64,000 nt of DNA from contig JAPTHR010000009.1 in assembly GCA_029228645.1 (NCBI GenBank), positions 1-64,000 of the forward strand, written 5' to 3'. Positions 1 through 64,000 of the stretch are shown here, piece by piece (within the stretch, counting starts at the first letter, position 1; each line of letters opens with the position of its first letter). The position numbers and the translations under genes were made by a program. Source of the stretch: Gammaproteobacteria bacterium Milos-ODIII6. GTDB lineage: Bacteria > Pseudomonadota > Gammaproteobacteria > Chromatiales > Chromatiaceae. Below the pieces are notes generated by a model. That model was given only the letters and a program-made list of their open reading frames with translations, ran no database searches and was not told the origin of the DNA.

Positions 1-2
1 CG

Positions 3-269
3 CGACGAATCAGTTTCAATGCCAGTGTGGAGGCACTACGCCAATGGGAGCCGCTACTCAATCAGCCCGATCTCAAAGATCGTGAACTTCGCCAGCGAAT
101 GGCTTCGCTACGCGCCACCATTGCCGACGCCATTACCCCCGATAGACCTGGGCGGCAGGAGCCACGTTGTGTGAAACGAAGGCCAAAACCTTTCCAGCTA
201 ATGAACCGCCCTCGACACGAAATGAAAGAGATACAACACCGCAACCGATACCGTGCTGAACGTCCTTAA
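3..269 (+). pseudogene. C-terminal end of an IS4-type DDE transposase (runs off the window)
   Basis: The reading frame is open from the first bases of the window to a TAA at 267-269, so this is the 3' end of a gene that starts to the left. The C-terminal residues include EPRCVKRRPKPFQLMNRPR, which matches the basic tail (PR.VKRRPKP.PLL..PR) of IS4-family transposases, and the preceding RRISFNASVEALRQW resembles their last conserved block. The catalytic DDE core is outside the window, so I cannot tell whether the gene is intact. It lies directly beside a different type of transposase gene, which fits a patch of mobile DNA. Family assignment is from recognition, not alignment. Confidence 0.7.
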
Positions 270-282
270 CTTAGTGCCATTC

Positions 283-302
283 GGGTCAGTTTCGATTGAT
301 CC
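283..302. repeat. Left inverted copy of the transposase-associated repeat
   Basis: This 20-base segment is the reverse complement of the AATCGAAACTGACCC core found four times on the other side of the transposase gene (1066-1224). The stop codon of the transposase (complement of 286-288) lies inside it, so the repeat forms the last four codons and stop of the gene. The pair of inverted copies brackets the gene like the ends of a mobile unit. Confidence 0.7.
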
Positions 303-1008
303 GTTGAGCCTTTCGATAGTCTGCCGACTTTCGGTCGCCTCCCCTGGCCTGCCTTCGTACCGGCCGGGCCAACATCGCCTCGATCCTTTGCAGGAACGAT
401 GGACTGCCCAATGCCCACCCCTTGTTTGCAGCATCCCTGATCTCTTCCAGGGTCTCACCCAAAAGATCGCTATTGAATAAAGCACGATAAGCCAATTGAC
501 GCTCGGCCGCGGTAGCACCCAGCTGTAAATACAATTCATGTTGGGTAACCATATCCGATCGCTTGTCCCCTGCATTCACCAAGTAGCTGGACCAGGGATA
601 TTCAGCTGGATGCTCAACCATGTTGGCACGCACAGGATTCATTTCGATATAGCGTTGGCAAGTGAACAAGTACTGTTCTGAATCGACCAGGCTTGCTTTG
701 TACCGTCCCTCCCACAGCGTACCGGTCCGCCGGTATTGATGGTTGAAATACTGGACATAGTACCTTCCAACCATCTGCACCATTTTGCCCAATCCGTGTT
801 CTGTCGACGGTGTGACCAGGATGTGGACATGATTGGTCATCAACACATAGGCGTGTATCGCGCAACCATGCTTTACCGCAGCAGATCGTAACCACTCCAG
901 ATACGCCGAGAAGTCTTCTTCCGCTAAAAAGATGGGATCACGATTGTTGCCACGGACAATCACGTGCTGAGGCAAGCCGGGAATCACAAAACGAGGGGGT
1001 CTTGGCAT
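286..1008 (-). CDS. REP-associated tyrosine transposase (Y1/HUH family, RAYT)
   Basis: The 240-residue protein is a Y1-type HUH single-strand transposase of the REP-associated (TnpA-REP) group. Visible signatures are the metal-binding HxH in MTNHVHILVTP, the block GTLWEGRYKA and the segment RYIEMNPVRA, which carries the likely catalytic tyrosine, followed by YPWSSY. RAYTs process hairpin-forming palindromic repeats. I chose the ATG at 1008 (MPRPPRF, the usual family start) over an upstream alternative at 1023. The gene ends inside one copy of a repeat and begins beside a cluster of further copies, so it is probably the enzyme that acts on them. It appears full length with no frameshift. Confidence 0.9.
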   Translation of the reverse strand: MPRPPRFVIPGLPQHVIVRGNNRDPIFLAEEDFSAYLEWLRSAAVKHGCAIHAYVLMTNHVHILVTPSTEHGLGKMVQMVGRYYVQYFNHQYRRTGTLWEGRYKASLVDSEQYLFTCQRYIEMNPVRANMVEHPAEYPWSSYLVNAGDKRSDMVTQHELYLQLGATAAERQLAYRALFNSDLLGETLEEIRDAANKGWALGSPSFLQRIEAMLARPVRRQARGGDRKSADYRKAQRINRN

Positions 1009-1013
1009 ATCGC

Positions 1014-1245
1014 ATCCTTGCAATCATTTGCCCAACCCTGAGGCTACCGCTCTAGCCCAGCGGTATCAATCGAAACTGACCCCTTTGATCCCAGCGGCAT
1101 CAATCGAAACTGACCCCCTTGATCCTTGCAATCATTTGCCCAACCGTGAGGCTACCGCTCTAGCCCAGCGGTATCAATCGAAACTGACCCCTTTGATCTC
1201 CAATCGAAACTGACCCCTTTGATCGCTTTGATCCGACCCCTTTGA
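1014..1245. repeat. Tandem repeat cluster at the transposase start
   Basis: Two nearly identical 77-base copies lie at 1014-1090 and 1122-1198. Within and around them a shorter core, TCAATCGAAACTGACCCC followed by TTTGATC, occurs at 1066-1090, 1100-1123, 1174-1198 and 1200-1224, with a degenerate fifth piece to about 1245. An inverted copy is at 283-302 beyond the transposase gene. Spacing is irregular and the copies abut, so this is not a CRISPR array. The best reading is a REP-like or transposase-end repeat mobilised by the adjacent Y1 transposase. Confidence 0.75.
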
Positions 1246-1349
1246 TCCTATACCCGGAGCCGCAAGCCCGATAAGCCAGCGAAGCATGAGCCGGGCTTTT
1301 CGGGCGCCGTGCTTCACTCCTTGCGCGCTCAAACTTGAAGGAGGATCAT

Positions 1350-1403
1350 TTGAAGACTAAATTTAGACCGACTAATCCAGTAGCCAACCCATCAACAGCA
1401 TGA
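1350..1403 (+). CDS. Possible 17-residue leader peptide of the toxin-antitoxin operon
   Basis: A TTG codon at 1350 follows a consensus ribosome binding site AGGAGG (1339-1344) at ideal spacing. It opens a 17-codon frame whose TGA (1401-1403) overlaps the antitoxin ATG (1400-1402) as ATGA. The antitoxin start itself has no recognisable Shine-Dalgarno sequence, so coupling from this short frame could be how ribosomes reach it. The frame also spans a 10-base palindrome CTAAATTTAG (1357-1366). There is no homology evidence, and the strong AGGAGG is the main argument. It could instead be a relic of an older antitoxin start. Confidence 0.35.
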   Translation: MKTKFRPTNPVANPSTA

Positions 1404-1669
1404 AACTGACCAACCAGATCAAACCGATCAGCTATCTCAAAGCCCATGCGGCCGACGTCGTGCGCGACCTGAGCGAACAAAGGCAGCCATTGATCATCAC
1501 GCAGAACGGCGAAGCGAAAATGGTGTTGCAGGATATCGAAAGTTATGAAGAAACCCAGGAGACCCTGGCACTGCTGAAAATACTGGCCCTTGGAAATCGG
1601 CAGGTGGAAGAGGGAAAGGTCATGCCTGCAGGCAGCGTGCTGACCCGACTGCGCAACAAAACCTCCTAA
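1400..1669 (+). CDS. Phd/YefM-type antitoxin
   Basis: The 89-residue protein has the Phd/YefM layout. The N-terminal DNA-binding half contains KPISYLKAHAADVVRDL and then QPLIITQNGEAKMVLQDIESYEE, the typical LxITxNGxxxAVL...YE motif. A variable C-terminal segment should wrap the toxin. Antitoxins of this family repress their own promoter and neutralise the partner RelE/ParE-fold toxin. The toxin ATG is six bases after the stop, on the same strand, giving a two-gene operon. Translation may be coupled to a short upstream frame. Confidence 0.88.
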   Translation: MKLTNQIKPISYLKAHAADVVRDLSEQRQPLIITQNGEAKMVLQDIESYEETQETLALLKILALGNRQVEEGKVMPAGSVLTRLRNKTS

Positions 1670-1675
1670 GCGGAG

Positions 1676-2002
1676 ATGCCGTACAAGGTTTTTTTGACCC
1701 GGGATGCAGAGCGCGACCTGGAAGGTCTGTACGATTTTGTCTTCAAACACGATTCGCCGCGCAGTGCGCAACGACTGCTCGATCAGATCGAAACCACGCT
1801 AGGCAAACTCGCCGACTTCCCCGAACGGGGCAATCATCCCGGAGAACTCGCGGCCCTGGGCGTAACCGACTACCGGGAGGTGTTCTTCAAGCCTTACCGG
1901 ATCATCTATCGCGTGCTGAAAAAGCGTGTCTATATCTACTTGATAGTGGACGGTCGCAGGGATATGCAAACCCTGCTGCAACGTCGCCTGCTTACCCGTT
2001 AG
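1676..2002 (+). CDS. RelE/ParE-family toxin
   Basis: The 108-residue protein begins YKVFLTRDAERDLEGLYDFV and contains FPERGNHPGEL, YREVFFKPYRIIYRV and VYIYLIVDGRRDMQTLL. This is the order of conserved segments in ParE/RelE-fold plasmid-stabilisation toxins, including the late Arg and Asp-Gly-Arg-Arg residues. Relatives are either gyrase poisons (ParE) or ribosome-dependent mRNA interferases (RelE); the sequence alone does not decide which. It follows its Phd-type antitoxin immediately. The GGAG of the binding site sits against the ATG, so translation probably depends on coupling to the antitoxin gene. Confidence 0.88.
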   Translation: MPYKVFLTRDAERDLEGLYDFVFKHDSPRSAQRLLDQIETTLGKLADFPERGNHPGELAALGVTDYREVFFKPYRIIYRVLKKRVYIYLIVDGRRDMQTLLQRRLLTR

Positions 2003-2078
2003 CAATCACGAAGCTGTGTTCTGTCCCGGTTTTCCGCACCACGCCCCTTTCCCGAGGGCTGGCGAGAGAGATGACGAA

Positions 2079-2240
2079 GCGCAGCCTCGAGTACGCTATC
2101 AGGCGTATGTGCGGCAAGGGGCATCGGATCAGGAGATCGCGTTGTTACGCTCGGCGTGGTCGCGTAACCAACTGACCGGCACCCCGCGTTTTGTCGACGA
2201 GATTGAGCGGCGTGGTCGTGGTAGGCCGAAATCAACTTGA
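2079..2240 (+). pseudogene. Remnant of a second REP-associated transposase (C-terminal end)
   Basis: In one frame this stretch encodes RYQAYVRQGASDQEIALLRS followed by NQLTGTPRFVDEIERR and GRGRPK. That is the C-terminal signature of REP-associated Y1 transposases: a YR.WV segment, then RGQLTG..RFVDEIE and a basic Arg-Pro-Lys end. The catalytic HUH and tyrosine parts are absent upstream. It differs from the intact transposase at 286-1008, so it is the residue of a different element. It lies between the two toxin-antitoxin loci. Confidence 0.65.
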
Positions 2241-2309
2241 TGGGGCGTTAACTAGATGCGTCCCCTTTTTTCGAGCGCTATTCTGATGGTGATCGGCGTA
2301 AGTTGCTTC

Positions 2310-2579
2310 TTACGCGACTCGGTGCCTTGCGTGCCACATATCAAAATCCAACTGCATGCCGGCCCATAGTTCAGCGCGGCCGCCGTTCTCAACGCCTAAC
2401 CAATTCTCGATACGCAGCGCCATCTCTGGCGATATGGCTGCGTGTTCGTTCAGCACCCGCGACAATGAGTTTCGGCTAACGCCAAGCTGGTTTGCTGCCT
2501 CGGTAATCGACAAGCCCAGCTCGGGTAATACATCTTCCCTAAGTATCGCTCCGGGGTGTGGTGGGTTGTGCATCGTCAT
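2310..2579 (-). CDS. higA: HigA-family antitoxin (XRE-type regulator)
   Basis: The 89-residue protein begins MTMHNPPHPGAILREDVLPE, the hallmark N-terminus of HigA antitoxins. It continues with a helix-turn-helix, LSITEAANQLGVSRNSLSRV, and LNEHAAISPEMALRIENWLG. HigA binds the HigB toxin and represses the operon. Its ATG (2577-2579 on the complement) overlaps the stop of the upstream toxin gene as TAATG, so the toxin-first order typical of higBA is kept and translation is coupled. Confidence 0.93.
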   Translation of the reverse strand: MTMHNPPHPGAILREDVLPELGLSITEAANQLGVSRNSLSRVLNEHAAISPEMALRIENWLGVENGGRAELWAGMQLDFDMWHARHRVA

Positions 2580-2911
2580 TAGTGGTAATCCTGATAGTCA
2601 ACGAGAACGGCATCGCCATTTTCAAACTTGAATGTCATTCGCCAGTTTCCATTGACCTTCACTGACCAGTGACCGCGAAGATCTCCTTTCAGTTCGTGCA
2701 GTTTCCAGCCGTACTGGTTCATGTCTTCGGGGCGGATTGCTCGAATTAAGACAAACAGGTGACGAGACAACTTGTCGGCATGGGTAGCTTGGATACCCTT
2801 CTTCGAGCCAGTCTCATAGTATTTCTGCAGCCCTTTATGTTGGAAAATCTTAATTCGGTCACTATCAGTCCTGACTCGCTGATTCAAAGAGCAACCCACA
2901 TAATGCTGCAT
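2579..2911 (-). CDS. higB: HigB-family mRNA interferase toxin (start uncertain)
   Basis: The family core is complete: IKIFQHKGLQKYYETGSKKG, DMNQYGWKLHELKGDLRGHW, SVKVNGNWRMTF and the terminal VLVDYQDYH. HigB toxins are RelE-fold ribosome-dependent mRNA endonucleases. Family members normally start about one residue before the IKxF segment. Here the nearest ATG gives 19 extra N-terminal residues (start 2911), a TTG gives 29 (2941), and the expected position at 2854 is an ATT codon. No start has a clear ribosome binding site. The extension may not be translated, or translation may begin at the rare ATT. Confidence 0.85.
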   Translation of the reverse strand: MQHYVGCSLNQRVRTDSDRIKIFQHKGLQKYYETGSKKGIQATHADKLSRHLFVLIRAIRPEDMNQYGWKLHELKGDLRGHWSVKVNGNWRMTFKFENGDAVLVDYQDYH

Positions 2912-2949
2912 CACGGGAGTGTGCTTAACTTCCTTATTCAAGGAATTCG

Positions 2950-3045
2950 CTACCCATGCCTGCGGCTTGGCCGATGTTTGCGGCCGGCGTCGCTTTTGTC
3001 GGGTTCATCGCCAGACGCCGCGATCGGGATCCCGACAGGCATTGA
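2950..3045 (+). pseudogene. Orphan C-terminal sorting-signal tail (PEP-CTERM/VPxxxP-CTERM-like)
   Basis: One frame reads LPMPAAWPMFAAG followed by VAFVGFIARRRDR and a stop at 3043-3045. This is the plan of PEP-CTERM and VPLPA-CTERM sorting signals: a Pro-rich motif, a hydrophobic span and an Arg cluster at the very end. No matching secreted-protein body is encoded upstream, because higB, on the other strand, starts there. It looks like the truncated end of an exosortase-type substrate gene cut off by insertion of the toxin-antitoxin locus. A fragment this short could match by chance. Confidence 0.4.
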
Positions 3046-3252
3046 AGCAGCAGCCTTTCGGGCGGCTTGATCCTGACGCGGTCCGGTCGTGTCGCTCGAG
3101 GCCTCGCGGCGAATGGTGTTCTCCAATTGCCGATTGTGGCTCAAGTTCAGTCGCCATCAAACGATTTCCATTTCGTTGAAGATCCTTATCCGGTGATCGC
3201 CGGATGCCCTGATCACCCCGAGTTTCGAATGGACCGAATTACAGGAAGCACT

Positions 3253-3858
3253 ATGAGTAGCCCGGTGACATCCGATCACAGCGATACCCGTCATTTTGGT
3301 GCACATGGCACCCTGCGTGCACTGATCGAGTCGCTTCACCATATGTTCATCGCCGTTGCGACGCGTCTACGTCACGTACATATTCGTGATCGAAAGCAAA
3401 TGGAACACCCTAAGGGCAGTTTCGATATCTGGGCCAGGATCGGCAGCTATATCGAACAGATTCCCGTCGAAGAAGAACCCGCCGGCAAGCCACATCTCTC
3501 CCGTCAATCCCCGTCGGAGAAGCCGTCCCGGCAAAGGCCGTACGTCGACGTTAAAACCGCCGAATCCAGCGCACTGGGCAAGTACTACACGCACAGGGCG
3601 GTGGTCGAACACCACCCCCACATGGACGAAGTGCTGCGTGCGCGGACGATGGAGCACATCGGTTCTGCCATGCAGCATGCCAGGAGGGGCGACCAGGACA
3701 GCGCCAAACTGCGCGTCGGGCTGGCCGAGACCGCGATGCATACGGCCAGTCGTTTCATGGACCACGACGACTACGAGGTGTTCGAGCGGGAGGTCGAGCA
3801 TCGCCTGGAGTCCCTCCTCGAGGACACTCCGTACGCGCGGGAATCGGCCGCATCGTGA
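3253..3858 (+). CDS. Hypothetical protein, His-rich helical C-terminal half
   Basis: I do not recognise this 201-residue protein. The ATG at 3253 is preceded by AGGAAG at good spacing and is preferred over in-frame upstream codons. The first half is polar and low in secondary-structure cues. The second half, from YVDVKTAESSALGKYYTHRA on, looks helical and rich in His and Met (VVEHHPHMDEVLRARTMEHI, AMQHARRGDQDSAKLRVGLA) and ends with an acidic stretch. There is no signal peptide or membrane segment. It sits in the accessory patch between higBA and an IS91-type scrap, so it may be imported DNA. Confidence 0.6.
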   Translation: MSSPVTSDHSDTRHFGAHGTLRALIESLHHMFIAVATRLRHVHIRDRKQMEHPKGSFDIWARIGSYIEQIPVEEEPAGKPHLSRQSPSEKPSRQRPYVDVKTAESSALGKYYTHRAVVEHHPHMDEVLRARTMEHIGSAMQHARRGDQDSAKLRVGLAETAMHTASRFMDHDDYEVFEREVEHRLESLLEDTPYARESAAS

Positions 3859-3907
3859 CACCCGGATTCACGTCGACGATGTGAGCCGTGGGCCGCTTCA
3901 GCCGTTA

Positions 3908-4060
3908 CCCGCTTCCCAGGGCCGCCCGTTGGACTTTATCGCCCAGCCGGTCCCTCCGCCTCGGGCAAACCTGACCCGATTCCATGGCTTATTTGCCCCG
4001 AACCGTCGCTACCGAGACCGCCTGGTTCGCGAGCGACGGGGCAGGATGGGCGAGGATGGG
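3908..4060 (+). pseudogene. Fragment of an IS91-type transposase C-terminus
   Basis: One frame encodes LDFIAQPVPPPRANLTRFHG followed by LFAPNRRYRDRLV. This matches the conserved C-terminal block of IS91/ISCR-like Y2 transposases (L..LIP.PR.NL.RYHGVFAPN...R). The upstream part of that frame only overlaps the preceding hypothetical gene out of phase and carries no transposase sequence. The fragment is therefore a decayed insertion-sequence end. The rest of the 400-base gap (3859-4261) shows nothing else except a promoter-like sequence near 4174. Confidence 0.6.
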
Positions 4061-4173
4061 GAGGTGCAGAGTTGCCTTCGGAGTGCCAGGAGGAGAACGG
4101 GACGGATGGGGATAGACCGGAATGTTATCGAGTGAGGGAAAGCGTGTTTACGTTTCCTTTGCCTGGCTAATAG

Positions 4174-4202
4174 TTGACAGGATTACTGGGGATTACTATA
4201 CC
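4174..4202 (+). promoter_or_regulatory. Sigma-70-type promoter for the small membrane protein gene
   Basis: A perfect -35 hexamer TTGACA (4174-4179) is followed after 17 bases by TATACC (4197-4202), a fair -10. The start codon of the small membrane protein lies 60 bases downstream, with GGGAGG as its ribosome binding site. Confidence 0.5.
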
Positions 4203-4261
4203 TTTGCAGTGAGGCGATTCCCTCAAAGGTAGTAATTACCCCTGAATGGGAGGGTGCTGAC

Positions 4262-4453
4262 ATGTCTGGAATACTCTTCTTTATTGTTCTCGCGGCTATT
4301 GCCTCCCTGGCAATTCTCATTGCGGGGAGCGTGTCGATGGCCAGGGGCGGCAAATACGACGAGGCGCACTCCATTCCCCTGATGGAGGCGGAGGTCATCG
4401 TGCAGGCGCTGATCGTCGGCATGCTGCTGATTGCCGCCCTGTTCTGGATGTAG
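4262..4453 (+). CDS. Small two-helix membrane protein, function unknown
   Basis: The 63-residue protein has two hydrophobic segments: residues 4-24 (ILFFIVLAAIASLAILIAG) and about 44-62 (VIVQALIVGMLLIAALFW). They are joined by a short polar loop, RGGKYDEAHSIPLMEAE. The ATG follows GGGAGG at good spacing, and a TTGACA promoter is nearby. It stands alone between the accessory patch and a convergent gene. I do not recognise a family; the size suggests a subunit or regulator of a larger membrane complex. Confidence 0.7.
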   Translation: MSGILFFIVLAAIASLAILIAGSVSMARGGKYDEAHSIPLMEAEVIVQALIVGMLLIAALFWM

Positions 4454-4653
4454 CCATCGCTGGGGCTCCGGCCGGGTCTCTATCGGGGAACCGGTGTTCG
4501 TGTCAGGGCCGGAGCGGCTTATCCAGGCCAATCTACAGCCCGGCCCGTCATTCTGCCTGGTAGATGGACATGAACCACGGTTTTCGAGTCAGGCGATAGC
4601 CCTTGACCGAAAACCTTTGGATTGCTTCCGGTGACCGTTCCTTATTGCCTGCT

Positions 4654-6111
4654 TCAGGGCTTACGCGCTGGCACCTGCGGGAATTGTCCGAGCCGTTCGG
4701 TCTGCCAGATGTCGCCGCTGCGCGCGCGCTCTTCCGGCGTGCTGAAGCGGAAGCGGTAGGCCATTACCCGCAGCTGGCGTGGTGGTTTGTCGGCGAAGGG
4801 GTTGTGACGCAGCAGGGCGGTGACGTCGGGTTCGTTGTGCTTGAGGCGGTAGAGGAGGGCGCCGAACCAGTAGCGCTCGCGATCCCCCTGTGGTGGTACG
4901 AACCACAGCATCCAGTCCAGGCGCGGGTGGATGGGCATGATCAGGCGCGGCGGGTCGCCGGCAAAGTCGGGCTTGTAGCGGAAGTCGTAAGGCTGCCAGT
5001 TCGTGCCGTCGTGACTGCCTTCTATCACCAGTTCCTGGCGCTCGGTCTGCATCACCGGGAAGATATGGTAGACGTTGCCCAGTCCCCAGGCGCGCACCCA
5101 GTTGACCGGCGAGTTGACCGCGAAACGCACCCCGTCTTCCCGCACCAGTTCGTAGGCAGTGGCCAGGCTGGTGCTGAGCAGCATGACGGCGGCGAGCAGT
5201 TGCAGCAGCGAGCCTTTCAGCCGCGCCGCGCCGCCCGCCAGTGCAGGAAGCCAGCGCTGCGGCAGTAGTGCGCGCACCGCGCGATCATCGAGCAGGAACA
5301 GGCACAGCGCGATGGTCAGCAGGTTCACAAAGTTGTGATTGCTGGTCAGCATGATCGCCAGCTGGATCGCGATGGTGGCAGCCGCGGCGAACAGGCGGAA
5401 CGGCCGTGGCAGGAAGATGAAGAACGGCACCACCAGTTCGACGAACAGGTTCGCGCCGGTGCCGAAACGCAGCAGCCAATCCGGCAGGTGGTGCGCGTAC
5501 CACGCGCCCATGTGCGGCAGGGGCTGGGTCTCGAAGTAATAGTTCAGGGTGGTCAGGTTGGCCCAGGTGGGGTCGCCACTGAATACTTTGGAGAAGCCGG
5601 ACAGGAAGCGCAGCCGGAACAGCAGCCAGTGCAGCAGGAACACCAGCACGCGATTGGGCCCGCCGGCGAGGAAGATGCTGATGAAGCCGGTCTCCAGCAG
5701 CAGGAACTCCCACTGGAAGCTGAAGAAACGATCACCGACCTGGTACAGCGACAGGTACAACACGAATAGCCCGATCAGCACCAGGCGCGGCCGCCAGTTC
5801 AGCAGCAGGCCGATCGACAGCAGGCAGCCAGCATAACTGGCGCCGAGCAGCGCCCAGTTGTCGCTGCCAAGCCAGAACAGGGTGGGATAGCGCAGCCATG
5901 CCAACTCGCCGAGGCGGCCGAAGCGCGCATCCAGCAATATCTGGGCCGGCAGGATGCCTCGCTCGCCGACCAGGCCGGTGATCTCCAGCGCGGTGGAGAG
6001 AAAGGCGAACAGGTAGACCAGTGCGAGCAGGCGCAGAAACAGCCAGCTGACCACGCGGTAGCGCGGGTCCTCGCGCAACAGCCAGTCGAGCAGCCCGCCC
6101 GGGTACGACAC
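4654..6111 (-). CDS. Lipase maturation factor family membrane protein
   Basis: The 485-residue polytopic membrane protein has the hallmarks of the LMF1 family. There are several N-terminal membrane helices, the conserved FFSFQWEFLLLETGF segment, WLLFRLRFLSGFSKVFSGDP, YYFETQPLPHMGAWY and, after the membrane part, a C-terminal domain with WQPYDFRYKP and HPRLDWMLWF. Eukaryotic LMF1 helps lipases fold in the ER; the bacterial members have no established role. The start is a GTG preceded by AGGAG. It is a lone gene in minus orientation. Confidence 0.88.
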   Translation of the reverse strand: MSYPGGLLDWLLREDPRYRVVSWLFLRLLALVYLFAFLSTALEITGLVGERGILPAQILLDARFGRLGELAWLRYPTLFWLGSDNWALLGASYAGCLLSIGLLLNWRPRLVLIGLFVLYLSLYQVGDRFFSFQWEFLLLETGFISIFLAGGPNRVLVFLLHWLLFRLRFLSGFSKVFSGDPTWANLTTLNYYFETQPLPHMGAWYAHHLPDWLLRFGTGANLFVELVVPFFIFLPRPFRLFAAAATIAIQLAIMLTSNHNFVNLLTIALCLFLLDDRAVRALLPQRWLPALAGGAARLKGSLLQLLAAVMLLSTSLATAYELVREDGVRFAVNSPVNWVRAWGLGNVYHIFPVMQTERQELVIEGSHDGTNWQPYDFRYKPDFAGDPPRLIMPIHPRLDWMLWFVPPQGDRERYWFGALLYRLKHNEPDVTALLRHNPFADKPPRQLRVMAYRFRFSTPEERARSGDIWQTERLGQFPQVPARKP

Positions 6112-6313
6112 GACTCTCCTCCGCTGATCGGAAACCTGTTGCTGTTATAGCCCATTCAGGGCGTGCCGCGGACGACCCGGTTGATCCGGTAGCCGCTCGG
6201 GCCGCTGGTTCACCTCTTTCCTGAATGGAAGTGCCGGTATGGGTGTGTTTCTGTTTCCCGCACCGCCCGGCACAAGGGGTTCGCGCACGACCGGCAATGC
6301 CGCCTGCCCTGAT

Positions 6314-7102
6314 TCATGCCGGGGCCTGTTGGCCTGTCTGAACCGTCTCCCGGTAGGCGTGCCAGGTCGCATGACCGATCAGCGGGAGCACCACCGCAAG
6401 ACCGATGTAGGCGGTGACGAAGCCGAGCAGCATCAGGCCGACGATAAGCGCCGCCCAGAGCAGCATCACGCCCTTGTTATTGACCACCGCGTTGACGCTC
6501 GTCAGCGCGCTGGTGATCGCATCAGTATCGCGGTCGAGCATCATTGGCAGCGACACGGCACTCGCCGAGAACACGATGGTGGCGAAGATCGACCCGACCG
6601 CACTGCCGACGGCCAGGAACTCGATCCAGCCGAGTACGCTGAGCTCTTCGCCGACCGGAAAGAATACGTGGACCATGGAGGCGGCACGTGCCCAGACCAA
6701 CAGCACGATGAGTATGACCAGGGCGAACAACAGTTCGTTGCGCAGCTGGTTGCGGCTCTCCAGCCAACACACCCCGAGGCGCGGCTCACGCCCCAAATCG
6801 AGCTGGCGGCTGATCGAATAAAGGCCGAATGCGAGCACCGGCCCTGCCAGGATAAACGCCACCGCCAGGGTGAACAGCGCAAAGGTGTTGCCATCCCCCC
6901 AGGCCAGGCCGGTGACGAGGTAGCCCAGCAGCACCAGGCCGACGCCGTAGATGAGGCTCTGGCGCCAAGCCCGGCGGAAGTCCTGCCAGCCCAGGGCGAG
7001 CCAGCGCCTTGGCGCGTCGATGCCGAGCTTGTTGCACGGGTAGAAAAGGGGTTCGATCTCAGCGCCGGGCGGTTCCGGGCCGACCACATCGGGTTCTGGC
7101 AT
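6314..7102 (-). CDS. DUF2189 family membrane protein
   Basis: The 262-residue protein has about six membrane segments, starting near WRQSLIYGVGLVLLGYL and ending with FVTAYIGLAVVLPLIGHATW-HAY, the characteristic end of DUF2189 proteins. A soluble N-terminus contains NKLGIDAPRRWLALGWQDF, also conserved in the family. The start at 7102 (MPEPDVVG) has AGGAGG seven bases upstream; a longer frame to 7219 lacks such a site. The function of the family is unknown, but members often sit near respiratory genes in proteobacteria. Confidence 0.87.
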   Translation of the reverse strand: MPEPDVVGPEPPGAEIEPLFYPCNKLGIDAPRRWLALGWQDFRRAWRQSLIYGVGLVLLGYLVTGLAWGDGNTFALFTLAVAFILAGPVLAFGLYSISRQLDLGREPRLGVCWLESRNQLRNELLFALVILIVLLVWARAASMVHVFFPVGEELSVLGWIEFLAVGSAVGSIFATIVFSASAVSLPMMLDRDTDAITSALTSVNAVVNNKGVMLLWAALIVGLMLLGFVTAYIGLAVVLPLIGHATWHAYRETVQTGQQAPA

Positions 7103-7295
7103 GCCATCCTCCTGAAAAACGGACGCCCCGTGTTTCCGGGGTCTGGTATTTCCGGCCTGCTGGCGCAGACACCCCGAACATAGCGCAGCTGTGCAGTGCG
7201 GGGCGTTTTTTTTGGCCAAAACGCGGCAATGACGGGATTTCCCCGCGCAAGTTATGCTGATGCCGACCGGATCCGCGCCAAAGTGCCAGCAAAGA

Positions 7296-7874
7296 TCAGC
7301 CAGTGCCTCGCAGGAACCGTTTCAGTTCTTCCGCCGCGACCTTTGGATCACCCAGGCGGTGCCTGGAGTAGTACCAGAAGCCGGTTGAGCCGATTCTGAA
7401 CACCGGGGCTCCTTCGGCGTTCAGCGCGGTATCCACTTCCAATGCATCGTTAAGCGGGACTGAAATCTGTATCAGGTTCTTGGCTTCACGCGTGTTTTTG
7501 TCATCCAGAATGAAGAAAACCCGCTTTTGGGTTGCTACCAGCCAGGTGTGCTGCTGGGAGGTTTCGAGTGCCAGCAAGCCCCTTGTCGCCTTTTCATCGG
7601 GGTCGAGCCTGGGGTAGGCGTTCACCAGTTCCATCACCCCCCGCAAGGAGAAGAATCCGGCGGCGTCTCTCAGCTCCAGCGCGGGGGAATCCACCGATGC
7701 GGTTTCCGGTGTTTCGCTGACCGCTTTCTGGAAGACGATCTCCGCCCCACCGGCCTTGAAGCCGGCAATTCTGCCCAGCAGATTCTGCAACTCCTGGGAG
7801 AAAAGCAGGATGGTGACGACAATAATGGCCTGCCAAATCAGCGTGGAGATAAATCTGGCTGTGTGCTCGTTCAC
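7296..7874 (-). CDS. Hypothetical protein with one N-terminal membrane anchor
   Basis: The protein of about 192 residues has a single membrane segment near the N-terminus (STLIWQAIIVVTILLFSQ). A soluble part follows with a possible helical region and several hydrophobic strands (WLVATQKRVFFILDD, FRIGSTGFWYYSR). I do not recognise the family. I prefer the GTG at 7874, which has AGGGAG upstream, to a TTG at 7892 without a binding site. It is separate from its neighbours, about 200 bases from the DUF2189 start. Confidence 0.65.
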   Translation of the reverse strand: MNEHTARFISTLIWQAIIVVTILLFSQELQNLLGRIAGFKAGGAEIVFQKAVSETPETASVDSPALELRDAAGFFSLRGVMELVNAYPRLDPDEKATRGLLALETSQQHTWLVATQKRVFFILDDKNTREAKNLIQISVPLNDALEVDTALNAEGAPVFRIGSTGFWYYSRHRLGDPKVAAEELKRFLRGTG

Positions 7875-8024
7875 TCCGGTACTCCCTGGCAAGGGTGGGT
7901 GGCCGACAGTAAAAATAAGTCTAGAAGGTTTGCGGGCGGATAGCTCGCAGGGTAGGGGATTGCTGCCCAGCTATCGCATCACTGGGGTTTCCCGGGGCGT
8001 GCTGGTCGCCAGTGCGACATGCAA

Positions 8025-8306
8025 TCAGCCGAAGTCGTAGTGCTTCTCGACATCCTCGAGAATCTCCCAGGTGCAGTTCATCCCCTGGGGAAAGGTGATC
8101 AGGTCGCCGCGTTTGAATTCCTGGGGTTCGCCGCCCTCAGGCGTCACGATGAATTTGCCACGCAGGATGTAGCAGGTCTCGCGCTGCGCGTAGCTCCAGT
8201 CGAACTTGCTGGCCTCTTTGCGCCAGATAGGCCAGTCGTATACCCCCAGGACTTCGAGTTTCATGGGCGAGGGATTACGTTCCAGGAGGATATCTTGGAC
8301 AGACAT
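8025..8306 (-). CDS. Small cupin-domain protein
   Basis: The 93-residue protein is a single cupin. Residues from FDWSYAQRETCYILRGKFIV through EFKRGDLITFPQGMNCTWEI form the two conserved cupin boxes, with YxxxxEtCYILxGkf and GDlixFPxGmxCtWei in the style of the DUF861/EutQ-like cupins. Those proteins bind a small ligand or metal in the beta barrel; no specific substrate can be inferred. The gene stands alone and is divergent from pncC. Confidence 0.85.
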   Translation of the reverse strand: MSVQDILLERNPSPMKLEVLGVYDWPIWRKEASKFDWSYAQRETCYILRGKFIVTPEGGEPQEFKRGDLITFPQGMNCTWEILEDVEKHYDFG

Positions 8307-8390
8307 TTTTCGGGTCCGACAGGTGGAAAAGAGGCGCTATTGTAACCAGGGCCGGCGCGACGGACGTGGCGCTTGTGCTAAAAAGCCGGG

Positions 8391-8876
8391 ATGAGAGAGG
8401 AAACGAACCTGGCGAACTTGGTGGAGTCGGTCGCGCTGGGGCTCGGCGAGCGCAACTGGATGCTGGCCACGGCGGAATCCTGCACTGGTGGTTGGATAGC
8501 CAAGGTGTTGACCGACCGGCCGGGTTCCAGCGCCTGGTTCGATCGCGGCTTTGTCAGCTACAGCAACCAATCCAAGCAGGACATGCTCGGGGTGCTCCCG
8601 GAGACCCTGCGCGAGCACGGTGCCGTGAGCCGGGAAACGGTGCTGGAAATGGCGGGCGGGGCGCTCGCCAACAGCGCTGCGCAGCTCAGCGTGGCAGTTA
8701 GCGGAATTGCCGGTCCGGAGGGTGGCACGCAGGAAAAGCCGGTCGGCACTGTGTGGCTGGCCTGGGGCGCGCCGGATGGGGTCGAGGCGGTTTGCGAGCA
8801 TTTTCCGGGAGGGCGCGAGCAGGTCCGAAGGTTGACGGTGGTGCGCGCCCTGCAGGGGCTGTTGAGCCGCTTGTGA
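8391..8876 (+). CDS. pncC: Nicotinamide-nucleotide amidohydrolase PncC (CinA C-terminal type)
   Basis: The 161-residue protein is the stand-alone CinA C-terminal domain, which hydrolyses nicotinamide mononucleotide to nicotinate mononucleotide and ammonia for NAD recycling. Clear motifs are TAESCTGGWIAKVLTD with the catalytic serine, AVSGIAGPEGGT and KPVGTVWLAW. Its stop overlaps the GTG start of thpR, and recA follows. This pncC-recA neighbourhood is common in gammaproteobacteria. Confidence 0.95.
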   Translation: MREETNLANLVESVALGLGERNWMLATAESCTGGWIAKVLTDRPGSSAWFDRGFVSYSNQSKQDMLGVLPETLREHGAVSRETVLEMAGGALANSAAQLSVAVSGIAGPEGGTQEKPVGTVWLAWGAPDGVEAVCEHFPGGREQVRRLTVVRALQGLLSRL

Positions 8877-9403
8877 CCGCGCGCCGACTGTTTTTCGCGC
8901 TTTGGCCCGGGGAGGAGACACGCCGTGCGCTGGCGGCTTGGCAGCGGGAGCACCTGCCGGCCACGGTAAGGGCGACACACGCACAGGATCTGCACCTGAC
9001 GCTGCATTTCCTGGGGCAAGTGGGGGAGGAGAAGGTGGCTCTGCTACGCGCTCTGGGTGAGCACCTCTCGCTGCCGCCGTTCGAACTGACGCTCGACCAC
9101 ATCGGGCATTGGCCGCGACCCGCGGTGTTGTGGGTGGGTCCGAGTGAAATGCCCGTTCAACTCCGGCATTTTCAGCAAGGTCTCGAAGAGGCGCTCGCCG
9201 CGATCGGGTTCGAGCCCGAGACTCGAACCTACAGGCCGCATGTCACCCTCGCGCGTAAAATCCGCCGGCCACTGCAGGAGGCTGAGTTCGACCCCCTGGT
9301 CTGGCCGGTCGGGGAATGGGTCCTGGCGGAATCGCGCCCCGGGCAGCGGCCGCTGTACCATCCGATTGCCGGCTGGGGCGCGAAAAATTCGTTTTCGGAC
9401 TAG
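8873..9403 (+). CDS. thpR: RNA 2',3'-cyclic phosphodiesterase ThpR
   Basis: The 176-residue protein belongs to the 2H phosphoesterase (LigT/ThpR) family. The two catalytic HxTx motifs are visible: [10 protein letters not shown] and RPHVTLARK. The family hydrolyses 2',3'-cyclic phosphate ends of RNA and, in vitro, can seal tRNA half molecules. The start is a GTG that overlaps the pncC stop as GTGA, so the two are co-translated. The recA control region begins within 15 bases of its stop. Confidence 0.93.
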
Positions 9404-9404
9404 A

Positions 9405-9419
9405 AAACAAAAAGAGAAC
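9405..9419. promoter_or_regulatory. Probable LexA box of recA (AAAC-N7-GAAC)
   Basis: The 15 bases AAACAAAAAGAGAAC differ at one position from the GAACAAAAAGAGAAC found directly upstream of lexA (20143-20157). The direct-repeat layout GAAC-N7-GAAC equals GTTC-N7-GTTC on the other strand. Here it lies just before a possible -10 element TACACT (9424-9429), so a bound repressor would block recA transcription. No CTGT-N8-ACAG box is present in the interval. Confidence 0.7.
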
Positions 9420-9468
9420 AAACTACACTCTGGCCAACAACATCCAACCGCATCCGGGAGAGCACCTG

Positions 9469-10512
9469 ATGGACGACAACCGTAAAAAAGCATTGGCAGC
9501 CGCACTGACGCAGATCGAGAAACAGTTCGGCAAGGGGTCGGTCATGCGCATGGGCGACAGCAGCGCCGTGCGCAACATCGAGGCGATCTCGACCGGCTCC
9601 ATAAGTCTCGATATCGCGCTCGGCATCGGTGGCATCCCGAAGGGACGGGTGGTCGAGATCTACGGCCCCGAGTCATCGGGCAAGACGACCCTGACCCTGC
9701 ACTTTATCGCCGAGTCGCAGAAGGTGGGCGGTACCTGCGCCTTTGTCGATGCCGAACACGCGCTCGACCCTGGCTATGCGGAAAAGCTGGGCGTGGACAT
9801 GGACGAACTGCTGGTATCCCAGCCGGATACCGGCGAACAGGCGCTCGAGATCACCGACATGCTGGTGCGCTCCGGCGCGGTCGATCTGATCGTGGTCGAC
9901 TCGGTTGCAGCGCTCACGCCGAAGGCGGAAATTGAAGGCGACATGGGCGACTCGCACGTTGGCCTGCAGGCGCGTCTCATGTCCCAGGCGCTGCGTAAAC
10001 TCACCGCCAACATCAAGAAGTCCAACTGCATCGTCGTGTTCATCAACCAGATCCGCATGAAAATCGGCGTCATGTTCGGTAACCCCGAAACCACCACCGG
10101 CGGCAATGCGCTCAAGTTCTACTCCTCGGTGCGTCTGGATATCCGCCGCACCGGCGCGATCAAGAAAGGCGATGAAGTGGTCGGTAATGAGACCCGGGTC
10201 AAGGTGGTCAAGAACAAGGTGGCGCCACCCTTCAAGCAGGCTACTTTCGAGATTCTCTACGGTGAGGGTGTGTCGCGCGAAGGCGAGATCATCGAGCTGG
10301 GTGTGGCGCTGGGGCTGATTGAAAAATCCGGCGCCTGGTACAGCCAGGGCGGCAACCGTATCGGCCAGGGCAAAGAGAACGTGCGCAACTTCCTCAAGGA
10401 AAACCCCGAAATTTCGCAATCGATCGAAACCCAGATCCGGGCGGCGATGTTCCCGGATCAGCAGGTGGCCGGGGAGGCCGCGGAAGGCGAGAGTGAGCAG
10501 GCCAAATCCTGA
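9469..10512 (+). CDS. recA: Recombinase RecA
   Basis: The 347-residue protein is RecA, the DNA-dependent ATPase of homologous recombination and the co-protease that triggers LexA self-cleavage. The Walker A motif GPESSGKTT is at residues 66-74. The L1/L2 DNA-binding region includes [19 protein letters not shown] and [21 protein letters not shown] short acidic C-terminus follows. The ATG at 9469 follows GGGAG at correct spacing and gives the canonical length. A lexA-like box lies 50 bases upstream. recX starts inside the last codons. Confidence 0.99.
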
Positions 10513-10981
10513 GGCGCTTGACGGGGCGGCGGATGCCCCGGTTGATTTGGCGCTAGAGATAGAAAACAGCGTCATCCGCCTGCTCGCGCAGCGGGAGCAC
10601 AGTCGCGCCGAACTGGAGCGCAAGCTGGTGCGGCGTTTCGCTGCCGGCGAGCGCATGCAAGAGGTGCTGGATGAACTCGAGCAGCGGGGGCTGCTGTCCG
10701 ATCAGCGCTTCACCGAAAGTTATGTCGCGATGCGGGTGCGCAAGGGATTCGGTCCACTGCGCATCCGCGCGGAACTGCAGGAGCGGGGCGTCGACAAAAC
10801 GCTGATCGAGCCCGAACTGGATATCGGCCGTGAGGCCTGGACTCAGCATCTCAGAGAGGCCGCGGCGCAACGGTTTGGGGGTGAGAAACCCTCTGCCAGG
10901 TCGGAACAGGCAAAACAGGCCCGTTTTCTTCAGTATCGTGGCTTCCCGGATTCGTTGATCCGGGATTTTCTGTGGGGATAG
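10493..10981 (+). CDS. recX: RecA regulatory protein RecX
   Basis: The 162-residue protein is RecX, which caps or disassembles RecA filaments. It contains family segments [35 protein letters not shown] and a closing [20 protein letters not shown]. The start is a GTG at 10493 that overlaps the end of recA by 20 bases, so RecX is probably made by coupled translation at a low level and shares SOS control with recA. Confidence 0.95.
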
Positions 10982-11070
10982 CACAGCTTTCGATGCCGCT
11001 TGCGGCAGGTGACAAGGCGGGCGAAGCTGCCTAACATTCATCCTTTGTCTGTTACCCCTCGTTGTATGCG

Positions 11071-13701
11071 ATGAAGACCAGCGCAGAGATCCGTTCCGCC
11101 TTTCTCGATTACTTTGCCGAGCACGGTCACCAGGTCGTCGATTCGAGTCCGCTTGTGCCGGGCAATGATCCGACCCTGTTGTTCACCAATGCCGGCATGG
11201 TGCAGTTCAAGGATGTCTTTCTGGGCAAGGAGACGCGCAGCTATGCCCGCGCCGCCAGCTCCCAGCGCTGCGTGCGCGCCGGTGGCAAGCACAATGATCT
11301 TGAAAACGTCGGCTACACCGCGCGACATCACACCTTCTTCGAAATGCTGGGCAACTTCAGCTTCGGCGACTATTTCAAGCGCGAGGCCATCGGGTTCGCC
11401 TGGGAGTTCCTGACCGGGACGCTTCAGCTTCCGCCGGAGAAACTCTGGGTCACGGTCTATGCGGAGGACGACGAGGCGGCGGATATCTGGCTGAACGAGA
11501 TCAAGGTTGATCCGGCACGCTTCACCCGGATCGGTGACAAGCCCGGCGGCAAACGCTACGAGAGCGATAACTTCTGGTCGATGGGCGATACCGGCCCCTG
11601 TGGACCCTGCTCGGAGATTTTCTTCGATCACGGGGCGGGGGTCTGGGGCGGTCCTCCGGGAACACCCGAGGAGGATGGTGATCGCTATATCGAGATCTGG
11701 AATCTGGTGTTCATGCAGTACAACCGGGATGCGGCCGGGGAAATGACCGCGTTGCCCAAGCCGTCGGTGGACACGGGCATGGGGCTGGAACGGCTGGCGG
11801 CGGTCCTGCAGGGAGTGCACTCCAACTACGAAATAGACCTGTTCCAGGCGCTCATCTCGGCCGCGGCTGCCGCCGTCGGCACCCAGGATATGGAGTCCAA
11901 GTCGTTGCGGGTCATCGCAGACCACATACGTTCCTGCGCCTTCCTGGTCGTGGATGGCGTATTGCCTGGAAACGAGGGGCGCGGTTATGTCCTGCGCAGA
12001 ATCATCCGTCGAGCCATCCGCCACGGGTACCAGCTCGGACAGCAGCAGCCCTTTTTCCATCTGCTGGTCGAGGCGCTCGACCAGCAGATGGGGGACGCCT
12101 ACCCCGAGCTGCGACGCGCCAGGGAGCATGTCAAACGTGTCCTCAAGGTCGAGGAGGAGCGCTTTGCCGAGACCATCGAACAGGGGATGCGTATTCTGGA
12201 TGACGCGATCGCAGAACTTGAGAGCGATGTGATCCCGGGGGAGGTCCTGTTCCGGCTGTACGACACTTATGGATTCCCCCTCGACCTCACCGCGGATATC
12301 GCGCGCGAGAAAGGACTCGAGGTCGACGAAGCCGGTTTCGACCGCGCGATGGCGGCGCAGCGTGAGCGTGCCCGTGCCGCCAGTCAGTTCGGCGTCCGGC
12401 AAGCCGTCGGGGTCGAGCTCGACGGCACGACTGATTTCACCGGCTATGAACGCCTCGAAGACCAATCCGTGGTGACGGCGCTGTTTCGTGGCGGCGAGAG
12501 CGTGGATGCGCTCGCGGCCGGCGAGGAGGGCATGGTCATCCTCGACAGGACGCCGTTCTACGCCGAGTCGGGTGGCCAGGTGGGTGACACCGGTCGGTTG
12601 GTCGCCAACAACGTCAGTTTCGAAGTGGACGACACCCGCAAGCAGGGGGGCGCGGTATTTGGGCATGTCGGGCGGCTGCTGGAGGGCCGGCTGAAGGTCG
12701 GCGACTCCGTCAGTGCGCGTGTCGATCACCAGCGACGGGCGGCTGTCGCGCTAAACCATTCCGCGACTCACCTGCTGCACGCCGCGCTGCGTGAGATCCT
12801 CGGTGAACATGTGCAGCAGAAAGGCTCTCTGGTGGAGGCGTCCCGCCTGCGCTTCGATTTCTCGCATTACGAACCGATCACGACGGAAGTCCTGTACAGC
12901 ATCGAACGTCGTGTAAACGCCGAGGTTCGGGCCAACCACCCGGTCGAGACACGCATCATGTCGCTGGACGATGCCAAGGCAGTGGGTGCGATGGCCTTGT
13001 TCGGGGAGAAGTATGACGAGGAGGTCCGGGTGTTGCGCATGGGGGAATTTTCCGTCGAGCTCTGTGGCGGCACCCATGTATCCGCGACCGGGGATATCGG
13101 TCTGTTCAAAATCACCGCCGAGACTGGGATCGCATCCGGTGTTCGGCGGATCGAGGCGGTCACCGGTGACAGGGCGATCGAGTGGATCGAGCGTGACGAG
13201 CAGCGCCTGGCGCAGTTGGCCTCGCAGCTGAACTGCGGCCGGGACGAGGTCGAGGACAAGCTCGGCAAGGTGCTGGACCAGGGGCGGATGCTGGAAAAGG
13301 AACTGCAACAGCTCAAAGGCAAGCTGGCATCGGCAGCAGGTTCCGACCTTGCCGCTGAGGCGGTCACGGTCGGGGGCGCCAAGGTCATTGCGGCGCGCCT
13401 GGACGGAGTCGATCCCAAGGCCATGCGGGACATGCTCGACCAGCTGAAGAACAAGCTTGGTAGCGCCATCATCCTGCTGGCCGCCGTCAACGCGGACAAG
13501 GTCAACCTGATCGCGGGAGTGACCAAGGACCTGACTGGCCAGTGCAGGGCTGGGGACCTGGTCAAGCTCGCAGCCGAAAAGGTTGGGGGTAAAGGCGGCG
13601 GCCGGCCGGACATGGCGCAGGCGGGCGGCTCCGATCCTGCCGGGGTGCCAGCGGCATTGGCTCTGGTCGAGCCCTGGGTGCGCGAACAACTCGGTGATTG
13701 A
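11071..13701 (+). CDS. alaS: Alanine--tRNA ligase
   Basis: The 876-residue protein is alanyl-tRNA synthetase, equal in length to the E. coli enzyme. Visible features are the class II core ([11 protein letters not shown]-like [35 protein letters not shown]), the editing-domain zinc ligands HSATHLLH and CGGTH, and a C-terminal Gly-rich [15 protein letters not shown]. The ATG at 11071 fits the usual N-terminus [11 protein letters not shown]; a TTG nine bases upstream is less likely. The position after recA-recX matches many gammaproteobacteria. Confidence 0.99.
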
Positions 13702-13794
13702 GCATGCATTCCGGGGACTGCCCTTTCCTCCGGTCGGGGATTAGGGTCTAATACCGCGCCTTTAATCCGGCATCGACAGCCAGCAGAGAACGAC

Positions 13795-15015
13795 ATGGCA
13801 CTGATTGTCCAGAAGTATGGCGGCACCTCCGTGGGCACGGTGGAACGCATCCAAAACGTCGCAAGGCGCGTCAAGAAGTACCACGATGCAGGTAATCAGG
13901 TGGTCGTGGTGGTATCGGCCATGTCCGGGGAGACCAACCGTCTGATAGGCCTTGCGGGGGAGATCAGTGCGAACCCGGTGCCGCGTGAACTGGACGTGCT
14001 GGTAACGACAGGCGAGCAGGTCACGATTGCCCTGCTGGCGATGGCACTGCAGGAGCTGGGCTGCGATGCGCGATCCTACACCGGTGCGCAGGTACGCATA
14101 CTGACCGATAACGCCCACGGCAAGGCCCGCATAAACGACATTGACGATACCCGGGTACGGGCCGACCTGAATGCCGGCCGCGTCGTGGTGGTGGCCGGAT
14201 TCCAGGGGGTTGACGAAAACGGGAATATCACGACCCTGGGCCGCGGTGGATCGGATACGACCGCGGTGGCGATGGCTGCGGCGCTGAAGGCCGACGAGTG
14301 TCAGATCTTCACCGATGTGGATGGGGTGTATACCACCGACCCCAGGGTCGAGCCCAAGGCACGCAAGCTCGACCGCATCACTTTCGAGGAAATGCTCGAG
14401 ATGGCGAGTCTCGGGTCCAAAGTCCTGCAGATACGCTCGGTTGAGTTTGCCGGGAAGTACAACGTGCCGCTGCGCGTACTCTCCAGTTTTGAGGAGGGAG
14501 GCGAAGGCACCCTGATTACATTCGAGGAGGATGGCGTGGAAGCGGCAAAGATCTCCGGTATCGCGTTCAACCGTGATGAGGCCAAACTCACCATACGCGG
14601 CGTGCCTGACAAACCGGGGGTGGCTTACAACATCCTCGGTCCAATCGGTGACGCCAATGTCGAGGTGGATATGATCGTTCAGAACATCTCGAATGACGGC
14701 ACCACCGACTTCACTTTTACTGTGAACCGCCCCGAGTTCGGTAAGGCGGAACAAATTCTGCGTCGCACGGCGGAGACACTCGGCGCGCGCGAGGTGATCG
14801 GAGACGATCGCATTGCGAAGATTTCCCTCGTCGGGGTCGGCATGCGTTCGCATGCCGGTATCGCGAGTCAGATGTTCCAGGCCCTCTCGCAGGAGGGTAT
14901 CAACATCCAAATGATTTCCACTTCAGAGATAAAGATTTCTGTCGTGGTCGACGAGAAATACCTGGAACTGGGAGTACGTGCCCTGCACGACGCTTTCGGC
15001 CTGGACGAGGAATGA
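13795..15015 (+). CDS. lysC: Aspartate kinase
   Basis: The 406-residue monofunctional aspartokinase phosphorylates aspartate, the first step towards lysine, threonine and methionine. It starts with VQKYGGTSVGT, has the nucleotide-binding GRGGSDTTAVAMAAALKADE, and ends with two ACT domains (GVPDKPGVAYNILGPIGDAN, VGMRSHAGIASQMFQALS) that usually bind feedback inhibitors. Length and domain order match the Pseudomonas LysC type. It lies between alaS and csrA. Confidence 0.97.
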   Translation: MALIVQKYGGTSVGTVERIQNVARRVKKYHDAGNQVVVVVSAMSGETNRLIGLAGEISANPVPRELDVLVTTGEQVTIALLAMALQELGCDARSYTGAQVRILTDNAHGKARINDIDDTRVRADLNAGRVVVVAGFQGVDENGNITTLGRGGSDTTAVAMAAALKADECQIFTDVDGVYTTDPRVEPKARKLDRITFEEMLEMASLGSKVLQIRSVEFAGKYNVPLRVLSSFEEGGEGTLITFEEDGVEAAKISGIAFNRDEAKLTIRGVPDKPGVAYNILGPIGDANVEVDMIVQNISNDGTTDFTFTVNRPEFGKAEQILRRTAETLGAREVIGDDRIAKISLVGVGMRSHAGIASQMFQALSQEGINIQMISTSEIKISVVVDEKYLELGVRALHDAFGLDEE

Positions 15016-15175
15016 AAAGCAAGGATCCGACGCTGAATTCACCGTGCCTGCTTCTGCTTAACCCAGGTTGTTGTTAGAATCGCCGGGCCCAAAAAAAACA
15101 ATATCCGGGTTGGTTGGCAAACGATGGCGAATCGCCAAGGATGATTCGCCGGGATTCATTTCAGGAGTTCGGCAT

Positions 15176-15358
15176 ATGTTGATTCTTACGCGCAGGGTCG
15201 GAGAGACCCTGATGATTGGCGACGAGGTATCGGTCACGGTATTGGGCGTCAAAGGTAACCAGGTCCGTATTGGTGTGAATGCCCCGCGCGATGTCTCTGT
15301 GCACCGTGAGGAAATATACGAACGGATCAAGAACGAACAGCTCTCGCAAGAGGACTGA
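15176..15358 (+). CDS. csrA: Carbon storage regulator CsrA/RsmA
   Basis: The 60-residue protein begins [16 protein letters not shown] and has the RNA-binding [12 protein letters not shown] segment near the end, the full CsrA fold. CsrA is a post-transcriptional regulator that binds GGA motifs in mRNA leaders and represses glycogen synthesis in E. coli. The ATG at 15176 follows AGGAG; a longer frame to 15068 is not needed. A TAGAAT -10-like element at 15075-15080 could give it its own promoter. A large glycogen operon elsewhere in this window is a plausible target. Confidence 0.98.
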
Positions 15359-15473
15359 AGTGCCCTGTTGAATGGCTTGCGGGCTGTTTCGCGAAACAAT
15401 TGAAACGCAGCTCCCGAATTCCATTACAATCCGGGCGCTAAAGATGTTGGGTACGAACTGAACTTCTTTCGCT

Positions 15474-15681
15474 TGCGGTGGCCCGAAGGCTCACTGGCAG
15501 CAAGGAATCTGGCAGAGCTGGCCGAGCGGCTGACGGAGCTGGCGCAGCCAGCGGAGAACGGCGGAGGGAAGCGACGCCGGCCCCGATAGGGGTGAGGGCG
15601 AAGCCCGAATAACGCGCTCCCCTGCGGTGGCCCGAAGGGTCACTGGCAGCAAAGAATCTGGAGAGTTGGCCGAGCGGCTGA
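15474..15681. repeat. Direct repeat that includes the 5' part of the tRNA-Ser gene
   Basis: Two copies of about 60 bases, 15474-15533 and 15623-15681, share TGCGGTGGCCCGAAGG, then TCACTGGCAGCAA, then AATCTG, then the first 20-odd bases of the tRNA gene (GTTGGCCGAGCGGCTGA in the functional copy). The first copy stops resembling a tRNA after the D-arm. A further 12-base piece of the anticodon stem, GCGCTCCCCTGC, occurs both at 15614-15625 and inside the tRNA at 15684-15695. The block fits duplication by recombination within the tRNA gene. Confidence 0.75.
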
Positions 15682-15752
15682 AGGCGCTCCCCTGCTAAGG
15701 GAGTATGGGGTTAATAGCTCCATCGAGGGTTCGAATCCCTCACTCTCCGCCA
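15660..15752 (+). tRNA. tRNA-Ser (anticodon GCU)
   Basis: The acceptor strands GGAGAGT (15660-15666) and ACTCTCC (15742-15748) pair. The anticodon stem-loop CTCCC-CTGCTAA-GGGAG gives anticodon GCT, decoding AGC and AGU. A long variable arm (TATGGGGTTAATAGCTCCAT) identifies a class II serine tRNA. The T-arm carries GGTTCGAATCC. The discriminator base G and an encoded CCA end follow. The location after csrA matches Pseudomonas. Confidence 0.97.
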
Positions 15753-15761
15753 TGCAGACCG

Positions 15762-15783
15762 AGGCCCCTTTTTGGGGCCTTTT
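15762..15783 (+). terminator. Rho-independent terminator after tRNA-Ser
   Basis: A perfect seven-base stem AGGCCCC/GGGGCCT (15762-15768 and 15774-15780) with a TTTTT loop is followed by TTT. It lies ten bases after the tRNA CCA end. Confidence 0.9.
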
Positions 15784-15872
15784 GCATTCTCGGGTCATGC
15801 GACCGGCGTCTGGAACGCGCTGAGGATCTGGCCGTTGCCGAAATCCATCCCCGTGGTACGTGAGAGGATCCC

Positions 15873-16706
15873 TTGTTCACCAAGCTTCGCAACCGGATTT
15901 CCAGGGTTCGCCTCAAATGGCGGCCCGCCATGCGCTACCCCGGCATCATGGAGGCTGAAACAAGGATTGACATTGCCCGGATCGCCAGCATGTCGGACGC
16001 GGAACTCGAGCGTCTGAACGCCTTGTTGCCATGGGCCGCGTTTGTGAATGACGCCGAAGGCAGGTGTTTCGGTCGCGCCTATTCGTCGAGGAAGCGCAAC
16101 GAGCCCCAGGCCGTCCCCGACCGACGCATCCTGGAACTGGACAGGCGCTTTGGTCTTGCAGGCAAACGCGTTCTGGAGGCGGGCTGTTTCGAAGGTATTC
16201 ACACGGTGGGGCTCATGCAGCAAAAGGCCAGCGTGAGCGCATTCGACGGACGCATTGAAAACGTGGTCAAGACACTGGTACGTGCGTGGGCCTTCGGCCA
16301 GAAGCCTGACGTGTTCCTCTGGAACCTCGAGGAGGACGGCGAGCCACCCTTCGATATCGGCTGCGACATCCTGCACCATGTCGGAGTCCTCTACCACCTG
16401 ACCGATCCGATCGGGCACCTGGCGCAAGTCTTACCCCGGGTCCGTGAGGCGATCATGCTGGATACGCACATTGCGCGTGCGGGTGAGGGACAGACCGGAA
16501 AATCCGCCGGCTTCGAATACCGCTACTGCAACTTCCGCGAGGCCGGGCGGGCGCCGCCCTTTGCCGGGCTTGGTGATCATGCCAAATGGGTTGAACTTGA
16601 CGATCTCAGGCGTTTCCTTGTGCAGGCGGGCTTTGCCAATGTGGATGTGGCGGAACAACGCGACGAGCGTAATGGGCTGCGCGTGCTGATCTTCGCCCAC
16701 CGCTGA
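15873..16706 (+). CDS. Class I SAM-dependent methyltransferase (CmoB-like group)
   Basis: The 277-residue protein has a Rossmann methyltransferase core: motif I is KRVLEAGCFEGIHTVGL with the acidic SAM-binding region ASVSAFDGRIENV. A post-core DILHHVGVLYHLTDPIGHL recalls the DUF1698/CmoB group. The final segment VELDDLRRFLVQAGFANVDV is also common in these enzymes. The start is a TTG at 15873 behind AGAGGA; ATG codons downstream (15930, 15948) remain possible. The substrate is unknown. It opens a run of SAM-using genes that continues to cmoB. Confidence 0.8.
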   Translation: MFTKLRNRISRVRLKWRPAMRYPGIMEAETRIDIARIASMSDAELERLNALLPWAAFVNDAEGRCFGRAYSSRKRNEPQAVPDRRILELDRRFGLAGKRVLEAGCFEGIHTVGLMQQKASVSAFDGRIENVVKTLVRAWAFGQKPDVFLWNLEEDGEPPFDIGCDILHHVGVLYHLTDPIGHLAQVLPRVREAIMLDTHIARAGEGQTGKSAGFEYRYCNFREAGRAPPFAGLGDHAKWVELDDLRRFLVQAGFANVDVAEQRDERNGLRVLIFAHR

Positions 16707-16777
16707 GGCGGATGCTGGCATCAATATCCAGAAATGGTAATATTCAAACATTACTCGTTTCAAACGGTGAAGGCCGC

Positions 16778-16984
16778 ATGCGCAAACACACCCGCATTGA
16801 CGAATGTGTCGAGAAGCTTTGCCAGAAGGGGTGTAGCCAGGTCTGGGGGGATATCGATACCCTCGAGAACGGCGAATCCCTGCCGGAAACCCAAGGCTTT
16901 GACGCCTCTGAGCGCGGTCGCGTTCTCTCAGAACTCAAGACCGTGATGGCGGTCTACCAGGGACGTTGTAAACTTCCGGACTGA
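16778..16984 (+). CDS. Conserved small protein, function unknown
   Basis: The 68-residue soluble protein starts MRKHTRIDECVEKLCQKGCS, has the central VWGDIDTLENGESLPETQGF and ends VLSELKTVMAVYQGRCKLPD. Its three Cys residues (in CVEKLCQKGC) and the late Cys could bind metal or form disulfides. GAAGG precedes the ATG at good spacing; a longer upstream frame is less likely. It lies between two methyltransferase genes on the same strand. I do not recognise a characterised family, though it looks like a real conserved small gene. Confidence 0.65.
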   Translation: MRKHTRIDECVEKLCQKGCSQVWGDIDTLENGESLPETQGFDASERGRVLSELKTVMAVYQGRCKLPD

Positions 16985-17039
16985 TCCGAGCGACTTCCAC
17001 AACCATCTCCCGCCTATTTAATGCGTCCAATCCAAGCCC

Positions 17040-17390
17040 GTGAACAGCGGTAAGCGCACCAGCAACAGTCATCTTCGCGAATGGGTCTATGCGGCTGATT
17101 CCGGCATCCATGGCACCGGTCTGTTCGCCGTCAAAGCCATCCAGGAAAGCGAGTACATCGGGACCTACTGGGGTCCTGAGGCCAGGCGTAATGGCACCTA
17201 TGTGCTGTGGGTTTACGATGAAGGCGATGAAGACAACGCGGTAGGCCGCAGTGGGCGCAACTTACTGCGCTACCTCAATCACCGTTGCCCGGGCAACACC
17301 GCCTTCGATGGCTTCGACCTGTACGCCCTGCAAGACATTGAGCCCGGCGAGGAATTGACCTTCGATTACCTCGAGTCCGAGTTTGACTGA
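17040..17390 (+). CDS. Stand-alone SET-domain protein (probable protein-lysine methyltransferase)
   Basis: The 116-residue protein is essentially only a SET domain. SGIHGTGLFAVKAI is the first SAM-binding motif, LLRYLNHRCPGNTAF matches the RFxNHSCxPN knot motif, and PGEELTFDYLESEF matches the ELxFDY motif with the active-site tyrosine. Such free-standing SET proteins methylate lysines, but the target of bacterial ones is mostly unknown. The start is a GTG without an obvious binding site. The 3' end overlaps the TTG start of cmoA by eight bases, so the two are translated together. Confidence 0.88.
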   Translation: MNSGKRTSNSHLREWVYAADSGIHGTGLFAVKAIQESEYIGTYWGPEARRNGTYVLWVYDEGDEDNAVGRSGRNLLRYLNHRCPGNTAFDGFDLYALQDIEPGEELTFDYLESEFD

Positions 17391-18108
17391 CTCCCGCGAT
17401 CGCCTTTTCGAGCGTCCCGGCTCGGTGGGGGACTTCGTATTCGATGCCGCGGTGGCGAAGGTCTTCCCCGACATGATCTCCCGTTCAGTACCTGGATACG
17501 CGGCGATCCTGAACATGGTCGAGCTGCTGACAGGCCTGCATGCCCAGGCGAATACCCGTCTTTATGACCTGGGGTGTTCTCTCGGGGCCGCCAGTATTGC
17601 TATGGCGCGGGGTTTGCACCAGCAGGGCTGTCGCATCATCGCCGTGGACAATGCCCCGGCGATGCTGGAAAAAGCACGTGAACACAGCGCGCATCTGGGT
17701 GGCGGTGCGATTGAATTCCAGCTTGCGGACCTGCGCGAGGTGGACATCGCGAATGCCTCCATGGTGGTGCTCAATTTCACCCTGCAGTTTTTGCCGCTCG
17801 CACAACGGGCCGGCCTGCTGCAGCGCATCCGTGACGGCTTGCGGCCGGGCGGTGTGCTGATTCTTTCGGAGAAGATCGCCGGCGCCAACCCGGATGAGGA
17901 TGCGGCGCTGGTCGCCATGCACCACGCTTTCAAGCGCCAGCAGGGTTACAGCGACCTGGAGATCAGCCAGAAGCGCGCGGCCCTGGAAAAGGTGCTGCTG
18001 CCGGAGACCCTGGAGACCCATCTGCAGAGATTGGCGAAGACCGGTTTCCAGCAGGCTCATCCCTGGTTTCAGTGTTTTAACTTCGTTTCGATCGTCGCGC
18101 GGGCGTGA
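17383..18108 (+). CDS. cmoA: Carboxy-S-adenosyl-L-methionine synthase CmoA
   Basis: The 241-residue protein converts SAM and prephenate to carboxy-SAM, the cofactor for wobble uridine modification of tRNA. Family features are the N-terminal FERPGSVGDFVFDAAVAKVF, PDMISRSVPGY, the SAM-binding YDLGCSLGAASIAMA and MVVLNFTLQFLP. The start is a TTG overlapping the SET gene. Its stop overlaps the GTG start of cmoB as GTGA. Confidence 0.97.
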   Translation: MTDSRDRLFERPGSVGDFVFDAAVAKVFPDMISRSVPGYAAILNMVELLTGLHAQANTRLYDLGCSLGAASIAMARGLHQQGCRIIAVDNAPAMLEKAREHSAHLGGGAIEFQLADLREVDIANASMVVLNFTLQFLPLAQRAGLLQRIRDGLRPGGVLILSEKIAGANPDEDAALVAMHHAFKRQQGYSDLEISQKRAALEKVLLPETLETHLQRLAKTGFQQAHPWFQCFNFVSIVARA

Positions 18109-19100
18109 TCGATCCGTCACAGGCATGTGCCATCCTGGCGGCGGCCGGCATGGATGTCTGGGCCGAACGCCTGCCGCGTCAAATTGAACGCATCCTGGAG
18201 CGCCCGCATGGCGATCAGGCGCGATGGCAGCGGGCCATCGAGCAGCTGCCCATCCCGCTTAGCGACAACCTGAAACTGGATAAAGGGTCCATCGAACTCG
18301 GCCGCGCAGCGGACCTCGGCGAAGCGCAACGGGCAGCGCTTCGCGAGCACTTGCAGGCGCTGCACCCGTGGCGCAAGGGGCCCTTCCGGCTGTTCGGGAT
18401 GGATATCGATAGCGAATGGCGCTCGGACTGCAAGTGGGAGAGGCTGCTTCCGCATATCGCGCCGCTGAATGGCCGGCGCGTTCTCGACGTTGGTTGCGGT
18501 AATGGCTACTACGCCTGGCGCATGTTGGGCGAGGGCGCGGACCTGATCGTCGGCATCGATCCCACGGCGCTTTTTCATGCGCAATTCCGGGCCTTGCAGA
18601 AACTGTTTCTTGGCGCGCGGAGCGCCTACCGACTCGAGCGGATATTGCACTTGCCGCTGGGTATCGAAGATGTACCGCCCGGGATCGCTGCCTTCGACAC
18701 GACCTTCTCGATGGGTGTGCTCTACCATCGACGCTCCCCGATCGACCACCTGCTGGAACTGCGTGACACCCTCCGCCCCGGGGGAGAGCTGGTGCTGGAG
18801 ACGCTGGTGGTCGAAGGAGAAGAGGATCGCGTGCTGCTGCCGCCCGGGCGCTACGCCAAGATGCGCAATGTCTGGTTCATCCCCAGTACGGCGGCGTTGG
18901 CGCTGTGGCTGCAACGCGCTGGCTTCCAAAACGTGCGCACAGTCGATGTAACGCGAACCACGCCACAGGAACAGCGCAGGAGCGACTGGATGCGCTTCGA
19001 GTCACTTTCAGATTTTCTCGACCCGGCCGATAGCTCTCTCACAATCGAGGGTCACCCTGCCCCCTGCAGGGCTGTGCTACTGGCAAACAAGCCGGACTAG
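18105..19100 (+). CDS. cmoB: tRNA 5-carboxymethoxyuridine synthase CmoB
   Basis: The 331-residue enzyme transfers the carboxymethyl group of carboxy-SAM to 5-hydroxyuridine-34 of tRNA, giving cmo5U. It contains RKGPFRLFGMDIDSEWRSDC, the SAM-type motif RVLDVGCGNGYYAWRM and FSMGVLYHRRSPIDHL, all diagnostic. Its position directly after cmoA, with a four-base overlap, is the conserved gammaproteobacterial order. Confidence 0.97.
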   Translation: MIDPSQACAILAAAGMDVWAERLPRQIERILERPHGDQARWQRAIEQLPIPLSDNLKLDKGSIELGRAADLGEAQRAALREHLQALHPWRKGPFRLFGMDIDSEWRSDCKWERLLPHIAPLNGRRVLDVGCGNGYYAWRMLGEGADLIVGIDPTALFHAQFRALQKLFLGARSAYRLERILHLPLGIEDVPPGIAAFDTTFSMGVLYHRRSPIDHLLELRDTLRPGGELVLETLVVEGEEDRVLLPPGRYAKMRNVWFIPSTAALALWLQRAGFQNVRTVDVTRTTPQEQRRSDWMRFESLSDFLDPADSSLTIEGHPAPCRAVLLANKPD

Positions 19101-19106
19101 AGAGCG

Positions 19107-19415
19107 ATGAACACGCGAGCAAGGTTTTACATTGGGCAGATAGTGCAGCACCGACGCTTTGGTTACCGTGGTGTGGTGGCCGATGTGGATCCGGAATTTC
19201 GCGGCAGCGACAGCTGGTACGAGTCCGTTGCGCGCACCCGGCCGGCTCGAAATCAGCCGTGGTACCGGGTGATGGTCGATGGTGCGGAACAGGAAACCTA
19301 CGTGGCCGAGCACCACCTCGAGCCGGATATGCAGGCGCAACCGGTGAACAACCCTTCGGTGTTGCAGTACTTCTCCACTTACGAGGATGGTCGCTACCGC
19401 CTGACCACCCATTGA
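19107..19415 (+). CDS. hspQ: Heat shock protein HspQ (hemimethylated-DNA-binding YccV family)
   Basis: The 102-residue protein starts ARFYIGQIVQHRRFGYRGVV and continues WYRVMVDGAEQETYVAEHHL, the conserved core of HspQ/YccV. In E. coli HspQ binds hemimethylated oriC and acts as a specificity factor for Lon. It follows cmoB by six bases and is likely in the same transcript. The gene faces lexA; a short hairpin GTCGC-ACTG-GCGAC at 19424-19437 lies between them without a T-run. Confidence 0.93.
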   Translation: MNTRARFYIGQIVQHRRFGYRGVVADVDPEFRGSDSWYESVARTRPARNQPWYRVMVDGAEQETYVAEHHLEPDMQAQPVNNPSVLQYFSTYEDGRYRLTTH

Positions 19416-19472
19416 GCCCCCCGTCGCACTGGCGACAGCAGGTCCGGGGACGGGGCGTCCCGCGTCAAGCCC

Positions 19473-20102
19473 TCAGTGGTAGCGTCGCATCTGGCCAACC
19501 AGTACCCCCTGGATGCGTACCTCGGCCGGGTGGAAGTGCATCGCCCGCATATTGCTGTTGGCGGGATGCAAGACGATTTCGCTGCGTCCTTTTTCGAAAC
19601 GCTTCAGGGTGGCTTCCTCGTCGCGCACCAGGGCGACCACGATTTCCCCATTGCGCGCGCTGTCGCGTTGCTCTATCACCACCCAGTCGCCGTCCAGAAT
19701 GCCTTCGTCGATCATGGAATCGCCACGCACCTCGAGCACGTAGCAGGGCTTGCTGGTGCGCAGCGCGGACGGCACCGCGATGGTGTCCGGATTGCTGATC
19801 GCCTCGATTGGCTGACCCGCCGCGATGTATCCGTACAGCGGCAGTTCCTCCAGGTCGCTCGCGACAGGCTCGTCCTGCGCGGGTGTGTTATCCCGCAAGC
19901 GGATGCCGCGACGCAGGTTGTGCATCGGTTCGATCAGCCCGGCATCGATGAGCGCCTGTATCTGTTTGTGCAGTGATCCGCGCGACTTCAGCCCCAATGC
20001 CTGACAGAGTTCATCCAGGGTTGGGGGATTTGGCATGCGGGGGAGTTGTTCGCGCAGGTAGTCGTAGATTTCCTGCTGTCGCCGGGTCAGGCTGGCTGGC
20101 AT
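19473..20102 (-). CDS. lexA: LexA repressor with an alphaproteobacterium-like DNA-binding helix
   Basis: The 209-residue SOS repressor has a winged-helix N-terminus and a self-cleaving C-terminal domain. The scissile Ala95-Gly96 lies in LYGYIAAGQPIEA, the nucleophile Ser129 in RGDSMIDEGILDGDW and the general-base Lys167 in EEATLKRF. The recognition helix (residues 40-47, SRGSLHKQ) differs from the SPNAAEEH of E. coli and resembles the SKSGIHRL of alphaproteobacterial LexA. A GAAC-N7-GAAC box abuts its -10, so it should repress itself. Confidence 0.97.
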   Translation of the reverse strand: MPASLTRRQQEIYDYLREQLPRMPNPPTLDELCQALGLKSRGSLHKQIQALIDAGLIEPMHNLRRGIRLRDNTPAQDEPVASDLEELPLYGYIAAGQPIEAISNPDTIAVPSALRTSKPCYVLEVRGDSMIDEGILDGDWVVIEQRDSARNGEIVVALVRDEEATLKRFEKGRSEIVLHPANSNMRAMHFHPAEVRIQGVLVGQMRRYH

Positions 20103-20136
20103 GCTTGTGCTCCGATGTTCTGTAGCTCTAGCGGCA

Positions 20137-20157
20137 ATTATAGAACAAAAAGAGAAC
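20137..20157 (-). promoter_or_regulatory. lexA promoter with GAAC-N7-GAAC SOS box
   Basis: On the complement a perfect -10 TATAAT (20142-20137) lies 35 bases before the lexA ATG. Directly upstream, 20143-20157 reads GAAC-AAAAAGA-GAAC on the plus strand, which is GTTC-N7-GTTC on the minus. It fills the spacer of the promoter, an ideal operator position. The same 15-mer with one change occurs at 9405-9419 before recA. Confidence 0.78.
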
Positions 20158-20168
20158 CATGCGAGCGC

Positions 20169-20474
20169 TTATCGCTGCCCCGTCACGATGAGATAGCCGC
20201 AGGCATCGCGTGTCGGCAGACAAGCGCTCAGGTGCCCATTGCGTCGCTCTGCCAGCAGGGCGCGCCCGAGCGGCTGGAACAAGGTCTCGCAGCCGTCGCC
20301 ACGCGCTGGCGAAAACTTCAGCAGGTAGCGTTGTCCGGGCGGTGCGTTCGCGATAAGGCGCGCCACTTGCGAGAGCGCCTCCTGCGGGGAAAGGTCGTGC
20401 AGGTCGATTGTCTCGTCAACTTCCTCTGAGCCCAGCGGGAGTTGCTGCAATGGGTCGGTTTCGGAATCAGGCAT
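20169..20474 (-). CDS. Small protein with a distant Smr-like arrangement
   Basis: The 101-residue protein has TIDLHDLSPQEALSQVARLI near its start, which resembles the LDLHG...EA motif that opens Smr domains. A hydrophobic closing strand follows (ACGYLIVTGQ). The Gly-rich GxGxG loop of Smr is not clear here; the corresponding region reads SPARGDGCETLF. Smr domains are nucleases or nucleic-acid-binding modules, but the match is weak and no function should be assumed. It lies between lexA and sthA, transcribed divergently from sthA. Confidence 0.7.
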   Translation of the reverse strand: MPDSETDPLQQLPLGSEEVDETIDLHDLSPQEALSQVARLIANAPPGQRYLLKFSPARGDGCETLFQPLGRALLAERRNGHLSACLPTRDACGYLIVTGQR

Positions 20475-20587
20475 CGATGCGCCTTGCTCTGGGTGTTGTA
20501 GGACAGTGGCTGATACCCTGCGACTCTATAGCAAGCCGCGCCCCTGTGGTTCAATAGGTGTTCACACGCCATCCGGGGGGAGTCGTA

Positions 20588-21982
20588 ATGGCCACTGCGT
20601 ATGATGTGATCGTAATCGGTTCGGGGCCGGGCGGCGAGGGCGCGAGCATGAGGCTCTCCAAGCTGGGCAAGCGCGTTGCCGCGATCGAAATGCAGGCCCA
20701 GGTCGGCGGCAATTGCACCCACAAGGGAACCATCCCCAGCAAAGCCCTGCGACACGCGGTCCAGTTGCTGGCCGACTACCGCCATCATCCCCTCTTCGAA
20801 CATACGGTCGGGGTCATGGACATCGGGTGGCCCGAGCTGCTGCGCACCTCGGAGCAGGTGATCAGTCACCAGGTCAGCATGCGACACCGTTTCTACAGCC
20901 GCAACCGGGTGGACCTGTATCACGGCTGGGCGCGCTTCGTCGGACCCCGGCACGTCGAGGTCCAGCGTGCCGGTGGTGACCACGTGACGCTCGAGGCCGA
21001 TCATTTCGTGATCGCGACGGGATCGAGTCCTTATCGCCCGGCGGACGTCGACTTCGATCATCCGCTGGTGGTCGACAGTGACACGGTCCTGGAACTGGGG
21101 CACACGCCACGCCGGGTGACGATCTATGGGGCCGGCGTGATCGGGTGCGAGTATGCATCGATCTTTGCAAACCTGGACGTGAAGGTGAACCTGGTCAACA
21201 CGCGTGACCGGCTGCTGTCGTTCCTCGATGATGAGATCACCGACGCGCTCAGCTACCACCTGCGTGACCAGGGCGTGGTGGTGATCAACAAGGAACGCGC
21301 CACCCGGGTGGAAACCCGGGATGACCGTGTCAGCCTGCATTGTGACTCCGGAAAGCAGATCCACGCTGACCTGCTGTTCTGGGCCAACGGGCGCACTGGC
21401 AACACCGGGGGACTCGGGCTGGACAGCGTCGATATCGAGGTCAATTCGCGCGGGCAGATCCCGGTCAACGAGCGCTTTCAGACCGCCCAGGCGCACATCT
21501 ACGCGGTAGGCGACGTGGCCGGGCCACCGGCACTGGCAAGCGCGAGTTATGACCAGGGTCGATTCGTCGCAAAATTGATCGCTGCCGGCGAGGTCGATTA
21601 CAGCCTGATCAAGGAGGTTCCGGCTGGCATCTATACGAGCCCGGAGATCAGCTCGATCGGACGCACGGAACGCGAACTGACCGAGCAGAACGTGCCGTAC
21701 GAGGTGGGACGGGCCGAGTTCAAGAACCTCGCGCGTGCGCAGATCGCCGGGCGCAAGGTCGGTATGCTCAAGCTGCTGTTCCATCGGGAGACCCTGCAGC
21801 TACTCGGGATCCATTGTTTCGGTGAACAGGCCTCCGAGATCGTACACATCGGGCAGGCCATAATGGCGCAATCAGGCGAGGCCAATTCGATCACCTATTT
21901 CACCAACACGACATTCAACTATCCCACCATGGCCGAGGCTTACCGCGTGGCCGCGCTGTATGGGCTCAACCGCATGCGTTAG
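20588..21982 (+). CDS. sthA: Soluble pyridine nucleotide transhydrogenase SthA
   Basis: The 464-residue flavoprotein transfers hydride from NADPH to NAD and belongs to the disulfide-reductase superfamily. The FAD motif [15 protein letters not shown] is at the N-terminus. The segment [18 protein letters not shown] keeps only one of the two redox cysteines, as is typical for SthA. The NAD(P) motif [18 protein letters not shown] and the second FAD motif [19 protein letters not shown] are intact. The ATG at 20588 follows GGGGGAG. Confidence 0.95.
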
Positions 21983-22107
21983 CCAGGTTCTCGATTGTTG
22001 CGCCTGTGAGAGGGCGGGTTGTTCGGCGGATCGGACCGGCGGGGCTATACTCGCCCTCACCTGATGCAAACCCTCCTGCCGACAAGAAACAAGAAAAAAG
22101 GAAACGC

Positions 22108-24477
22108 ATGAACGCCTACATTCTCAGCCTGAGCGATGTGCACATGGGCAACGTCGCCGAGGTCGGTGGCAAGAACGCCTCGCTCGGCGAAATGTTGCGC
22201 AATCTGACCGCAGAGGGCGAGGTCAAGGTGCCCGGCGGCTTTGCCACCACGGCGCACGCCTACCGTGAATTCCTGGCGCATGAGGGCCTCGCCAATCGCA
22301 TCAAGGGACTGTTGGACGAACTGGACGTCGATGATGTGCGTCGACTGGCCGAAGTGGGCGCGCGGATCCGCGACTGGATCAAGCAGACGCCTTTCCCGCC
22401 CGCCTTCGAGCAGGCGCTGGAAGATGCCTACCTGGCGCTGGAGGCGGAGTGCGGGGGCCAGATCAGCTTCGCGATTCGCTCCTCTGCGACCGCAGAGGAC
22501 CTGCCGGAAGCCTCTTTCGCCGGGCAGCAGGAGACCCTCCTCAATGTGCAGGGACTGGAGGCGGTCAAGGCCGCCGTGCACGAGGTGTTCGCCTCACTGT
22601 TCAACGACCGCGCGATCGCCTACCGGGTGCACCAGGGCTTCGACCATTCACAGGTCGCCCTGTCTGCCGCGGTGCAGAAGATGGTGCGCTCGGATATCGG
22701 CGCGAGTGGCGTCATGTTCACCCTGGACACCGAATCCGGCTTCCGCGAGGTGGTCTTCATCACCGGCAGTTACGGGCTGGGCGAGATGGTGGTCCAGGGC
22801 GCGGTCAACCCGGACGAGTTTTACGTGCACAAGCCTACCCTGACTGCCGGGCGACCGGCGGTGCTGCGCCGCTCGGTCGGCGCCAAGGCGATCAAGATGG
22901 TGTACGCCGCGGAGGAGGGCGAGAAGCCGGTCAGGATCGTGGATGTGCCGGTCGAGGAGCGGGTGCACTTCTGCCTCTCGGACGAACAGATCGAGGAACT
23001 GGCTCGCCAGGCAATCGCGATCGAGCGGCATTACCAGCGTCCGATGGACATTGAATGGGCCCTGGATGGGGTCGACGGCGAAATCTACATCGTGCAGGCC
23101 CGACCGGAGACGGTCGAGAGCCATTCCGGGCGCGTGCTCGAGCGCTATGCGCTCAAGGCGCGCGGCGAGGTCCTGTCCGAGGGCCGCTCCATCGGTGCGC
23201 GCATCGGCAGCGGCACCGCCAAGGTGCTGACGAGCCTGGACCAGATGGACAAGGTGCAGCGCGGCGATGTGCTGGTCACGGACATGACCGACCCGGACTG
23301 GGAGCCGATCATGAAGCGCGCCGCGGCGATTGTGACCAACCGCGGCGGGCGTACCTGTCATGCCGCTATCATCGCGCGGGAAATGGGTGTGCCGGCGGTG
23401 GTCGGGTGCGGCGACGCGACCGGGAAGATCCGGGACAACACCCCGGTGACGGTCAGCTGCGCCGAGGGGGACAATGGCTATATCTACGCCGGCGAGCTGC
23501 CCTTCGAGATCAAACGGATAGAGCTGGACAGCATGCCCGAGGTGCCGCTCAAGTTGATGATGAACGTGGGCAATCCCAAGCGCGCGTTCAGTTTCGCGCA
23601 GATACCCAATCACGGGGTTGGCCTGGCGCGGCTGGAGTTCGTGATCAACAACATGGTGGGGATACACCCCAAGGCACTGCTTGATTTCGACAAACTCAAG
23701 CCGGATCTGCAAAAGCAGATATCCGGTCGGGTCGCTGCCTATCACTATCCGCGCGAGTTTTTCGTCAAGCGGGTGGCCGAGGGTATCTCCACCATTGCCG
23801 CCGCGTTCGCACCCAAGCCGGTCATCCTGCGAATGTCCGACTTCAAGTCGAACGAATACGCCAACCTGCTCGGCGGATCGCTGTATGAGCCGCACGAGGA
23901 AAATCCCATGATCGGCTTCCGCGGTGCATCGCGTTACATCTCAGAGAGCTTCCGGCCCTGTTTCGAGATGGAATGCGAGGCGATCCGCTACGTGCGCGAG
24001 AGCATGGGGCTGACCAACCTGCAGGTGATGATCCCGTTCGTGCGCACCCTGAACGAGGCCGCGCGGGTAACCGAACTGCTGGCGCAAAATGGGCTTGCGC
24101 GTGGCAGCAACGGTCTCAAGGTCATTATGATGTGTGAACTGCCCTCGAATGCGGTGCTGGCCGAGGAATTCCTGGAGTATTTCGACGGCTTCTCGATCGG
24201 ATCAAACGACATGACCCAGCTTGCCCTGGGTCTGGACCGCGACTCCGCCCTGGTCGCCGAGAGTTTCGACGAGCGCAATCCGGCGGTGAAAAAACTGCTC
24301 GCAATGGCGATCAGCGCGGCGCGCGCGAAGGGCAAGTACATTGGTATCTGCGGCCAGGGTCCCTCGGATCATCCGGACCTGGCCGACTGGCTGATGAAGC
24401 AGGGGATAGAGAGCATCTCGCTCAACCCCGATACGGTTGTCGACACCTGGCTGCACCTGGCCGGGAAGGAAGTCTGA
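22108..24477 (+). CDS. ppsA: Phosphoenolpyruvate synthase
   Basis: The 789-residue enzyme makes PEP from pyruvate and ATP, a gluconeogenic step feeding the storage pathway. It has the N-terminal ATP-grasp region ([35 protein letters not shown]), the phosphohistidine segment [17 protein letters not shown], and the C-terminal PEP-binding barrel with [15 protein letters not shown] and [12 protein letters not shown]. The ATG at 22108 follows a purine-rich AAAAAAGGAAA. sixA starts one base after its stop. Confidence 0.98.
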
Positions 24478-24478
24478 A

Positions 24479-24994
24479 ATGCTACGCCTGATCCTTTTCC
24501 GTCATGCCAAGTCCGACTGGAGCGATGTCAGCCGCCCCGACGAGGACCGTCCCCTGACCAACCGCGGCATTCGTGCCGCGCGCACGATGGGCGAGTTCCT
24601 GACCGCGATCGACCAGGTGCCGTCGCTGGCGCTCACTTCTTCGGCCAGGCGCGCCCGTGACAGCGTCGACCTGGCGCGGCGCCAGGGCGGCTGGCAATGC
24701 GAACAGCGGGTCGAGCCGCGCCTGTACACCTTCGAGGCGGATGATCTGATGGGCGCGGTGCAATCGCTGCGGGATGTCCCCCCGCGACTGCTCATCACCG
24801 GTCACGAACCGGCCCTCTCCGGGCTGGCGGGACGTCTCATGGGCGGGGCAAGACTGCGCATGCCGACCGGCTGCATGGCGCGCATCGACCTTGAGGTGGA
24901 CGACTGGTCCGAGGTGGCAACCGGCTGTGGCGAGTTGCGCTGGCTGATGCCGCCCAAGCTATTGACCAGGGTCGGTATAAACTTCACGCGCTGA
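24479..24994 (+). CDS. sixA: SixA-type histidine phosphatase
   Basis: The 171-residue protein is a histidine phosphatase of the SixA branch: LILFRHAKSDWSD carries the RHxK/S catalytic motif, and LLITGHEPALSGLAGRLMG the second histidine. SixA in E. coli removes phosphate from phosphohistidine proteins. The gene follows ppsA by one base with GGAAGG as the binding site. Since PpsA works through a phosphohistidine, the pairing suggests, but does not prove, a functional link. Confidence 0.85.
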   Translation: MLRLILFRHAKSDWSDVSRPDEDRPLTNRGIRAARTMGEFLTAIDQVPSLALTSSARRARDSVDLARRQGGWQCEQRVEPRLYTFEADDLMGAVQSLRDVPPRLLITGHEPALSGLAGRLMGGARLRMPTGCMARIDLEVDDWSEVATGCGELRWLMPPKLLTRVGINFTR

Positions 24995-25089
24995 GCGCGC
25001 GCCGCCAGCGTATGCGGTACCGGTCGTGGGCGGGGCGGAAAATACCCCGCATGGCGCCACCGACTGCCGTTTGGTTTGGAAACGGCCGG

Positions 25090-25560
25090 TCAGTGTCGCT
25101 GACTGAAGTGCGCGTGCGTCGCATCCCCCAGCAGGCGGCGAAAATCGCGCTGCATCATGTGCACCAGGTGCGAATGGTCGCCACCCTCGAAGAACACGTC
25201 GGGCTGGTCCAGCAGACTGTCTTCGACCAGCGTATCGATGTCATAAAGTAGCCCGGTCGGCGGTATCGCACCCGTCTCGCAATCGGCAAACACTTTGGCT
25301 ACCTCCGCCTCGGTGGCCAAGCCCAGATGATGGCCGTAATGCCGGTGCAGCTCGCCCAGGTGAACCCGCTGGTCCGCGGGCAGGACGGCTAACAGGTAGT
25401 GCTCGCCATCGCGTAGCAGGACCGACTTGGCGAGTTTCTCCGGCGACTGCCAGCTCAACTCCGCGGTCTCCCGGCTACTCGCGCTGTGGGGATGCCGATA
25501 GGTTTCGTAGGGCAGATGATGCGTGTCCAGAAACTCGCGCAAGGTGATGGAAATGGCCAT
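25090..25560 (-). CDS. YbaK/ProX-type aminoacyl-tRNA deacylase domain protein
   Basis: The 156-residue protein matches the YbaK/prolyl-tRNA editing fold: YRHPHSASSRETAELSWQSP, KLAKSVLLRDGEHYLLAVLP and DCETGAIPPTGLLYDIDTLV, the last holding the conserved GxxPP(F/T)G motif. These proteins remove wrong amino acids from tRNA; which one cannot be told from the sequence. The ATG at 25560 has a GAGGAGG-like site; longer frames are not needed. Confidence 0.85.
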   Translation of the reverse strand: MAISITLREFLDTHHLPYETYRHPHSASSRETAELSWQSPEKLAKSVLLRDGEHYLLAVLPADQRVHLGELHRHYGHHLGLATEAEVAKVFADCETGAIPPTGLLYDIDTLVEDSLLDQPDVFFEGGDHSHLVHMMQRDFRRLLGDATHAHFSQRH

Positions 25561-25713
25561 GGAAACCTCCTCTTGCTGTGGTAGGACCTGTACACGCAAA
25601 TATAGAAGAGAATTCCTCGCGTGGCGGCGTCGAGTCACTACTTTGTCCAATAGTATCCGCGCGGGTACTGGGGGATTGCCGGCGGAATCGACGCGGCCCG
25701 GGCTTGGTCCCGC

Positions 25714-26700
25714 TCACGCCAGCCGATGTTGCTCCCGTAGCAGGATCAGCACCATCAGCAGCGCCAGCAGCACTGCCCAGAAAAGCCCGTACAGCCAACT
25801 CGACTGATGCGCCTTGCGTTTCTCCAGCCAGGTGCGGGGACGCACGCCCTTGGCCAGGAATACCAGCTTGGAGGACAGGATCACGCACACGACGTTGACC
25901 GCGAGCAGCAATGTGGCGCCAAACGCCGGGGCGTAAAGACCACTGCCGGCCAGCAGTCCGGCGGTCACCGTGGGTGGCAGCAGGGCAACGGCGACCATGA
26001 CGCCTACCAGCGTGCTGGAGAGGCCGGTGGTGAGCGAGAGCGCGGCCGCGGCGCCCGAGGCCAGGGCCAGCGCCACGCTGTCGAGCCCGACGTCGGTGCG
26101 GCTGCGGATTTCCGCGCTTTCCAGGCCGACTGCCCAGGTCATTCCCATCAGGATGCCCAGCACCCCGGCCAGTCCGATGCCGGCGAAGCTGGTGCGCAGC
26201 GCTTTCCGGATCAGGTCACTGTCCCCCAGCGAGGAGGCCAGCGCCAGGGCCATATTGGGTCCGAGCAGCGGCGCGATCACCATCGCGCCGATGATTACGG
26301 CGACGTTGTCCTCGATCAGGCCGACCGCGGCAACCACTGTCGAGAGCACCGTCAGGATCAGGAAGTTGCGGTCCAGGCGGGCGCCCTGTTCGACCGTCTG
26401 GTAGAGCTCTTCGCGAGTCGCGGCGACCCGCTGCGGTCCGGCCTGCTGTTGCGCGCCGCTCTTCGGCAGCACCACATCCACCGGTTGCACGATGATGCGG
26501 CTGGTCTCCGAACTGCCGAGCAGATGTTGCAGGCTGTCGAGCACCTTCTGGCGCGCATCGTCGGACACCAGCAGACGAAAAGCCTGGCGGCCGTCCGGCA
26601 TGCTTGCCCCGCACCAGAGATCAGCGATCTCGTGCTGGCTGGCGAGTCCCTTGATGGTGTCCAGGTTGCCCGCGTCGGTGATGACCTCGATGATCCGCAT
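25714..26700 (-). CDS. DUF389 (TIGR00341) family membrane protein
   Basis: The 328-residue protein has a soluble N-terminal domain (RIIEVITDAGNLDTIKGLA) and a C-terminal membrane domain. Its hallmarks are IEDNVAVIIGAMVIAPLLGP and SLTTGLSSTLVGVMVAVALL, the repeated signatures of DUF389. A possible transporter role is undescribed. It begins 12 bases after pgi ends on the same strand, so the two are likely co-transcribed. Confidence 0.92.
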   Translation of the reverse strand: MRIIEVITDAGNLDTIKGLASQHEIADLWCGASMPDGRQAFRLLVSDDARQKVLDSLQHLLGSSETSRIIVQPVDVVLPKSGAQQQAGPQRVAATREELYQTVEQGARLDRNFLILTVLSTVVAAVGLIEDNVAVIIGAMVIAPLLGPNMALALASSLGDSDLIRKALRTSFAGIGLAGVLGILMGMTWAVGLESAEIRSRTDVGLDSVALALASGAAAALSLTTGLSSTLVGVMVAVALLPPTVTAGLLAGSGLYAPAFGATLLLAVNVVCVILSSKLVFLAKGVRPRTWLEKRKAHQSSWLYGLFWAVLLALLMVLILLREQHRLA

Positions 26701-26711
26701 GGAGACGCTTG

Positions 26712-28364
26712 TCAGCTGCTCCTGGGACGCGAGCCGAGGTAGTAGTTGACCAGCCCGTTGGTGGACGCATCATGGCCCGCGACCGGCTTGCCCTCGTTGA
26801 TTTCGCCGAGAATGTTCTTCGCCAGGACCTTGCCGAGTTCCACGCCCCACTGGTCGAAGGAGTTGATGTTCCAGATCACGCCCTGGACGAAGATCTTGTG
26901 CTCGTACAGCGCGACCAGGGTGCCGAGGGTCCTGGGGTCGAGGGTGAAGAACATGAAAGTGTTGGTGGGGCGGTTGCCGGGAAACACCTTGTAGGGCAGC
27001 AGGGATGCAATCTCATCCTCGGACATGCCGGCGGCAGTCAACTCCTGGTGCGCCTGCTCCGCGGTCTTGCCCATCATCAGGGCCTCGGACTGTGCCAGCA
27101 CGTTCGACATCAGGGCGCGGTGGTGGCGCGCGATGCACTGGTAATTGGTGACCGCGGCGAGCATATCGGCCGGCACCAGCTTGGTGCCCTGGTGCAGTAA
27201 CTGATAGAAGGCATGCTGGCCGGCGATCCCGATCTCCCCAAAGATCACCGGGCCGGTCTGGCATTCGACCGGCTTACCGTCGCGGTCCACGCCCTTGCCG
27301 TTGCTTTCCATGTCCGCCTGCTGCAGATAGGCGGGGAAGCGATGAAGGTTTTGGTCGTATGGCAGAATCGCATGCGCCTCGGCGCCGAAGAAGTTGTTGT
27401 ACCAGACCCCGAGCAGCGCCATGATCACCGGTATGTTCTGTTCCAGTGGCGCCTCGCGGAAGTGCTGGTCTGCCTCCCAGGCCCCGCGCAGCATGTCCTC
27501 GAAATGCTCGGGACCGATCGCGATCACGGTCGCCAGGCCGATCGCAGACCACATCGAGTAGCGTCCACCGACCCAGTCCCACATCTTGAAGATGTTCTCG
27601 CGCGCCACGCCGTAGGCAACCGCGGCCTCGGTATTGGAAGTGACTGCCACCATGTGCTTGGCCAGCTGGCTTTCGCTCCCGATGCGGGCGAGCAGCCATT
27701 CACGCGCGGTGTCCGCGTTCACCATGGTGTCCTGGGTGGTGAAGCTCTTGGAGGCGATGATGAAAAGGGTGGTCTCGGGAGACAGGCGTTCGAGGGTGCT
27801 GGTGATGTGGTTTTCGTCGATGTTGTTGACGAAGTGCACCTTGAGATCATGGATGGTGTAGGGGCGCAGGGCCTCGACCGCCATCTGTGGCCCGAGGTGC
27901 GAACCGCCGATGCCGAGGTTGACCACGTCGGTGATCGGCTGGTTGGTCGCGCCTCGCCAGCGACGCCCGCGAATGTCGTCTGCCAGTTTCTTCACGCGTG
28001 CAAGTTCCGAGCGGACCTCCGGCATCACATCCATGCCGTTGACCATGACCGGCTCGTCACCAAATTTGCGCAGGGCGGTATGCAGGACCGCGCGGTGCTC
28101 GGTGTGGTTGATGTGCTCGCCACCGAACATGCGCTCGCGCCAGCCTTCCAGGTCCATGTCGCGCGCGAGGTCGAAAAGGCCCCGCATGACCGGCTCGTCG
28201 ATGCGGTTCTTGGAGTAGTCGAACAGGATGTCGTTGAGCTTGAGCGAGAAACGGTCGAACCGTCCCGGATCGGCGGCGAACATGTCGCGCATGTGCAGCG
28301 GTTGGATGCGTTCGTATTCTTTCTGCAGGGATTTCCAGCTCGGGCTTCGGGTGGGCTTGGTCAT
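26712..28364 (-). CDS. pgi: Glucose-6-phosphate isomerase
   Basis: The 550-residue enzyme interconverts glucose-6-phosphate and fructose-6-phosphate. Typical segments are VNLGIGGSHLGPQMAVEALR, SKSFTTQDTM, DWVGGRYSMWSAIGL, and a C-terminal FDQWGVELGKVLAK. It is full length. The gene is transcribed away from the pgl-glycogen operon, with 580 bases between the starts of pgi and pgl. Confidence 0.98.
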   Translation of the reverse strand: MTKPTRSPSWKSLQKEYERIQPLHMRDMFAADPGRFDRFSLKLNDILFDYSKNRIDEPVMRGLFDLARDMDLEGWRERMFGGEHINHTEHRAVLHTALRKFGDEPVMVNGMDVMPEVRSELARVKKLADDIRGRRWRGATNQPITDVVNLGIGGSHLGPQMAVEALRPYTIHDLKVHFVNNIDENHITSTLERLSPETTLFIIASKSFTTQDTMVNADTAREWLLARIGSESQLAKHMVAVTSNTEAAVAYGVARENIFKMWDWVGGRYSMWSAIGLATVIAIGPEHFEDMLRGAWEADQHFREAPLEQNIPVIMALLGVWYNNFFGAEAHAILPYDQNLHRFPAYLQQADMESNGKGVDRDGKPVECQTGPVIFGEIGIAGQHAFYQLLHQGTKLVPADMLAAVTNYQCIARHHRALMSNVLAQSEALMMGKTAEQAHQELTAAGMSEDEIASLLPYKVFPGNRPTNTFMFFTLDPRTLGTLVALYEHKIFVQGVIWNINSFDQWGVELGKVLAKNILGEINEGKPVAGHDASTNGLVNYYLGSRPRSS

Positions 28365-28452
28365 GTCGTTTTAGGGCTCGCTTGGGTACTTCTGGAGGTC
28401 TGAAGGCAAGATATGGTCCACCTTACCCGGCGGGGCTTCAAGTCGCCAGATG

Positions 28453-28557
28453 TGAATCTTTTTGGTGCATGACCATTTTCGTCCGGATAGGCGTTGTGTC
28501 ATATTGGTGCGCCAGTCTCGGGGCGCGGCGCGGGCGGGCCTGTGCACGCTTATTGCT
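28453..28557 (+). promoter_or_regulatory. Candidate sigma-54 promoter with two NtrC-type sites
   Basis: A GTGCACG (28542-28548) and a TTGCT (28553-28557) are placed as the -24 and -12 elements of a sigma-54 promoter, although the conserved GG of the -24 part reads TG. Upstream, two 17-base sites end in TGGTGCA (28453-28469) and TGGTGCG (28495-28511), resembling NtrC sites (TGCAC-N7-GTGCA type) and exactly 42 bases, or four helical turns, apart. A third half-match, TGCACTAAAATGG, follows at 28686. The direction would drive the pgl-glg genes. Confidence 0.4.
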
Positions 28558-28716
28558 TGAGTTTGGTTTGGATCGGGAATGGGGCGGCTCATGGCATCGG
28601 AGATCAGCGTGAACGGTTTGGGCGTGATTGGCAGTAGCTACGCCCACGCGAATGGCGATCACGCGGTGACGCACCCTTGGTCCCCTGCACTAAAATGGAT
28701 TCAAGGCGGGCGCTTG

Positions 28717-28950
28717 ATGAGAGTGCCGGTGGGAGGACGCGTGCAACCGCCGGTCGTCAGCCTGCTACAGGCCCAGCGGGGCCAATTGGGTGGGTCTGCG
28801 CGATGGAAGAAGCGTCTGGCCCGACACCGCTTTACACACCGGCCGGGCCTTTACTTCAGCGCAGGCCACCTGGAATTCAAGACCGTGTACGGGGTGTCCC
28901 CGGAGATGCGTGGTCAACGCCTCGAACACCCGCTCGAGATACTTAAATGA
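28717..28950 (+). CDS. Possible small gene coupled to pgl
   Basis: A 77-residue frame starts at an ATG (28717) and ends with a TGA that overlaps the pgl ATG as ATGA, the spacing of a translationally coupled gene. The product is basic in the middle (ARWKKRLARHRFTHRPGLYF) and ends FKTVYGVSPEMRGQRLEHPL. I recognise no family and the start lacks a strong binding site. It could be a decayed reading frame, as happened to the gene after pgl. The frame itself is open further upstream to 28579. Confidence 0.4.
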   Translation: MRVPVGGRVQPPVVSLLQAQRGQLGGSARWKKRLARHRFTHRPGLYFSAGHLEFKTVYGVSPEMRGQRLEHPLEILK

Positions 28951-29612
28951 CCGCCTGGTTGGCACTGCCCGACGCTGAGGGTGTCGCACGCACTGCAAGC
29001 GAGCGTATTGCAGCTGCCGCGGGACGCGCGATATCGCAGCGGGGGGCGTTTTCCCTGGTGCTGGCAGGAGGGACCACTCCCAAGCGCGCCTACGCGCTGT
29101 TGAGCGCGTCTGAGCAGGATTGGAACGCATGGTCGCTGTATTACGGCGATGAGCGCTGTCTGCCGCCGGAGGATACGCAGCGCAACAGTCGCATGGTCGA
29201 GGCCTCCGGCCTGCTGGCGACCGGGGTGCGGCATTACCCGATACCGGCGGAGAGGGGTGCGGAACAGGCCGCGGCCGATTATTCGCGAATCATTGCGCCG
29301 GTCTTGCCTTTCGACATGGTCGTGCTCGGGGTGGGCGAGGATGGCCATACGGCCAGTCTTTTCCCAGGCAGACCATTCGACAGCAATGCGCCGGCTGTCG
29401 CGGTGCATCAGGCGCCGAAACCGCCGCCTGACCGGGTCAGCCTGAGTCCGGCTTCGTTGCAGGCGTGCCGCGAGATGCTGGTGCTTGTGACCGGTGCGGG
29501 CAAACGCACGGCGGTAGCGGCGTGGCGCGCCGGCGAGTCGCTGCCGGTCGCGCGGGTGGCGGCGCTCCCACAGGCGACGGTCCTGGTCGAGCAGACTCTG
29601 GTGGAGGAGTAG
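28947..29612 (+). CDS. pgl: 6-phosphogluconolactonase
   Basis: The 221-residue protein hydrolyses 6-phosphogluconolactone in the oxidative pentose phosphate route. Family motifs are SLVLAGGTTPKRAYALL, WSLYYGDERCLPPEDTQRNS and MVVLGVGEDGHTASLFPG. No zwf or gnd gene accompanies it in this window. The gene is followed after two bases by a degraded glucokinase frame and then by glgC. Confidence 0.95.
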   Translation: MTAWLALPDAEGVARTASERIAAAAGRAISQRGAFSLVLAGGTTPKRAYALLSASEQDWNAWSLYYGDERCLPPEDTQRNSRMVEASGLLATGVRHYPIPAERGAEQAAADYSRIIAPVLPFDMVVLGVGEDGHTASLFPGRPFDSNAPAVAVHQAPKPPPDRVSLSPASLQACREMLVLVTGAGKRTAVAAWRAGESLPVARVAALPQATVLVEQTLVEE

Positions 29613-29614
29613 TG

Positions 29615-30121
29615 ATGTACCTGCCGGCTGCGGAAATCGGAGCCACCAGGCGCTGGCGTTTACAGGCCAAGCGGGCCGGGGTTCCAACGGTCGCTTATCG
29701 AATTTCCGAATATGCTGATCTCCATCAGGAGATCGAGCGCTTTGTGCGGGTCCTTGGCGGGTGGGGCGGTAAAATCTTAAATGGTGGTTTTGGCGATGCT
29801 TGGGCCATCTGGCCCAGGATCCACGCAGCGGACCAGGCGGTTCAGCGCGCGAGCCGAACAGGGCGAGGCCCTGGAGACGCGCGCGGTGGATTTTTTTGTC
29901 GATACATCGGGGCGTTTCGCGGGCAGACTGTCTCCGCAGTTGAACCCTTTTGCGGGTATCGCTTTGTGTGGCGGCTTGTTCGTTCGTGGGGTGCCCTGGA
30001 TCGAACGAGGATTGGCCATTTCCCACCTGGACAGCCGGCGACTCCGGTCCCGATCTGCCTGTTTGAGCAACACAGCACCGGCCTGGAAGGGGCCATTCGA
30101 ATAGCCCGGGGAGCAGTATGA
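29615..30121 (+). pseudogene. Decayed glucokinase (internal deletion and frameshifts)
   Basis: An ATG at 29615 with GGAGGAG upstream opens a frame whose first residues, MYLPAAEIGATRRWRLQA and VAYRISEYADLHQEIERFV, follow the glucokinase N-terminus (AGDIGGTKT..L, then Y.S.DY.SL..I...FL) with the key residues changed. From about 29845 the next frame reads EALETRAVDFFVDTSGRFAG and NPFAGIALCGGLFV, like the glucokinase A.DLFV...GR.AG and GG.YLGGGI segments. The original frame resumes with TPVPICLFEQHSTGLEGAI, like its C-terminus. The catalytic middle is missing. The frame still meets the glgC ATG as ATGA. Confidence 0.55.
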
Positions 30122-31422
30122 TGGAGCAACACGAAGACCAGAGAAAACTATACCGGTACTACGTCGAACCGCAGATGGCGAGTGACCTGACGCGCCGCAC
30201 GCTGGTACTGGTGCTCGCCGGCGGGGCAGGGTCTCGACTCAGAAACCTGACCAAGTGGCGCGCCAAGCCGGCGGTACCCTTCGGTGGGAAATACCGGATC
30301 ATCGATTTTGCGCTGTCCAACTGCGTCAATTCCGGCCTGCGGCGAATCGGGGTGCTGACCCAGTACAAGTCGCACTCGCTCATTCGTCACCTGCAGAGAG
30401 CCTGGAGTTTCATGCGCCCGGAGATCGGCGAGTTCGTCGAAATCATCCCCGCGCAACAGCGCCTCCGCCAGGAGTGGTACAAGGGCACCGCGGATGCGAT
30501 CTACCAGAATCTCGACATCATTTACCGCCACCAGCCGGAGTACGTTCTGATACTCGGTGGCGACCACATTTACACCATGGACTACAGCAAGATGATTCAG
30601 GCGCACGCCGAGGCGGGCGCGGATCTGACCGTTGGCTGTATCGAGGTGCCGCGGGAAGAGGCCAAGTCCTTCGGCGTGATGTCGGTGGATGAAAATTTCG
30701 AGATCAAGAGTTTCGCGGAGAAACCGGATGACCCGGAGCCGATGCCGAACAACCCGGACCTGGCGCTGGCCTCGATGGGTATTTACGTTTTTTCGATGAC
30801 CTACCTGACCAAGACCCTGATCGACGATGCCGAGGACCATGCCTCGGAGCACGACTTCGGCAAGAACATCATCCCGAAGAGCATCGAGAGCGCCAAGGCG
30901 ATCGCTTATCCCTTCCTGGACGATCATGGCGAACCGGCTTACTGGCGCGACGTCGGGACCCTGTACTCGTACTGGCAGGCCAATATCGAGCTGTGTGATA
31001 TCGAACCCGAACTCAATCTGTACCGTCACGACTGGCCGATCTGGACCTACCAGTCGCAGAGCCCGCCGGCGAAATTCGCCTTCGACGACGATGGTCGGCG
31101 TGGCATGGCGGTCGACACGCTGGTCGCCGGCGGGGTGATCGTCTCGGGCGCCTACGTGCGTCACTCGGTGATCTTTTTCAATACCAAGATCGAGACGGGC
31201 ACCGTGATCGAAGACAGCGTGATCCTGCCGAAGGTGACCATCGGCAGTAATTGCGTGCTTAAGCGCGTGATCATCGACAAGGGCACCTACATACCGGACG
31301 GAACGCAGATTGGCGTCGATATAGAGAAGGACCGCGAGCGATTCATCGTGACTGAAGAGGGCATCGTGCTGGTAACGCCGGGCATGCTCAATCAGCGATT
31401 GCATTTCGAACGGGACGGTTGA
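30118..31422 (+). CDS. glgC: Glucose-1-phosphate adenylyltransferase
   Basis: The 434-residue enzyme makes ADP-glucose, the committed step of glycogen synthesis. The nucleotide-binding start [20 protein letters not shown] and [20 protein letters not shown] is intact, as are the [13 protein letters not shown] and [15 protein letters not shown] regions. The C-terminal hexapeptide-repeat helix ([20 protein letters not shown]) binds allosteric effectors. GGGGAG precedes the start. The stop shares one base with the next gene. Confidence 0.98.
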
Positions 31423-33137
31423 TGCACCAGACGAAGCTGAAGCTGGTCGTCTGCTGGCACATGCACCAGCCGTGGTATCGGGATGATCTGGACGGTGAGT
31501 TCCGTCTCCCCTGGGTGTACCTGCACGCACTCAAGGACTACAGCGACATGGCTGCGCACCTCGAGGCCCATCCCGGCATGCGCGCGGTGGTGAATTTCAC
31601 CCCGGTGCTACTGGAACAGCTTGGGGACTATGCGCATCAGCTGAATGCCTGGCTCGCACACCGCGAACCGATGGCTGATCCGATCCTGAATCTGCTGGCC
31701 GGGGCCACGTCGCTGCCCGGCGAGGCGGCGCAGAGGGAAAAGGTGCTGCGTGACTGCCTGCGGGCACATGCGCCCACCATGATCGAGGTGCATCCGGCCT
31801 TCGTGAAGTTGCTTGCGCCGGTATGGCGTGTCGGTATGGCACAGCCGGATTACCGCCTGATGCCATATCTCAACGATCAGTATCTGCTGGACGTACTGAC
31901 CTGGTATCACCTCGCATGGCTGGGACATTCGCTGCGCCAGCACCCGGTGGTGGAGCGGCTGATAGAGCAGGAAAGCCTGTTCGAAGAGAAGCAGCGCCAG
32001 GAATTGCTCAGCCTGATGGCGGAGGTGATCGGTGGCCTGATCGGACGCTACAAAGAGCTTGCGGAGCGCGGCCAGATCGAACTCTCGGTCACGCCCTACA
32101 GCCATCCGATCGTGCCACTGATGATCGACTTCAAGAGCGCGCATTGCGCCATGCCGGATGCGCCCCTGCCCGAATACCCCTGCTATCCGGGTGGGGTGGA
32201 CAGCGCCGAGTGGCAACTCGAGCATGGCCTGGAGGTGTTCGAAGGCTTCTTTGGTTTCCGTCCCAGGGGAATGTGGTTGTCCGAGGGCGCGCTCAGCCGC
32301 GAGGCGGTTGAATTGCTGCCCAAGCATGGAATCCAGTGGACCGCGTCCGGTGAGGGCGTGTGGCACGGCAGCAGCGTGCTTTCCGGGCTCGAGCACAACA
32401 CCACGGCTTCGCGTCGGTGTCTGTTTTCACCGCATCGGCTGCCCGGATGCGAGACACGCCTGCTGTTTCGGGATGACGGTCTGTCAGACCTGATTGGTTT
32501 CCAGTACAAGGATTGGCACGCCGAAGATGCGGCGGATGATTTTCTGCGGCATCTGCAAAACATCGCGCGGTTCCTCGACGGCAAGGCGGAGCAGCACGTT
32601 GTCAGCGTCATTCTCGATGGGGAGAATGCCTGGGAGTACTACCCCGACAATGCGTTTCATTTCCTTGGCGCGCTGTATGAGAGGCTCGCCGAGGATACCC
32701 TCATCGAAGTGACCACCTTCTCCGAAGCCATCGGTCGGATTGAACCGCTCGAATTGCCGCGACTGTGTGCCGGCAGCTGGGTTTACGGCTCCTTCTCCAC
32801 CTGGATCGGTGACCCCGACAAGAACCTGGCGTGGGACCGATTGGTCGAGGCCAAGGAGATCTACGACTGCGTCATGGCGGAAGGTGCACTGTCTGCTGAA
32901 GAAGCAGAGCGTGCGCGCCTGCAACTGGCCGTTTGCGAGGGATCGGACTGGTTCTGGTGGTTCGGGGAATACAACTCATCCGACAGTGTCCGTGACTTCG
33001 ACCAGCTTTATCGCCAACAGCTGAAGGCGCTCTATCGAATACTGGGGCAGGTGGCGCCAGACAACCTGGACGAGCCGCTATCAATGGGAGGGGGGCACGT
33101 GGAAAACGCGGGAACCATGCGACGCGGACATGAGTAG
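31422..33137 (+). CDS. Glycoside hydrolase family 57 protein
   Basis: The 571-residue protein has all the GH57 blocks: WHMHQPWYRDDLDGEF near the N-terminus, TPYSHPIVPLM, GMWLSEGALSREAVEL with the likely nucleophile Glu, and VSVILDGENAWEYYPDNA with the likely acid Asp. GH57 includes amylases, 4-alpha-glucanotransferases and branching enzymes. A separate GH13 branching enzyme is present here, so an amylase or transferase role in glycogen trimming is more likely. The ATG overlaps the glgC stop (TGATG); the end overlaps malQ. Confidence 0.93.
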   Translation: MHQTKLKLVVCWHMHQPWYRDDLDGEFRLPWVYLHALKDYSDMAAHLEAHPGMRAVVNFTPVLLEQLGDYAHQLNAWLAHREPMADPILNLLAGATSLPGEAAQREKVLRDCLRAHAPTMIEVHPAFVKLLAPVWRVGMAQPDYRLMPYLNDQYLLDVLTWYHLAWLGHSLRQHPVVERLIEQESLFEEKQRQELLSLMAEVIGGLIGRYKELAERGQIELSVTPYSHPIVPLMIDFKSAHCAMPDAPLPEYPCYPGGVDSAEWQLEHGLEVFEGFFGFRPRGMWLSEGALSREAVELLPKHGIQWTASGEGVWHGSSVLSGLEHNTTASRRCLFSPHRLPGCETRLLFRDDGLSDLIGFQYKDWHAEDAADDFLRHLQNIARFLDGKAEQHVVSVILDGENAWEYYPDNAFHFLGALYERLAEDTLIEVTTFSEAIGRIEPLELPRLCAGSWVYGSFSTWIGDPDKNLAWDRLVEAKEIYDCVMAEGALSAEEAERARLQLAVCEGSDWFWWFGEYNSSDSVRDFDQLYRQQLKALYRILGQVAPDNLDEPLSMGGGHVENAGTMRRGHE

Positions 33138-34497
33138 ACTTCTCGCCTGCCGTCGCGCAGGAGTGCTGTTGCACCCAACATCCCTGCCTTCAGGGCATAT
33201 CGACGCCGATGCGGAACGCTTTCTCGATTTCATGCAGGCGCTCAAGCTGCATGTCTGGCAGATGCTGCCGCTCGGTATTCCCGATCACACCGGCTCGCCC
33301 TATCAGAGCTGTTCTGCATTTGCCTGTGACCCGGGGCTGCTGCCGCAGGGAGTGGAGGTCGCACCCGACCCGGCCGGACTGCAGCGTTTTCGTGCCCAGG
33401 AAGCGCACTGGATCGAGGATTTTGCGCGCTTCATGGTGCTGCGACGCCATTTCGACGGAGCCGCGTGGCCAGCCTGGCCGGCCGCATTTCGGGATCGCGA
33501 CCCGGACGCGCTGGGCGAATTTGCGCTGCAACATGCGGACGCGATCAGCGCGGAGATAGCGTTGCAGTTTGCCCTCGAGCAGCGCTGGCAATCACTGCGC
33601 GCTGCGGCGGCAGAGCGGGGCATCTGTTTTTTTGGTGATATGCCGATATTCGTCGCGCTCGACAGTGCCGACGTTTGGGCCAACCGTGATCAGTTCCTGC
33701 TCGATGATCAGGGGCAGCCCACGCTGGTTGCGGGTGTGCCGCCGGACTACTTCTCGGAAACCGGTCAGCGCTGGGGAAACCCGCATTACGACTGGGCGCG
33801 CATGCAGCAAGACAATTTCTCCTGGTGGCATGCCAGGATGCGTCGGCAGCTGGGCTGGTTCGACATGGTGCGTCTGGATCATTTCCGTGGCCTCGAGGCA
33901 AGCTGGATGATTCCGGCGGAAGCCGATACCGCGATCGACGGATACTGGCAGAAGGTGCCGGGCGAGGCGCTCCTCGAGAGCCTGCATGAAGAGTTTGAGG
34001 ACCTGCCCATCGTGGCAGAGGATCTCGGTGTGATCACACCGGAGGTCGAGGCGCTGCGGCAACAGTTCTCGCTGCCGGGGATGGCGGTGTTGCAGTTCTC
34101 TTTCGACGCCTTTGACGACAACCCACACAAACCCAAAAACATCGGGCCGGACCGCGTGGTTTACACCGGGACGCATGACAACGACACCACCCTGGGCTGG
34201 TACCGCTCGCTCGACGAGGAGATGCAGCGGCATGTAGACGAGGTGCTGCAGTGCGCGCCGGGAGAGGACCCGGTGGGCAGAATGATTGAAACCGCGCTCG
34301 GCACTCAGGGTGCGCTCGCGATTCTGCCCATGCAGGATTTGCTGGGTATGGATGCCGATGCCCGCATGAACACCCCGGGTCAGGTCGGGCGCAACTGGGA
34401 ATGGCGTTTCAGCTGGCAGCAGGTCGAGGGGGCCCGCGAGGCGCTCGCGCGTTTTTCAGCGCTGGTCAGCGAAAAGGAGCGTGACCATGCCTGCTGA
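33130..34497 (+). CDS. malQ: 4-alpha-glucanotransferase (amylomaltase)
   Basis: The 455-residue protein is a GH77 amylomaltase. The nucleophile Asp is in WFDMVRLDHFRGLEASW, the acid/base Glu in LPIVAEDLGVITPEV and the transition-state Asp in YTGTHDNDTTLGWY. It transfers maltosaccharide units and works with phosphorylase in glycogen breakdown. It is short, lacking the extended N-terminus of E. coli MalQ, like the plant and cyanobacterial type. Its ends overlap both neighbouring genes. Confidence 0.96.
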   Translation: MSRLLACRRAGVLLHPTSLPSGHIDADAERFLDFMQALKLHVWQMLPLGIPDHTGSPYQSCSAFACDPGLLPQGVEVAPDPAGLQRFRAQEAHWIEDFARFMVLRRHFDGAAWPAWPAAFRDRDPDALGEFALQHADAISAEIALQFALEQRWQSLRAAAAERGICFFGDMPIFVALDSADVWANRDQFLLDDQGQPTLVAGVPPDYFSETGQRWGNPHYDWARMQQDNFSWWHARMRRQLGWFDMVRLDHFRGLEASWMIPAEADTAIDGYWQKVPGEALLESLHEEFEDLPIVAEDLGVITPEVEALRQQFSLPGMAVLQFSFDAFDDNPHKPKNIGPDRVVYTGTHDNDTTLGWYRSLDEEMQRHVDEVLQCAPGEDPVGRMIETALGTQGALAILPMQDLLGMDADARMNTPGQVGRNWEWRFSWQQVEGAREALARFSALVSEKERDHAC

Positions 34498-36664
34498 CAA
34501 CGCGGTCGATGGGCGCCTTCAGGCGGTCATGCATGGCCAGTGCCACGATCCCTTTGCCCTGCTCGGGCGGCATTCCGATGACGAGGGCGAGCTGGTGCGC
34601 GCGATGCTTCCACAGGCGGAGCAGGCCTGGCTGGAAGGCGCAGGCGAGATGCAACGGATCGATGGCAGTGAACTGTTCGAATGCCGCCTGGACGTATCCG
34701 AGGTCGCCGGGCTGGCGCGCCACTATCGCATCGAATGGCTGGAAAAACGGGATGGCCAGCGCCACGGGAACATTTCCCCCTATACCTTTGAGCCGCTCAT
34801 CGGTGACAAGGACCTGTACTACTTCGGGCAGGGTCGGCACCATCACGCCTATCGCTTCCTGGGCGCCCATCCGCGCACCATTGATGATGTCTCGGGGGTG
34901 CTCTTCAGCGTGTGGGCACCCGGCGCTCGTCGTGTCAGCGTGGTGGGCGATTTCAACGGCTGGCACGGACTGCGGCACCTGATGCGTAGCCGGGGCGGTG
35001 GGGGCGTCTGGGAGCTTTTCGTCCCGGGCCTCCAGCCCGATGACCTCTACAAGTTCGAGATCGTCGGGCCGGATGGCCAGCTCGTGACCAAGATCGATCC
35101 GTATGCCCTGGGCATGACCTTACGCCCCGACACCGCCTGCCGCGTGGTCGGACTGGACGATTACGCCTGGGGTGACGAGGCGTGGATGGCGCAGCGCGAA
35201 AAGTGGGATTGGCAGCACCAGCCGATGAGTGTGTACGAAGTACATCTGGGGTCCTGGCAGAGGGGATCCGATGGCGAATTCCTGAATTACCGCGATCTGG
35301 CGGAACGCCTGGTTTCATACCTGCAGGAACTTGGATACACGCATGTCGAACTGATGCCTGTGATGGAGCACCCGCTGGATCAATCCTGGGGCTACCAGGT
35401 GACGGGCTACTTTGCGCCGACCGCACGCTTTGGAACGCCGGACGAGCTGCGTCACCTGATCGACCGGCTGCATCAGGCCGGCATCGGGGTGATCCTGGAC
35501 TGGGTCCCGGGACACTTCCCGCGCGATGATTTCGCATTGGCCCGTTTCGTCGGCGAAACCCTGTATGAACATCCCGACCCCCGCCGCGGAGAGCACCGCG
35601 ACTGGGGTACGCTGATCTTCGACTACGGCCGTGCCGAGGTGCGGAACTTCCTGCTTTCGAATGCCGTTTACTGGCTGGAGGAATTCCACGTTGACGGCTT
35701 ACGCGTGGATGCGGTCGCCTCCATGCTCTACCTCGATTACTCGAGACGGGACGGTGAATGGCTTCCCAACGTCCACGGAGGCAGGGAGAACCTGGAAGCC
35801 ATCTCCTTCCTGCAGGAGATGAACCAGGTGGTGCACGAGCGGTTTCCCGGGGCGGTCACGGTGGCGGAGGAGTCGACCTCCTGGCCGATGGTGTCGCGCC
35901 CGGTGGACATGGGCGGTCTGGGTTTCAGCATGAAATGGAACATGGGCTGGATGAATGACACGCTCAGCTATTTCCAGCATGACCCGGTGCACCGTCGTTA
36001 TCATCATCACAAGCTGACCTTCAGTCAGCTGTATGCATACAACGAAAACTTCGTCCTGCCGCTGTCGCACGATGAAGTGGTCCATATGAAGCGCAGCCTG
36101 CTGGACAAGATGCCGGGTGATCTATGGCAGAAGTTTGCCAACCTGCGATTGTTGCTCGGCTGGCAGATGACCCACCCGGGCAAGAAGCTGCTGTTCATGG
36201 GCGGCGAAATGGGGCAGTGGGTGGAGTGGGACGAATCGGTGTCGCTGGACTGGTCGCTGTTGGAGAACAACAGCCATCGCGGTATCCATCGCCTGCTGGG
36301 TGATCTCAACCGTCTCTACCGCGAGCGCCCGGCCTTGCATCGCCACGATTTCGAACCGGAGGGGTTCGAATGGCTCGACTGCAATGACGAGGCACAGTCC
36401 GTGCTGGCGTTCATCCGGCGCGACGGAGAGCAACACCTGGTGTGCCTGATGAACTTCACCCCAATGCCGCGCGAAGACTACCCGGTACCTTTACCCTGGA
36501 CGGGGACCTACCGGGTTATTTTGAATACGGATTCGGCGCACTACGGCGGCACGGATTTCGGCAGTGAGCGGGTCGTGGCCGAGGAGATCACTCTTAACGG
36601 CTGGCCGGCCGCTGCCCGAATCACACTGCCCCCGCTGGGCATGCTGATCCTGCAACCGGATTGA
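34487..36664 (+). CDS. glgB: 1,4-alpha-glucan branching enzyme
   Basis: The 725-residue GH13 enzyme forms alpha-1,6 branches. It has an N-terminal carbohydrate-binding region (GQCHDPFALLGRHSD), a CBM48-type module around VLFSVWAPGARRVSVVGDFN, and the barrel motifs DWVPGHFPRDDF, FHVDGLRVDAVASMLYLDYS with the nucleophile Asp, TVAEESTSWP with the acid Glu and LPLSHDEVVH. The ATG at 34487 is chosen because AGGAG (34475-34479) is seven bases before it; a GTG at 34481 is too close. It overlaps malQ by eleven bases. Confidence 0.98.
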   Translation: MPADNAVDGRLQAVMHGQCHDPFALLGRHSDDEGELVRAMLPQAEQAWLEGAGEMQRIDGSELFECRLDVSEVAGLARHYRIEWLEKRDGQRHGNISPYTFEPLIGDKDLYYFGQGRHHHAYRFLGAHPRTIDDVSGVLFSVWAPGARRVSVVGDFNGWHGLRHLMRSRGGGGVWELFVPGLQPDDLYKFEIVGPDGQLVTKIDPYALGMTLRPDTACRVVGLDDYAWGDEAWMAQREKWDWQHQPMSVYEVHLGSWQRGSDGEFLNYRDLAERLVSYLQELGYTHVELMPVMEHPLDQSWGYQVTGYFAPTARFGTPDELRHLIDRLHQAGIGVILDWVPGHFPRDDFALARFVGETLYEHPDPRRGEHRDWGTLIFDYGRAEVRNFLLSNAVYWLEEFHVDGLRVDAVASMLYLDYSRRDGEWLPNVHGGRENLEAISFLQEMNQVVHERFPGAVTVAEESTSWPMVSRPVDMGGLGFSMKWNMGWMNDTLSYFQHDPVHRRYHHHKLTFSQLYAYNENFVLPLSHDEVVHMKRSLLDKMPGDLWQKFANLRLLLGWQMTHPGKKLLFMGGEMGQWVEWDESVSLDWSLLENNSHRGIHRLLGDLNRLYRERPALHRHDFEPEGFEWLDCNDEAQSVLAFIRRDGEQHLVCLMNFTPMPREDYPVPLPWTGTYRVILNTDSAHYGGTDFGSERVVAEEITLNGWPAAARITLPPLGMLILQPD

Positions 36665-36673
36665 CTCGGATTG

Positions 36674-38173
36674 ATGGCGAGAACGAACAAGAAAAGAGCC
36701 CGGCCAAAAACGCGGGTGTTGTATGTCACGAGCGAGGCCTTTCCGCTGATAAAGACCGGCGGGCTGGCGGATGTTTCACATGCCCTGCCGAACGCACTGG
36801 CGCAACTCCGTATCGATGTGCGCCTGCTTCTGCCGGCCTACCGTGTGGTGCTGCAGCAGTTCGATTCGCTGCGCATCCTGGGCTGGCTCGACCTGGGTGC
36901 CATGGGCCAGGTCCGGATACTCGAGGGCGATCACCCCGACTATCGCATGCCGGTCTGGCTGGTCGACCAGAGCACGCTTTTCGATCGGGAAGGCAACCCC
37001 TACACCGACTCCAACGGCCGGGACTGGCCGGACAACCCGCTGCGCTTCGCGGCCTTCTGTCGTGCGGCCTCTCTGCTCGGGGTGGATGCCCTTGGCCTCA
37101 ACTGGCGACCGCATGTCGTGCACGCGCACGATTGGCAGGCCGGCCTGACGCATGCATTCCTGGAGCAGGAGATCGACCCGCCGCGACGGGTCTACACCAT
37201 CCACAACCTGGCCTACGATTGCCAGTTTGACTACGCCCAGTTTCAGGCACTGCAACTCCCGCCGCACTGGTGGTCGATGGAGCGGGCCGAGTTCTACGGC
37301 CGCTTTTCGATGATGAAGGCGGGCTTGATGTTCAGCGACGCGATCACCACCGTCAGCCCGACCTATGCGCGCGAGATATGTACCCCTGAATATGGCTACG
37401 GGTATGCCAGCATTCTCGAACATCGGCGTGAACGCCTGCAGGGGATACTCAATGGGATCGATACGGCGGTCTGGGATCCGGCGGGCGACGAACACCTGGT
37501 CGCGCATTACTCGCGCGGCAAGGGCGTCGCCAAGGCCAAGCAGAGCAACCGGGCAGAGATGCTTCGCCTGATGGGCTACGAGGTGGACGAAGCTGTGCTG
37601 TCCAGGCCGCTGATCGGTTTCGTCGGGCGGCTGGTGTTTCAGAAAGGGGTGGATCTGCTGGTTGAGGCAATGCCGCGCCTGATGCAGAACACCGATGCTT
37701 GTTTTGCGCTGGTTGGCACCGGCGAACCGGGCCTGGAGCAGCGATTGCGAGAGCTTGCTTCTGCGCATCATGGACGTGTTTTCATCCATCTCGGCTATTC
37801 CGAGAGACTGAGCCACCTGCTGGAGGCGGGTGTGGATATCTTCGCGATGCCATCACGTTATGAGCCCTGTGGTCTCAACCAGATGTACAGTCTGCGTTAC
37901 GGTACCCCACCGGTGGTGCGAAACACCGGCGGTCTCGCGGATACGGTGATTGATGCCAACCCAGCGACCTTGGAGTCCGGCACGGCGAACGGATTCGTGT
38001 TCGAAAACTCCACCCCGGAGGCCTTGGCCATGGCGCTGCGTCGAGCCTTGCAGGCCTGGGCCGAGCCCGGGCTCTGGCAGCAATTGATGGAAAACGGTAT
38101 GGGCGTCGACTTCGCCTGGAACAGGAGTGCGCGCGAGTACGTGCAGTGCTACCGCGCCGCGCCGGAATATTGA
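36674..38173 (+). CDS. glgA: Glycogen synthase
   Basis: The 499-residue GT5 enzyme adds glucose from ADP-glucose to glycogen. The ADP-glucose binding KTGGLADVSHALP is near the N-terminus, HVVHAHDWQAGL follows, and the C-terminal PSRYEPCGLNQMYSLRYGTP is intact. The ATG at 36674 follows the glgB stop by nine bases. After it comes a 430-base non-coding stretch with hairpins before glgP, which may give glgP separate control. Confidence 0.97.
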   Translation: MARTNKKRARPKTRVLYVTSEAFPLIKTGGLADVSHALPNALAQLRIDVRLLLPAYRVVLQQFDSLRILGWLDLGAMGQVRILEGDHPDYRMPVWLVDQSTLFDREGNPYTDSNGRDWPDNPLRFAAFCRAASLLGVDALGLNWRPHVVHAHDWQAGLTHAFLEQEIDPPRRVYTIHNLAYDCQFDYAQFQALQLPPHWWSMERAEFYGRFSMMKAGLMFSDAITTVSPTYAREICTPEYGYGYASILEHRRERLQGILNGIDTAVWDPAGDEHLVAHYSRGKGVAKAKQSNRAEMLRLMGYEVDEAVLSRPLIGFVGRLVFQKGVDLLVEAMPRLMQNTDACFALVGTGEPGLEQRLRELASAHHGRVFIHLGYSERLSHLLEAGVDIFAMPSRYEPCGLNQMYSLRYGTPPVVRNTGGLADTVIDANPATLESGTANGFVFENSTPEALAMALRRALQAWAEPGLWQQLMENGMGVDFAWNRSAREYVQCYRAAPEY

Positions 38174-38380
38174 CCCGGCCACTGAGTATGTCAGGTTGGG
38201 TATGCTTCAAGCCCGTTCCTTAAGCCTGTTCCGTATCAGGGCATGGCTCGCTGGCAAGGGTCGTTCCCTTTTCAAGGGCGATAATGCTGAAAATGGGGCA
38301 GGTTTGAAGTCCCTGACAAATAGATTTTAGAAGCTGAGCCCGGGGTGTTTAGAGTCTACTATTTGGAATCCGTAAACCCC

Positions 38381-38572
38381 CCGGCTTTAGCCGGATTGTC
38401 GTTTTCCCCTTCTCCCTCTCGAGGGGAAGGCTGGGAAGGGGCGGCGTTCGAATGGTGAACGAGGTGTATCCCCACCCCAGCCCTCCCCACAAGTGGGGAG
38501 GGGGAAGTCGGCCGGATGGCCGACCGATCCGGCTTTCAGCCGTAACCCGAAGCCACCGGCTTTAGCCGGTGG
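38381..38572. repeat. Array of five hairpins between glgA and glgP (REP/MITE-like element)
   Basis: The stretch contains CCGGCTTTAGCCGG (38381-38394), a CCTTCTCCC/GAGGGGAAGG hairpin (about 38408-38430), a perfect ten-base stem CCCTCCCCAC/GTGGGGAGGG (38481-38502), TCGGCC-GGAT-GGCCGA (38508-38523) and CCACCGGC-TTTA-GCCGGTGG (38553-38572). The first and last share the core CCGGCTTTAGCCGG, so they may be the ends of one small mobile element. No coding sequence is visible from 38174 to 38609. Confidence 0.65.
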
Positions 38573-38609
38573 AGTATTCACTGGCTGAGCTAATAACAGG
38601 AGCTTGAGA

Positions 38610-41084
38610 ATGACTGAATTGGCGGCGAAACAGCTGTGCCAGATGCAACAGATCGATCAACTGCCATCCTCGGCAGAGGACATTGCGCGGGATTACCGCC
38701 GCTATCTCGATTATCACCTCGGCCGCTTTCTCGGTTGCGACCCGGTCTATCTCTACCAGTCGCTGGCCTATTTGGTGCGCGATCGCCTCATGTCGGACTG
38801 GCGCAATACCTGGCTCAAGCTGAGGTCGGAAGACGGTATTCGACGTGGCTACTACCTGTCGATGGAATATCTCATCGGCCGCTCGCTCAACAACCATCTC
38901 CTGAATAGCGATCTGCAAGGACCGGTAAGGGATGCGCTGAACGAGTTTTCCATGGTTCTCGAGGACGTCGAGTCGAAGGAACCGGATGCGGGTCTCGGGA
39001 ACGGCGGCCTGGGCCGTCTGGCCGCCTGCTTCCTGGACAGCTGCGCCACGCTCAACTTGCCGGTGATGGGTTATGGCCTGCGCTACGAATACGGGATGTT
39101 CCGCCAGCATATCGATGAAGGCCACCAGGTCGAGGATCCGGATCACTGGCTGCGCGATGGACACCCCTGGGAGATCGAGCGGCCGGAGTTCACCCAGCGG
39201 GTCAAGTTTGGTGGTCGCGTCGAGCACTACACGGACTCGAAGGGCATCAAGCGAGCGAGTTGGGTGGATACCGATGAGGTGGTCGCGGTCCCCTACGACG
39301 TGCCCGTCAGCGGCTATCGCAACAATGTTGTGAACACCTTGCGACTCTGGTCGGCCAATCCGACGGATGAATTCAATCTCAAGGAATTCAATGCCGGTGA
39401 TTACGCCGAGGCCGTGGCGATGAAGAACCAGGCCGAGAACATCACCATGGTGCTCTACCCGAACGATGCCAACGAGAATGGCAAGGAACTGCGTCTCCGG
39501 CAACAGTATCTGCTGACGTCGGCCAGTCTGCAGGATGTGTTCCGTCAGTGGGACGGCAGGCCGCTTGATCAGTTCGCCGAAAACAACGTGTTCCAGCTCA
39601 ACGACACTCACCCGAGCATCGCGGTGGCCGAGTTGATGCGCATACTCCTGGACGAGAAACATCTCGATTGGGGCGAGGCCTGGAAGATCACCACCTCGTG
39701 CATGGCGTACACCAACCACACCCTCCTTCCAGAGGCCTTGGAGCGCTGGTCGGTGAGTCTGTTCCAGCGTCTGCTGCCGCGTCTGCTGGAGATCATCTAT
39801 CAGATCAATGCCCATTTCCTGGGAGAAGTGCGCACCCGCTGGCCTGGCGATGTCGACCGTGTGCGGCGCATGTCCATTATTGAAGAGGGCGGGGTTCAGC
39901 AGGTTCGCATGGCATGGCTGGCGATCGTCGGGAGCTATTCCGTGAATGGCGTTGCGGAGCTTCACTCAGACCTTCTCAAGCAGGGGCTGTTCCGCGATTT
40001 CTATGAAATGTGGCCGGGGAAGTTCAACAACAAGACCAATGGTGTGACTCCGCGTCGTTGGTTGGCTTCTGCCAATCCCGGCCTGGCTGACTTGCTGACC
40101 GACACCATTGGCGATGGCTGGCAGTCGGACCTCGGGCGTCTGGACGGCTTGCGGGAGCATGTGGATGACCCGGCTTTCGTGGAGCGCTGGAAGGCCATGC
40201 GAAATGCCAACAAGCAGCGTCTCGCGGAAATGGTCGAGAACCTCACCGGGATTGTATTCCATACCGATGCCCTGTTCGACGTTCAGGTCAAACGCATCCA
40301 CGAGTACAAGCGGCAGTTACTCAACGTGCTGCACATTATTCATCTGTACAACCGGATACACAGTGGCTCGACCGAGGGTTGGGTCAATCGCTGTGTGTTG
40401 ATCGGTGGCAAGGCGGCGCCCGGGTACACGCGCGCCAAAGAGATCATCAAACTGATCAACAATGTCGCCAACGTAGTGAACAGCGACCCGGTGGTTGGCG
40501 ACCGCCTCAAGGTGGTCTTCGTGCCGAATTACAACGTCAGCAAGATGGAAGTGATCTGTGCGGGTGCCGATCTTTCCGAGCAGATATCGACCGCAGGCAA
40601 GGAGGCCTCCGGTACTGGCAACATGAAGTTCATGATGAATGGTGCGGTCACGATAGGAACCTACGACGGCGCCAACATCGAGATCATGCAGGCGGTGGGC
40701 GAGGAGAACTTTTTCCTGTTCGGTCTGCATGCCGAAGAAGTGACGGAACTGCGTCGTCACTACGATCCGCAGCACTACATCGATTCCGACGTCGACCTCG
40801 CAGCGGTCATGCGCTTACTGGAGAGCGGCCATTTCAACGCCGAGGAGCCCGGGATATTCAATGACATCATCGCTTCGATGAAGAGTCCGCATGATCCCTG
40901 GATGACCCTGGCGGATTTCCACCGCTACATCGAGGCGCAGCGGCGTGCAGAGGAGACCTGGCATGACCAAGCGGCCTGGACGCGCATGAGTATTCTCAAT
41001 ACCGCAGCCAGCGGTGTCTTCTCCACCGATCGCACCATCGGCCAGTACAACGACGACATCTGGCATCTGGAGCCAATGGCGTAG
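38610..41084 (+). CDS. glgP: Glycogen phosphorylase
   Basis: The 824-residue enzyme releases glucose-1-phosphate from glycogen. Diagnostic segments are SMEYLIGRSLNNHLLN, DAGLGNGGLGRLAACFLDS, KRIHEYKRQLLNVLHII and EASGTGNMKFMMNGAVTIGT, which carries the pyridoxal-phosphate lysine. The ATG at 38610 has AGGAG seven bases upstream. The gene closes the glycogen block and faces fabI; a hairpin lies between them. Confidence 0.98.
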   Translation: MTELAAKQLCQMQQIDQLPSSAEDIARDYRRYLDYHLGRFLGCDPVYLYQSLAYLVRDRLMSDWRNTWLKLRSEDGIRRGYYLSMEYLIGRSLNNHLLNSDLQGPVRDALNEFSMVLEDVESKEPDAGLGNGGLGRLAACFLDSCATLNLPVMGYGLRYEYGMFRQHIDEGHQVEDPDHWLRDGHPWEIERPEFTQRVKFGGRVEHYTDSKGIKRASWVDTDEVVAVPYDVPVSGYRNNVVNTLRLWSANPTDEFNLKEFNAGDYAEAVAMKNQAENITMVLYPNDANENGKELRLRQQYLLTSASLQDVFRQWDGRPLDQFAENNVFQLNDTHPSIAVAELMRILLDEKHLDWGEAWKITTSCMAYTNHTLLPEALERWSVSLFQRLLPRLLEIIYQINAHFLGEVRTRWPGDVDRVRRMSIIEEGGVQQVRMAWLAIVGSYSVNGVAELHSDLLKQGLFRDFYEMWPGKFNNKTNGVTPRRWLASANPGLADLLTDTIGDGWQSDLGRLDGLREHVDDPAFVERWKAMRNANKQRLAEMVENLTGIVFHTDALFDVQVKRIHEYKRQLLNVLHIIHLYNRIHSGSTEGWVNRCVLIGGKAAPGYTRAKEIIKLINNVANVVNSDPVVGDRLKVVFVPNYNVSKMEVICAGADLSEQISTAGKEASGTGNMKFMMNGAVTIGTYDGANIEIMQAVGEENFFLFGLHAEEVTELRRHYDPQHYIDSDVDLAAVMRLLESGHFNAEEPGIFNDIIASMKSPHDPWMTLADFHRYIEAQRRAEETWHDQAAWTRMSILNTAASGVFSTDRTIGQYNDDIWHLEPMA

Positions 41085-41093
41085 GCCGGAAAA

Positions 41094-41116
41094 GATCCGG
41101 GCCAGCGGCCCGGATC
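41094..41116. terminator. Strong hairpin between convergent glgP and fabI
   Basis: A perfect ten-base stem GATCCGGGCC/GGCCCGGATC with loop AGC lies ten bases after the glgP stop. It has no T-run on either side, so it may act as a transcript end or mRNA stabiliser rather than a classic intrinsic terminator. Confidence 0.6.
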
Positions 41117-41172
41117 TCGTCATCCCGCGAGTGCAGGAGTGTCCTTCAAAGGCGCGCCTGCAGCTATCCGCT

Positions 41173-41949
41173 TCAGGCCATGCCCAGTACGTGGTAGCCG
41201 GAGTCGACGTACAGGACGTCACCGGTGATGCCGGATGCGAGGTCCGAACAAAGGAACGCAGCGGCGTTGCCGACTTCGTCGATGGTGACGTTGCGCCGCA
41301 GCGGGACTTTCTTCTCGGCCTCCGAGAGCATGTCGCGGAAGCCGGAGATGCCGGATGCGGCCAGGGTCCGGATGGGACCTGCGGAGACCGCGTTCACCCG
41401 CACGCCCTCGGGACCCATGGAGTCGGCCAGATAGCGTACGTTCGCCTCGAGCGAGGCCTTGGCCACGCCCATCACGTTGTAGTTCGGCACCGTGCGCACC
41501 GCACCCAGGTAGCTCATGGTGACGATGCTGCCGTTGCGGCCCTGCATCATCGATCGTCCGGCCTTGGCCAGCGCGGCCAGGCTGTATGAGCTGATGTCGT
41601 GCGCCACGCGGAAGCCATCGCGCGTGACCGCATCGATGTAGCTGCCTTCGAGCTGTTCACGGGGCGCAAATCCGACCGAATGGACGATGCAGTCCAGCCC
41701 GTCCCATTTCTCCCCCAGTTGCGCGAACGCGTCCGCGATTTCCTGATCGTCGCCCACGTCCATCGGCAGCACGATGTCGGAATCGAATTTTTCGGCGAAA
41801 CCGGCGACCCGGTTGGCCAGTTTTTCCCCCTGATAGGTGAAGGCCAGGCGGGCGCCCTCACGGTGCATGGCCTGGGCGACGCCGTAGGCGATGGAACGAT
41901 TGCTGGCGACACCGACGATCAGTGCCTTCTTATTGGCGAGAAAACCCAT
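41173..41949 (-). CDS. fabI: Enoyl-[acyl-carrier-protein] reductase (NADH)
   Basis: The 258-residue short-chain dehydrogenase carries out the last reduction of fatty acid elongation. It has [20 protein letters not shown] at the cofactor site, [20 protein letters not shown], and the [19 protein letters not shown] segment with the Tyr and Lys of the FabI type. [20 protein letters not shown] closes the core. It is monocistronic here, facing glgP. Confidence 0.97.
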
Positions 41950-42091
41950 GCGAATATCCTGATTAGGTGATGGAAAAAAAGCGGCTGACAGGGCCTCGGG
42001 TGAATGCGATCATCCCAGCCCGGGTATGCAGACCCGGACGCGGCGCCTCTGGCCGTGCGAAGTGGCCGATAAATTACCTGAAAGCCGGATC

Positions 42092-44284
42092 TTGTTCAAA
42101 ATAGAGTGCATATCCAAGTATTGGTTTGCCTTCTGCCTGGGCCTGCTGCTCACAGGCTGTGGGGCGCCGCCCTGGAACAACCCCTACCCGGCGAGTGAAG
42201 CGGGCGATGATGTTTTCTACAGCTCTTTTTCCGAGCGCCCGAAGCATCTCGACCCCGCCCGCTCCTACAGCTCCAACGAGTGGGCCTTCATTTCGCAGGT
42301 CTACGAACCCCCGTTGCAGTACCACTTTCTCAAGAGGCCCTACCAGCTGGTACCCCAGACTGCCGCCCGCATGCCAACGCTGCAGCTGTTCGACAGCGAG
42401 GGACGTCTGCTGCCCGAGGACGCGGATCCCTCCTCGGTGGCCATCAGTGAGTATCGCATCAGCATACGACCGGGTATCCGGTACCAGCCACATCCCGCTT
42501 TTGCGCGCGCCCCCGGAGGCGATTTCCGCTACTGGCCGTTGGGCGAGCAGGATCTGCTCAACCGTTTCACCCTGAATGACTTTGCCGAGGTCGCCACCCG
42601 TGAACTGACGGCGCATGACTACGTGTATCAGATAAAGCGGCTAGCCCTCAGGAGCAATCATTCGCCGATTGCCGGGCTGATGGGCGAACACATCGAGGAC
42701 TTTGTCGCGTTCGGCAAGGAGGCCGGGGCGCGCCAGGAGATCGATCTCGCGGAGGGGCGTCTCTGGACTGACTTGCGCCCGATTGAAATGCAGGGAGTGA
42801 AGGTCCTCGACCGTTACACTTACAGCATTCGGCTCAAGGGGATGTACCCGCAGTTCATCTATTGGCTTGCGATGAACTTCTTCGCCCCGATGCCCTGGGA
42901 GGCCGAGCGGTTCTATGCGCAACCGGGGATGGCGGAACGGAATATCACGCTCAACTGGTACCCGGTCGGGACCGGTCCCTTCATGCTGTCAGAGAACAAC
43001 CCGAATCTGCGCATGGTGCTTGCGCGCAATCCGAATTATCACGCGGAGGCCTATCCCGGTGAGGGCAGCGAGCAGGACCGGCAGGCCGGGCTGCTGGAAG
43101 ACGCGGGCAAGCCGATGCCCTTCCTGGATAAGGCGGTCTACAGCCTGGAGAAGGAGGCGATTCCGCGTTGGAACAAGTTCCTGCAGGGCTACTACGACAA
43201 CTCGGGGATCGCTTCGGACAGCTTCGATGAAGCGATCCAGATCGGCGCGAGCGGAGAGGCCCGCCTCACCCCGGATATGCGGGCGAAGGGGATCGAACTG
43301 GACACCGCGGTGGAGACCTCGGTGTACTACATGGGCTTCAACATGCGCGACCCGGTGGTTGGTGGAGATCGGGACGACCCTCAGGACCGCGAGCGGGCGC
43401 GCAAACTGCGCCAGGCAATTGCGATCGCCATCGACTGGGAGGAGTACATCTCGATCTTCAACAACGGACGGGGCGAGCCGGCCCACGGGCCGATCCCACC
43501 CGGTATCTTCGGCAATCAAGGCGGCGAAGCCGGGATCAACCCGGTGGTTTACCGCTGGCACAAGGGACGCGCCGAGCGTCGCGCTCTGGAAGAGGCGAAG
43601 CAGCTGCTGAGCGAGGCCGGTTACCCGGACGGAATCGACCCTGGGACCGGCACTGCCCTGGTGCTGTACTACGATACCGCGCTCGCGGGTCCCGGCAGCA
43701 AGTCGATGTTGCAGTGGTATGTGAAGCAGTTTCAGAAGCTTGGCATTCAGCTCGTGGTGCGCTCGACCGACTACAACCGCTTTCAGGAGAAGATGCTCAA
43801 AGGCAGCGCGCAGATTTTCAGCTGGGGCTGGAATGCGGATTACCCGGACCCGGAAAATTTTCTGTTTTTGCTGTATGGACCCAACAGCAAAATCGAGCAC
43901 CAGGGCGAGAATGCGGCCAATTTTTCGCACCCGGAGTTCGATCGCCTGTTCGATCGGATGAAGAACATGCCCAATGGCGCCGAGCGCCAGGCGTTGATCG
44001 ATCGCATGGTCGGCCTGCTGCAGCAGGAGTCGCCCTGGTTGTTTGGTTTCTTCCCCAAGGGGTTCAGCCTGCACCATGCCTGGTACCGCAACGCACGGCC
44101 GCACCTGATGGCGAACAACACGCTCAAGTACAAGCGTATCGATGGCGAATTGCGCGCAAGAAAACAGCGTGACTGGAACCGTCCGGTGTTGTGGCCGGTG
44201 ATCGTGCTCGGGGTTCTGCTGCTGATATCCGTGATCCCCGCGATTCGCGACTTCCGGGCGCGTGAGAGGAGTCGCGCGCGATGA
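42092..44284 (+). CDS. Peptide-type ABC transporter substrate-binding lipoprotein with C-terminal membrane helix
   Basis: The 730-residue protein is a family 5 extracellular solute-binding protein; recognisable are FSERPKHLDPARSYSS at the start and GTGPFMLSENNPNLRMVLAR in the core. The N-terminus has a lipoprotein signal ending LLLTGC. I place the start at a TTG (42092); an in-frame ATG lies at 42026. Unusually, the C-terminus carries a hydrophobic span (VLWPVIVLGVLLLISVIPAI) and a basic end. Two permeases and an ATPase follow with overlapping stop/start codons, so this is a complete importer operon. Confidence 0.92.
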   Translation: MFKIECISKYWFAFCLGLLLTGCGAPPWNNPYPASEAGDDVFYSSFSERPKHLDPARSYSSNEWAFISQVYEPPLQYHFLKRPYQLVPQTAARMPTLQLFDSEGRLLPEDADPSSVAISEYRISIRPGIRYQPHPAFARAPGGDFRYWPLGEQDLLNRFTLNDFAEVATRELTAHDYVYQIKRLALRSNHSPIAGLMGEHIEDFVAFGKEAGARQEIDLAEGRLWTDLRPIEMQGVKVLDRYTYSIRLKGMYPQFIYWLAMNFFAPMPWEAERFYAQPGMAERNITLNWYPVGTGPFMLSENNPNLRMVLARNPNYHAEAYPGEGSEQDRQAGLLEDAGKPMPFLDKAVYSLEKEAIPRWNKFLQGYYDNSGIASDSFDEAIQIGASGEARLTPDMRAKGIELDTAVETSVYYMGFNMRDPVVGGDRDDPQDRERARKLRQAIAIAIDWEEYISIFNNGRGEPAHGPIPPGIFGNQGGEAGINPVVYRWHKGRAERRALEEAKQLLSEAGYPDGIDPGTGTALVLYYDTALAGPGSKSMLQWYVKQFQKLGIQLVVRSTDYNRFQEKMLKGSAQIFSWGWNADYPDPENFLFLLYGPNSKIEHQGENAANFSHPEFDRLFDRMKNMPNGAERQALIDRMVGLLQQESPWLFGFFPKGFSLHHAWYRNARPHLMANNTLKYKRIDGELRARKQRDWNRPVLWPVIVLGVLLLISVIPAIRDFRARERSRAR

Positions 44285-45258
44285 TGGCCTATATCGTCCG
44301 GCGGACCCTGTACGCGATCCCGATACTGATCGGGGTGAACCTTCTGACCTTCCTATTGTTTTTCGTGGTCAACTCGCCGGATGACATGGCGCGCATGCAC
44401 CTGGGCGCCAAGCGGGTTACCGTCGAGGCGATTCAACAATGGAAGGCCGAGCGCGGCTACGACCGTCCGCTGGTGATCAATACCTCGGCCGAGGGCATGC
44501 GGCGTTTCACCGACACCATCTTTTTCGACAAATCGCTGCGCCTGTTTGCCTTCGACTTCGGCCAGTCCGACAGTGGCCGCAATATTGGGCACGACATCAG
44601 CCAGCGGATGTGGCCGAGCCTCGCGATCGCGGTGCCGGTGATGCTGGTCGGGTTGCTGGTCAACATCACGTTCTCGCTTTTGCTGGCGTTTTTCCGTGGC
44701 ACTTATCTGGACTTCTGGGGCGTGGTGCTATGCGTCACCATGATGTCGATCTCGGGTCTCTTCTACATCATCGGTGGGCAGGTGCTGTTGGGCAAACTGC
44801 TCAACCTGTTCCCGATCTCCGGTTACGATGTGGGCGCGCACGCGTGGAAATTCCTTGTCCTGCCGGTGATCATTGGTGTGGTCAGCTCGATCGGTTCCGG
44901 ATCGCGCTGGTACCGGACCCTGTTCCTCGAGGAGATCAACAAGGACTTCGTGCGCAGCGCCCGGGCCAAGGGGCTTTCCGAGCAGCGGGTCCTGCTCGGA
45001 CATGTTCTGCGTAACGCATTGATCCCGATACTCACGGGTGTGGTTGTGGTGCTCCCAACCCTGTTCATGGGCAGCCTGCTGCTGGAGTCATTTTTCGGCG
45101 TGCCCGGTCTCGGCAGCTACACCATCGATGCCATCGAACGGCAGGACTTCGCGATTGTGCGCGCGATGGTGTTCCTCGGTGCCGTGCTCTACATTCTCGG
45201 GCTGCTGATGACCGACATCTCGTACACCATTGCAGACCCGCGGGTGAGGTTGGAATGA
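44281..45258 (+). CDS. ABC transporter permease, DppB/YejB type
   Basis: The 325-residue permease starts MMAYIVRRTLYAIPILIGVN, as DppB-family proteins do. It has about six membrane helices and the ATPase-contact loop RSARAKGLSEQRVLLGHVLRNA, followed by LLLESFFGVPGLGSYTIDAI. The first half holds an extended periplasmic part. It overlaps the binding-protein gene (ATGA) and the second permease gene (ATGA). Confidence 0.95.
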   Translation: MMAYIVRRTLYAIPILIGVNLLTFLLFFVVNSPDDMARMHLGAKRVTVEAIQQWKAERGYDRPLVINTSAEGMRRFTDTIFFDKSLRLFAFDFGQSDSGRNIGHDISQRMWPSLAIAVPVMLVGLLVNITFSLLLAFFRGTYLDFWGVVLCVTMMSISGLFYIIGGQVLLGKLLNLFPISGYDVGAHAWKFLVLPVIIGVVSSIGSGSRWYRTLFLEEINKDFVRSARAKGLSEQRVLLGHVLRNALIPILTGVVVVLPTLFMGSLLLESFFGVPGLGSYTIDAIERQDFAIVRAMVFLGAVLYILGLLMTDISYTIADPRVRLE

Positions 45259-46646
45259 TGCCGTTTCAGCCGGTGATGCTGGCGACCGACGCACTGATAT
45301 TTCTGCTGCTGGGCTTATCCGGCGGGTTCGCCTGGTATGCGCGCCGGCATGCTCACCTGCGTGCGCCCTGGCGGCGGGTCGCCCGCAGTCGCACCGCGAT
45401 GGGCGCACTGGTGGTGATTGCGCTGTACGTCACCATCGGCCTGCTGGATACGCTGCACTTCCGCGCAGCGAGCGGCACCGACGAGCAGGGCAATACCCGC
45501 TACGCGGGCGAGATACTGAGTGTGCTGGATCTCATCGCAACACCGCTGCGCGAGCAGAGCGAGAAAACCTACTCGGCGCCCTTCGCCACGCACCTATACG
45601 CACGCGAGACCATTGAGCTGCCGCAGGGCGGGCAGGTGCGTGATTTCCCGCGCCTGCAATGGGGTGGGGCGCACCTGGCCGATCCGCTTGCCGACCGTGC
45701 CGGCGACATCCTGTTGCGCACCCTGCTGGGCATCGGTATCGGGCTGTTCGCATGGTTGCTGCTGCTGGCGCTGCTCTTGCGGCGCAGCGCGCAAGGCTGG
45801 CGGCAATGGTGGTCCGATGAGGAGAGCGGGCCGCAACGCAGCGCCGCCTGGGTTGGCCTGTTGATGTTGATCCTCGTGGGGCTGAGCCTGACGCTTGCCG
45901 GCGCCTACCATGTGCTGGGCACGGACAAGGTCGGTGAGGACGTCTACTACCAGTCGCTCAAGAGCATCCGCACCGGCCTGGTGATCGGCACCCTGACGAC
46001 CCTGGTCATGCTGCCGGCGGCAATTCTGCTGGGGATCATGGCCGGTTACTTCCGTGGCTGGGTGGACGACCTGATCCAGTACCTCTATACCACCCTGAGT
46101 TCGGTGCCCGGCGTGCTGTTGATCGCGGCCGCGGTGCTGATGATGCAGATCTACATGAGCAACAACCAGGAGTCGTTCAACAGCTTGACCGAACGCGCCG
46201 ACATGCGCCTGTTGTTCCTCTGCCTGATCCTCGGTGTGACCAGCTGGACATCGCTGTGCCGTTTGTTGCGCGGCGAGACCCTCAAGCTGCGCCAGCTGGA
46301 GTACGTGCAGGCGGCGCAGGCCTTCGGCGTGGGCCATTTCACGACCCTGATGCGCCACATCCTGCCGAACGTGATGCATATCGTGCTGATCGTGGTGGTA
46401 CTCGATTTCAGTGGGCTGGTGCTCGCCGAAGCGGTGCTCTCCTACATCAACATCGGTGTCGATCCGAATACCAACAGTTGGGGAAACATGATCAACAGCG
46501 CGCGTCTTGAACTGGCCCGTGATCCGCTGGTGTGGTGGTCGCTGCTGGCGGCCTTCCTGTTCATGTTCGTGCTGGTGTTGGCGGCCAACCTGTTCGCAGA
46601 CGTGGTGCGGGATGCCTTCGATCCACGCCTGAGGGAACGCTCGTGA
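45255..46646 (+). CDS. ABC transporter permease, DppC/OppC/YejE type
   Basis: The 463-residue permease is longer than usual (about 300) because of an extended N-terminal region with two extra membrane segments and a long periplasmic stretch, residues about 60-140. The core has the contact loop QLEYVQAAQAFGVGHFTTLM and LAEAVLSYINIGVDPNTNSW. In the DppC family the latter segment reads L.EA.LSFLG.G. It overlaps the upstream permease and the downstream ATPase gene (GTGA). Confidence 0.94.
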   Translation: MMPFQPVMLATDALIFLLLGLSGGFAWYARRHAHLRAPWRRVARSRTAMGALVVIALYVTIGLLDTLHFRAASGTDEQGNTRYAGEILSVLDLIATPLREQSEKTYSAPFATHLYARETIELPQGGQVRDFPRLQWGGAHLADPLADRAGDILLRTLLGIGIGLFAWLLLLALLLRRSAQGWRQWWSDEESGPQRSAAWVGLLMLILVGLSLTLAGAYHVLGTDKVGEDVYYQSLKSIRTGLVIGTLTTLVMLPAAILLGIMAGYFRGWVDDLIQYLYTTLSSVPGVLLIAAAVLMMQIYMSNNQESFNSLTERADMRLLFLCLILGVTSWTSLCRLLRGETLKLRQLEYVQAAQAFGVGHFTTLMRHILPNVMHIVLIVVVLDFSGLVLAEAVLSYINIGVDPNTNSWGNMINSARLELARDPLVWWSLLAAFLFMFVLVLAANLFADVVRDAFDPRLRERS

Positions 46647-48661
46647 GCGAGGGGCCTGCGGGCGTGCAGGAGACAGTGCTCGAGGTTAGCGGCCTGTGTA
46701 CCGAACTGGGTCCGCAGGACAAGCCGGTGCGGGCAGTCGACGGGGTCGACCTGCACCTGCATCGGGGCGAGACGTTCGTGCTGGTGGGCGAGTCCGGGTG
46801 CGGCAAGTCGATGATTGCGCTTTCCCTGATGCGGCTGCTGCCAAGCACCGGCCGGGTGGTGCAGGGCGAGGTGCGGCTGCAGGGGCGCTCGCTGCTCGAC
46901 CTGCCCGAAGTCGAAATGCGGCGCGAACGCGGTGGCGGCATCGGGATGATCTTCCAGGAGCCGATGACCTCACTCAACCCGGTCATGAGCGTCGGGAAAC
47001 AGGTCGCCGAGGCGGTCGAGTTGCACGATCCGGCGCACGCGGCGAGCCCGCGCGCGCGCGTGCTGGAACTGTTCCGCCAAGTCGGGATTCCGGATCCGGA
47101 AAGACGCATCGACGAGTACCCGCACCAGCTTTCCGGGGGTATGAAGCAACGCGTGATGATCGCCATGGCGCTCGCCGGGCGCCCCGGGGTGCTGATTGCC
47201 GACGAACCGACGACAGCGCTGGATGTCACTATCCAGGCCCAGGTGCTGCAGTTGCTGCGCGACCTCCAGGCGGAGACCGGCATGGGAATCCTGCTGATCA
47301 CCCACGACCTCGGCGTGGTGGCGGAGATGGCGGACCGGGTCGGCGTGATGTATGCCGGGCAACTGGTGGAAACCGCGGCGGTGGGCAGTTTCTTCAAACA
47401 GCCGCGCCACCCCTACAGTCGCAAGCTGTTTCGTTCCCTGCCGGACGCGGGCAAGCGTGAGCTTGGCCTGGACATCATCAAGGGCATGGTGCCGCCACTC
47501 AATCAGGCATTTGACTTGTGCCGTTTCCGGGATCGCTGCGAAGCCGCGCAGGCGGTCTGCGGTGAGCGCTTGCCGCCATGGCAGGGAGATCCGCAAGACG
47601 GCTATCGCTGTCACCTGGCGGTCGACCGGATCGAGCTTCAGGCGAGCGAATCGGCACGCCATGCACCTGCCGCGGCGGATGCAGGGCAGCCGTTGATGGC
47701 GGCATCTGATCTGCGGGTCCATTTCCCGATCCGCAAGGGGGTGCTGCGACGCACGGTGGGATTTGTGAAGGCGGTCGACGGCCTCGATCTGGCGCTCTAC
47801 CCGGGCCGTACCCTCGCCCTGGTGGGCGAGTCCGGCTGTGGCAAGACCACGGTCGGCAAGGCGCTGCTGCAGTTGCTGCGCGCCAGCGGCGGTCGGGTCG
47901 ACTACGACGGGGCCAATCTCACCCAGCTGCGCGGTGAGAGCCTGCGTCGCCTGCGGCGCGAGTTCCAGATCATTTTCCAGGATCCCGCGTCTTCGATGAA
48001 TCCACGCATGCTGGTCGGCGACATCGTTGCCGAGGGGCTGCGCGCACAGGGCATCGCGGGGGACCGCAGGGCCGAGCAGGCGCGCGTGCTGCAGCTGCTC
48101 GACCAGGTGGGCCTGCCGGCCAGCTCGGTCGGACGCTATCCACATGAGTTCTCCGGTGGGCAGCGCCAGCGAATCGCTATCGCGCGCGCACTGGCAGTCA
48201 AACCGCGCCTGGTGGTGTGCGACGAACCCACCAGCGCGCTCGACGTCAGCGTGCAGGCCCAGGTGCTGAACCTGCTCAAGACGCTACAGGCGGAGCTCGA
48301 TCTCAGCTATCTCTTCATCACCCATAATATTTCGGTGGTGGCCTACCTCGCGGACGAGGTCGCGGTCATGTATCTCGGGCGGATCGTGGAGCGGGGGCCG
48401 GTCGAACGCGTCCTCAACGCCCCGGCGCACCCGTATACTCAGGCCTTGCTGGCCAGTGTGCCGGTACCCGACCCGGACGACCGACGGGAGGTGTTGCGCC
48501 TCGAGGGGGATATGCCGTCACCGGCGAATCCGCCGACTGGGTGCCATTTTCACGAACGTTGTCCCCGGGCCGAGGCGCGTTGCCGCCGCGAGTATCCCGC
48601 CCGCTTCGAGCTCGAACCGCAACACGAAGTCAGCTGCTGGCTGTATGCCCAGCGGGATTGA
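46643..48661 (+). CDS. Dual-domain ABC transporter ATPase (DppD-DppF/YejF type)
   Basis: The 672-residue protein fuses two peptide-type ABC ATPases. The first has Walker [11 protein letters not shown], signature LSGGMKQR and Walker [12 protein letters not shown]; the second has [18 protein letters not shown] and [11 protein letters not shown]. Each half ends in the Cys-containing oligopeptide-transporter tail ([27 protein letters not shown]). The start is a GTG at 46643 overlapping the permease stop. It completes the importer. Confidence 0.96.
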
Positions 48662-48761
48662 TGCAATCGATATCGCGCACGGTCTAATCACTGACATGTC
48701 GGGCGACGAGGTATGCCTCGGGTCGTCCTGGGCCTACAGATCATCAACGGAGTACATGGAT

Positions 48762-49091
48762 ATGAAACGTTTCAGCAAGCGACGCGTATTTCGGTTATTC
48801 GCCATGATGTCGGCGATGCTCGCCCTGGCAAGCCCTGGGGTTTCGTTTGCCCTGGATGAGGATCGAAGGAGCTCACTGCAGCAATATTTCGAAGATCCCA
48901 GTGAAGCCGACCGTCTCGAGAGGATCGGAATGACACTCTCCGGGCCCTGTCGCTGCTCCGATGCCGAGCCGCTCAACGGTACCCAGGGGCTGTTGTTCAA
49001 CTGCATCTGCGGTTCCATGCAATGTGTCGTCGCCGGCCAGCGCAACGGCGCGCCCGCAGCAAACGGCGGCTTCGATCTCTTCTGCCGCTGA
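48762..49091 (+). CDS. Small exported Cys-rich protein
   Basis: The protein of about 109 residues starts KRFSKRRVFRLFAMMSAMLA, with a signal peptide probably cleaved after GVSFA. The mature part contains GPCRCSDAEPLNG, FNCICGSMQCVV and a terminal LFCR, seven cysteines likely forming disulfides in the periplasm. A second ATG six bases upstream (48756) is possible. I do not recognise the family. It follows the ABC operon by about 100 bases and appears to have its own binding site GGAG. Confidence 0.6.
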   Translation: MKRFSKRRVFRLFAMMSAMLALASPGVSFALDEDRRSSLQQYFEDPSEADRLERIGMTLSGPCRCSDAEPLNGTQGLLFNCICGSMQCVVAGQRNGAPAANGGFDLFCR

Positions 49092-49236
49092 ATCCGCATA
49101 GCGTCAAGCGCAACAGGCCCTGCTCATCTCTGGCGGGCTTGTCACCCTAACGTCACGGGAACGTAACTTCCGGGTCATGCACCGGCTCTAGGCTTGCCCC
49201 AGCTGGAATTCCAGCGCTGCAACGGGAGGTCGAACC

Positions 49237-50055
49237 ATGTCGGGCATCCGCTACAGAAGCGTGTTCATTTCCGATACTCATCTCGGTCTGCGATCGGCCA
49301 GGACCGAATACCTGCACGATTTCCTCCGGCACGTCGACTGCGAGACGCTCTATCTCGTGGGCGACATCGTGGACGGCTGGAAGCTGCGCAAGGGCTGGTA
49401 CTGGCCGGAAATCAACAATCGCATCATTCGCCTGATCATGGCCAAGGTGCAGCGCGGCACCCGCGTCATCTATGTCCCCGGCAACCACGACGAGGCGCTG
49501 CGGGACTACCTCGACATCGAGCTGGCGGGAGTGGAGATCCGCTCGGAGACTGTGTTCGAGGCCGCGGATGGCAGGAACTACCTGGTTCTGCATGGTGACG
49601 AGTTCGACTGCGTGGTGATGAACAACAAATGGTTGGCGCACCTCGGCAGTTGGGCCTACGACGTGCTCCTGTGGATCAATCGTTGGTTCAACTTCGCCCG
49701 CCGCAAGCTGGGCTTCGGCTACTGGTCACTGTCGGCCCACCTGAAACGGCAGGTCAAGGAGGCCGTCAAGTACATCGGGAACTTCGAAGAGGCGGTGGTC
49801 AAGGCTGCCCGTCAACGCGGTATGCACGGTGTGATCTGCGGTCACATCCACCACGCGGTGGTTACAGAGTTCGATGGCATCACCTACGCCAACTGCGGCG
49901 ACTGGGTGGAGAGCTGCACAGCCCTTACCGAGGATGCCGAGGGGAATCTCAGCCTGATCGACTGGGCCCGGGATTCCGCCCTTCTGCTGGACAACGGGAA
50001 AGAGAGAGTCAATGCGCATAGCAATACTGACGGACGCCTGGTTTCCTCAGGTTAA
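49237..50055 (+). CDS. UDP-2,3-diacylglucosamine diphosphatase-type metallophosphoesterase
   Basis: The 272-residue protein has the metallophosphoesterase metal ligands in order: FISDTHLGLRS, YLVGDIVDGWKLRKGW, VPGNHDEALR, LHGDEFDCVV and ICGHIHHAVV. This set fits the LpxH/YbbF-like family, which hydrolyses UDP-diacylglucosamine in lipid A synthesis, but close relatives may have other phosphate substrates. It overlaps a glycosyltransferase gene by 44 bases, suggesting one envelope-related operon. Confidence 0.85.
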   Translation: MSGIRYRSVFISDTHLGLRSARTEYLHDFLRHVDCETLYLVGDIVDGWKLRKGWYWPEINNRIIRLIMAKVQRGTRVIYVPGNHDEALRDYLDIELAGVEIRSETVFEAADGRNYLVLHGDEFDCVVMNNKWLAHLGSWAYDVLLWINRWFNFARRKLGFGYWSLSAHLKRQVKEAVKYIGNFEEAVVKAARQRGMHGVICGHIHHAVVTEFDGITYANCGDWVESCTALTEDAEGNLSLIDWARDSALLLDNGKERVNAHSNTDGRLVSSG

Positions 50056-51046
50056 CGGGGTCGTACGGACCCTCAACAAAACCATCGAACTACTTCAGGC
50101 GGATGGGCACGAGGTGCTCTGCATCAACCCGCAGCAGTTCCGGACCTTCCCGATGCCAACCTACCCGGACATCCGCGTGGCGATACTGCCTGGCCGCGGG
50201 GTCAGACGAATGCTGGACGACTTCAGGCCGGATGCGGTGCATCTTGCCACAGAGGGTGCGATCGGCTGGGCGGGACGCCGCTGGTGCCTGCGCCGGAAAC
50301 AGCCCTATACCACGGCATACCACACCCGTTTCCCAGAGTATGTGCGTCTGCGCGCGCCGGTCCCCCTGTCCCTGAGCTACGCGTTCATGCGTCGCTTCCA
50401 CGGCAAGGCAATTCGTACCATGGTAGCCACTCAGTCGATGCAGGACTCCCTGCAGCGATGGGGCTTCCGCAACCTGGTACGTTGGTCACGAGGCGTTGAC
50501 CTGGCGCGTTTTTCTCCCGCGCATGGGGATGTCTACGGCCTGCCACGTCCGGTCATGCTGCATTTGGGGCGTGTCGCGCCGGAGAAGAACATCGAGGCCT
50601 TCCTGGCACTCGATCTGCCGGGAAGCAAGGTAGTCATTGGCGACGGCCCGGCGCGAGCGGAGCTGGAGAAACGTCATCCCGATGCCCATTTCCTCGGTTA
50701 CCGCGAGAATGGGGACCTGGCGCGCCATCTCGCTGCGGCGGACGTGCTGGTATTCCCGAGCCGCACCGATACCTTCGGCCTGGTCATGCTGGAGGCGATG
50801 GCGAGCGGTGTGCCGGTCGCCGCCTACCCGGTCGAAGGCCCGCTCGACGTGATCGAGAATGGCGTCAACGGTTGCATGCACGAAGACCTCGCGACAGCCG
50901 TGTCGCAGGCATTGCAGGCGAGCCGGGAGGCGTGCCGCCACCATGCGGAGAAATACTCCTGGGAGGCCTGCACCCGTCAGTTCCTGGAGAATCTGCAACC
51001 GGTGTCGGAGTCTTCCGGGCAGATGCGCGAAAATATCGCGGGATGA
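50012..51046 (+). CDS. Glycosyltransferase family 4 protein
   Basis: The 344-residue GT-B enzyme starts MRIAILTDAWFPQVNGVVRT, the start of the alpha-mannosyltransferase-like GT4 group, with a C-terminal EKNIEAFLALDLPGSKVVIG and FPSRTDTFGLVMLEAMASGV, the nucleotide-sugar site (E...G..E). Donor and acceptor are unknown; diacylglycerol is an acceptor in some relatives. The start codon lies inside the end of the phosphoesterase gene. Its stop overlaps a small membrane protein gene as ATGA. Confidence 0.9.
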   Translation: MRIAILTDAWFPQVNGVVRTLNKTIELLQADGHEVLCINPQQFRTFPMPTYPDIRVAILPGRGVRRMLDDFRPDAVHLATEGAIGWAGRRWCLRRKQPYTTAYHTRFPEYVRLRAPVPLSLSYAFMRRFHGKAIRTMVATQSMQDSLQRWGFRNLVRWSRGVDLARFSPAHGDVYGLPRPVMLHLGRVAPEKNIEAFLALDLPGSKVVIGDGPARAELEKRHPDAHFLGYRENGDLARHLAAADVLVFPSRTDTFGLVMLEAMASGVPVAAYPVEGPLDVIENGVNGCMHEDLATAVSQALQASREACRHHAEKYSWEACTRQFLENLQPVSESSGQMRENIAG

Positions 51047-51249
51047 ACCCGAAATGCCTGCTGATCCTGGTTTCGGGGTGGTCGCTGGTGACCCTGGGCG
51101 TGGCCGTCTTCCCCTTGCCGATACCTTTGGGAGTATTGTTGGTGAGCCTGGGGCTGGGTGTGCTGGTGCCCTGCAGCACCCTCGCGCGTCGCCTCCTGCA
51201 AGGGCTCAGACAGCGATGGGCGAGAGTGCTCAGCCGGCGGAGGAACTGA
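51043..51249 (+). CDS. Small two-helix membrane protein
   Basis: The 68-residue protein has two hydrophobic spans, residues about 4-22 (CLLILVSGWSLVTLGVAV) and 27-44 (PLGVLLVSLGLGVLVPC), and a basic C-terminus. Its ATG overlaps the glycosyltransferase stop as ATGA. The Pro-rich turn FPLPIPLG recalls small membrane proteins with a PGPGW-like turn, without certainty. It overlaps the convergent mltD gene by 20 bases. Confidence 0.65.
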   Translation: MNPKCLLILVSGWSLVTLGVAVFPLPIPLGVLLVSLGLGVLVPCSTLARRLLQGLRQRWARVLSRRRN

Positions 51250-52687
51250 GGTAAACCGTCAATTCCTGACCCGGGCGAATGTAACGGCCGACCTCGTTCC
51301 AGCGCTTCAGCTGCGCAATGGATACTGAGAACTGACGCGCGATGGTGTACAGCGAATCGCCCTTACGCACCTCGTAGCGAACCTTGGAGCGGGGTGCTCC
51401 CCGGCTCCGGCTCGCCAGTGCAACCGTAGTGCGCCCTGCGAGCGGAATGCGCAGCCGCTGATCTACCCGGATGTGATGTCCCTGGATCCCGTTGGCTTCG
51501 CGTATCGCATCCACGCTGATCTGATACCGGCGGGCGATGGCGATCAGGGTGTCACCGGCGCGCACGCGGTGATTGGCAGTACGCCGCCTCTGATCGCGTG
51601 GCAATTCCGCGAGACCCTGTTCGAATGCGAGCAGATGCTTTTTCGGTAACAGGATTTTATAGGATCTACGGGCGGGAATAGCCCCCTCGCGGTAGGCCGG
51701 GTTGAGCACCAGGAACTCTTTCAGCGAAACACCCGCCAGTTCAGCGGCGATCTCGAGATCGAGCGCCCCTTGCACCGTGGTGGCGTCGAAATACGCTTCA
51801 TTGGCAACCTCCGGGAGCTCCACGCCATAGCGCTCGGGATCGGCAACGATGCGCGCCATCGCCAGCAGGCGGGGCACATAGGCGTCGGTTTCGGCCGGCA
51901 GGTCCAGTTTCCAGTAGCTGGTGCCGTGCTTGCGTGTATTCGCACGGCGTATCGCCCGCCTCACCGTGCCAATACCGCAGTTATAGGCTGCCAGGGCATG
52001 CAGCCAGTTGTCGTCCAGGCGACCGTGCAGTCCGGTTAGGTAGTCCAATGCCGCCCGCGTGGAGCGGGTGACGTCGCGCCGCCCGTCGTAGTGCCGGTTC
52101 TGTTCCAGGCCGAGCATGCGTCCGGTGGCCGGCATGAACTGCCACAGGCCGGCAGCGCCATTGGCGGAATGGGCGAAGGGACGGAAGCCGCTTTCCACCG
52201 CAGGCAGCAGGGCCAGCTCCAGAGGGAGGTCGCGTTGTTCCACCTTTTCCACGATGTGGTGCAGAAAGGGAGTGGAGCGTTTCAGTAAGGCGCGTACCGC
52301 GTTCGGGTGACGCCGCAGGCGATCGAGCTCTTTCAGCACCCGGGGATGATCCACCTGTTCGAGGCGGAACCCGGTGCGCACGCGTTCCCAAAGATCGCTT
52401 GGCCTGTGCTCGCCCTGCGTTTCGGGCTCGAGCTTGGCCGGGCTCATCCCCGCCGCAGCGGTGGCTTCCTCCGCTGAGGTGGCGTGGCTTTCGATCTCGG
52501 CTCGATCCGGCACGCTGAGTGCCACCTCGTGCTCCTCCGGTTCGAGGGGCAGGCTCAGGCAGCCGCCGAGAAGGATGGAAAAAACCAGCACGGAAAGGGG
52601 GCGAAATATGCGCTGATACCGTTGCCCTGCCAACCTGCTTTGGTCAGAATCGAGCCTGCTCTTTTTGCCAGAGGACGGATTTTTCAT
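51230..52687 (-). CDS. mltD: Membrane-bound lytic transglycosylase D
   Basis: The 485-residue lipoprotein cleaves peptidoglycan. The N-terminus has a lipobox SILLGGC, the SLT domain carries LPAVESGFRPFAHSANGAAG with the catalytic Glu and LWQFMPATGRMLGL, then ALAAYNCGIGTVRRAI. Two LysM modules follow (HRVRAGDTLIAIARRYQIS and YEVRKGDSLYTIARQFSVS). The size and order match MltD. Confidence 0.95.
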   Translation of the reverse strand: MKNPSSGKKSRLDSDQSRLAGQRYQRIFRPLSVLVFSILLGGCLSLPLEPEEHEVALSVPDRAEIESHATSAEEATAAAGMSPAKLEPETQGEHRPSDLWERVRTGFRLEQVDHPRVLKELDRLRRHPNAVRALLKRSTPFLHHIVEKVEQRDLPLELALLPAVESGFRPFAHSANGAAGLWQFMPATGRMLGLEQNRHYDGRRDVTRSTRAALDYLTGLHGRLDDNWLHALAAYNCGIGTVRRAIRRANTRKHGTSYWKLDLPAETDAYVPRLLAMARIVADPERYGVELPEVANEAYFDATTVQGALDLEIAAELAGVSLKEFLVLNPAYREGAIPARRSYKILLPKKHLLAFEQGLAELPRDQRRRTANHRVRAGDTLIAIARRYQISVDAIREANGIQGHHIRVDQRLRIPLAGRTTVALASRSRGAPRSKVRYEVRKGDSLYTIARQFSVSIAQLKRWNEVGRYIRPGQELTVYLSSSAG

Positions 52688-52729
52688 GGCGCGAAACTAT
52701 ACGAAAACTCGGCGGCTCCCGCCACCCTT

Positions 52730-53518
52730 ATGAAGCCTTCCTCAGCGCAGGATAACGTCCCGCCCCGGATGGGGCCTGATTTGGCTGACTGGTTCCGCCG
52801 TCCGGGTGGCGCACGCATAGCGGAAGCGGAAAAGGAGATACTGCGGCGCTTCGCCGCAGACCTGTTTGGCTACTACCTCGTATATCTGCATGATTCGGAC
52901 GATGAGACCGACTTTCTCGAGGAATGCCCGGTACGCAACAAGCTCTGTCTTTGTAGCGGTCAAGCACCCGGTTGCTGCGATGTAGCCGCCTTGGGAGAAC
53001 AGCTGCCGCTGCGAACCGACAGCCTGGACGCGGTCCTGCTGCGCCATAGTCTCGATTTCGCTCTCGATCCACAGCAGGTGCTGCGCGAGGTCGAGCGTGC
53101 GCTGATCCCGGAGGGGCGGGTCCTGATCGTGGGGTTCAATCCGATCAGCCTGTGGGGCCTTTGGCGGTTATTGCTGAAGTGGCGAGGCAGGGCGCCCTGG
53201 AATGGTCACTTCCTGTCGTTTCGCCGTGTCAGTGACTGGCTCGGATTGCTCGGATTCGATATCGAGTACACCGACGTGGCGGCATTTGCCCCGCCGTTGC
53301 CCGATAGCTGGCAGCGCAAGCTGGGTCCGCTGGAGCGCCTGGGAAGACGCCTGTTTCCAATGTTCGCCGGTGTCTACGTGATTCGGGCGGTCAAGCGGGT
53401 GTCCACAGTGACACCGTTACGCCTGCGCTGGCGCGGTCGAAGTATCCTGTCCCCGAGCGGGGTGGCTGAACCATCGACCCGAGAGAGCGGTAGCATGCAT
53501 CAGGAGGCTGGATCGTGA
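52730..53518 (+). CDS. Class I SAM-dependent methyltransferase
   Basis: The 262-residue protein belongs to the Methyltransf_11 group. The early SAM motif is degenerate, but [40 protein letters not shown] and [20 protein letters not shown] are the segments seen in a family encoded beside rnhA-dnaQ in gammaproteobacteria. The substrate is unknown. The ATG at 52730 lies on the far side of the mltD start, so the two are divergent. The end overlaps the rnhA GTG. Confidence 0.85.
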
Positions 53519-53958
53519 GTGCAAGAGTGGAGCTTTATACCGACGGTGCCTGCAAGGGCAACCCCGGTCCGGGCGGGTGGGGTGCGCTGCTCCGTTACGC
53601 GGGAGTCGAGAAGGAATTGTTCGGGGCTGAACCCCAGACCACCAACAACCGCATGGAGTTGGCGGCGGTCATCAATGGCCTGGAGGCCCTGACACGGCCG
53701 AGCCTGGTCCGGATCACCACCGACTCGCAGTACGTCAAAAACGGTATCAGCACCTGGATCCATGCCTGGAAGAAAAACGGCTGGCGCACTGCCGCCCGGA
53801 AGCCGGTAAAAAATATCGACCTGTGGCAGCGCCTGGACGAGCTGGTCAGCGGCCACCAGGTGGAATGGGAATGGGTCAAGGGCCATGCCGGTCACCCCGA
53901 GAACGAACGTGCCGATGGTCTCGCCAATCGTGCCATCGAGGAATTGAGAAATGGATGA
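53515..53958 (+). CDS. rnhA: Ribonuclease HI
   Basis: The 147-residue enzyme degrades the RNA of RNA-DNA hybrids. The four catalytic acids are visible in [43 protein letters not shown] and [12 protein letters not shown]. The GTG start overlaps the methyltransferase stop as GTGA, and the gene end overlaps dnaQ by eight bases. Confidence 0.98.
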
Positions 53959-54679
53959 AGTGCAAACCAGGCAGGTTGTTCTCGACACCGAAACGACCGG
54001 TCTCGAGCCGGCCCAGGGACACCGGATCATCGAGATCGGCTGTGTCGAGATGAAGGATCGGCGTCTGACCGGTAATAATTTCCATGTCTACCTGCAGCCG
54101 GACAGGGAGATCGATCAGGGCGCGATCGAGGTGCATGGGATCACCAACGAATTCCTGACGGACAAGCCGCGCTTCGAGGATGTGGCTGAGGGGCTCATGG
54201 ATTACCTGCGCGGTGCCGAGGTAATCATCCACAATGCGCCGTTTGATGTCGGCTTCATCGATGCAGAGCTGGCCCGACTGCCGGATGCCAGTCCAATGGA
54301 CTCCTTCTGCGCCGTTACGGATACCCTGGTGATGGCGCGCCAGATGCGGCCTGGTCAGCGTAACAGCCTGGATGCCTTGTGCAGCCGTTACGACATTGAT
54401 AACTCTCACCGCACAAAGCACGGCGCGCTGCTCGATGCAGAGATCCTCGCCGACGTCTACCTCGCGATGACCGGCGGACAAAAGGCCCTGTCGCTGGAGG
54501 CGGAGGAGGCCTCCAACGACGCCGGGTCGGAGACCGGGATTCGACGATTGTCACGCGAGCGCGCGCCGCTACGCGTGCTGCGTGTCAACGCGCAAGAGGC
54601 CGGCTTGCATGAGGCCCGACTGGACGCGATCGCCAAGGCCTGTGGCGGTACACCCTTGTGGCGCGAGCTGGACTCCTGA
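53951..54679 (+). CDS. dnaQ: DNA polymerase III epsilon subunit
   Basis: The 242-residue proofreading exonuclease has [20 protein letters not shown] with the DxE motif, [19 protein letters not shown] and [19 protein letters not shown] with the final HxxxxD. A C-terminal tail for binding the alpha subunit follows. The rnhA-dnaQ overlap is common in gammaproteobacteria and both face the fixH-ccoG genes. Confidence 0.97.
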
Positions 54680-54703
54680 GGTCAACCAAGAGCCGGCGAC
54701 TGC

Positions 54704-55225
54704 TCAGCGCAAAACCACCTTGCCGTTGCGGTGTGGCTGGATTCGTCCCCGCAGGCGCCAGCCGGCCTCCGGGGCGCTCAGCTGGATAATCCAATCTCCT
54801 TCCGCAAGATCTTCGGGAAGATCGACCCGATAGCGATTGGGTCCGATAGGCACCGCCACGCGGCTCAGGTCGAGACGCGATCGGGTGGGGTGACGCAGAT
54901 CGATGCGCAGCTCACCAAACGCCTGGTTCGCCCTCGAATTCAGAGTCATGAGGAGCTTGCGTCCGTTTTCCTCAGCCATGAATTCCGCTTCGATCCCGAG
55001 CTGGCGTGCCTTGAGCAGCGCGTCGGCGTCGCGATGAATGGCCAGCCCTTTCTTGTAGTAGTCCTCCGTGACCAGGCCGTCATTTGATGTGATCGCGAGA
55101 TTGATCGTGATGATGGAGGCAACCACGACCGAGCCCGGCAGGCTTATGAGGAACCAGGGCCAGAACTGGCGGTACCACGGCGGCGGCTTCGCGCCGCCGG
55201 TCGATGCTGGGTCGACGGAGTTCAT
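54704..55225 (-). CDS. FixH family protein (cbb3 oxidase accessory)
   Basis: The 173-residue protein has one membrane helix (WPWFLISLPGSVVVASII) with a short cytoplasmic N-terminus. A periplasmic domain with LVTEDYYKKGLAIHRDADAL, the FixH signature YYKKG, follows. FixH/CcoH helps assemble and stabilise the cbb3 oxidase. It overlaps the end of ccoG on the same strand. No ccoI or ccoS follows, because dnaQ is convergent. Confidence 0.92.
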   Translation of the reverse strand: MNSVDPASTGGAKPPPWYRQFWPWFLISLPGSVVVASIITINLAITSNDGLVTEDYYKKGLAIHRDADALLKARQLGIEAEFMAEENGRKLLMTLNSRANQAFGELRIDLRHPTRSRLDLSRVAVPIGPNRYRVDLPEDLAEGDWIIQLSAPEAGWRLRGRIQPHRNGKVVLR

Positions 55226-56634
55226 CGTTCCACCGGCCCGATGAACTTGCCGCGTTCATTCTGCAGCAGTTCGGGTTGGTCGGTGGCGCGCACATTGAAG
55301 AAAATCTCACTGGAGCGCTGCTTGATTGACACCGGGTCGACCTCCACACGTAAGGGCACCTCCACGACGGCACCGCTCTTTACCATTACCCTCAGGTCGG
55401 TTTCGCCGGAGATACGGATACCTTCGAGTCCGTCCACGCCGATACTGAATTCGTGGTCCCTGGCGTCCATGTTGATGACCTTGAGGTGATACACGTTCTC
55501 TATCAGTCCCATGTTGTTCTCGTTGTACAGCGCGGCGCGATCGCGGATGACATCGACCTCCAGAGGCGTCCGGGTCAGGATACTGTAGATCAATAATCCG
55601 AATACCAGGGTAATGATGCCGACATAGATGAATACGCGCGGGCGCAGGATGTGCGCCGGGTTGCCCTCGAGGGCGTTTTCGGTGGTGTAGCGAATCAGCC
55701 CCTTGGGACTGCCTACTTTTTCCATGACCTGGTCACAGACGTCGATACAGGCAGCGCAGCCTATGCACTGGTATTGGAGGCCATTGCGAATGTCGATGCC
55801 GGTAGGGCATACCTGCACGCACAGACCACAGTCGACACAATCCCCGCTCGTCTCGCCCGCCTGCAAAGACTTTTTGGTCTTGCGTGAGCGTGGTTCGCCA
55901 CGCTTTTCATCGTAACTGATGACCAGCGTATCGCGATCGAACATGGCGCTCTGGAAACGCGCGTACGGACACATGTAGATGCACACCTGCTCGCGCATGA
56001 AGCCCGCGTTGCCGTAAGTGGCGAAGCCGTAGAAAAAGATCCAGAAGGTCTCCCAAGGGCCAAGATTCCAGGTGATGAAGCTTTCGGTGAGTTCGCGTAT
56101 CGGGGTGAAATAGCCAACGAAGGTGAAGCCTGTCCAGAGCGAAAAGGCCAGCCACAGCGCATGTTTCGCCACTTTCTTGCCGAAGTAGCCTGAATCACGT
56201 TTGCCCTGATCCAGTTTCTTCTGCTTGCGTCCATCCCCCTCGACCAGGCGTTCCATCCACATGTACATCTCTGTCCATACGGTCTGCGGACAGGCGTAGC
56301 CGCACCAGAGCCGGCCGGCGACTGAGGTAAACATGAACAGCGCGATGGCCGCGATGATCAGGAGGGCAGAGAGATAGATGAAATCCTGCGGCCAGAACAC
56401 CAGGCCGAAGATGTAGAACTTGCGCTCCGGCAAATCGAACAGCAGCGCCTGCTGTCCGTCCCAGTTTATCCAGGCCAACCCGTAATAGAGGCCCAGCAGT
56501 GCCACCATCGCGGTGTTGCGCAAGGTCGCAAACAGGCCATGCACCTCGCGCACATAGACCTTCTGGTGCTTCTGGTAGAGATCGTCCTGGCCGGAATTCT
56601 TGCCGGACGGGGTGGCGGTGCCATTGCTACTCAC
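55222..56634 (-). CDS. ccoG: Cytochrome c oxidase accessory protein CcoG
   Basis: The 470-residue membrane protein has several helices and iron-sulfur motifs: LWCGYACPQTVWTEMYMW, YMCPYARFQSAMFDR, CVDCGLCVQVCPTGIDIRNG and CIGCAACIDVCDQVM, the last two typical of two [4Fe-4S] clusters. CcoG is a copper-reducing factor for cbb3 oxidase assembly. It overlaps an upstream small membrane gene and the downstream fixH gene. Confidence 0.97.
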   Translation of the reverse strand: MSSNGTATPSGKNSGQDDLYQKHQKVYVREVHGLFATLRNTAMVALLGLYYGLAWINWDGQQALLFDLPERKFYIFGLVFWPQDFIYLSALLIIAAIALFMFTSVAGRLWCGYACPQTVWTEMYMWMERLVEGDGRKQKKLDQGKRDSGYFGKKVAKHALWLAFSLWTGFTFVGYFTPIRELTESFITWNLGPWETFWIFFYGFATYGNAGFMREQVCIYMCPYARFQSAMFDRDTLVISYDEKRGEPRSRKTKKSLQAGETSGDCVDCGLCVQVCPTGIDIRNGLQYQCIGCAACIDVCDQVMEKVGSPKGLIRYTTENALEGNPAHILRPRVFIYVGIITLVFGLLIYSILTRTPLEVDVIRDRAALYNENNMGLIENVYHLKVINMDARDHEFSIGVDGLEGIRISGETDLRVMVKSGAVVEVPLRVEVDPVSIKQRSSEIFFNVRATDQPELLQNERGKFIGPVER

Positions 56635-56926
56635 GGTCTAGACTCCCGTTGGTGTTGGCCTGGAAGGTGGGCTGGCGATAATACTCGCTCAAGGTGCTGC
56701 TGATTGAGGTGGACAGCCAGAATCCGAAGAATCCTGCGGTATAGGCGGCGAGCGGGGACAGATCAGGGAAGCCCAGCAGTTCGGCGAGATCATTCGGATC
56801 GAACAGGACGAAGAACACGACTGTCGAAGCGGCGGCCGTGATGAATGATGGCCACATCAGGGATACGATCCTCTGAACAACCGGTAACTCCTCCGAGGGA
56901 CGTCTGTTGACAGGTAGGGTTGGCAC
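56627..56926 (-). CDS. Small cbb3-locus membrane protein
   Basis: The 99-residue protein has two membrane segments: SFITAAASTVVFFVLFDP and SPLAAYTAGFFGFWLSTSI. The end overlaps the ccoG start by eight bases, so it is co-translated with ccoG. Two intrinsic terminators separate it from ccoP. I know no function; small proteins of this type recur between ccoP and ccoG in related bacteria, as far as I can recall. Confidence 0.8.
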   Translation of the reverse strand: MPTLPVNRRPSEELPVVQRIVSLMWPSFITAAASTVVFFVLFDPNDLAELLGFPDLSPLAAYTAGFFGFWLSTSISSTLSEYYRQPTFQANTNGSLDRE

Positions 56927-56946
56927 GCTGCGGCATCCTCTGAGAT

Positions 56947-56970
56947 AAAAAAACCGGGCATGAAGCCCGG
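56947..56970 (-). terminator. Second intrinsic terminator after ccoP
   Basis: On the minus strand a GCCCGG/CCGGGC stem (56970-56954) is followed by seven T (56953-56947). It backs up the terminator at 56998-57022. Confidence 0.88.
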
Positions 56971-56997
56971 CAAGTATTTTAGCGTTTACTCGTACAG

Positions 56998-57022
56998 AAA
57001 AAAGCCGGGCATTGCGCCCGGC
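56998..57022 (-). terminator. First intrinsic terminator after ccoP
   Basis: On the minus strand a GCCGGGC/GCCCGGC stem with a five-base loop (57022-57004) is followed by six T (57003-56998), 15 bases after the ccoP stop. Confidence 0.9.
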
Positions 57023-57036
57023 TTCTTCACCTGGGT

Positions 57037-57939
57037 TTATTTCTTTGACAGGCTGTAGGTGTAGGCCGCCAGGATGTGGACCTTGTCGTCTCCCAGCAAC
57101 TCCTTGTGCGCAGGCATAACCCCGTTTCTGCCGCCCTTGATGGTCTTGACGATCATGCTCGGGCTGGCGCCGTAGAGCCAGTAGGCGTCGGTGAGATTGG
57201 GCGCGCCGATCAGCTGATTACCCTTGCCATCCGCGCCATGGCAGCCAGCGCAGCCATTCGCGATGAATGCCGCTTTGCCGGCCTCGGCGCCGGCGGTATC
57301 CGTGGAGCGGTCGGTCAGGCTGAGCACGAACTCGGCGAGTTGCCCGGTGCTTGTCTCATCCAGGTGTGCGTAGGCGGGCATGATGCCATTCCGTCCATTC
57401 GCGATCGAGGCAAGAATCGCCTCCGGGCTGCCACCATACTGCCAGTCGTCGTCGGTGAGGTTGGGGAAACCACGTGAGCCGCCTGCATCCGAGCCGTGGC
57501 ACTGCATGCAGTAGGTCAGGTACAGACGCTTACCCATGTCCCTTGCGTCCTGGTACTCATCCCCCGTGGCCAGGTCGGCGATCGCGACAGCCGCATACTG
57601 CTTGTAGATTGGATCGTACTTGGCGCTCGCGGCCGCCATCTCCCCCTCGTACTGACTACCGTGCGAGGACCACCCCAGGACGCCTTTCCAGGTGCCCATG
57701 CCCGGGTACAGCACCAGGTAGACGACCGCGAATACCAGCGTGATGTAGAACAGGTACAGCCACCAGCGGGGCAGGGGATTGTTGTATTCCTGCAGATCGG
57801 AGTCCCAGGTGTGCCCGGTGACATCACCCTCGGACGATTCACCTGCCCGCTTCTTCATTGTCCAGCGTATCAACCACCAGCAACCGACAATGTTGAGGGC
57901 GGTGAGGACGATGATCCATCCACTCCAAAAAGTAGTCAT
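57037..57939 (-). CDS. ccoP: cbb3-type cytochrome c oxidase subunit III
   Basis: The 300-residue diheme subunit has two N-terminal membrane segments, WSGWIIVLTALNIVGCWWLI and LPRWWLYLFYITLVFAVVYL, and two CXXCH heme sites, YCMQCHGSDAGG and CAGCHGADGKGN. Heme-distal methionines are in RNGIMPAY and RNGVMPAH. It feeds electrons to CcoN. It overlaps the ccoQ stop. Confidence 0.98.
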   Translation of the reverse strand: MTTFWSGWIIVLTALNIVGCWWLIRWTMKKRAGESSEGDVTGHTWDSDLQEYNNPLPRWWLYLFYITLVFAVVYLVLYPGMGTWKGVLGWSSHGSQYEGEMAAASAKYDPIYKQYAAVAIADLATGDEYQDARDMGKRLYLTYCMQCHGSDAGGSRGFPNLTDDDWQYGGSPEAILASIANGRNGIMPAYAHLDETSTGQLAEFVLSLTDRSTDTAGAEAGKAAFIANGCAGCHGADGKGNQLIGAPNLTDAYWLYGASPSMIVKTIKGGRNGVMPAHKELLGDDKVHILAAYTYSLSKK

Positions 57940-58148
57940 TGCGGATTCTCCTTGTTGGATCCCTGATTGGCCTTCAGTTCTTTGACTGACTGGACGTCGA
58001 GGTCGTTATCGGCGAAAGGCAGGTTGGCAGCTTCGTCAAAAGACTTGTGGCGCTTCCGGCTGTAGGCCCAGAAGATGATGCCAAGGAAGGCCACGAGCAT
58101 CACCACTGTGTGCCAGGATCGCAGGTCATTTACTGAAATTTCGAACAT
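57936..58148 (-). CDS. ccoQ: cbb3-type oxidase subunit CcoQ
   Basis: The 70-residue protein has one membrane helix, SWHTVVMLVAFLGIIFWAYS, followed by a charged tail, RKRHKSFDEAANLPFADND, as in CcoQ. It stabilises the oxidase complex. The ATG at 58148 follows AAGGAGG; a longer frame is not needed. Confidence 0.93.
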   Translation of the reverse strand: MFEISVNDLRSWHTVVMLVAFLGIIFWAYSRKRHKSFDEAANLPFADNDLDVQSVKELKANQGSNKENPQ

Positions 58149-58158
58149 TGCTACCTCC

Positions 58159-58785
58159 TTACCACTGCTTGGAGGCAAGCCCCAGGCCCTGCATGTAGTG
58201 CACGATGGCTTGCGCCTCGGTCTTGCCGGCGACCGCATCTTTCGCAGCTGTCATCTCCTCTTCCGAGTAAAGCTCGCACTTGGGGCAAGTGGCCTTTGAG
58301 GCCAAGTTGAGTGCTCGCATTTTGGCGCCGGTGTCCTCGCCGTCCAGGGTGGCATCAAACAGCCAGGGATAGGCCGGCATGTTGGACTCCGGCACCACGT
58401 CGCGCGGGTTGTAAAGATGCGCCAGTTGCCAGTCGTCGCTGTAACGCCCGCCGACACGCGCGAGGTCCGGACCGGTGCGCTTTGAGCCCCACTGGAACGG
58501 ATGGTCGTAAACCGACTCGCCAGCAACCGAGTAGTGCCCATAGCGCTCGGTCTCGGCCCGGAAGGGCCGGATCATCTGCGAATGGCAGTTGTAGCAGCCC
58601 TCGCGGACGTACACATCGCGTCCCTCGATGGCCAGGGCGTCGTACTTCTGCACGCCCGGGGCCGGCTCGGTGGTTTCCTTGAGGAAGAAGAGCGGCACGA
58701 TCTCGACCAGGCCGCCAACACTGATGACCAGGATGATCAGAATGGCCATCAGGCCGATGTTTTTTTCCAAGACTTCATGTGACAT
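58159..58785 (-). CDS. ccoO: cbb3-type cytochrome c oxidase subunit II
   Basis: The 208-residue monoheme subunit has an N-terminal helix ([20 protein letters not shown]) and the heme site [20 protein letters not shown]. The C-terminal half contains [20 protein letters not shown], conserved in CcoO/FixO. It lies between ccoN and ccoQ in one operon. Confidence 0.98.
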
Positions 58786-58797
58786 GACTGTGCCCCC

Positions 58798-60216
58798 TTA
58801 TGCCGTAGCCGGAACAGCGTCGTCGACGGGCTTGGCGTCGGACACCGTCTTCCAAACGTTGTACATCATCAGGAACATACCCAGCAGGAACAGTACGCCG
58901 CCGAGCAGGCGCACGTAGTAAAACGGGTAGGTACGCTCCACCGACTCGATGAAGGAGTAGGTCAGGGTGCCGTCAGCGTTGACAGCGCGCCACATCAGGC
59001 CCTGCATGACCCCGGCGATCCACATCGCGGCGATGTAGAGCACCACACCGATGGTCGAGATCCAGAAGTGCAGCTCCACCCACTTGGTGCTGTACATGGA
59101 CTCACGCCCGAACAGCCGCGGGATCAGGAAGTAGAGTGAGCCGATGGACACCATCGCGACCCAACCGAGTGCGCCGGAGTGCACGTGACCAACGGTCCAG
59201 TCGGTGTAATGCGAGAGCGCGTTGACGGTCTTGATCGACATCATCGGGCCTTCGAAGGTGGACATGCCGTAGAAGGAGAGCGACACGATCAGGAACTTCA
59301 GGATCGGGTCGGTGCGCAGCTTATGCCATGCGCCGGAGAGGGTCATGATGCCGTTGATCATGCCGCCCCAGGAGGGCGCCAGCAGGATCAGCGAGAAGAC
59401 CATGCCCAGCGTCTGGGTCCAGTCCGGAAGTGCGGTGTAGTGCAGGTGGTGCGGACCGGCCCACATGTAGGTGGAGATCAGTGCCCAGAAGTGCACCACC
59501 GACAGGCGGTAGGAGTACACCGGGCGACCGGCTTGCTTCGGTATGAAGTAGTACATCATTCCCAGGAAGCCCGCGGTCAGGAAGAAGCCCACCGCATTGT
59601 GTCCGTACCACCACTGGATCATCGCATCCATGGCCCCGGGATAGAGGCTGTAGCTCTTGGTCAGAGTGACCGGGATGAAGGCGCTGTTGACGATGTGCAG
59701 CACCGCGATGGTCAGGATGAAGGCGCCGTAGAACCAGTTGGCGACGTAGATGTGCTTGACCTTGCGCTTCGCGATGGTGCCGAAGAACACGATCGCGTAC
59801 GACACCCAGACAACCGCGATCAGCAGATCGATCGGCCATTCCAGTTCAGCGTACTCCTTGCTGGTGGTGATACCGAGGGGAAGAGTGATTGCGGCCAGGA
59901 GGATGACCGCCGTCCAGCCCCAGAAGGTGAACGCTGCCAAGGGGCCGCCAAACAGCCGGGTCTGACAGGTGCGTTGCACCACATAGTAGGAGGTGGCAAA
60001 CAGGGCGGAACCGCCAAAGGCGAATATGACGGCGTTGGTATGCAGCGGGCGCAGTCGGCCGTAACTGAGCCAGGAAATACCGTCCCACAGAACAAAATCA
60101 GGGAAGGCCAGTTGTGCGGCCACGATCACGCCGACGAGCATCCCCACGATGCCCCAAATGACGGTCATGATCGCAAACTGCCGCACGACCTTGTAGTCGT
60201 AGGTTTGTGCTTGCAT
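58798..60216 (-). CDS. ccoN: cbb3-type cytochrome c oxidase subunit I
   Basis: The 472-residue catalytic subunit is a 12-helix heme-copper oxidase. [20 protein letters not shown] carries a heme ligand His, [20 protein letters not shown] is the copper-site region and [20 protein letters not shown] the last heme ligands. The high-affinity oxidase serves microaerobic growth. The ATG at 60216 follows GGAGACAAAA; a TTG at 60228 is less likely. An FNR box lies upstream. Confidence 0.98.
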
Positions 60217-60302
60217 TTTTGTCTCCAACTCCCGGTGTGGATGTAACAGGGGAACGAAAAATCGCCCAAGTGCGGAGACTAAATCGTACAGAGATTTAAT
60301 TT

Positions 60303-60316
60303 TTGATGTGGGTCAA
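60303..60316 (-). promoter_or_regulatory. FNR/ANR box upstream of ccoN
   Basis: On the minus strand the site reads TTGACCCACATCAA, one base off the palindrome TTGAT-N4-ATCAA. It is 87 bases before the ccoN ATG, with TTTAGT or TACGAT sequences at about -10 distance downstream. The fnr gene next door encodes the probable regulator. Confidence 0.85.
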
Positions 60317-60382
60317 ATGAGATCGGTGTGGGACGAATAAAGACCTTGGACAATGCCTGGCAGAACAGCCGCAGCCTGAGCC

Positions 60383-61147
60383 TCAGGAGGGCTGATCCAG
60401 CGTGCTGTGGCAGGGCAGATGGTGTTTCAGCATCGATCTCAATTTGTCCAGGTCCTTGATCTGGACGTGCTTGCGATCGACTTTCAGGATTCCGTGATCC
60501 TGGAGGCGGGTAAACAGGCGGCTGACGGTTTCCAGCGCGAGGCCCAGGTAGCTGCCGATGTCCTGGCGGGACATCGCAAGAAAGAAGTCGACCGCGGAGA
60601 AACCGCGCCGGCTGAAGCGGTCGGAGATGCTGAGCAGGAATGAGGCCAGCCGTTCTTCTGCGGTGCTGTTGTTCAGCAGGGAGATCATGTTGGCCTCAAC
60701 GCTGATCTCGCGACTCAGAAGCCGCAGCATCTGGTGCTGCAGGCTCGGAATCGTTGCGGACAGGTGTTCCAGCGTGTCGAACGGCAGCTCGCAGACCGCT
60801 GTCGTTTCGAGCGCTTTGGCAAAGCAGCCGTGATGATCATTCTGTATCGCGTCCAGGCCCACCATTTCGCCAGGCAGATGGAAGCCGATGACATGTTCGT
60901 CCCCCGCGGGGGTTTGGGTAAAGGTTTTCACTGCGCCGGTCTTGATCACGTACAGGCTGCGAAACTGCTCTCCGGGGCTGAAAAGCAATTGGCCTCGATG
61001 TACCGGGCGGTTTCTCTTGATGATTCTTTCCAGTCGCTCGACATCCTCTGAATCGAGGCCGAAGGGCAGGCATAGCGTGGTGAGGCTGCAGCCGCTGCAG
61101 GCGACCTTGATACCATCTAACGATACCACCTTCGAATTGGCGCTCAT
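60383..61147 (-). CDS. fnr: FNR/ANR-type oxygen-responsive transcription factor
   Basis: The 254-residue CRP-family regulator has the four FNR cluster cysteines at 17, 20, 26 and 119 (CSGCSLTTLC; TTAVCELPFDTL), the same spacing as E. coli residues 20, 23, 29 and 122. The DNA-binding helix MSRQDIGSYLGLALETVSRL holds the E..SR pattern that reads TTGAT. It lies upstream of ccoN on the same strand, about 170 bases away. Confidence 0.96.
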   Translation of the reverse strand: MSANSKVVSLDGIKVACSGCSLTTLCLPFGLDSEDVERLERIIKRNRPVHRGQLLFSPGEQFRSLYVIKTGAVKTFTQTPAGDEHVIGFHLPGEMVGLDAIQNDHHGCFAKALETTAVCELPFDTLEHLSATIPSLQHQMLRLLSREISVEANMISLLNNSTAEERLASFLLSISDRFSRRGFSAVDFFLAMSRQDIGSYLGLALETVSRLFTRLQDHGILKVDRKHVQIKDLDKLRSMLKHHLPCHSTLDQPS

Positions 61148-61278
61148 TGGAAACCTCTATAAGTCTGCCCACTAGTGGATTCTGCAGCGAAAATCCGGGT
61201 ACTTCCAGCCCCTTTTCGTCAATGCCTGGCGCGAATTCCAGGACACCTCACGGCTGAGTGTCAGCCTGCCTCCCGCGT

Positions 61279-61310
61279 AAAAAAACCGCAGCGTGATGCT
61301 GCGGTTTTTT
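61279..61310. terminator. Bidirectional intrinsic terminator
   Basis: An eight-base CCGCAGC-type stem with loop GTGAT is flanked by seven A on the left and six T on the right, so it can end transcripts on either strand. It ends the sulfur-globule-like gene on the minus strand. Confidence 0.92.
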
Positions 61311-61325
61311 CCGGAGAGCGTGCTC

Positions 61326-61790
61326 TTATTGAGCAGCGGGCCCTTGTGGTGCCGGGCCGCGAGGCGGCATCTGCGGGTAACCGTAACCGGGAGGCGCCGG
61401 CGGTTGGTAGCCACCCGGAGCGCCCCCGCCCCAGCCGGGCTGCGGAGGAGCACCATAGGGAGCGCCGCCATAGGGAGCGCCACCATAAGGACCACCCCAG
61501 CCCCAGTATGGCGGCTGTTCGTATCCATAGCCACTGCCGCGCCAGTCGGAGTCGCCGCTGCCCTGGAAGTTGCCGCGGGACTTGCCGCGACCCTTGAACT
61601 TCATGTCGAACTCGGCCTCACCCTCGCCAGAGCCGTCACCGGTGAAGTCTCCCCGGCCGGCACCGCTGCCGTAGCCGGAGGTGTTCTCGCCGCCGAAGGG
61701 CGAGAAAGATTCTGCCTGGACCGCTGCCACGGAGAAAGTGAGGGCGCCGGCAAGTGCCGCTAAGCCCAACGATTTGGCAATAATGCGCAT
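61326..61790 (-). CDS. Exported Gly/Pro/Tyr-rich protein, sulfur-globule-protein-like
   Basis: The 154-residue protein has a signal peptide, RIIAKSLGLAALAGALTFSV, cleaved after VQAES-like residues. A Gly-rich segment with GEAEFDMKFKGRGKSRGNFQ follows, then a low-complexity tail of GGAPYGGAPYGAPP and PPAPPGYGYPQMPP. This composition, with an FDMxxxxRG-like core, resembles sulfur globule family proteins of sulfur-oxidising bacteria that coat internal sulfur. The identity is not proven; any Gly/Pro-rich envelope protein could look like this. The ATG at 61790 follows GGAAGGAG. Confidence 0.6.
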   Translation of the reverse strand: MRIIAKSLGLAALAGALTFSVAAVQAESFSPFGGENTSGYGSGAGRGDFTGDGSGEGEAEFDMKFKGRGKSRGNFQGSGDSDWRGSGYGYEQPPYWGWGGPYGGAPYGGAPYGAPPQPGWGGGAPGGYQPPAPPGYGYPQMPPRGPAPQGPAAQ

Positions 61791-61944
61791 TTTTGTGTTG
61801 CTCCTTCCCATTGCTCTGGTAGATGTTTTATCTATAGAAGACGTGCCCGGTGGTAATCCAGCACATAATCTCACCGGGACAGTCGGTTTATAGCGCATTC
61901 AATACCGCATCGCCAGAGTTTTTGAGAGAAGGCGCGTCATTTAA

Positions 61945-64000
<2,056 letters not shown>

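Follow-up and report, generated by a model that had tools for sequence, protein, structure and literature searches.

Judging from sequence, the DNA-damage response of this sulfur-oxidiser-like host appears to be under a LexA and a DNA switch of a kind known from another bacterial class. The window, which here means the whole 64,000 nucleotide stretch analysed, encodes a LexA of a clade designated alt-A. It is very probable that this is a second LexA that has taken over, with its own operator and regulon. Direct comparisons were made of the conservation and spacing of the box, the LexA clades, the coexistence of LexA types, the type of box at recA and imuA according to LexA content, and the linkage of a small protein family to the system.

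The lexA gene of the window and its promoter

The lexA gene is on the minus strand at 19473..20102 and encodes a protein of 209 aa (P0001). It matches TIGR00498 with 169.1 bits, against a cut-off of 110.95, and both the LexA DNA-binding domain (PF01726) and the S24 peptidase domain (PF00717) are over their cut-offs. The protein aligns with the solved E. coli LexA across nearly its whole length, with AAGQP, DSM, and TLKR aligned to AAGEP, MSM, and TVKR; we take the first to be the Ala-Gly cleavage site and the other two to be the Ser/Lys dyad. The recognition helix, SRGSLHKQ, is encoded by codons 40-47 (19962..19985, minus strand) and aligns with SPNAAEEH of E. coli LexA. The initial annotation had likened this helix to the alphaproteobacterial SKSGIHRL, which is borne out. 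SKSGIHRL or SKSGVHRL is present in 16 of 20 LexAs from the same phylum but another class, the remaining four differing and having no box, while many canonical LexAs of the same class have SPNAAEEH or SANAAEEH. The window's own genome (G000) contains a single LexA match (E <= 0.001), and the same search found no canonical LexA.

Upstream of lexA, GAACAAAAAGAGAAC is located at 20143-20157 (plus strand letters), 41-55 nt from the ATG. It reads GTTC-N7-GTTC with the gene and GAAC-N7-GAAC on the plus strand, and in sequence it is the direct repeat given as the alphaproteobacterial LexA operator (PMC8565304, PMC3323433). Within the explanation of an alt-A takeover, this 15-mer is very probably the operator of the window's own LexA, and the box is also found in relatives. 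The likely lexA -10, TATAAT (plus strand ATTATA, 20137..20142, gene on the minus strand), adjoins the operator; by eye, many of the best 80 of 513 related loci also have TATAAT or a near variant after the box. The box had been described as lying on the -10 of lexA. It lies directly upstream of TATAAT, in the spacer, and the -10 itself is left uncovered. The copy with one change that was said to precede recA is present at 9405-9419.

The canonical gammaproteobacterial operator, CTGT-N8-ACAG, is absent from the 200 bp before both genes, as had been stated, with the best match having three mismatches in eight positions at lexA and two in eight at recA. The bare motif GAAC-N7-GAAC occurs three times in the window, where 1.84 are expected, and 28 of 100 shuffled sequences reach three; the other two matches are at 15320-15334 and 20549-20563. 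Since this is not above chance, the significance of the box rests upon its conservation in relatives.

Conservation of the box

Relatives were chosen by LexA protein similarity alone, as the best 80 of 513 loci. Two with less than 60 nt upstream were left out, leaving 78 for counting. Within 160 nt upstream, 63 of the 78 lexA genes have an exact GTTC-N7-GTTC in one orientation or the other and 15 do not; among 1681 control windows of these loci, 8 have it. This upholds the view that the operator differs from the E. coli type and is conserved as one of LexA type. When all spacings from 0 to 20 were compared, only N7 stood out, with 47 loci for GTTC-GTTC and 40 for GAAC-GAAC, the other spacings having 5 or fewer. 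Many relatives among these 80 have two boxes of opposite orientation around the lexA -10.

The genome-wide box scan to which the initial annotation had pointed gave a mixed result. In the window's own genome TGTTC-N7-GTTC has 30 matches and the reversed pattern 12. Of the 30, however, 25 sit inside long frames, two of these (L013, recG, and L028, imuA) only through an over-long reading of the start. In the more specific scan, with one mismatch allowed, GTTCTCNNNNTGTTCT has 12 matches against 10 for the control and is therefore not above it. As neither scan defines a regulon alone, orthologues were compared, and the regulon of the window's own genome rests on a handful of sites that are supported by relatives.

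Across 38 genomes, the strict pattern GTTCTCNNNNTGTTCTA has 17 matches in 12 genomes, against one for the reversed control pattern. Genes were assigned with 4 of the 17 loci set aside, these being three second sites of pairs and the window's own. The sites precede lexA, recA, a small-protein gene, a helicase gene, and in one case a TnpB gene (L160); the site at L165 has no frame of at least 90 residues behind it. The TnpB gene, in G041, directly follows a perfect box and may do so by chance. The helicase gene is beside paired, opposed boxes in G042 and G044, which belong to the window's genus (L158 and L168). That of L168 matches TIGR03817 (DEAH-box helicase) as a partial frame below the cut-off, and the resemblance of that of L158 to it was judged by eye alone. 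In the window's genome GTTCTTGTTATGTTC overlaps what is likely to be the start region of recG (L116, G000:C12:188739), a gene that was named by eye.

At the start of G000:C1 (L112 / L318), an exact GTTC-N7-GTTC box precedes a gene for an integron integrase. Among integron integrases from 30 genomes, one locus in each, four have the exact box (G000, G021, G024, and G029). It is present in 3 of 7 hosts with alt-A LexA only and in 0 of 7 hosts with canonical LexA; the integrase of G004 is a fragment. These counts are no more than suggestive of control of the integrase by the alt-A LexA.

LexA clades and their operators

A total of 104 LexA sequences were included in a tree without an outgroup, 7 of 111 rows that were long or odd (L205, L224, L229, and L266-L269) having been left out; an earlier tree includes all seven. 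Four groups were recovered, each as one side of a branch: alt-A, the group of the window, with 44 rows at 100/99; canonical LexA, including copies from the window's own family, with 29 rows at 100/100; the alphaproteobacterial type with 16 rows at 100/99; and alt-B with 15 rows at 96/96. The alphaproteobacterial group was assigned by kinship (same phylum, other class) and helix, and represents 16 of 20 sequences fetched from many matches in the same phylum. Together, alt-A, alt-B, and the alphaproteobacterial type are split from canonical LexA at 100/100, and the grouping of alt-A with alt-B is weak (65/42).

This tree, of a kind foreseen in the initial annotation, places the window LexA in a clade of its own, excluded from the canonical clade at 100/100 and outside the alphaproteobacterial rows, which group at 100/99 without alt-A. 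It is therefore neither a re-specified LexA of the E. coli type nor one recently acquired from the sampled Alphaproteobacteria.

Among the rows from whole genomes, operator type tracks clade without overlap. GTTC-N7-GTTC precedes lexA in 16 of 18 alt-A, 15 of 15 alt-B, 14 of 16 alphaproteobacterial-type, and 0 of 29 canonical rows. CTGT-N8-ACAG precedes 16 of the 29 canonical genes and is found in 0 of 18, 0 of 15, and 0 of 16 of the other groups, respectively. With operator type following clade in all four groups, the suggestion that helix and operator differ together holds. L229, outside the 104-row tree, carries a GTTC-N7-GTTC box. Two LexAs outside both trees pair helix and box in the same manner, with a canonical helix and CTGT box for L184 and an alt-A helix and GTTC box for L206.

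The alt-A loci are labelled Chromatiales and Methylococcales, and in some relatives canonical and alt LexAs coexist. In this sampling, alt-A is one of at least two direct-repeat LexA lineages in the Gammaproteobacteria. A non-canonical LexA in the Betaproteobacteria and the two lexA genes of Pseudomonas putida are said to be associated with other motifs.

recA and imuA according to LexA content

The recA gene (9469..10512, plus strand) encodes 347 aa and matches TIGR02012 with 572.7 bits. Its predicted LexA operator, AAACAAAAAGAGAAC at 9405..9419 on the plus strand, is 50-64 nt upstream of the ATG at 9469 and has the form AAAC-N7-GAAC, one half-site being off consensus; it is shared with relatives. 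The likely -10, TACACT (9424..9429, plus strand), is also kept in relatives: of the 8 recA promoters whose box is of the AAAC form, 6 have TACACT and the other two TAGAAT or TAGACT.

In 41 genomes of the order, the 200 nt before recA were searched for AAAC-N7-GAAC or GAAC-N7-GAAC or the reverse. Allowing one change in one half-site, the alt-type box is present in 9 of 10 genomes with alt-A LexA only and 1 of 31 others, against 16 of 640 control windows of 200 nt. Counted strictly, one of the 10 has an exact box (G014, GAAC-N7-GAAC), and the off-consensus AAAC half is kept in 8 of the 9 boxed recA promoters, these being the window and seven further alt-A-only genomes. The genomes are not independent, with four of the 10 in one genus and two in another, and the recA tests ignore this kinship. 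The E. coli-type box CTGTATGAATGTACAG is present at recA in 5 of 5 genomes with canonical and alt-B LexA, all of one genus. Neither the alt nor the E. coli-type box was found at recA in seven genomes with alt-A and alt-B or in two with alt-B only. No box was found at recA in 15 other genomes, in which the LexA match is absent or weak and partial, or in the case of G035 odd. The two genomes with canonical and alt-A LexA are divided, the recA of G033 having an alt-type box and that of G023 no box. G005 has alt-A alone, yet has no recA box. These exceptions (G005, G023, and the seven genomes with alt-A and alt-B) indicate that takeover is not general.

A gene for imuA over the family cut-off was identified in 9 of the 41 genomes. 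Of the alt-A-only genomes with imuA, 6 of 6 have the exact box GTTCTATATT(T/G)GTTC before the gene; of the others, 0 of 3 do, one of these being G023, for which only 152 nt of upstream sequence were available. This puts the box at a further DNA-damage gene, one of those named for scanning in the initial annotation. In G033, the canonical lexA is followed by imuA, approximately 500 nt downstream and in the same orientation.

In four genomes (G007, G010, G016, and G040) RecA was matched in two halves around position 200 within one open frame of 494-732 aa, as an intein would give. Three of these have no LexA match and G040 has a weak partial one.

A small SOS-boxed protein family

In the window's own genome, a 56-residue open frame (G000:C22:33074-33241) has two boxes, one on either side of its promoter. 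It belongs to a family of approximately 50 residues with an M-x-D-Q-V motif (L330-L349, L377-L383, L385, and L388). A protein search of 96 genomes from the taxonomic family matched it in 20, including the query's own, and all 20 genes have an exact box upstream, with two opposed boxes in 14. Because the query gene was found through its box, 19 of the 20 are independent. Two further members were identified in the order and seven elsewhere in the class, where 369 genomes were searched; L384, a candidate eighth member at the class level, was rejected as a false match inside a long frame. Counting the query's own, 27 of 29 small-protein genes have the box upstream, against 3 of 376 control windows. 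There is no exact box upstream of L378. L383 starts just after a LexA-like C-terminus and so looks like part of a lexA operon.

Within the 41 genomes of the order, 7 of the 10 with alt-A LexA only encode the small protein, and none of the other 31 does. When 15 further genomes with the small protein were typed by LexA helix, 14 had alt-A, with canonical LexA too in G051 and G233; the carrier G224, which is 84% complete, shows canonical LexA only. A related frame is present 4-129 nt after lexA in 26 of the best 80 of 513 lexA loci. All 26 are within the 35 loci L076-L110, and most of the 26 are labelled Methylococcales. On a plasmid of Methylobacter sp. YRD-M1 (L389, NZ_CP091426.1), umuDC is divergent from an alt-A-like lexA and small gene, and the box before this lexA is GTTCTCTTTTTGTTC.

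The lexA-linked set (A2) was picked with the motif from the boxed set (A1) and includes the A1-like L053, thus the profile match between them (97%, 25 columns) is not independent. A motif-independent profile search of the lexA loci gave a weak result of 26 rows with E from 1e-10 to 0.8, of which 24 are directly after lexA, one is further downstream (L053), and one is spurious, on the other strand. The conserved part of the protein is its first 25 or so residues (M-x-D-Q). By hydropathy, a hydrophobic stretch at the C-terminus is seen in 17 of the 27 lexA-linked members and not in 10, Crenothrix-like and others; by eye only, most of the boxed set look to have one.

Neither set gave a credible match, the boxed set having been compared with Pfam, NCBIfam, PDB sequences, PHROGs, and PADLOC, and the lexA-linked set with Pfam and NCBIfam. 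One member compared with phage records had none either. These searches (Pfam, NCBIfam, PHROGs, and PDB, with Pfam and NCBIfam for the lexA-linked set) likewise gave no homology to a known SOS division inhibitor. Among the matches listed from the open-licence literature, which most subscription journals are outside of, no report of the family was found in the passages covered.

The small protein is probably made when DNA is damaged. SosA and YneA are small SOS division inhibitors with a single membrane helix, encoded beside lexA (PMC6851548). The small protein resembles them in its very small size, in the one hydrophobic stretch that it often has, and in being either preceded by a LexA box or linked to lexA. 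It differs in having no sequence relation that was found and a conserved part that is the N-terminal motif, in a gene that is either after lexA on the same strand or separate from it, and in the 10 of 27 lexA-linked members without a hydrophobic stretch. Given the position of SosA and YneA beside lexA, the best guess by analogy is that it would be a checkpoint protein inhibiting division upon DNA damage; a damage-induced membrane toxin is the alternative.

Origin of the alt-A system

It is proposed that a dimer of the alt-A LexA would bind the direct repeat GTTC-N7-GTTC at the lexA, recA, and imuA promoters and block transcription, with the integron integrase and small-protein genes probably also among its targets. 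DNA damage would generate RecA filaments, these would lead to self-cleavage of LexA, and the genes would be turned on. In the lineage of the window, the second LexA would have taken over the regulon once the canonical LexA was lost; no canonical LexA was found in this lineage and the alt-A box is at recA and imuA, which fits such a takeover. We infer binding, repression, and induction, as well as the direction of takeover and the function of the small protein, from the comparisons made.

The retaking of an SOS network by a diverged second LexA after loss of the primary LexA has already been postulated (PMC8565304). The present case is like it in having relatives with canonical and second LexA and with the second alone, and matching recA boxes in some genera. 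It differs from what is described there in being a comparative series in which the direction is unrooted.

Three other origins of the box and its LexA can be set against takeover by a second LexA. An ancestor may have taken lexA and the operator type from an alphaproteobacterium, after which the recA and imuA promoters adapted. The operator type is shared, the helix is similar to the alphaproteobacterial one, and alt-A, alt-B, and the alphaproteobacterial type are on one side of the 100/100 branch that separates them from canonical LexA. A title cited in PMC3323433 also names the lateral acquisition of an alphaproteobacterial lexA by Acidobacterium. However, the alphaproteobacterial LexAs (16 rows, in a tree without an outgroup) form their own group at 100/99 that does not enclose alt-A, and the span of alt-A over Chromatiales and Methylococcales loci means that any transfer would be old. 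Replacement of lexA by transfer had been put forward in the initial annotation, and in any recent sense it is not supported, the 16 alphaproteobacterial and 44 alt-A rows being separate, each at 100/99; an older lateral replacement is unlikely.

Less probable still is a change in place, with alt-A arising from the canonical gammaproteobacterial LexA through alteration of operator and helix, which had also been suggested. While the window and its relatives are Gammaproteobacteria and helix and operator do differ together, simple re-specification is disfavoured by the coexistence of canonical and alt LexAs in several genomes, and canonical LexAs, including those of the window's family, form one group at 100/100 without alt-A. 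That an A-rich promoter sequence matches the motif by chance would agree with the lack of enrichment in the window (3 against 1.84 expected), but has next to no probability and is refuted by the tests of conservation in relatives: upstream of both lexA and the small gene the box is strongly enriched and specific to N7, and at imuA it is present in 6 of 6 alt-A-only genomes.

The window's LexA differs from both known systems that it resembles. It shares a direct-repeat operator and a helix of the S-K/R-x-x-x-H type with alphaproteobacterial LexA, but differs in protein clade, host class, and helix sequence, and in the two opposed boxes that flank the lexA -10 in many of its relatives. With canonical gammaproteobacterial LexA, which uses CTGT-N8-ACAG, it shares the domain layout and cleavage residues, but its clade, helix, and operator are different, and some relatives have both the canonical protein and a direct-repeat LexA. 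The open-licence literature, which leaves out most subscription journals, gave no account of a GTTC-N7-GTTC SOS operator in the Gammaproteobacteria among the matches listed or in the passages covered (PMC8565304, PMC3323433, PMC3108266, PMC2248561, PMC6851548).

A broader proposal is that a large gammaproteobacterial group, of Chromatiales-like sulfur oxidisers and methanotrophs, runs its SOS response with its own direct-repeat LexA in place of the canonical one, and that its checkpoint effector is a new, mostly membrane-anchored family of about 50 residues, with an N-terminal M-x-D-Q-V motif, that stops division after damage. This is tentative, with somewhat less than an even chance of being right as a whole. 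The series of related genomes, in which canonical LexA, a second LexA, and recA boxes of either kind can be compared, makes the postulated takeover testable. The prediction for these sulfur oxidisers and methanotrophs is of a small, unnamed, LexA-linked protein family that probably acts in a damage checkpoint.
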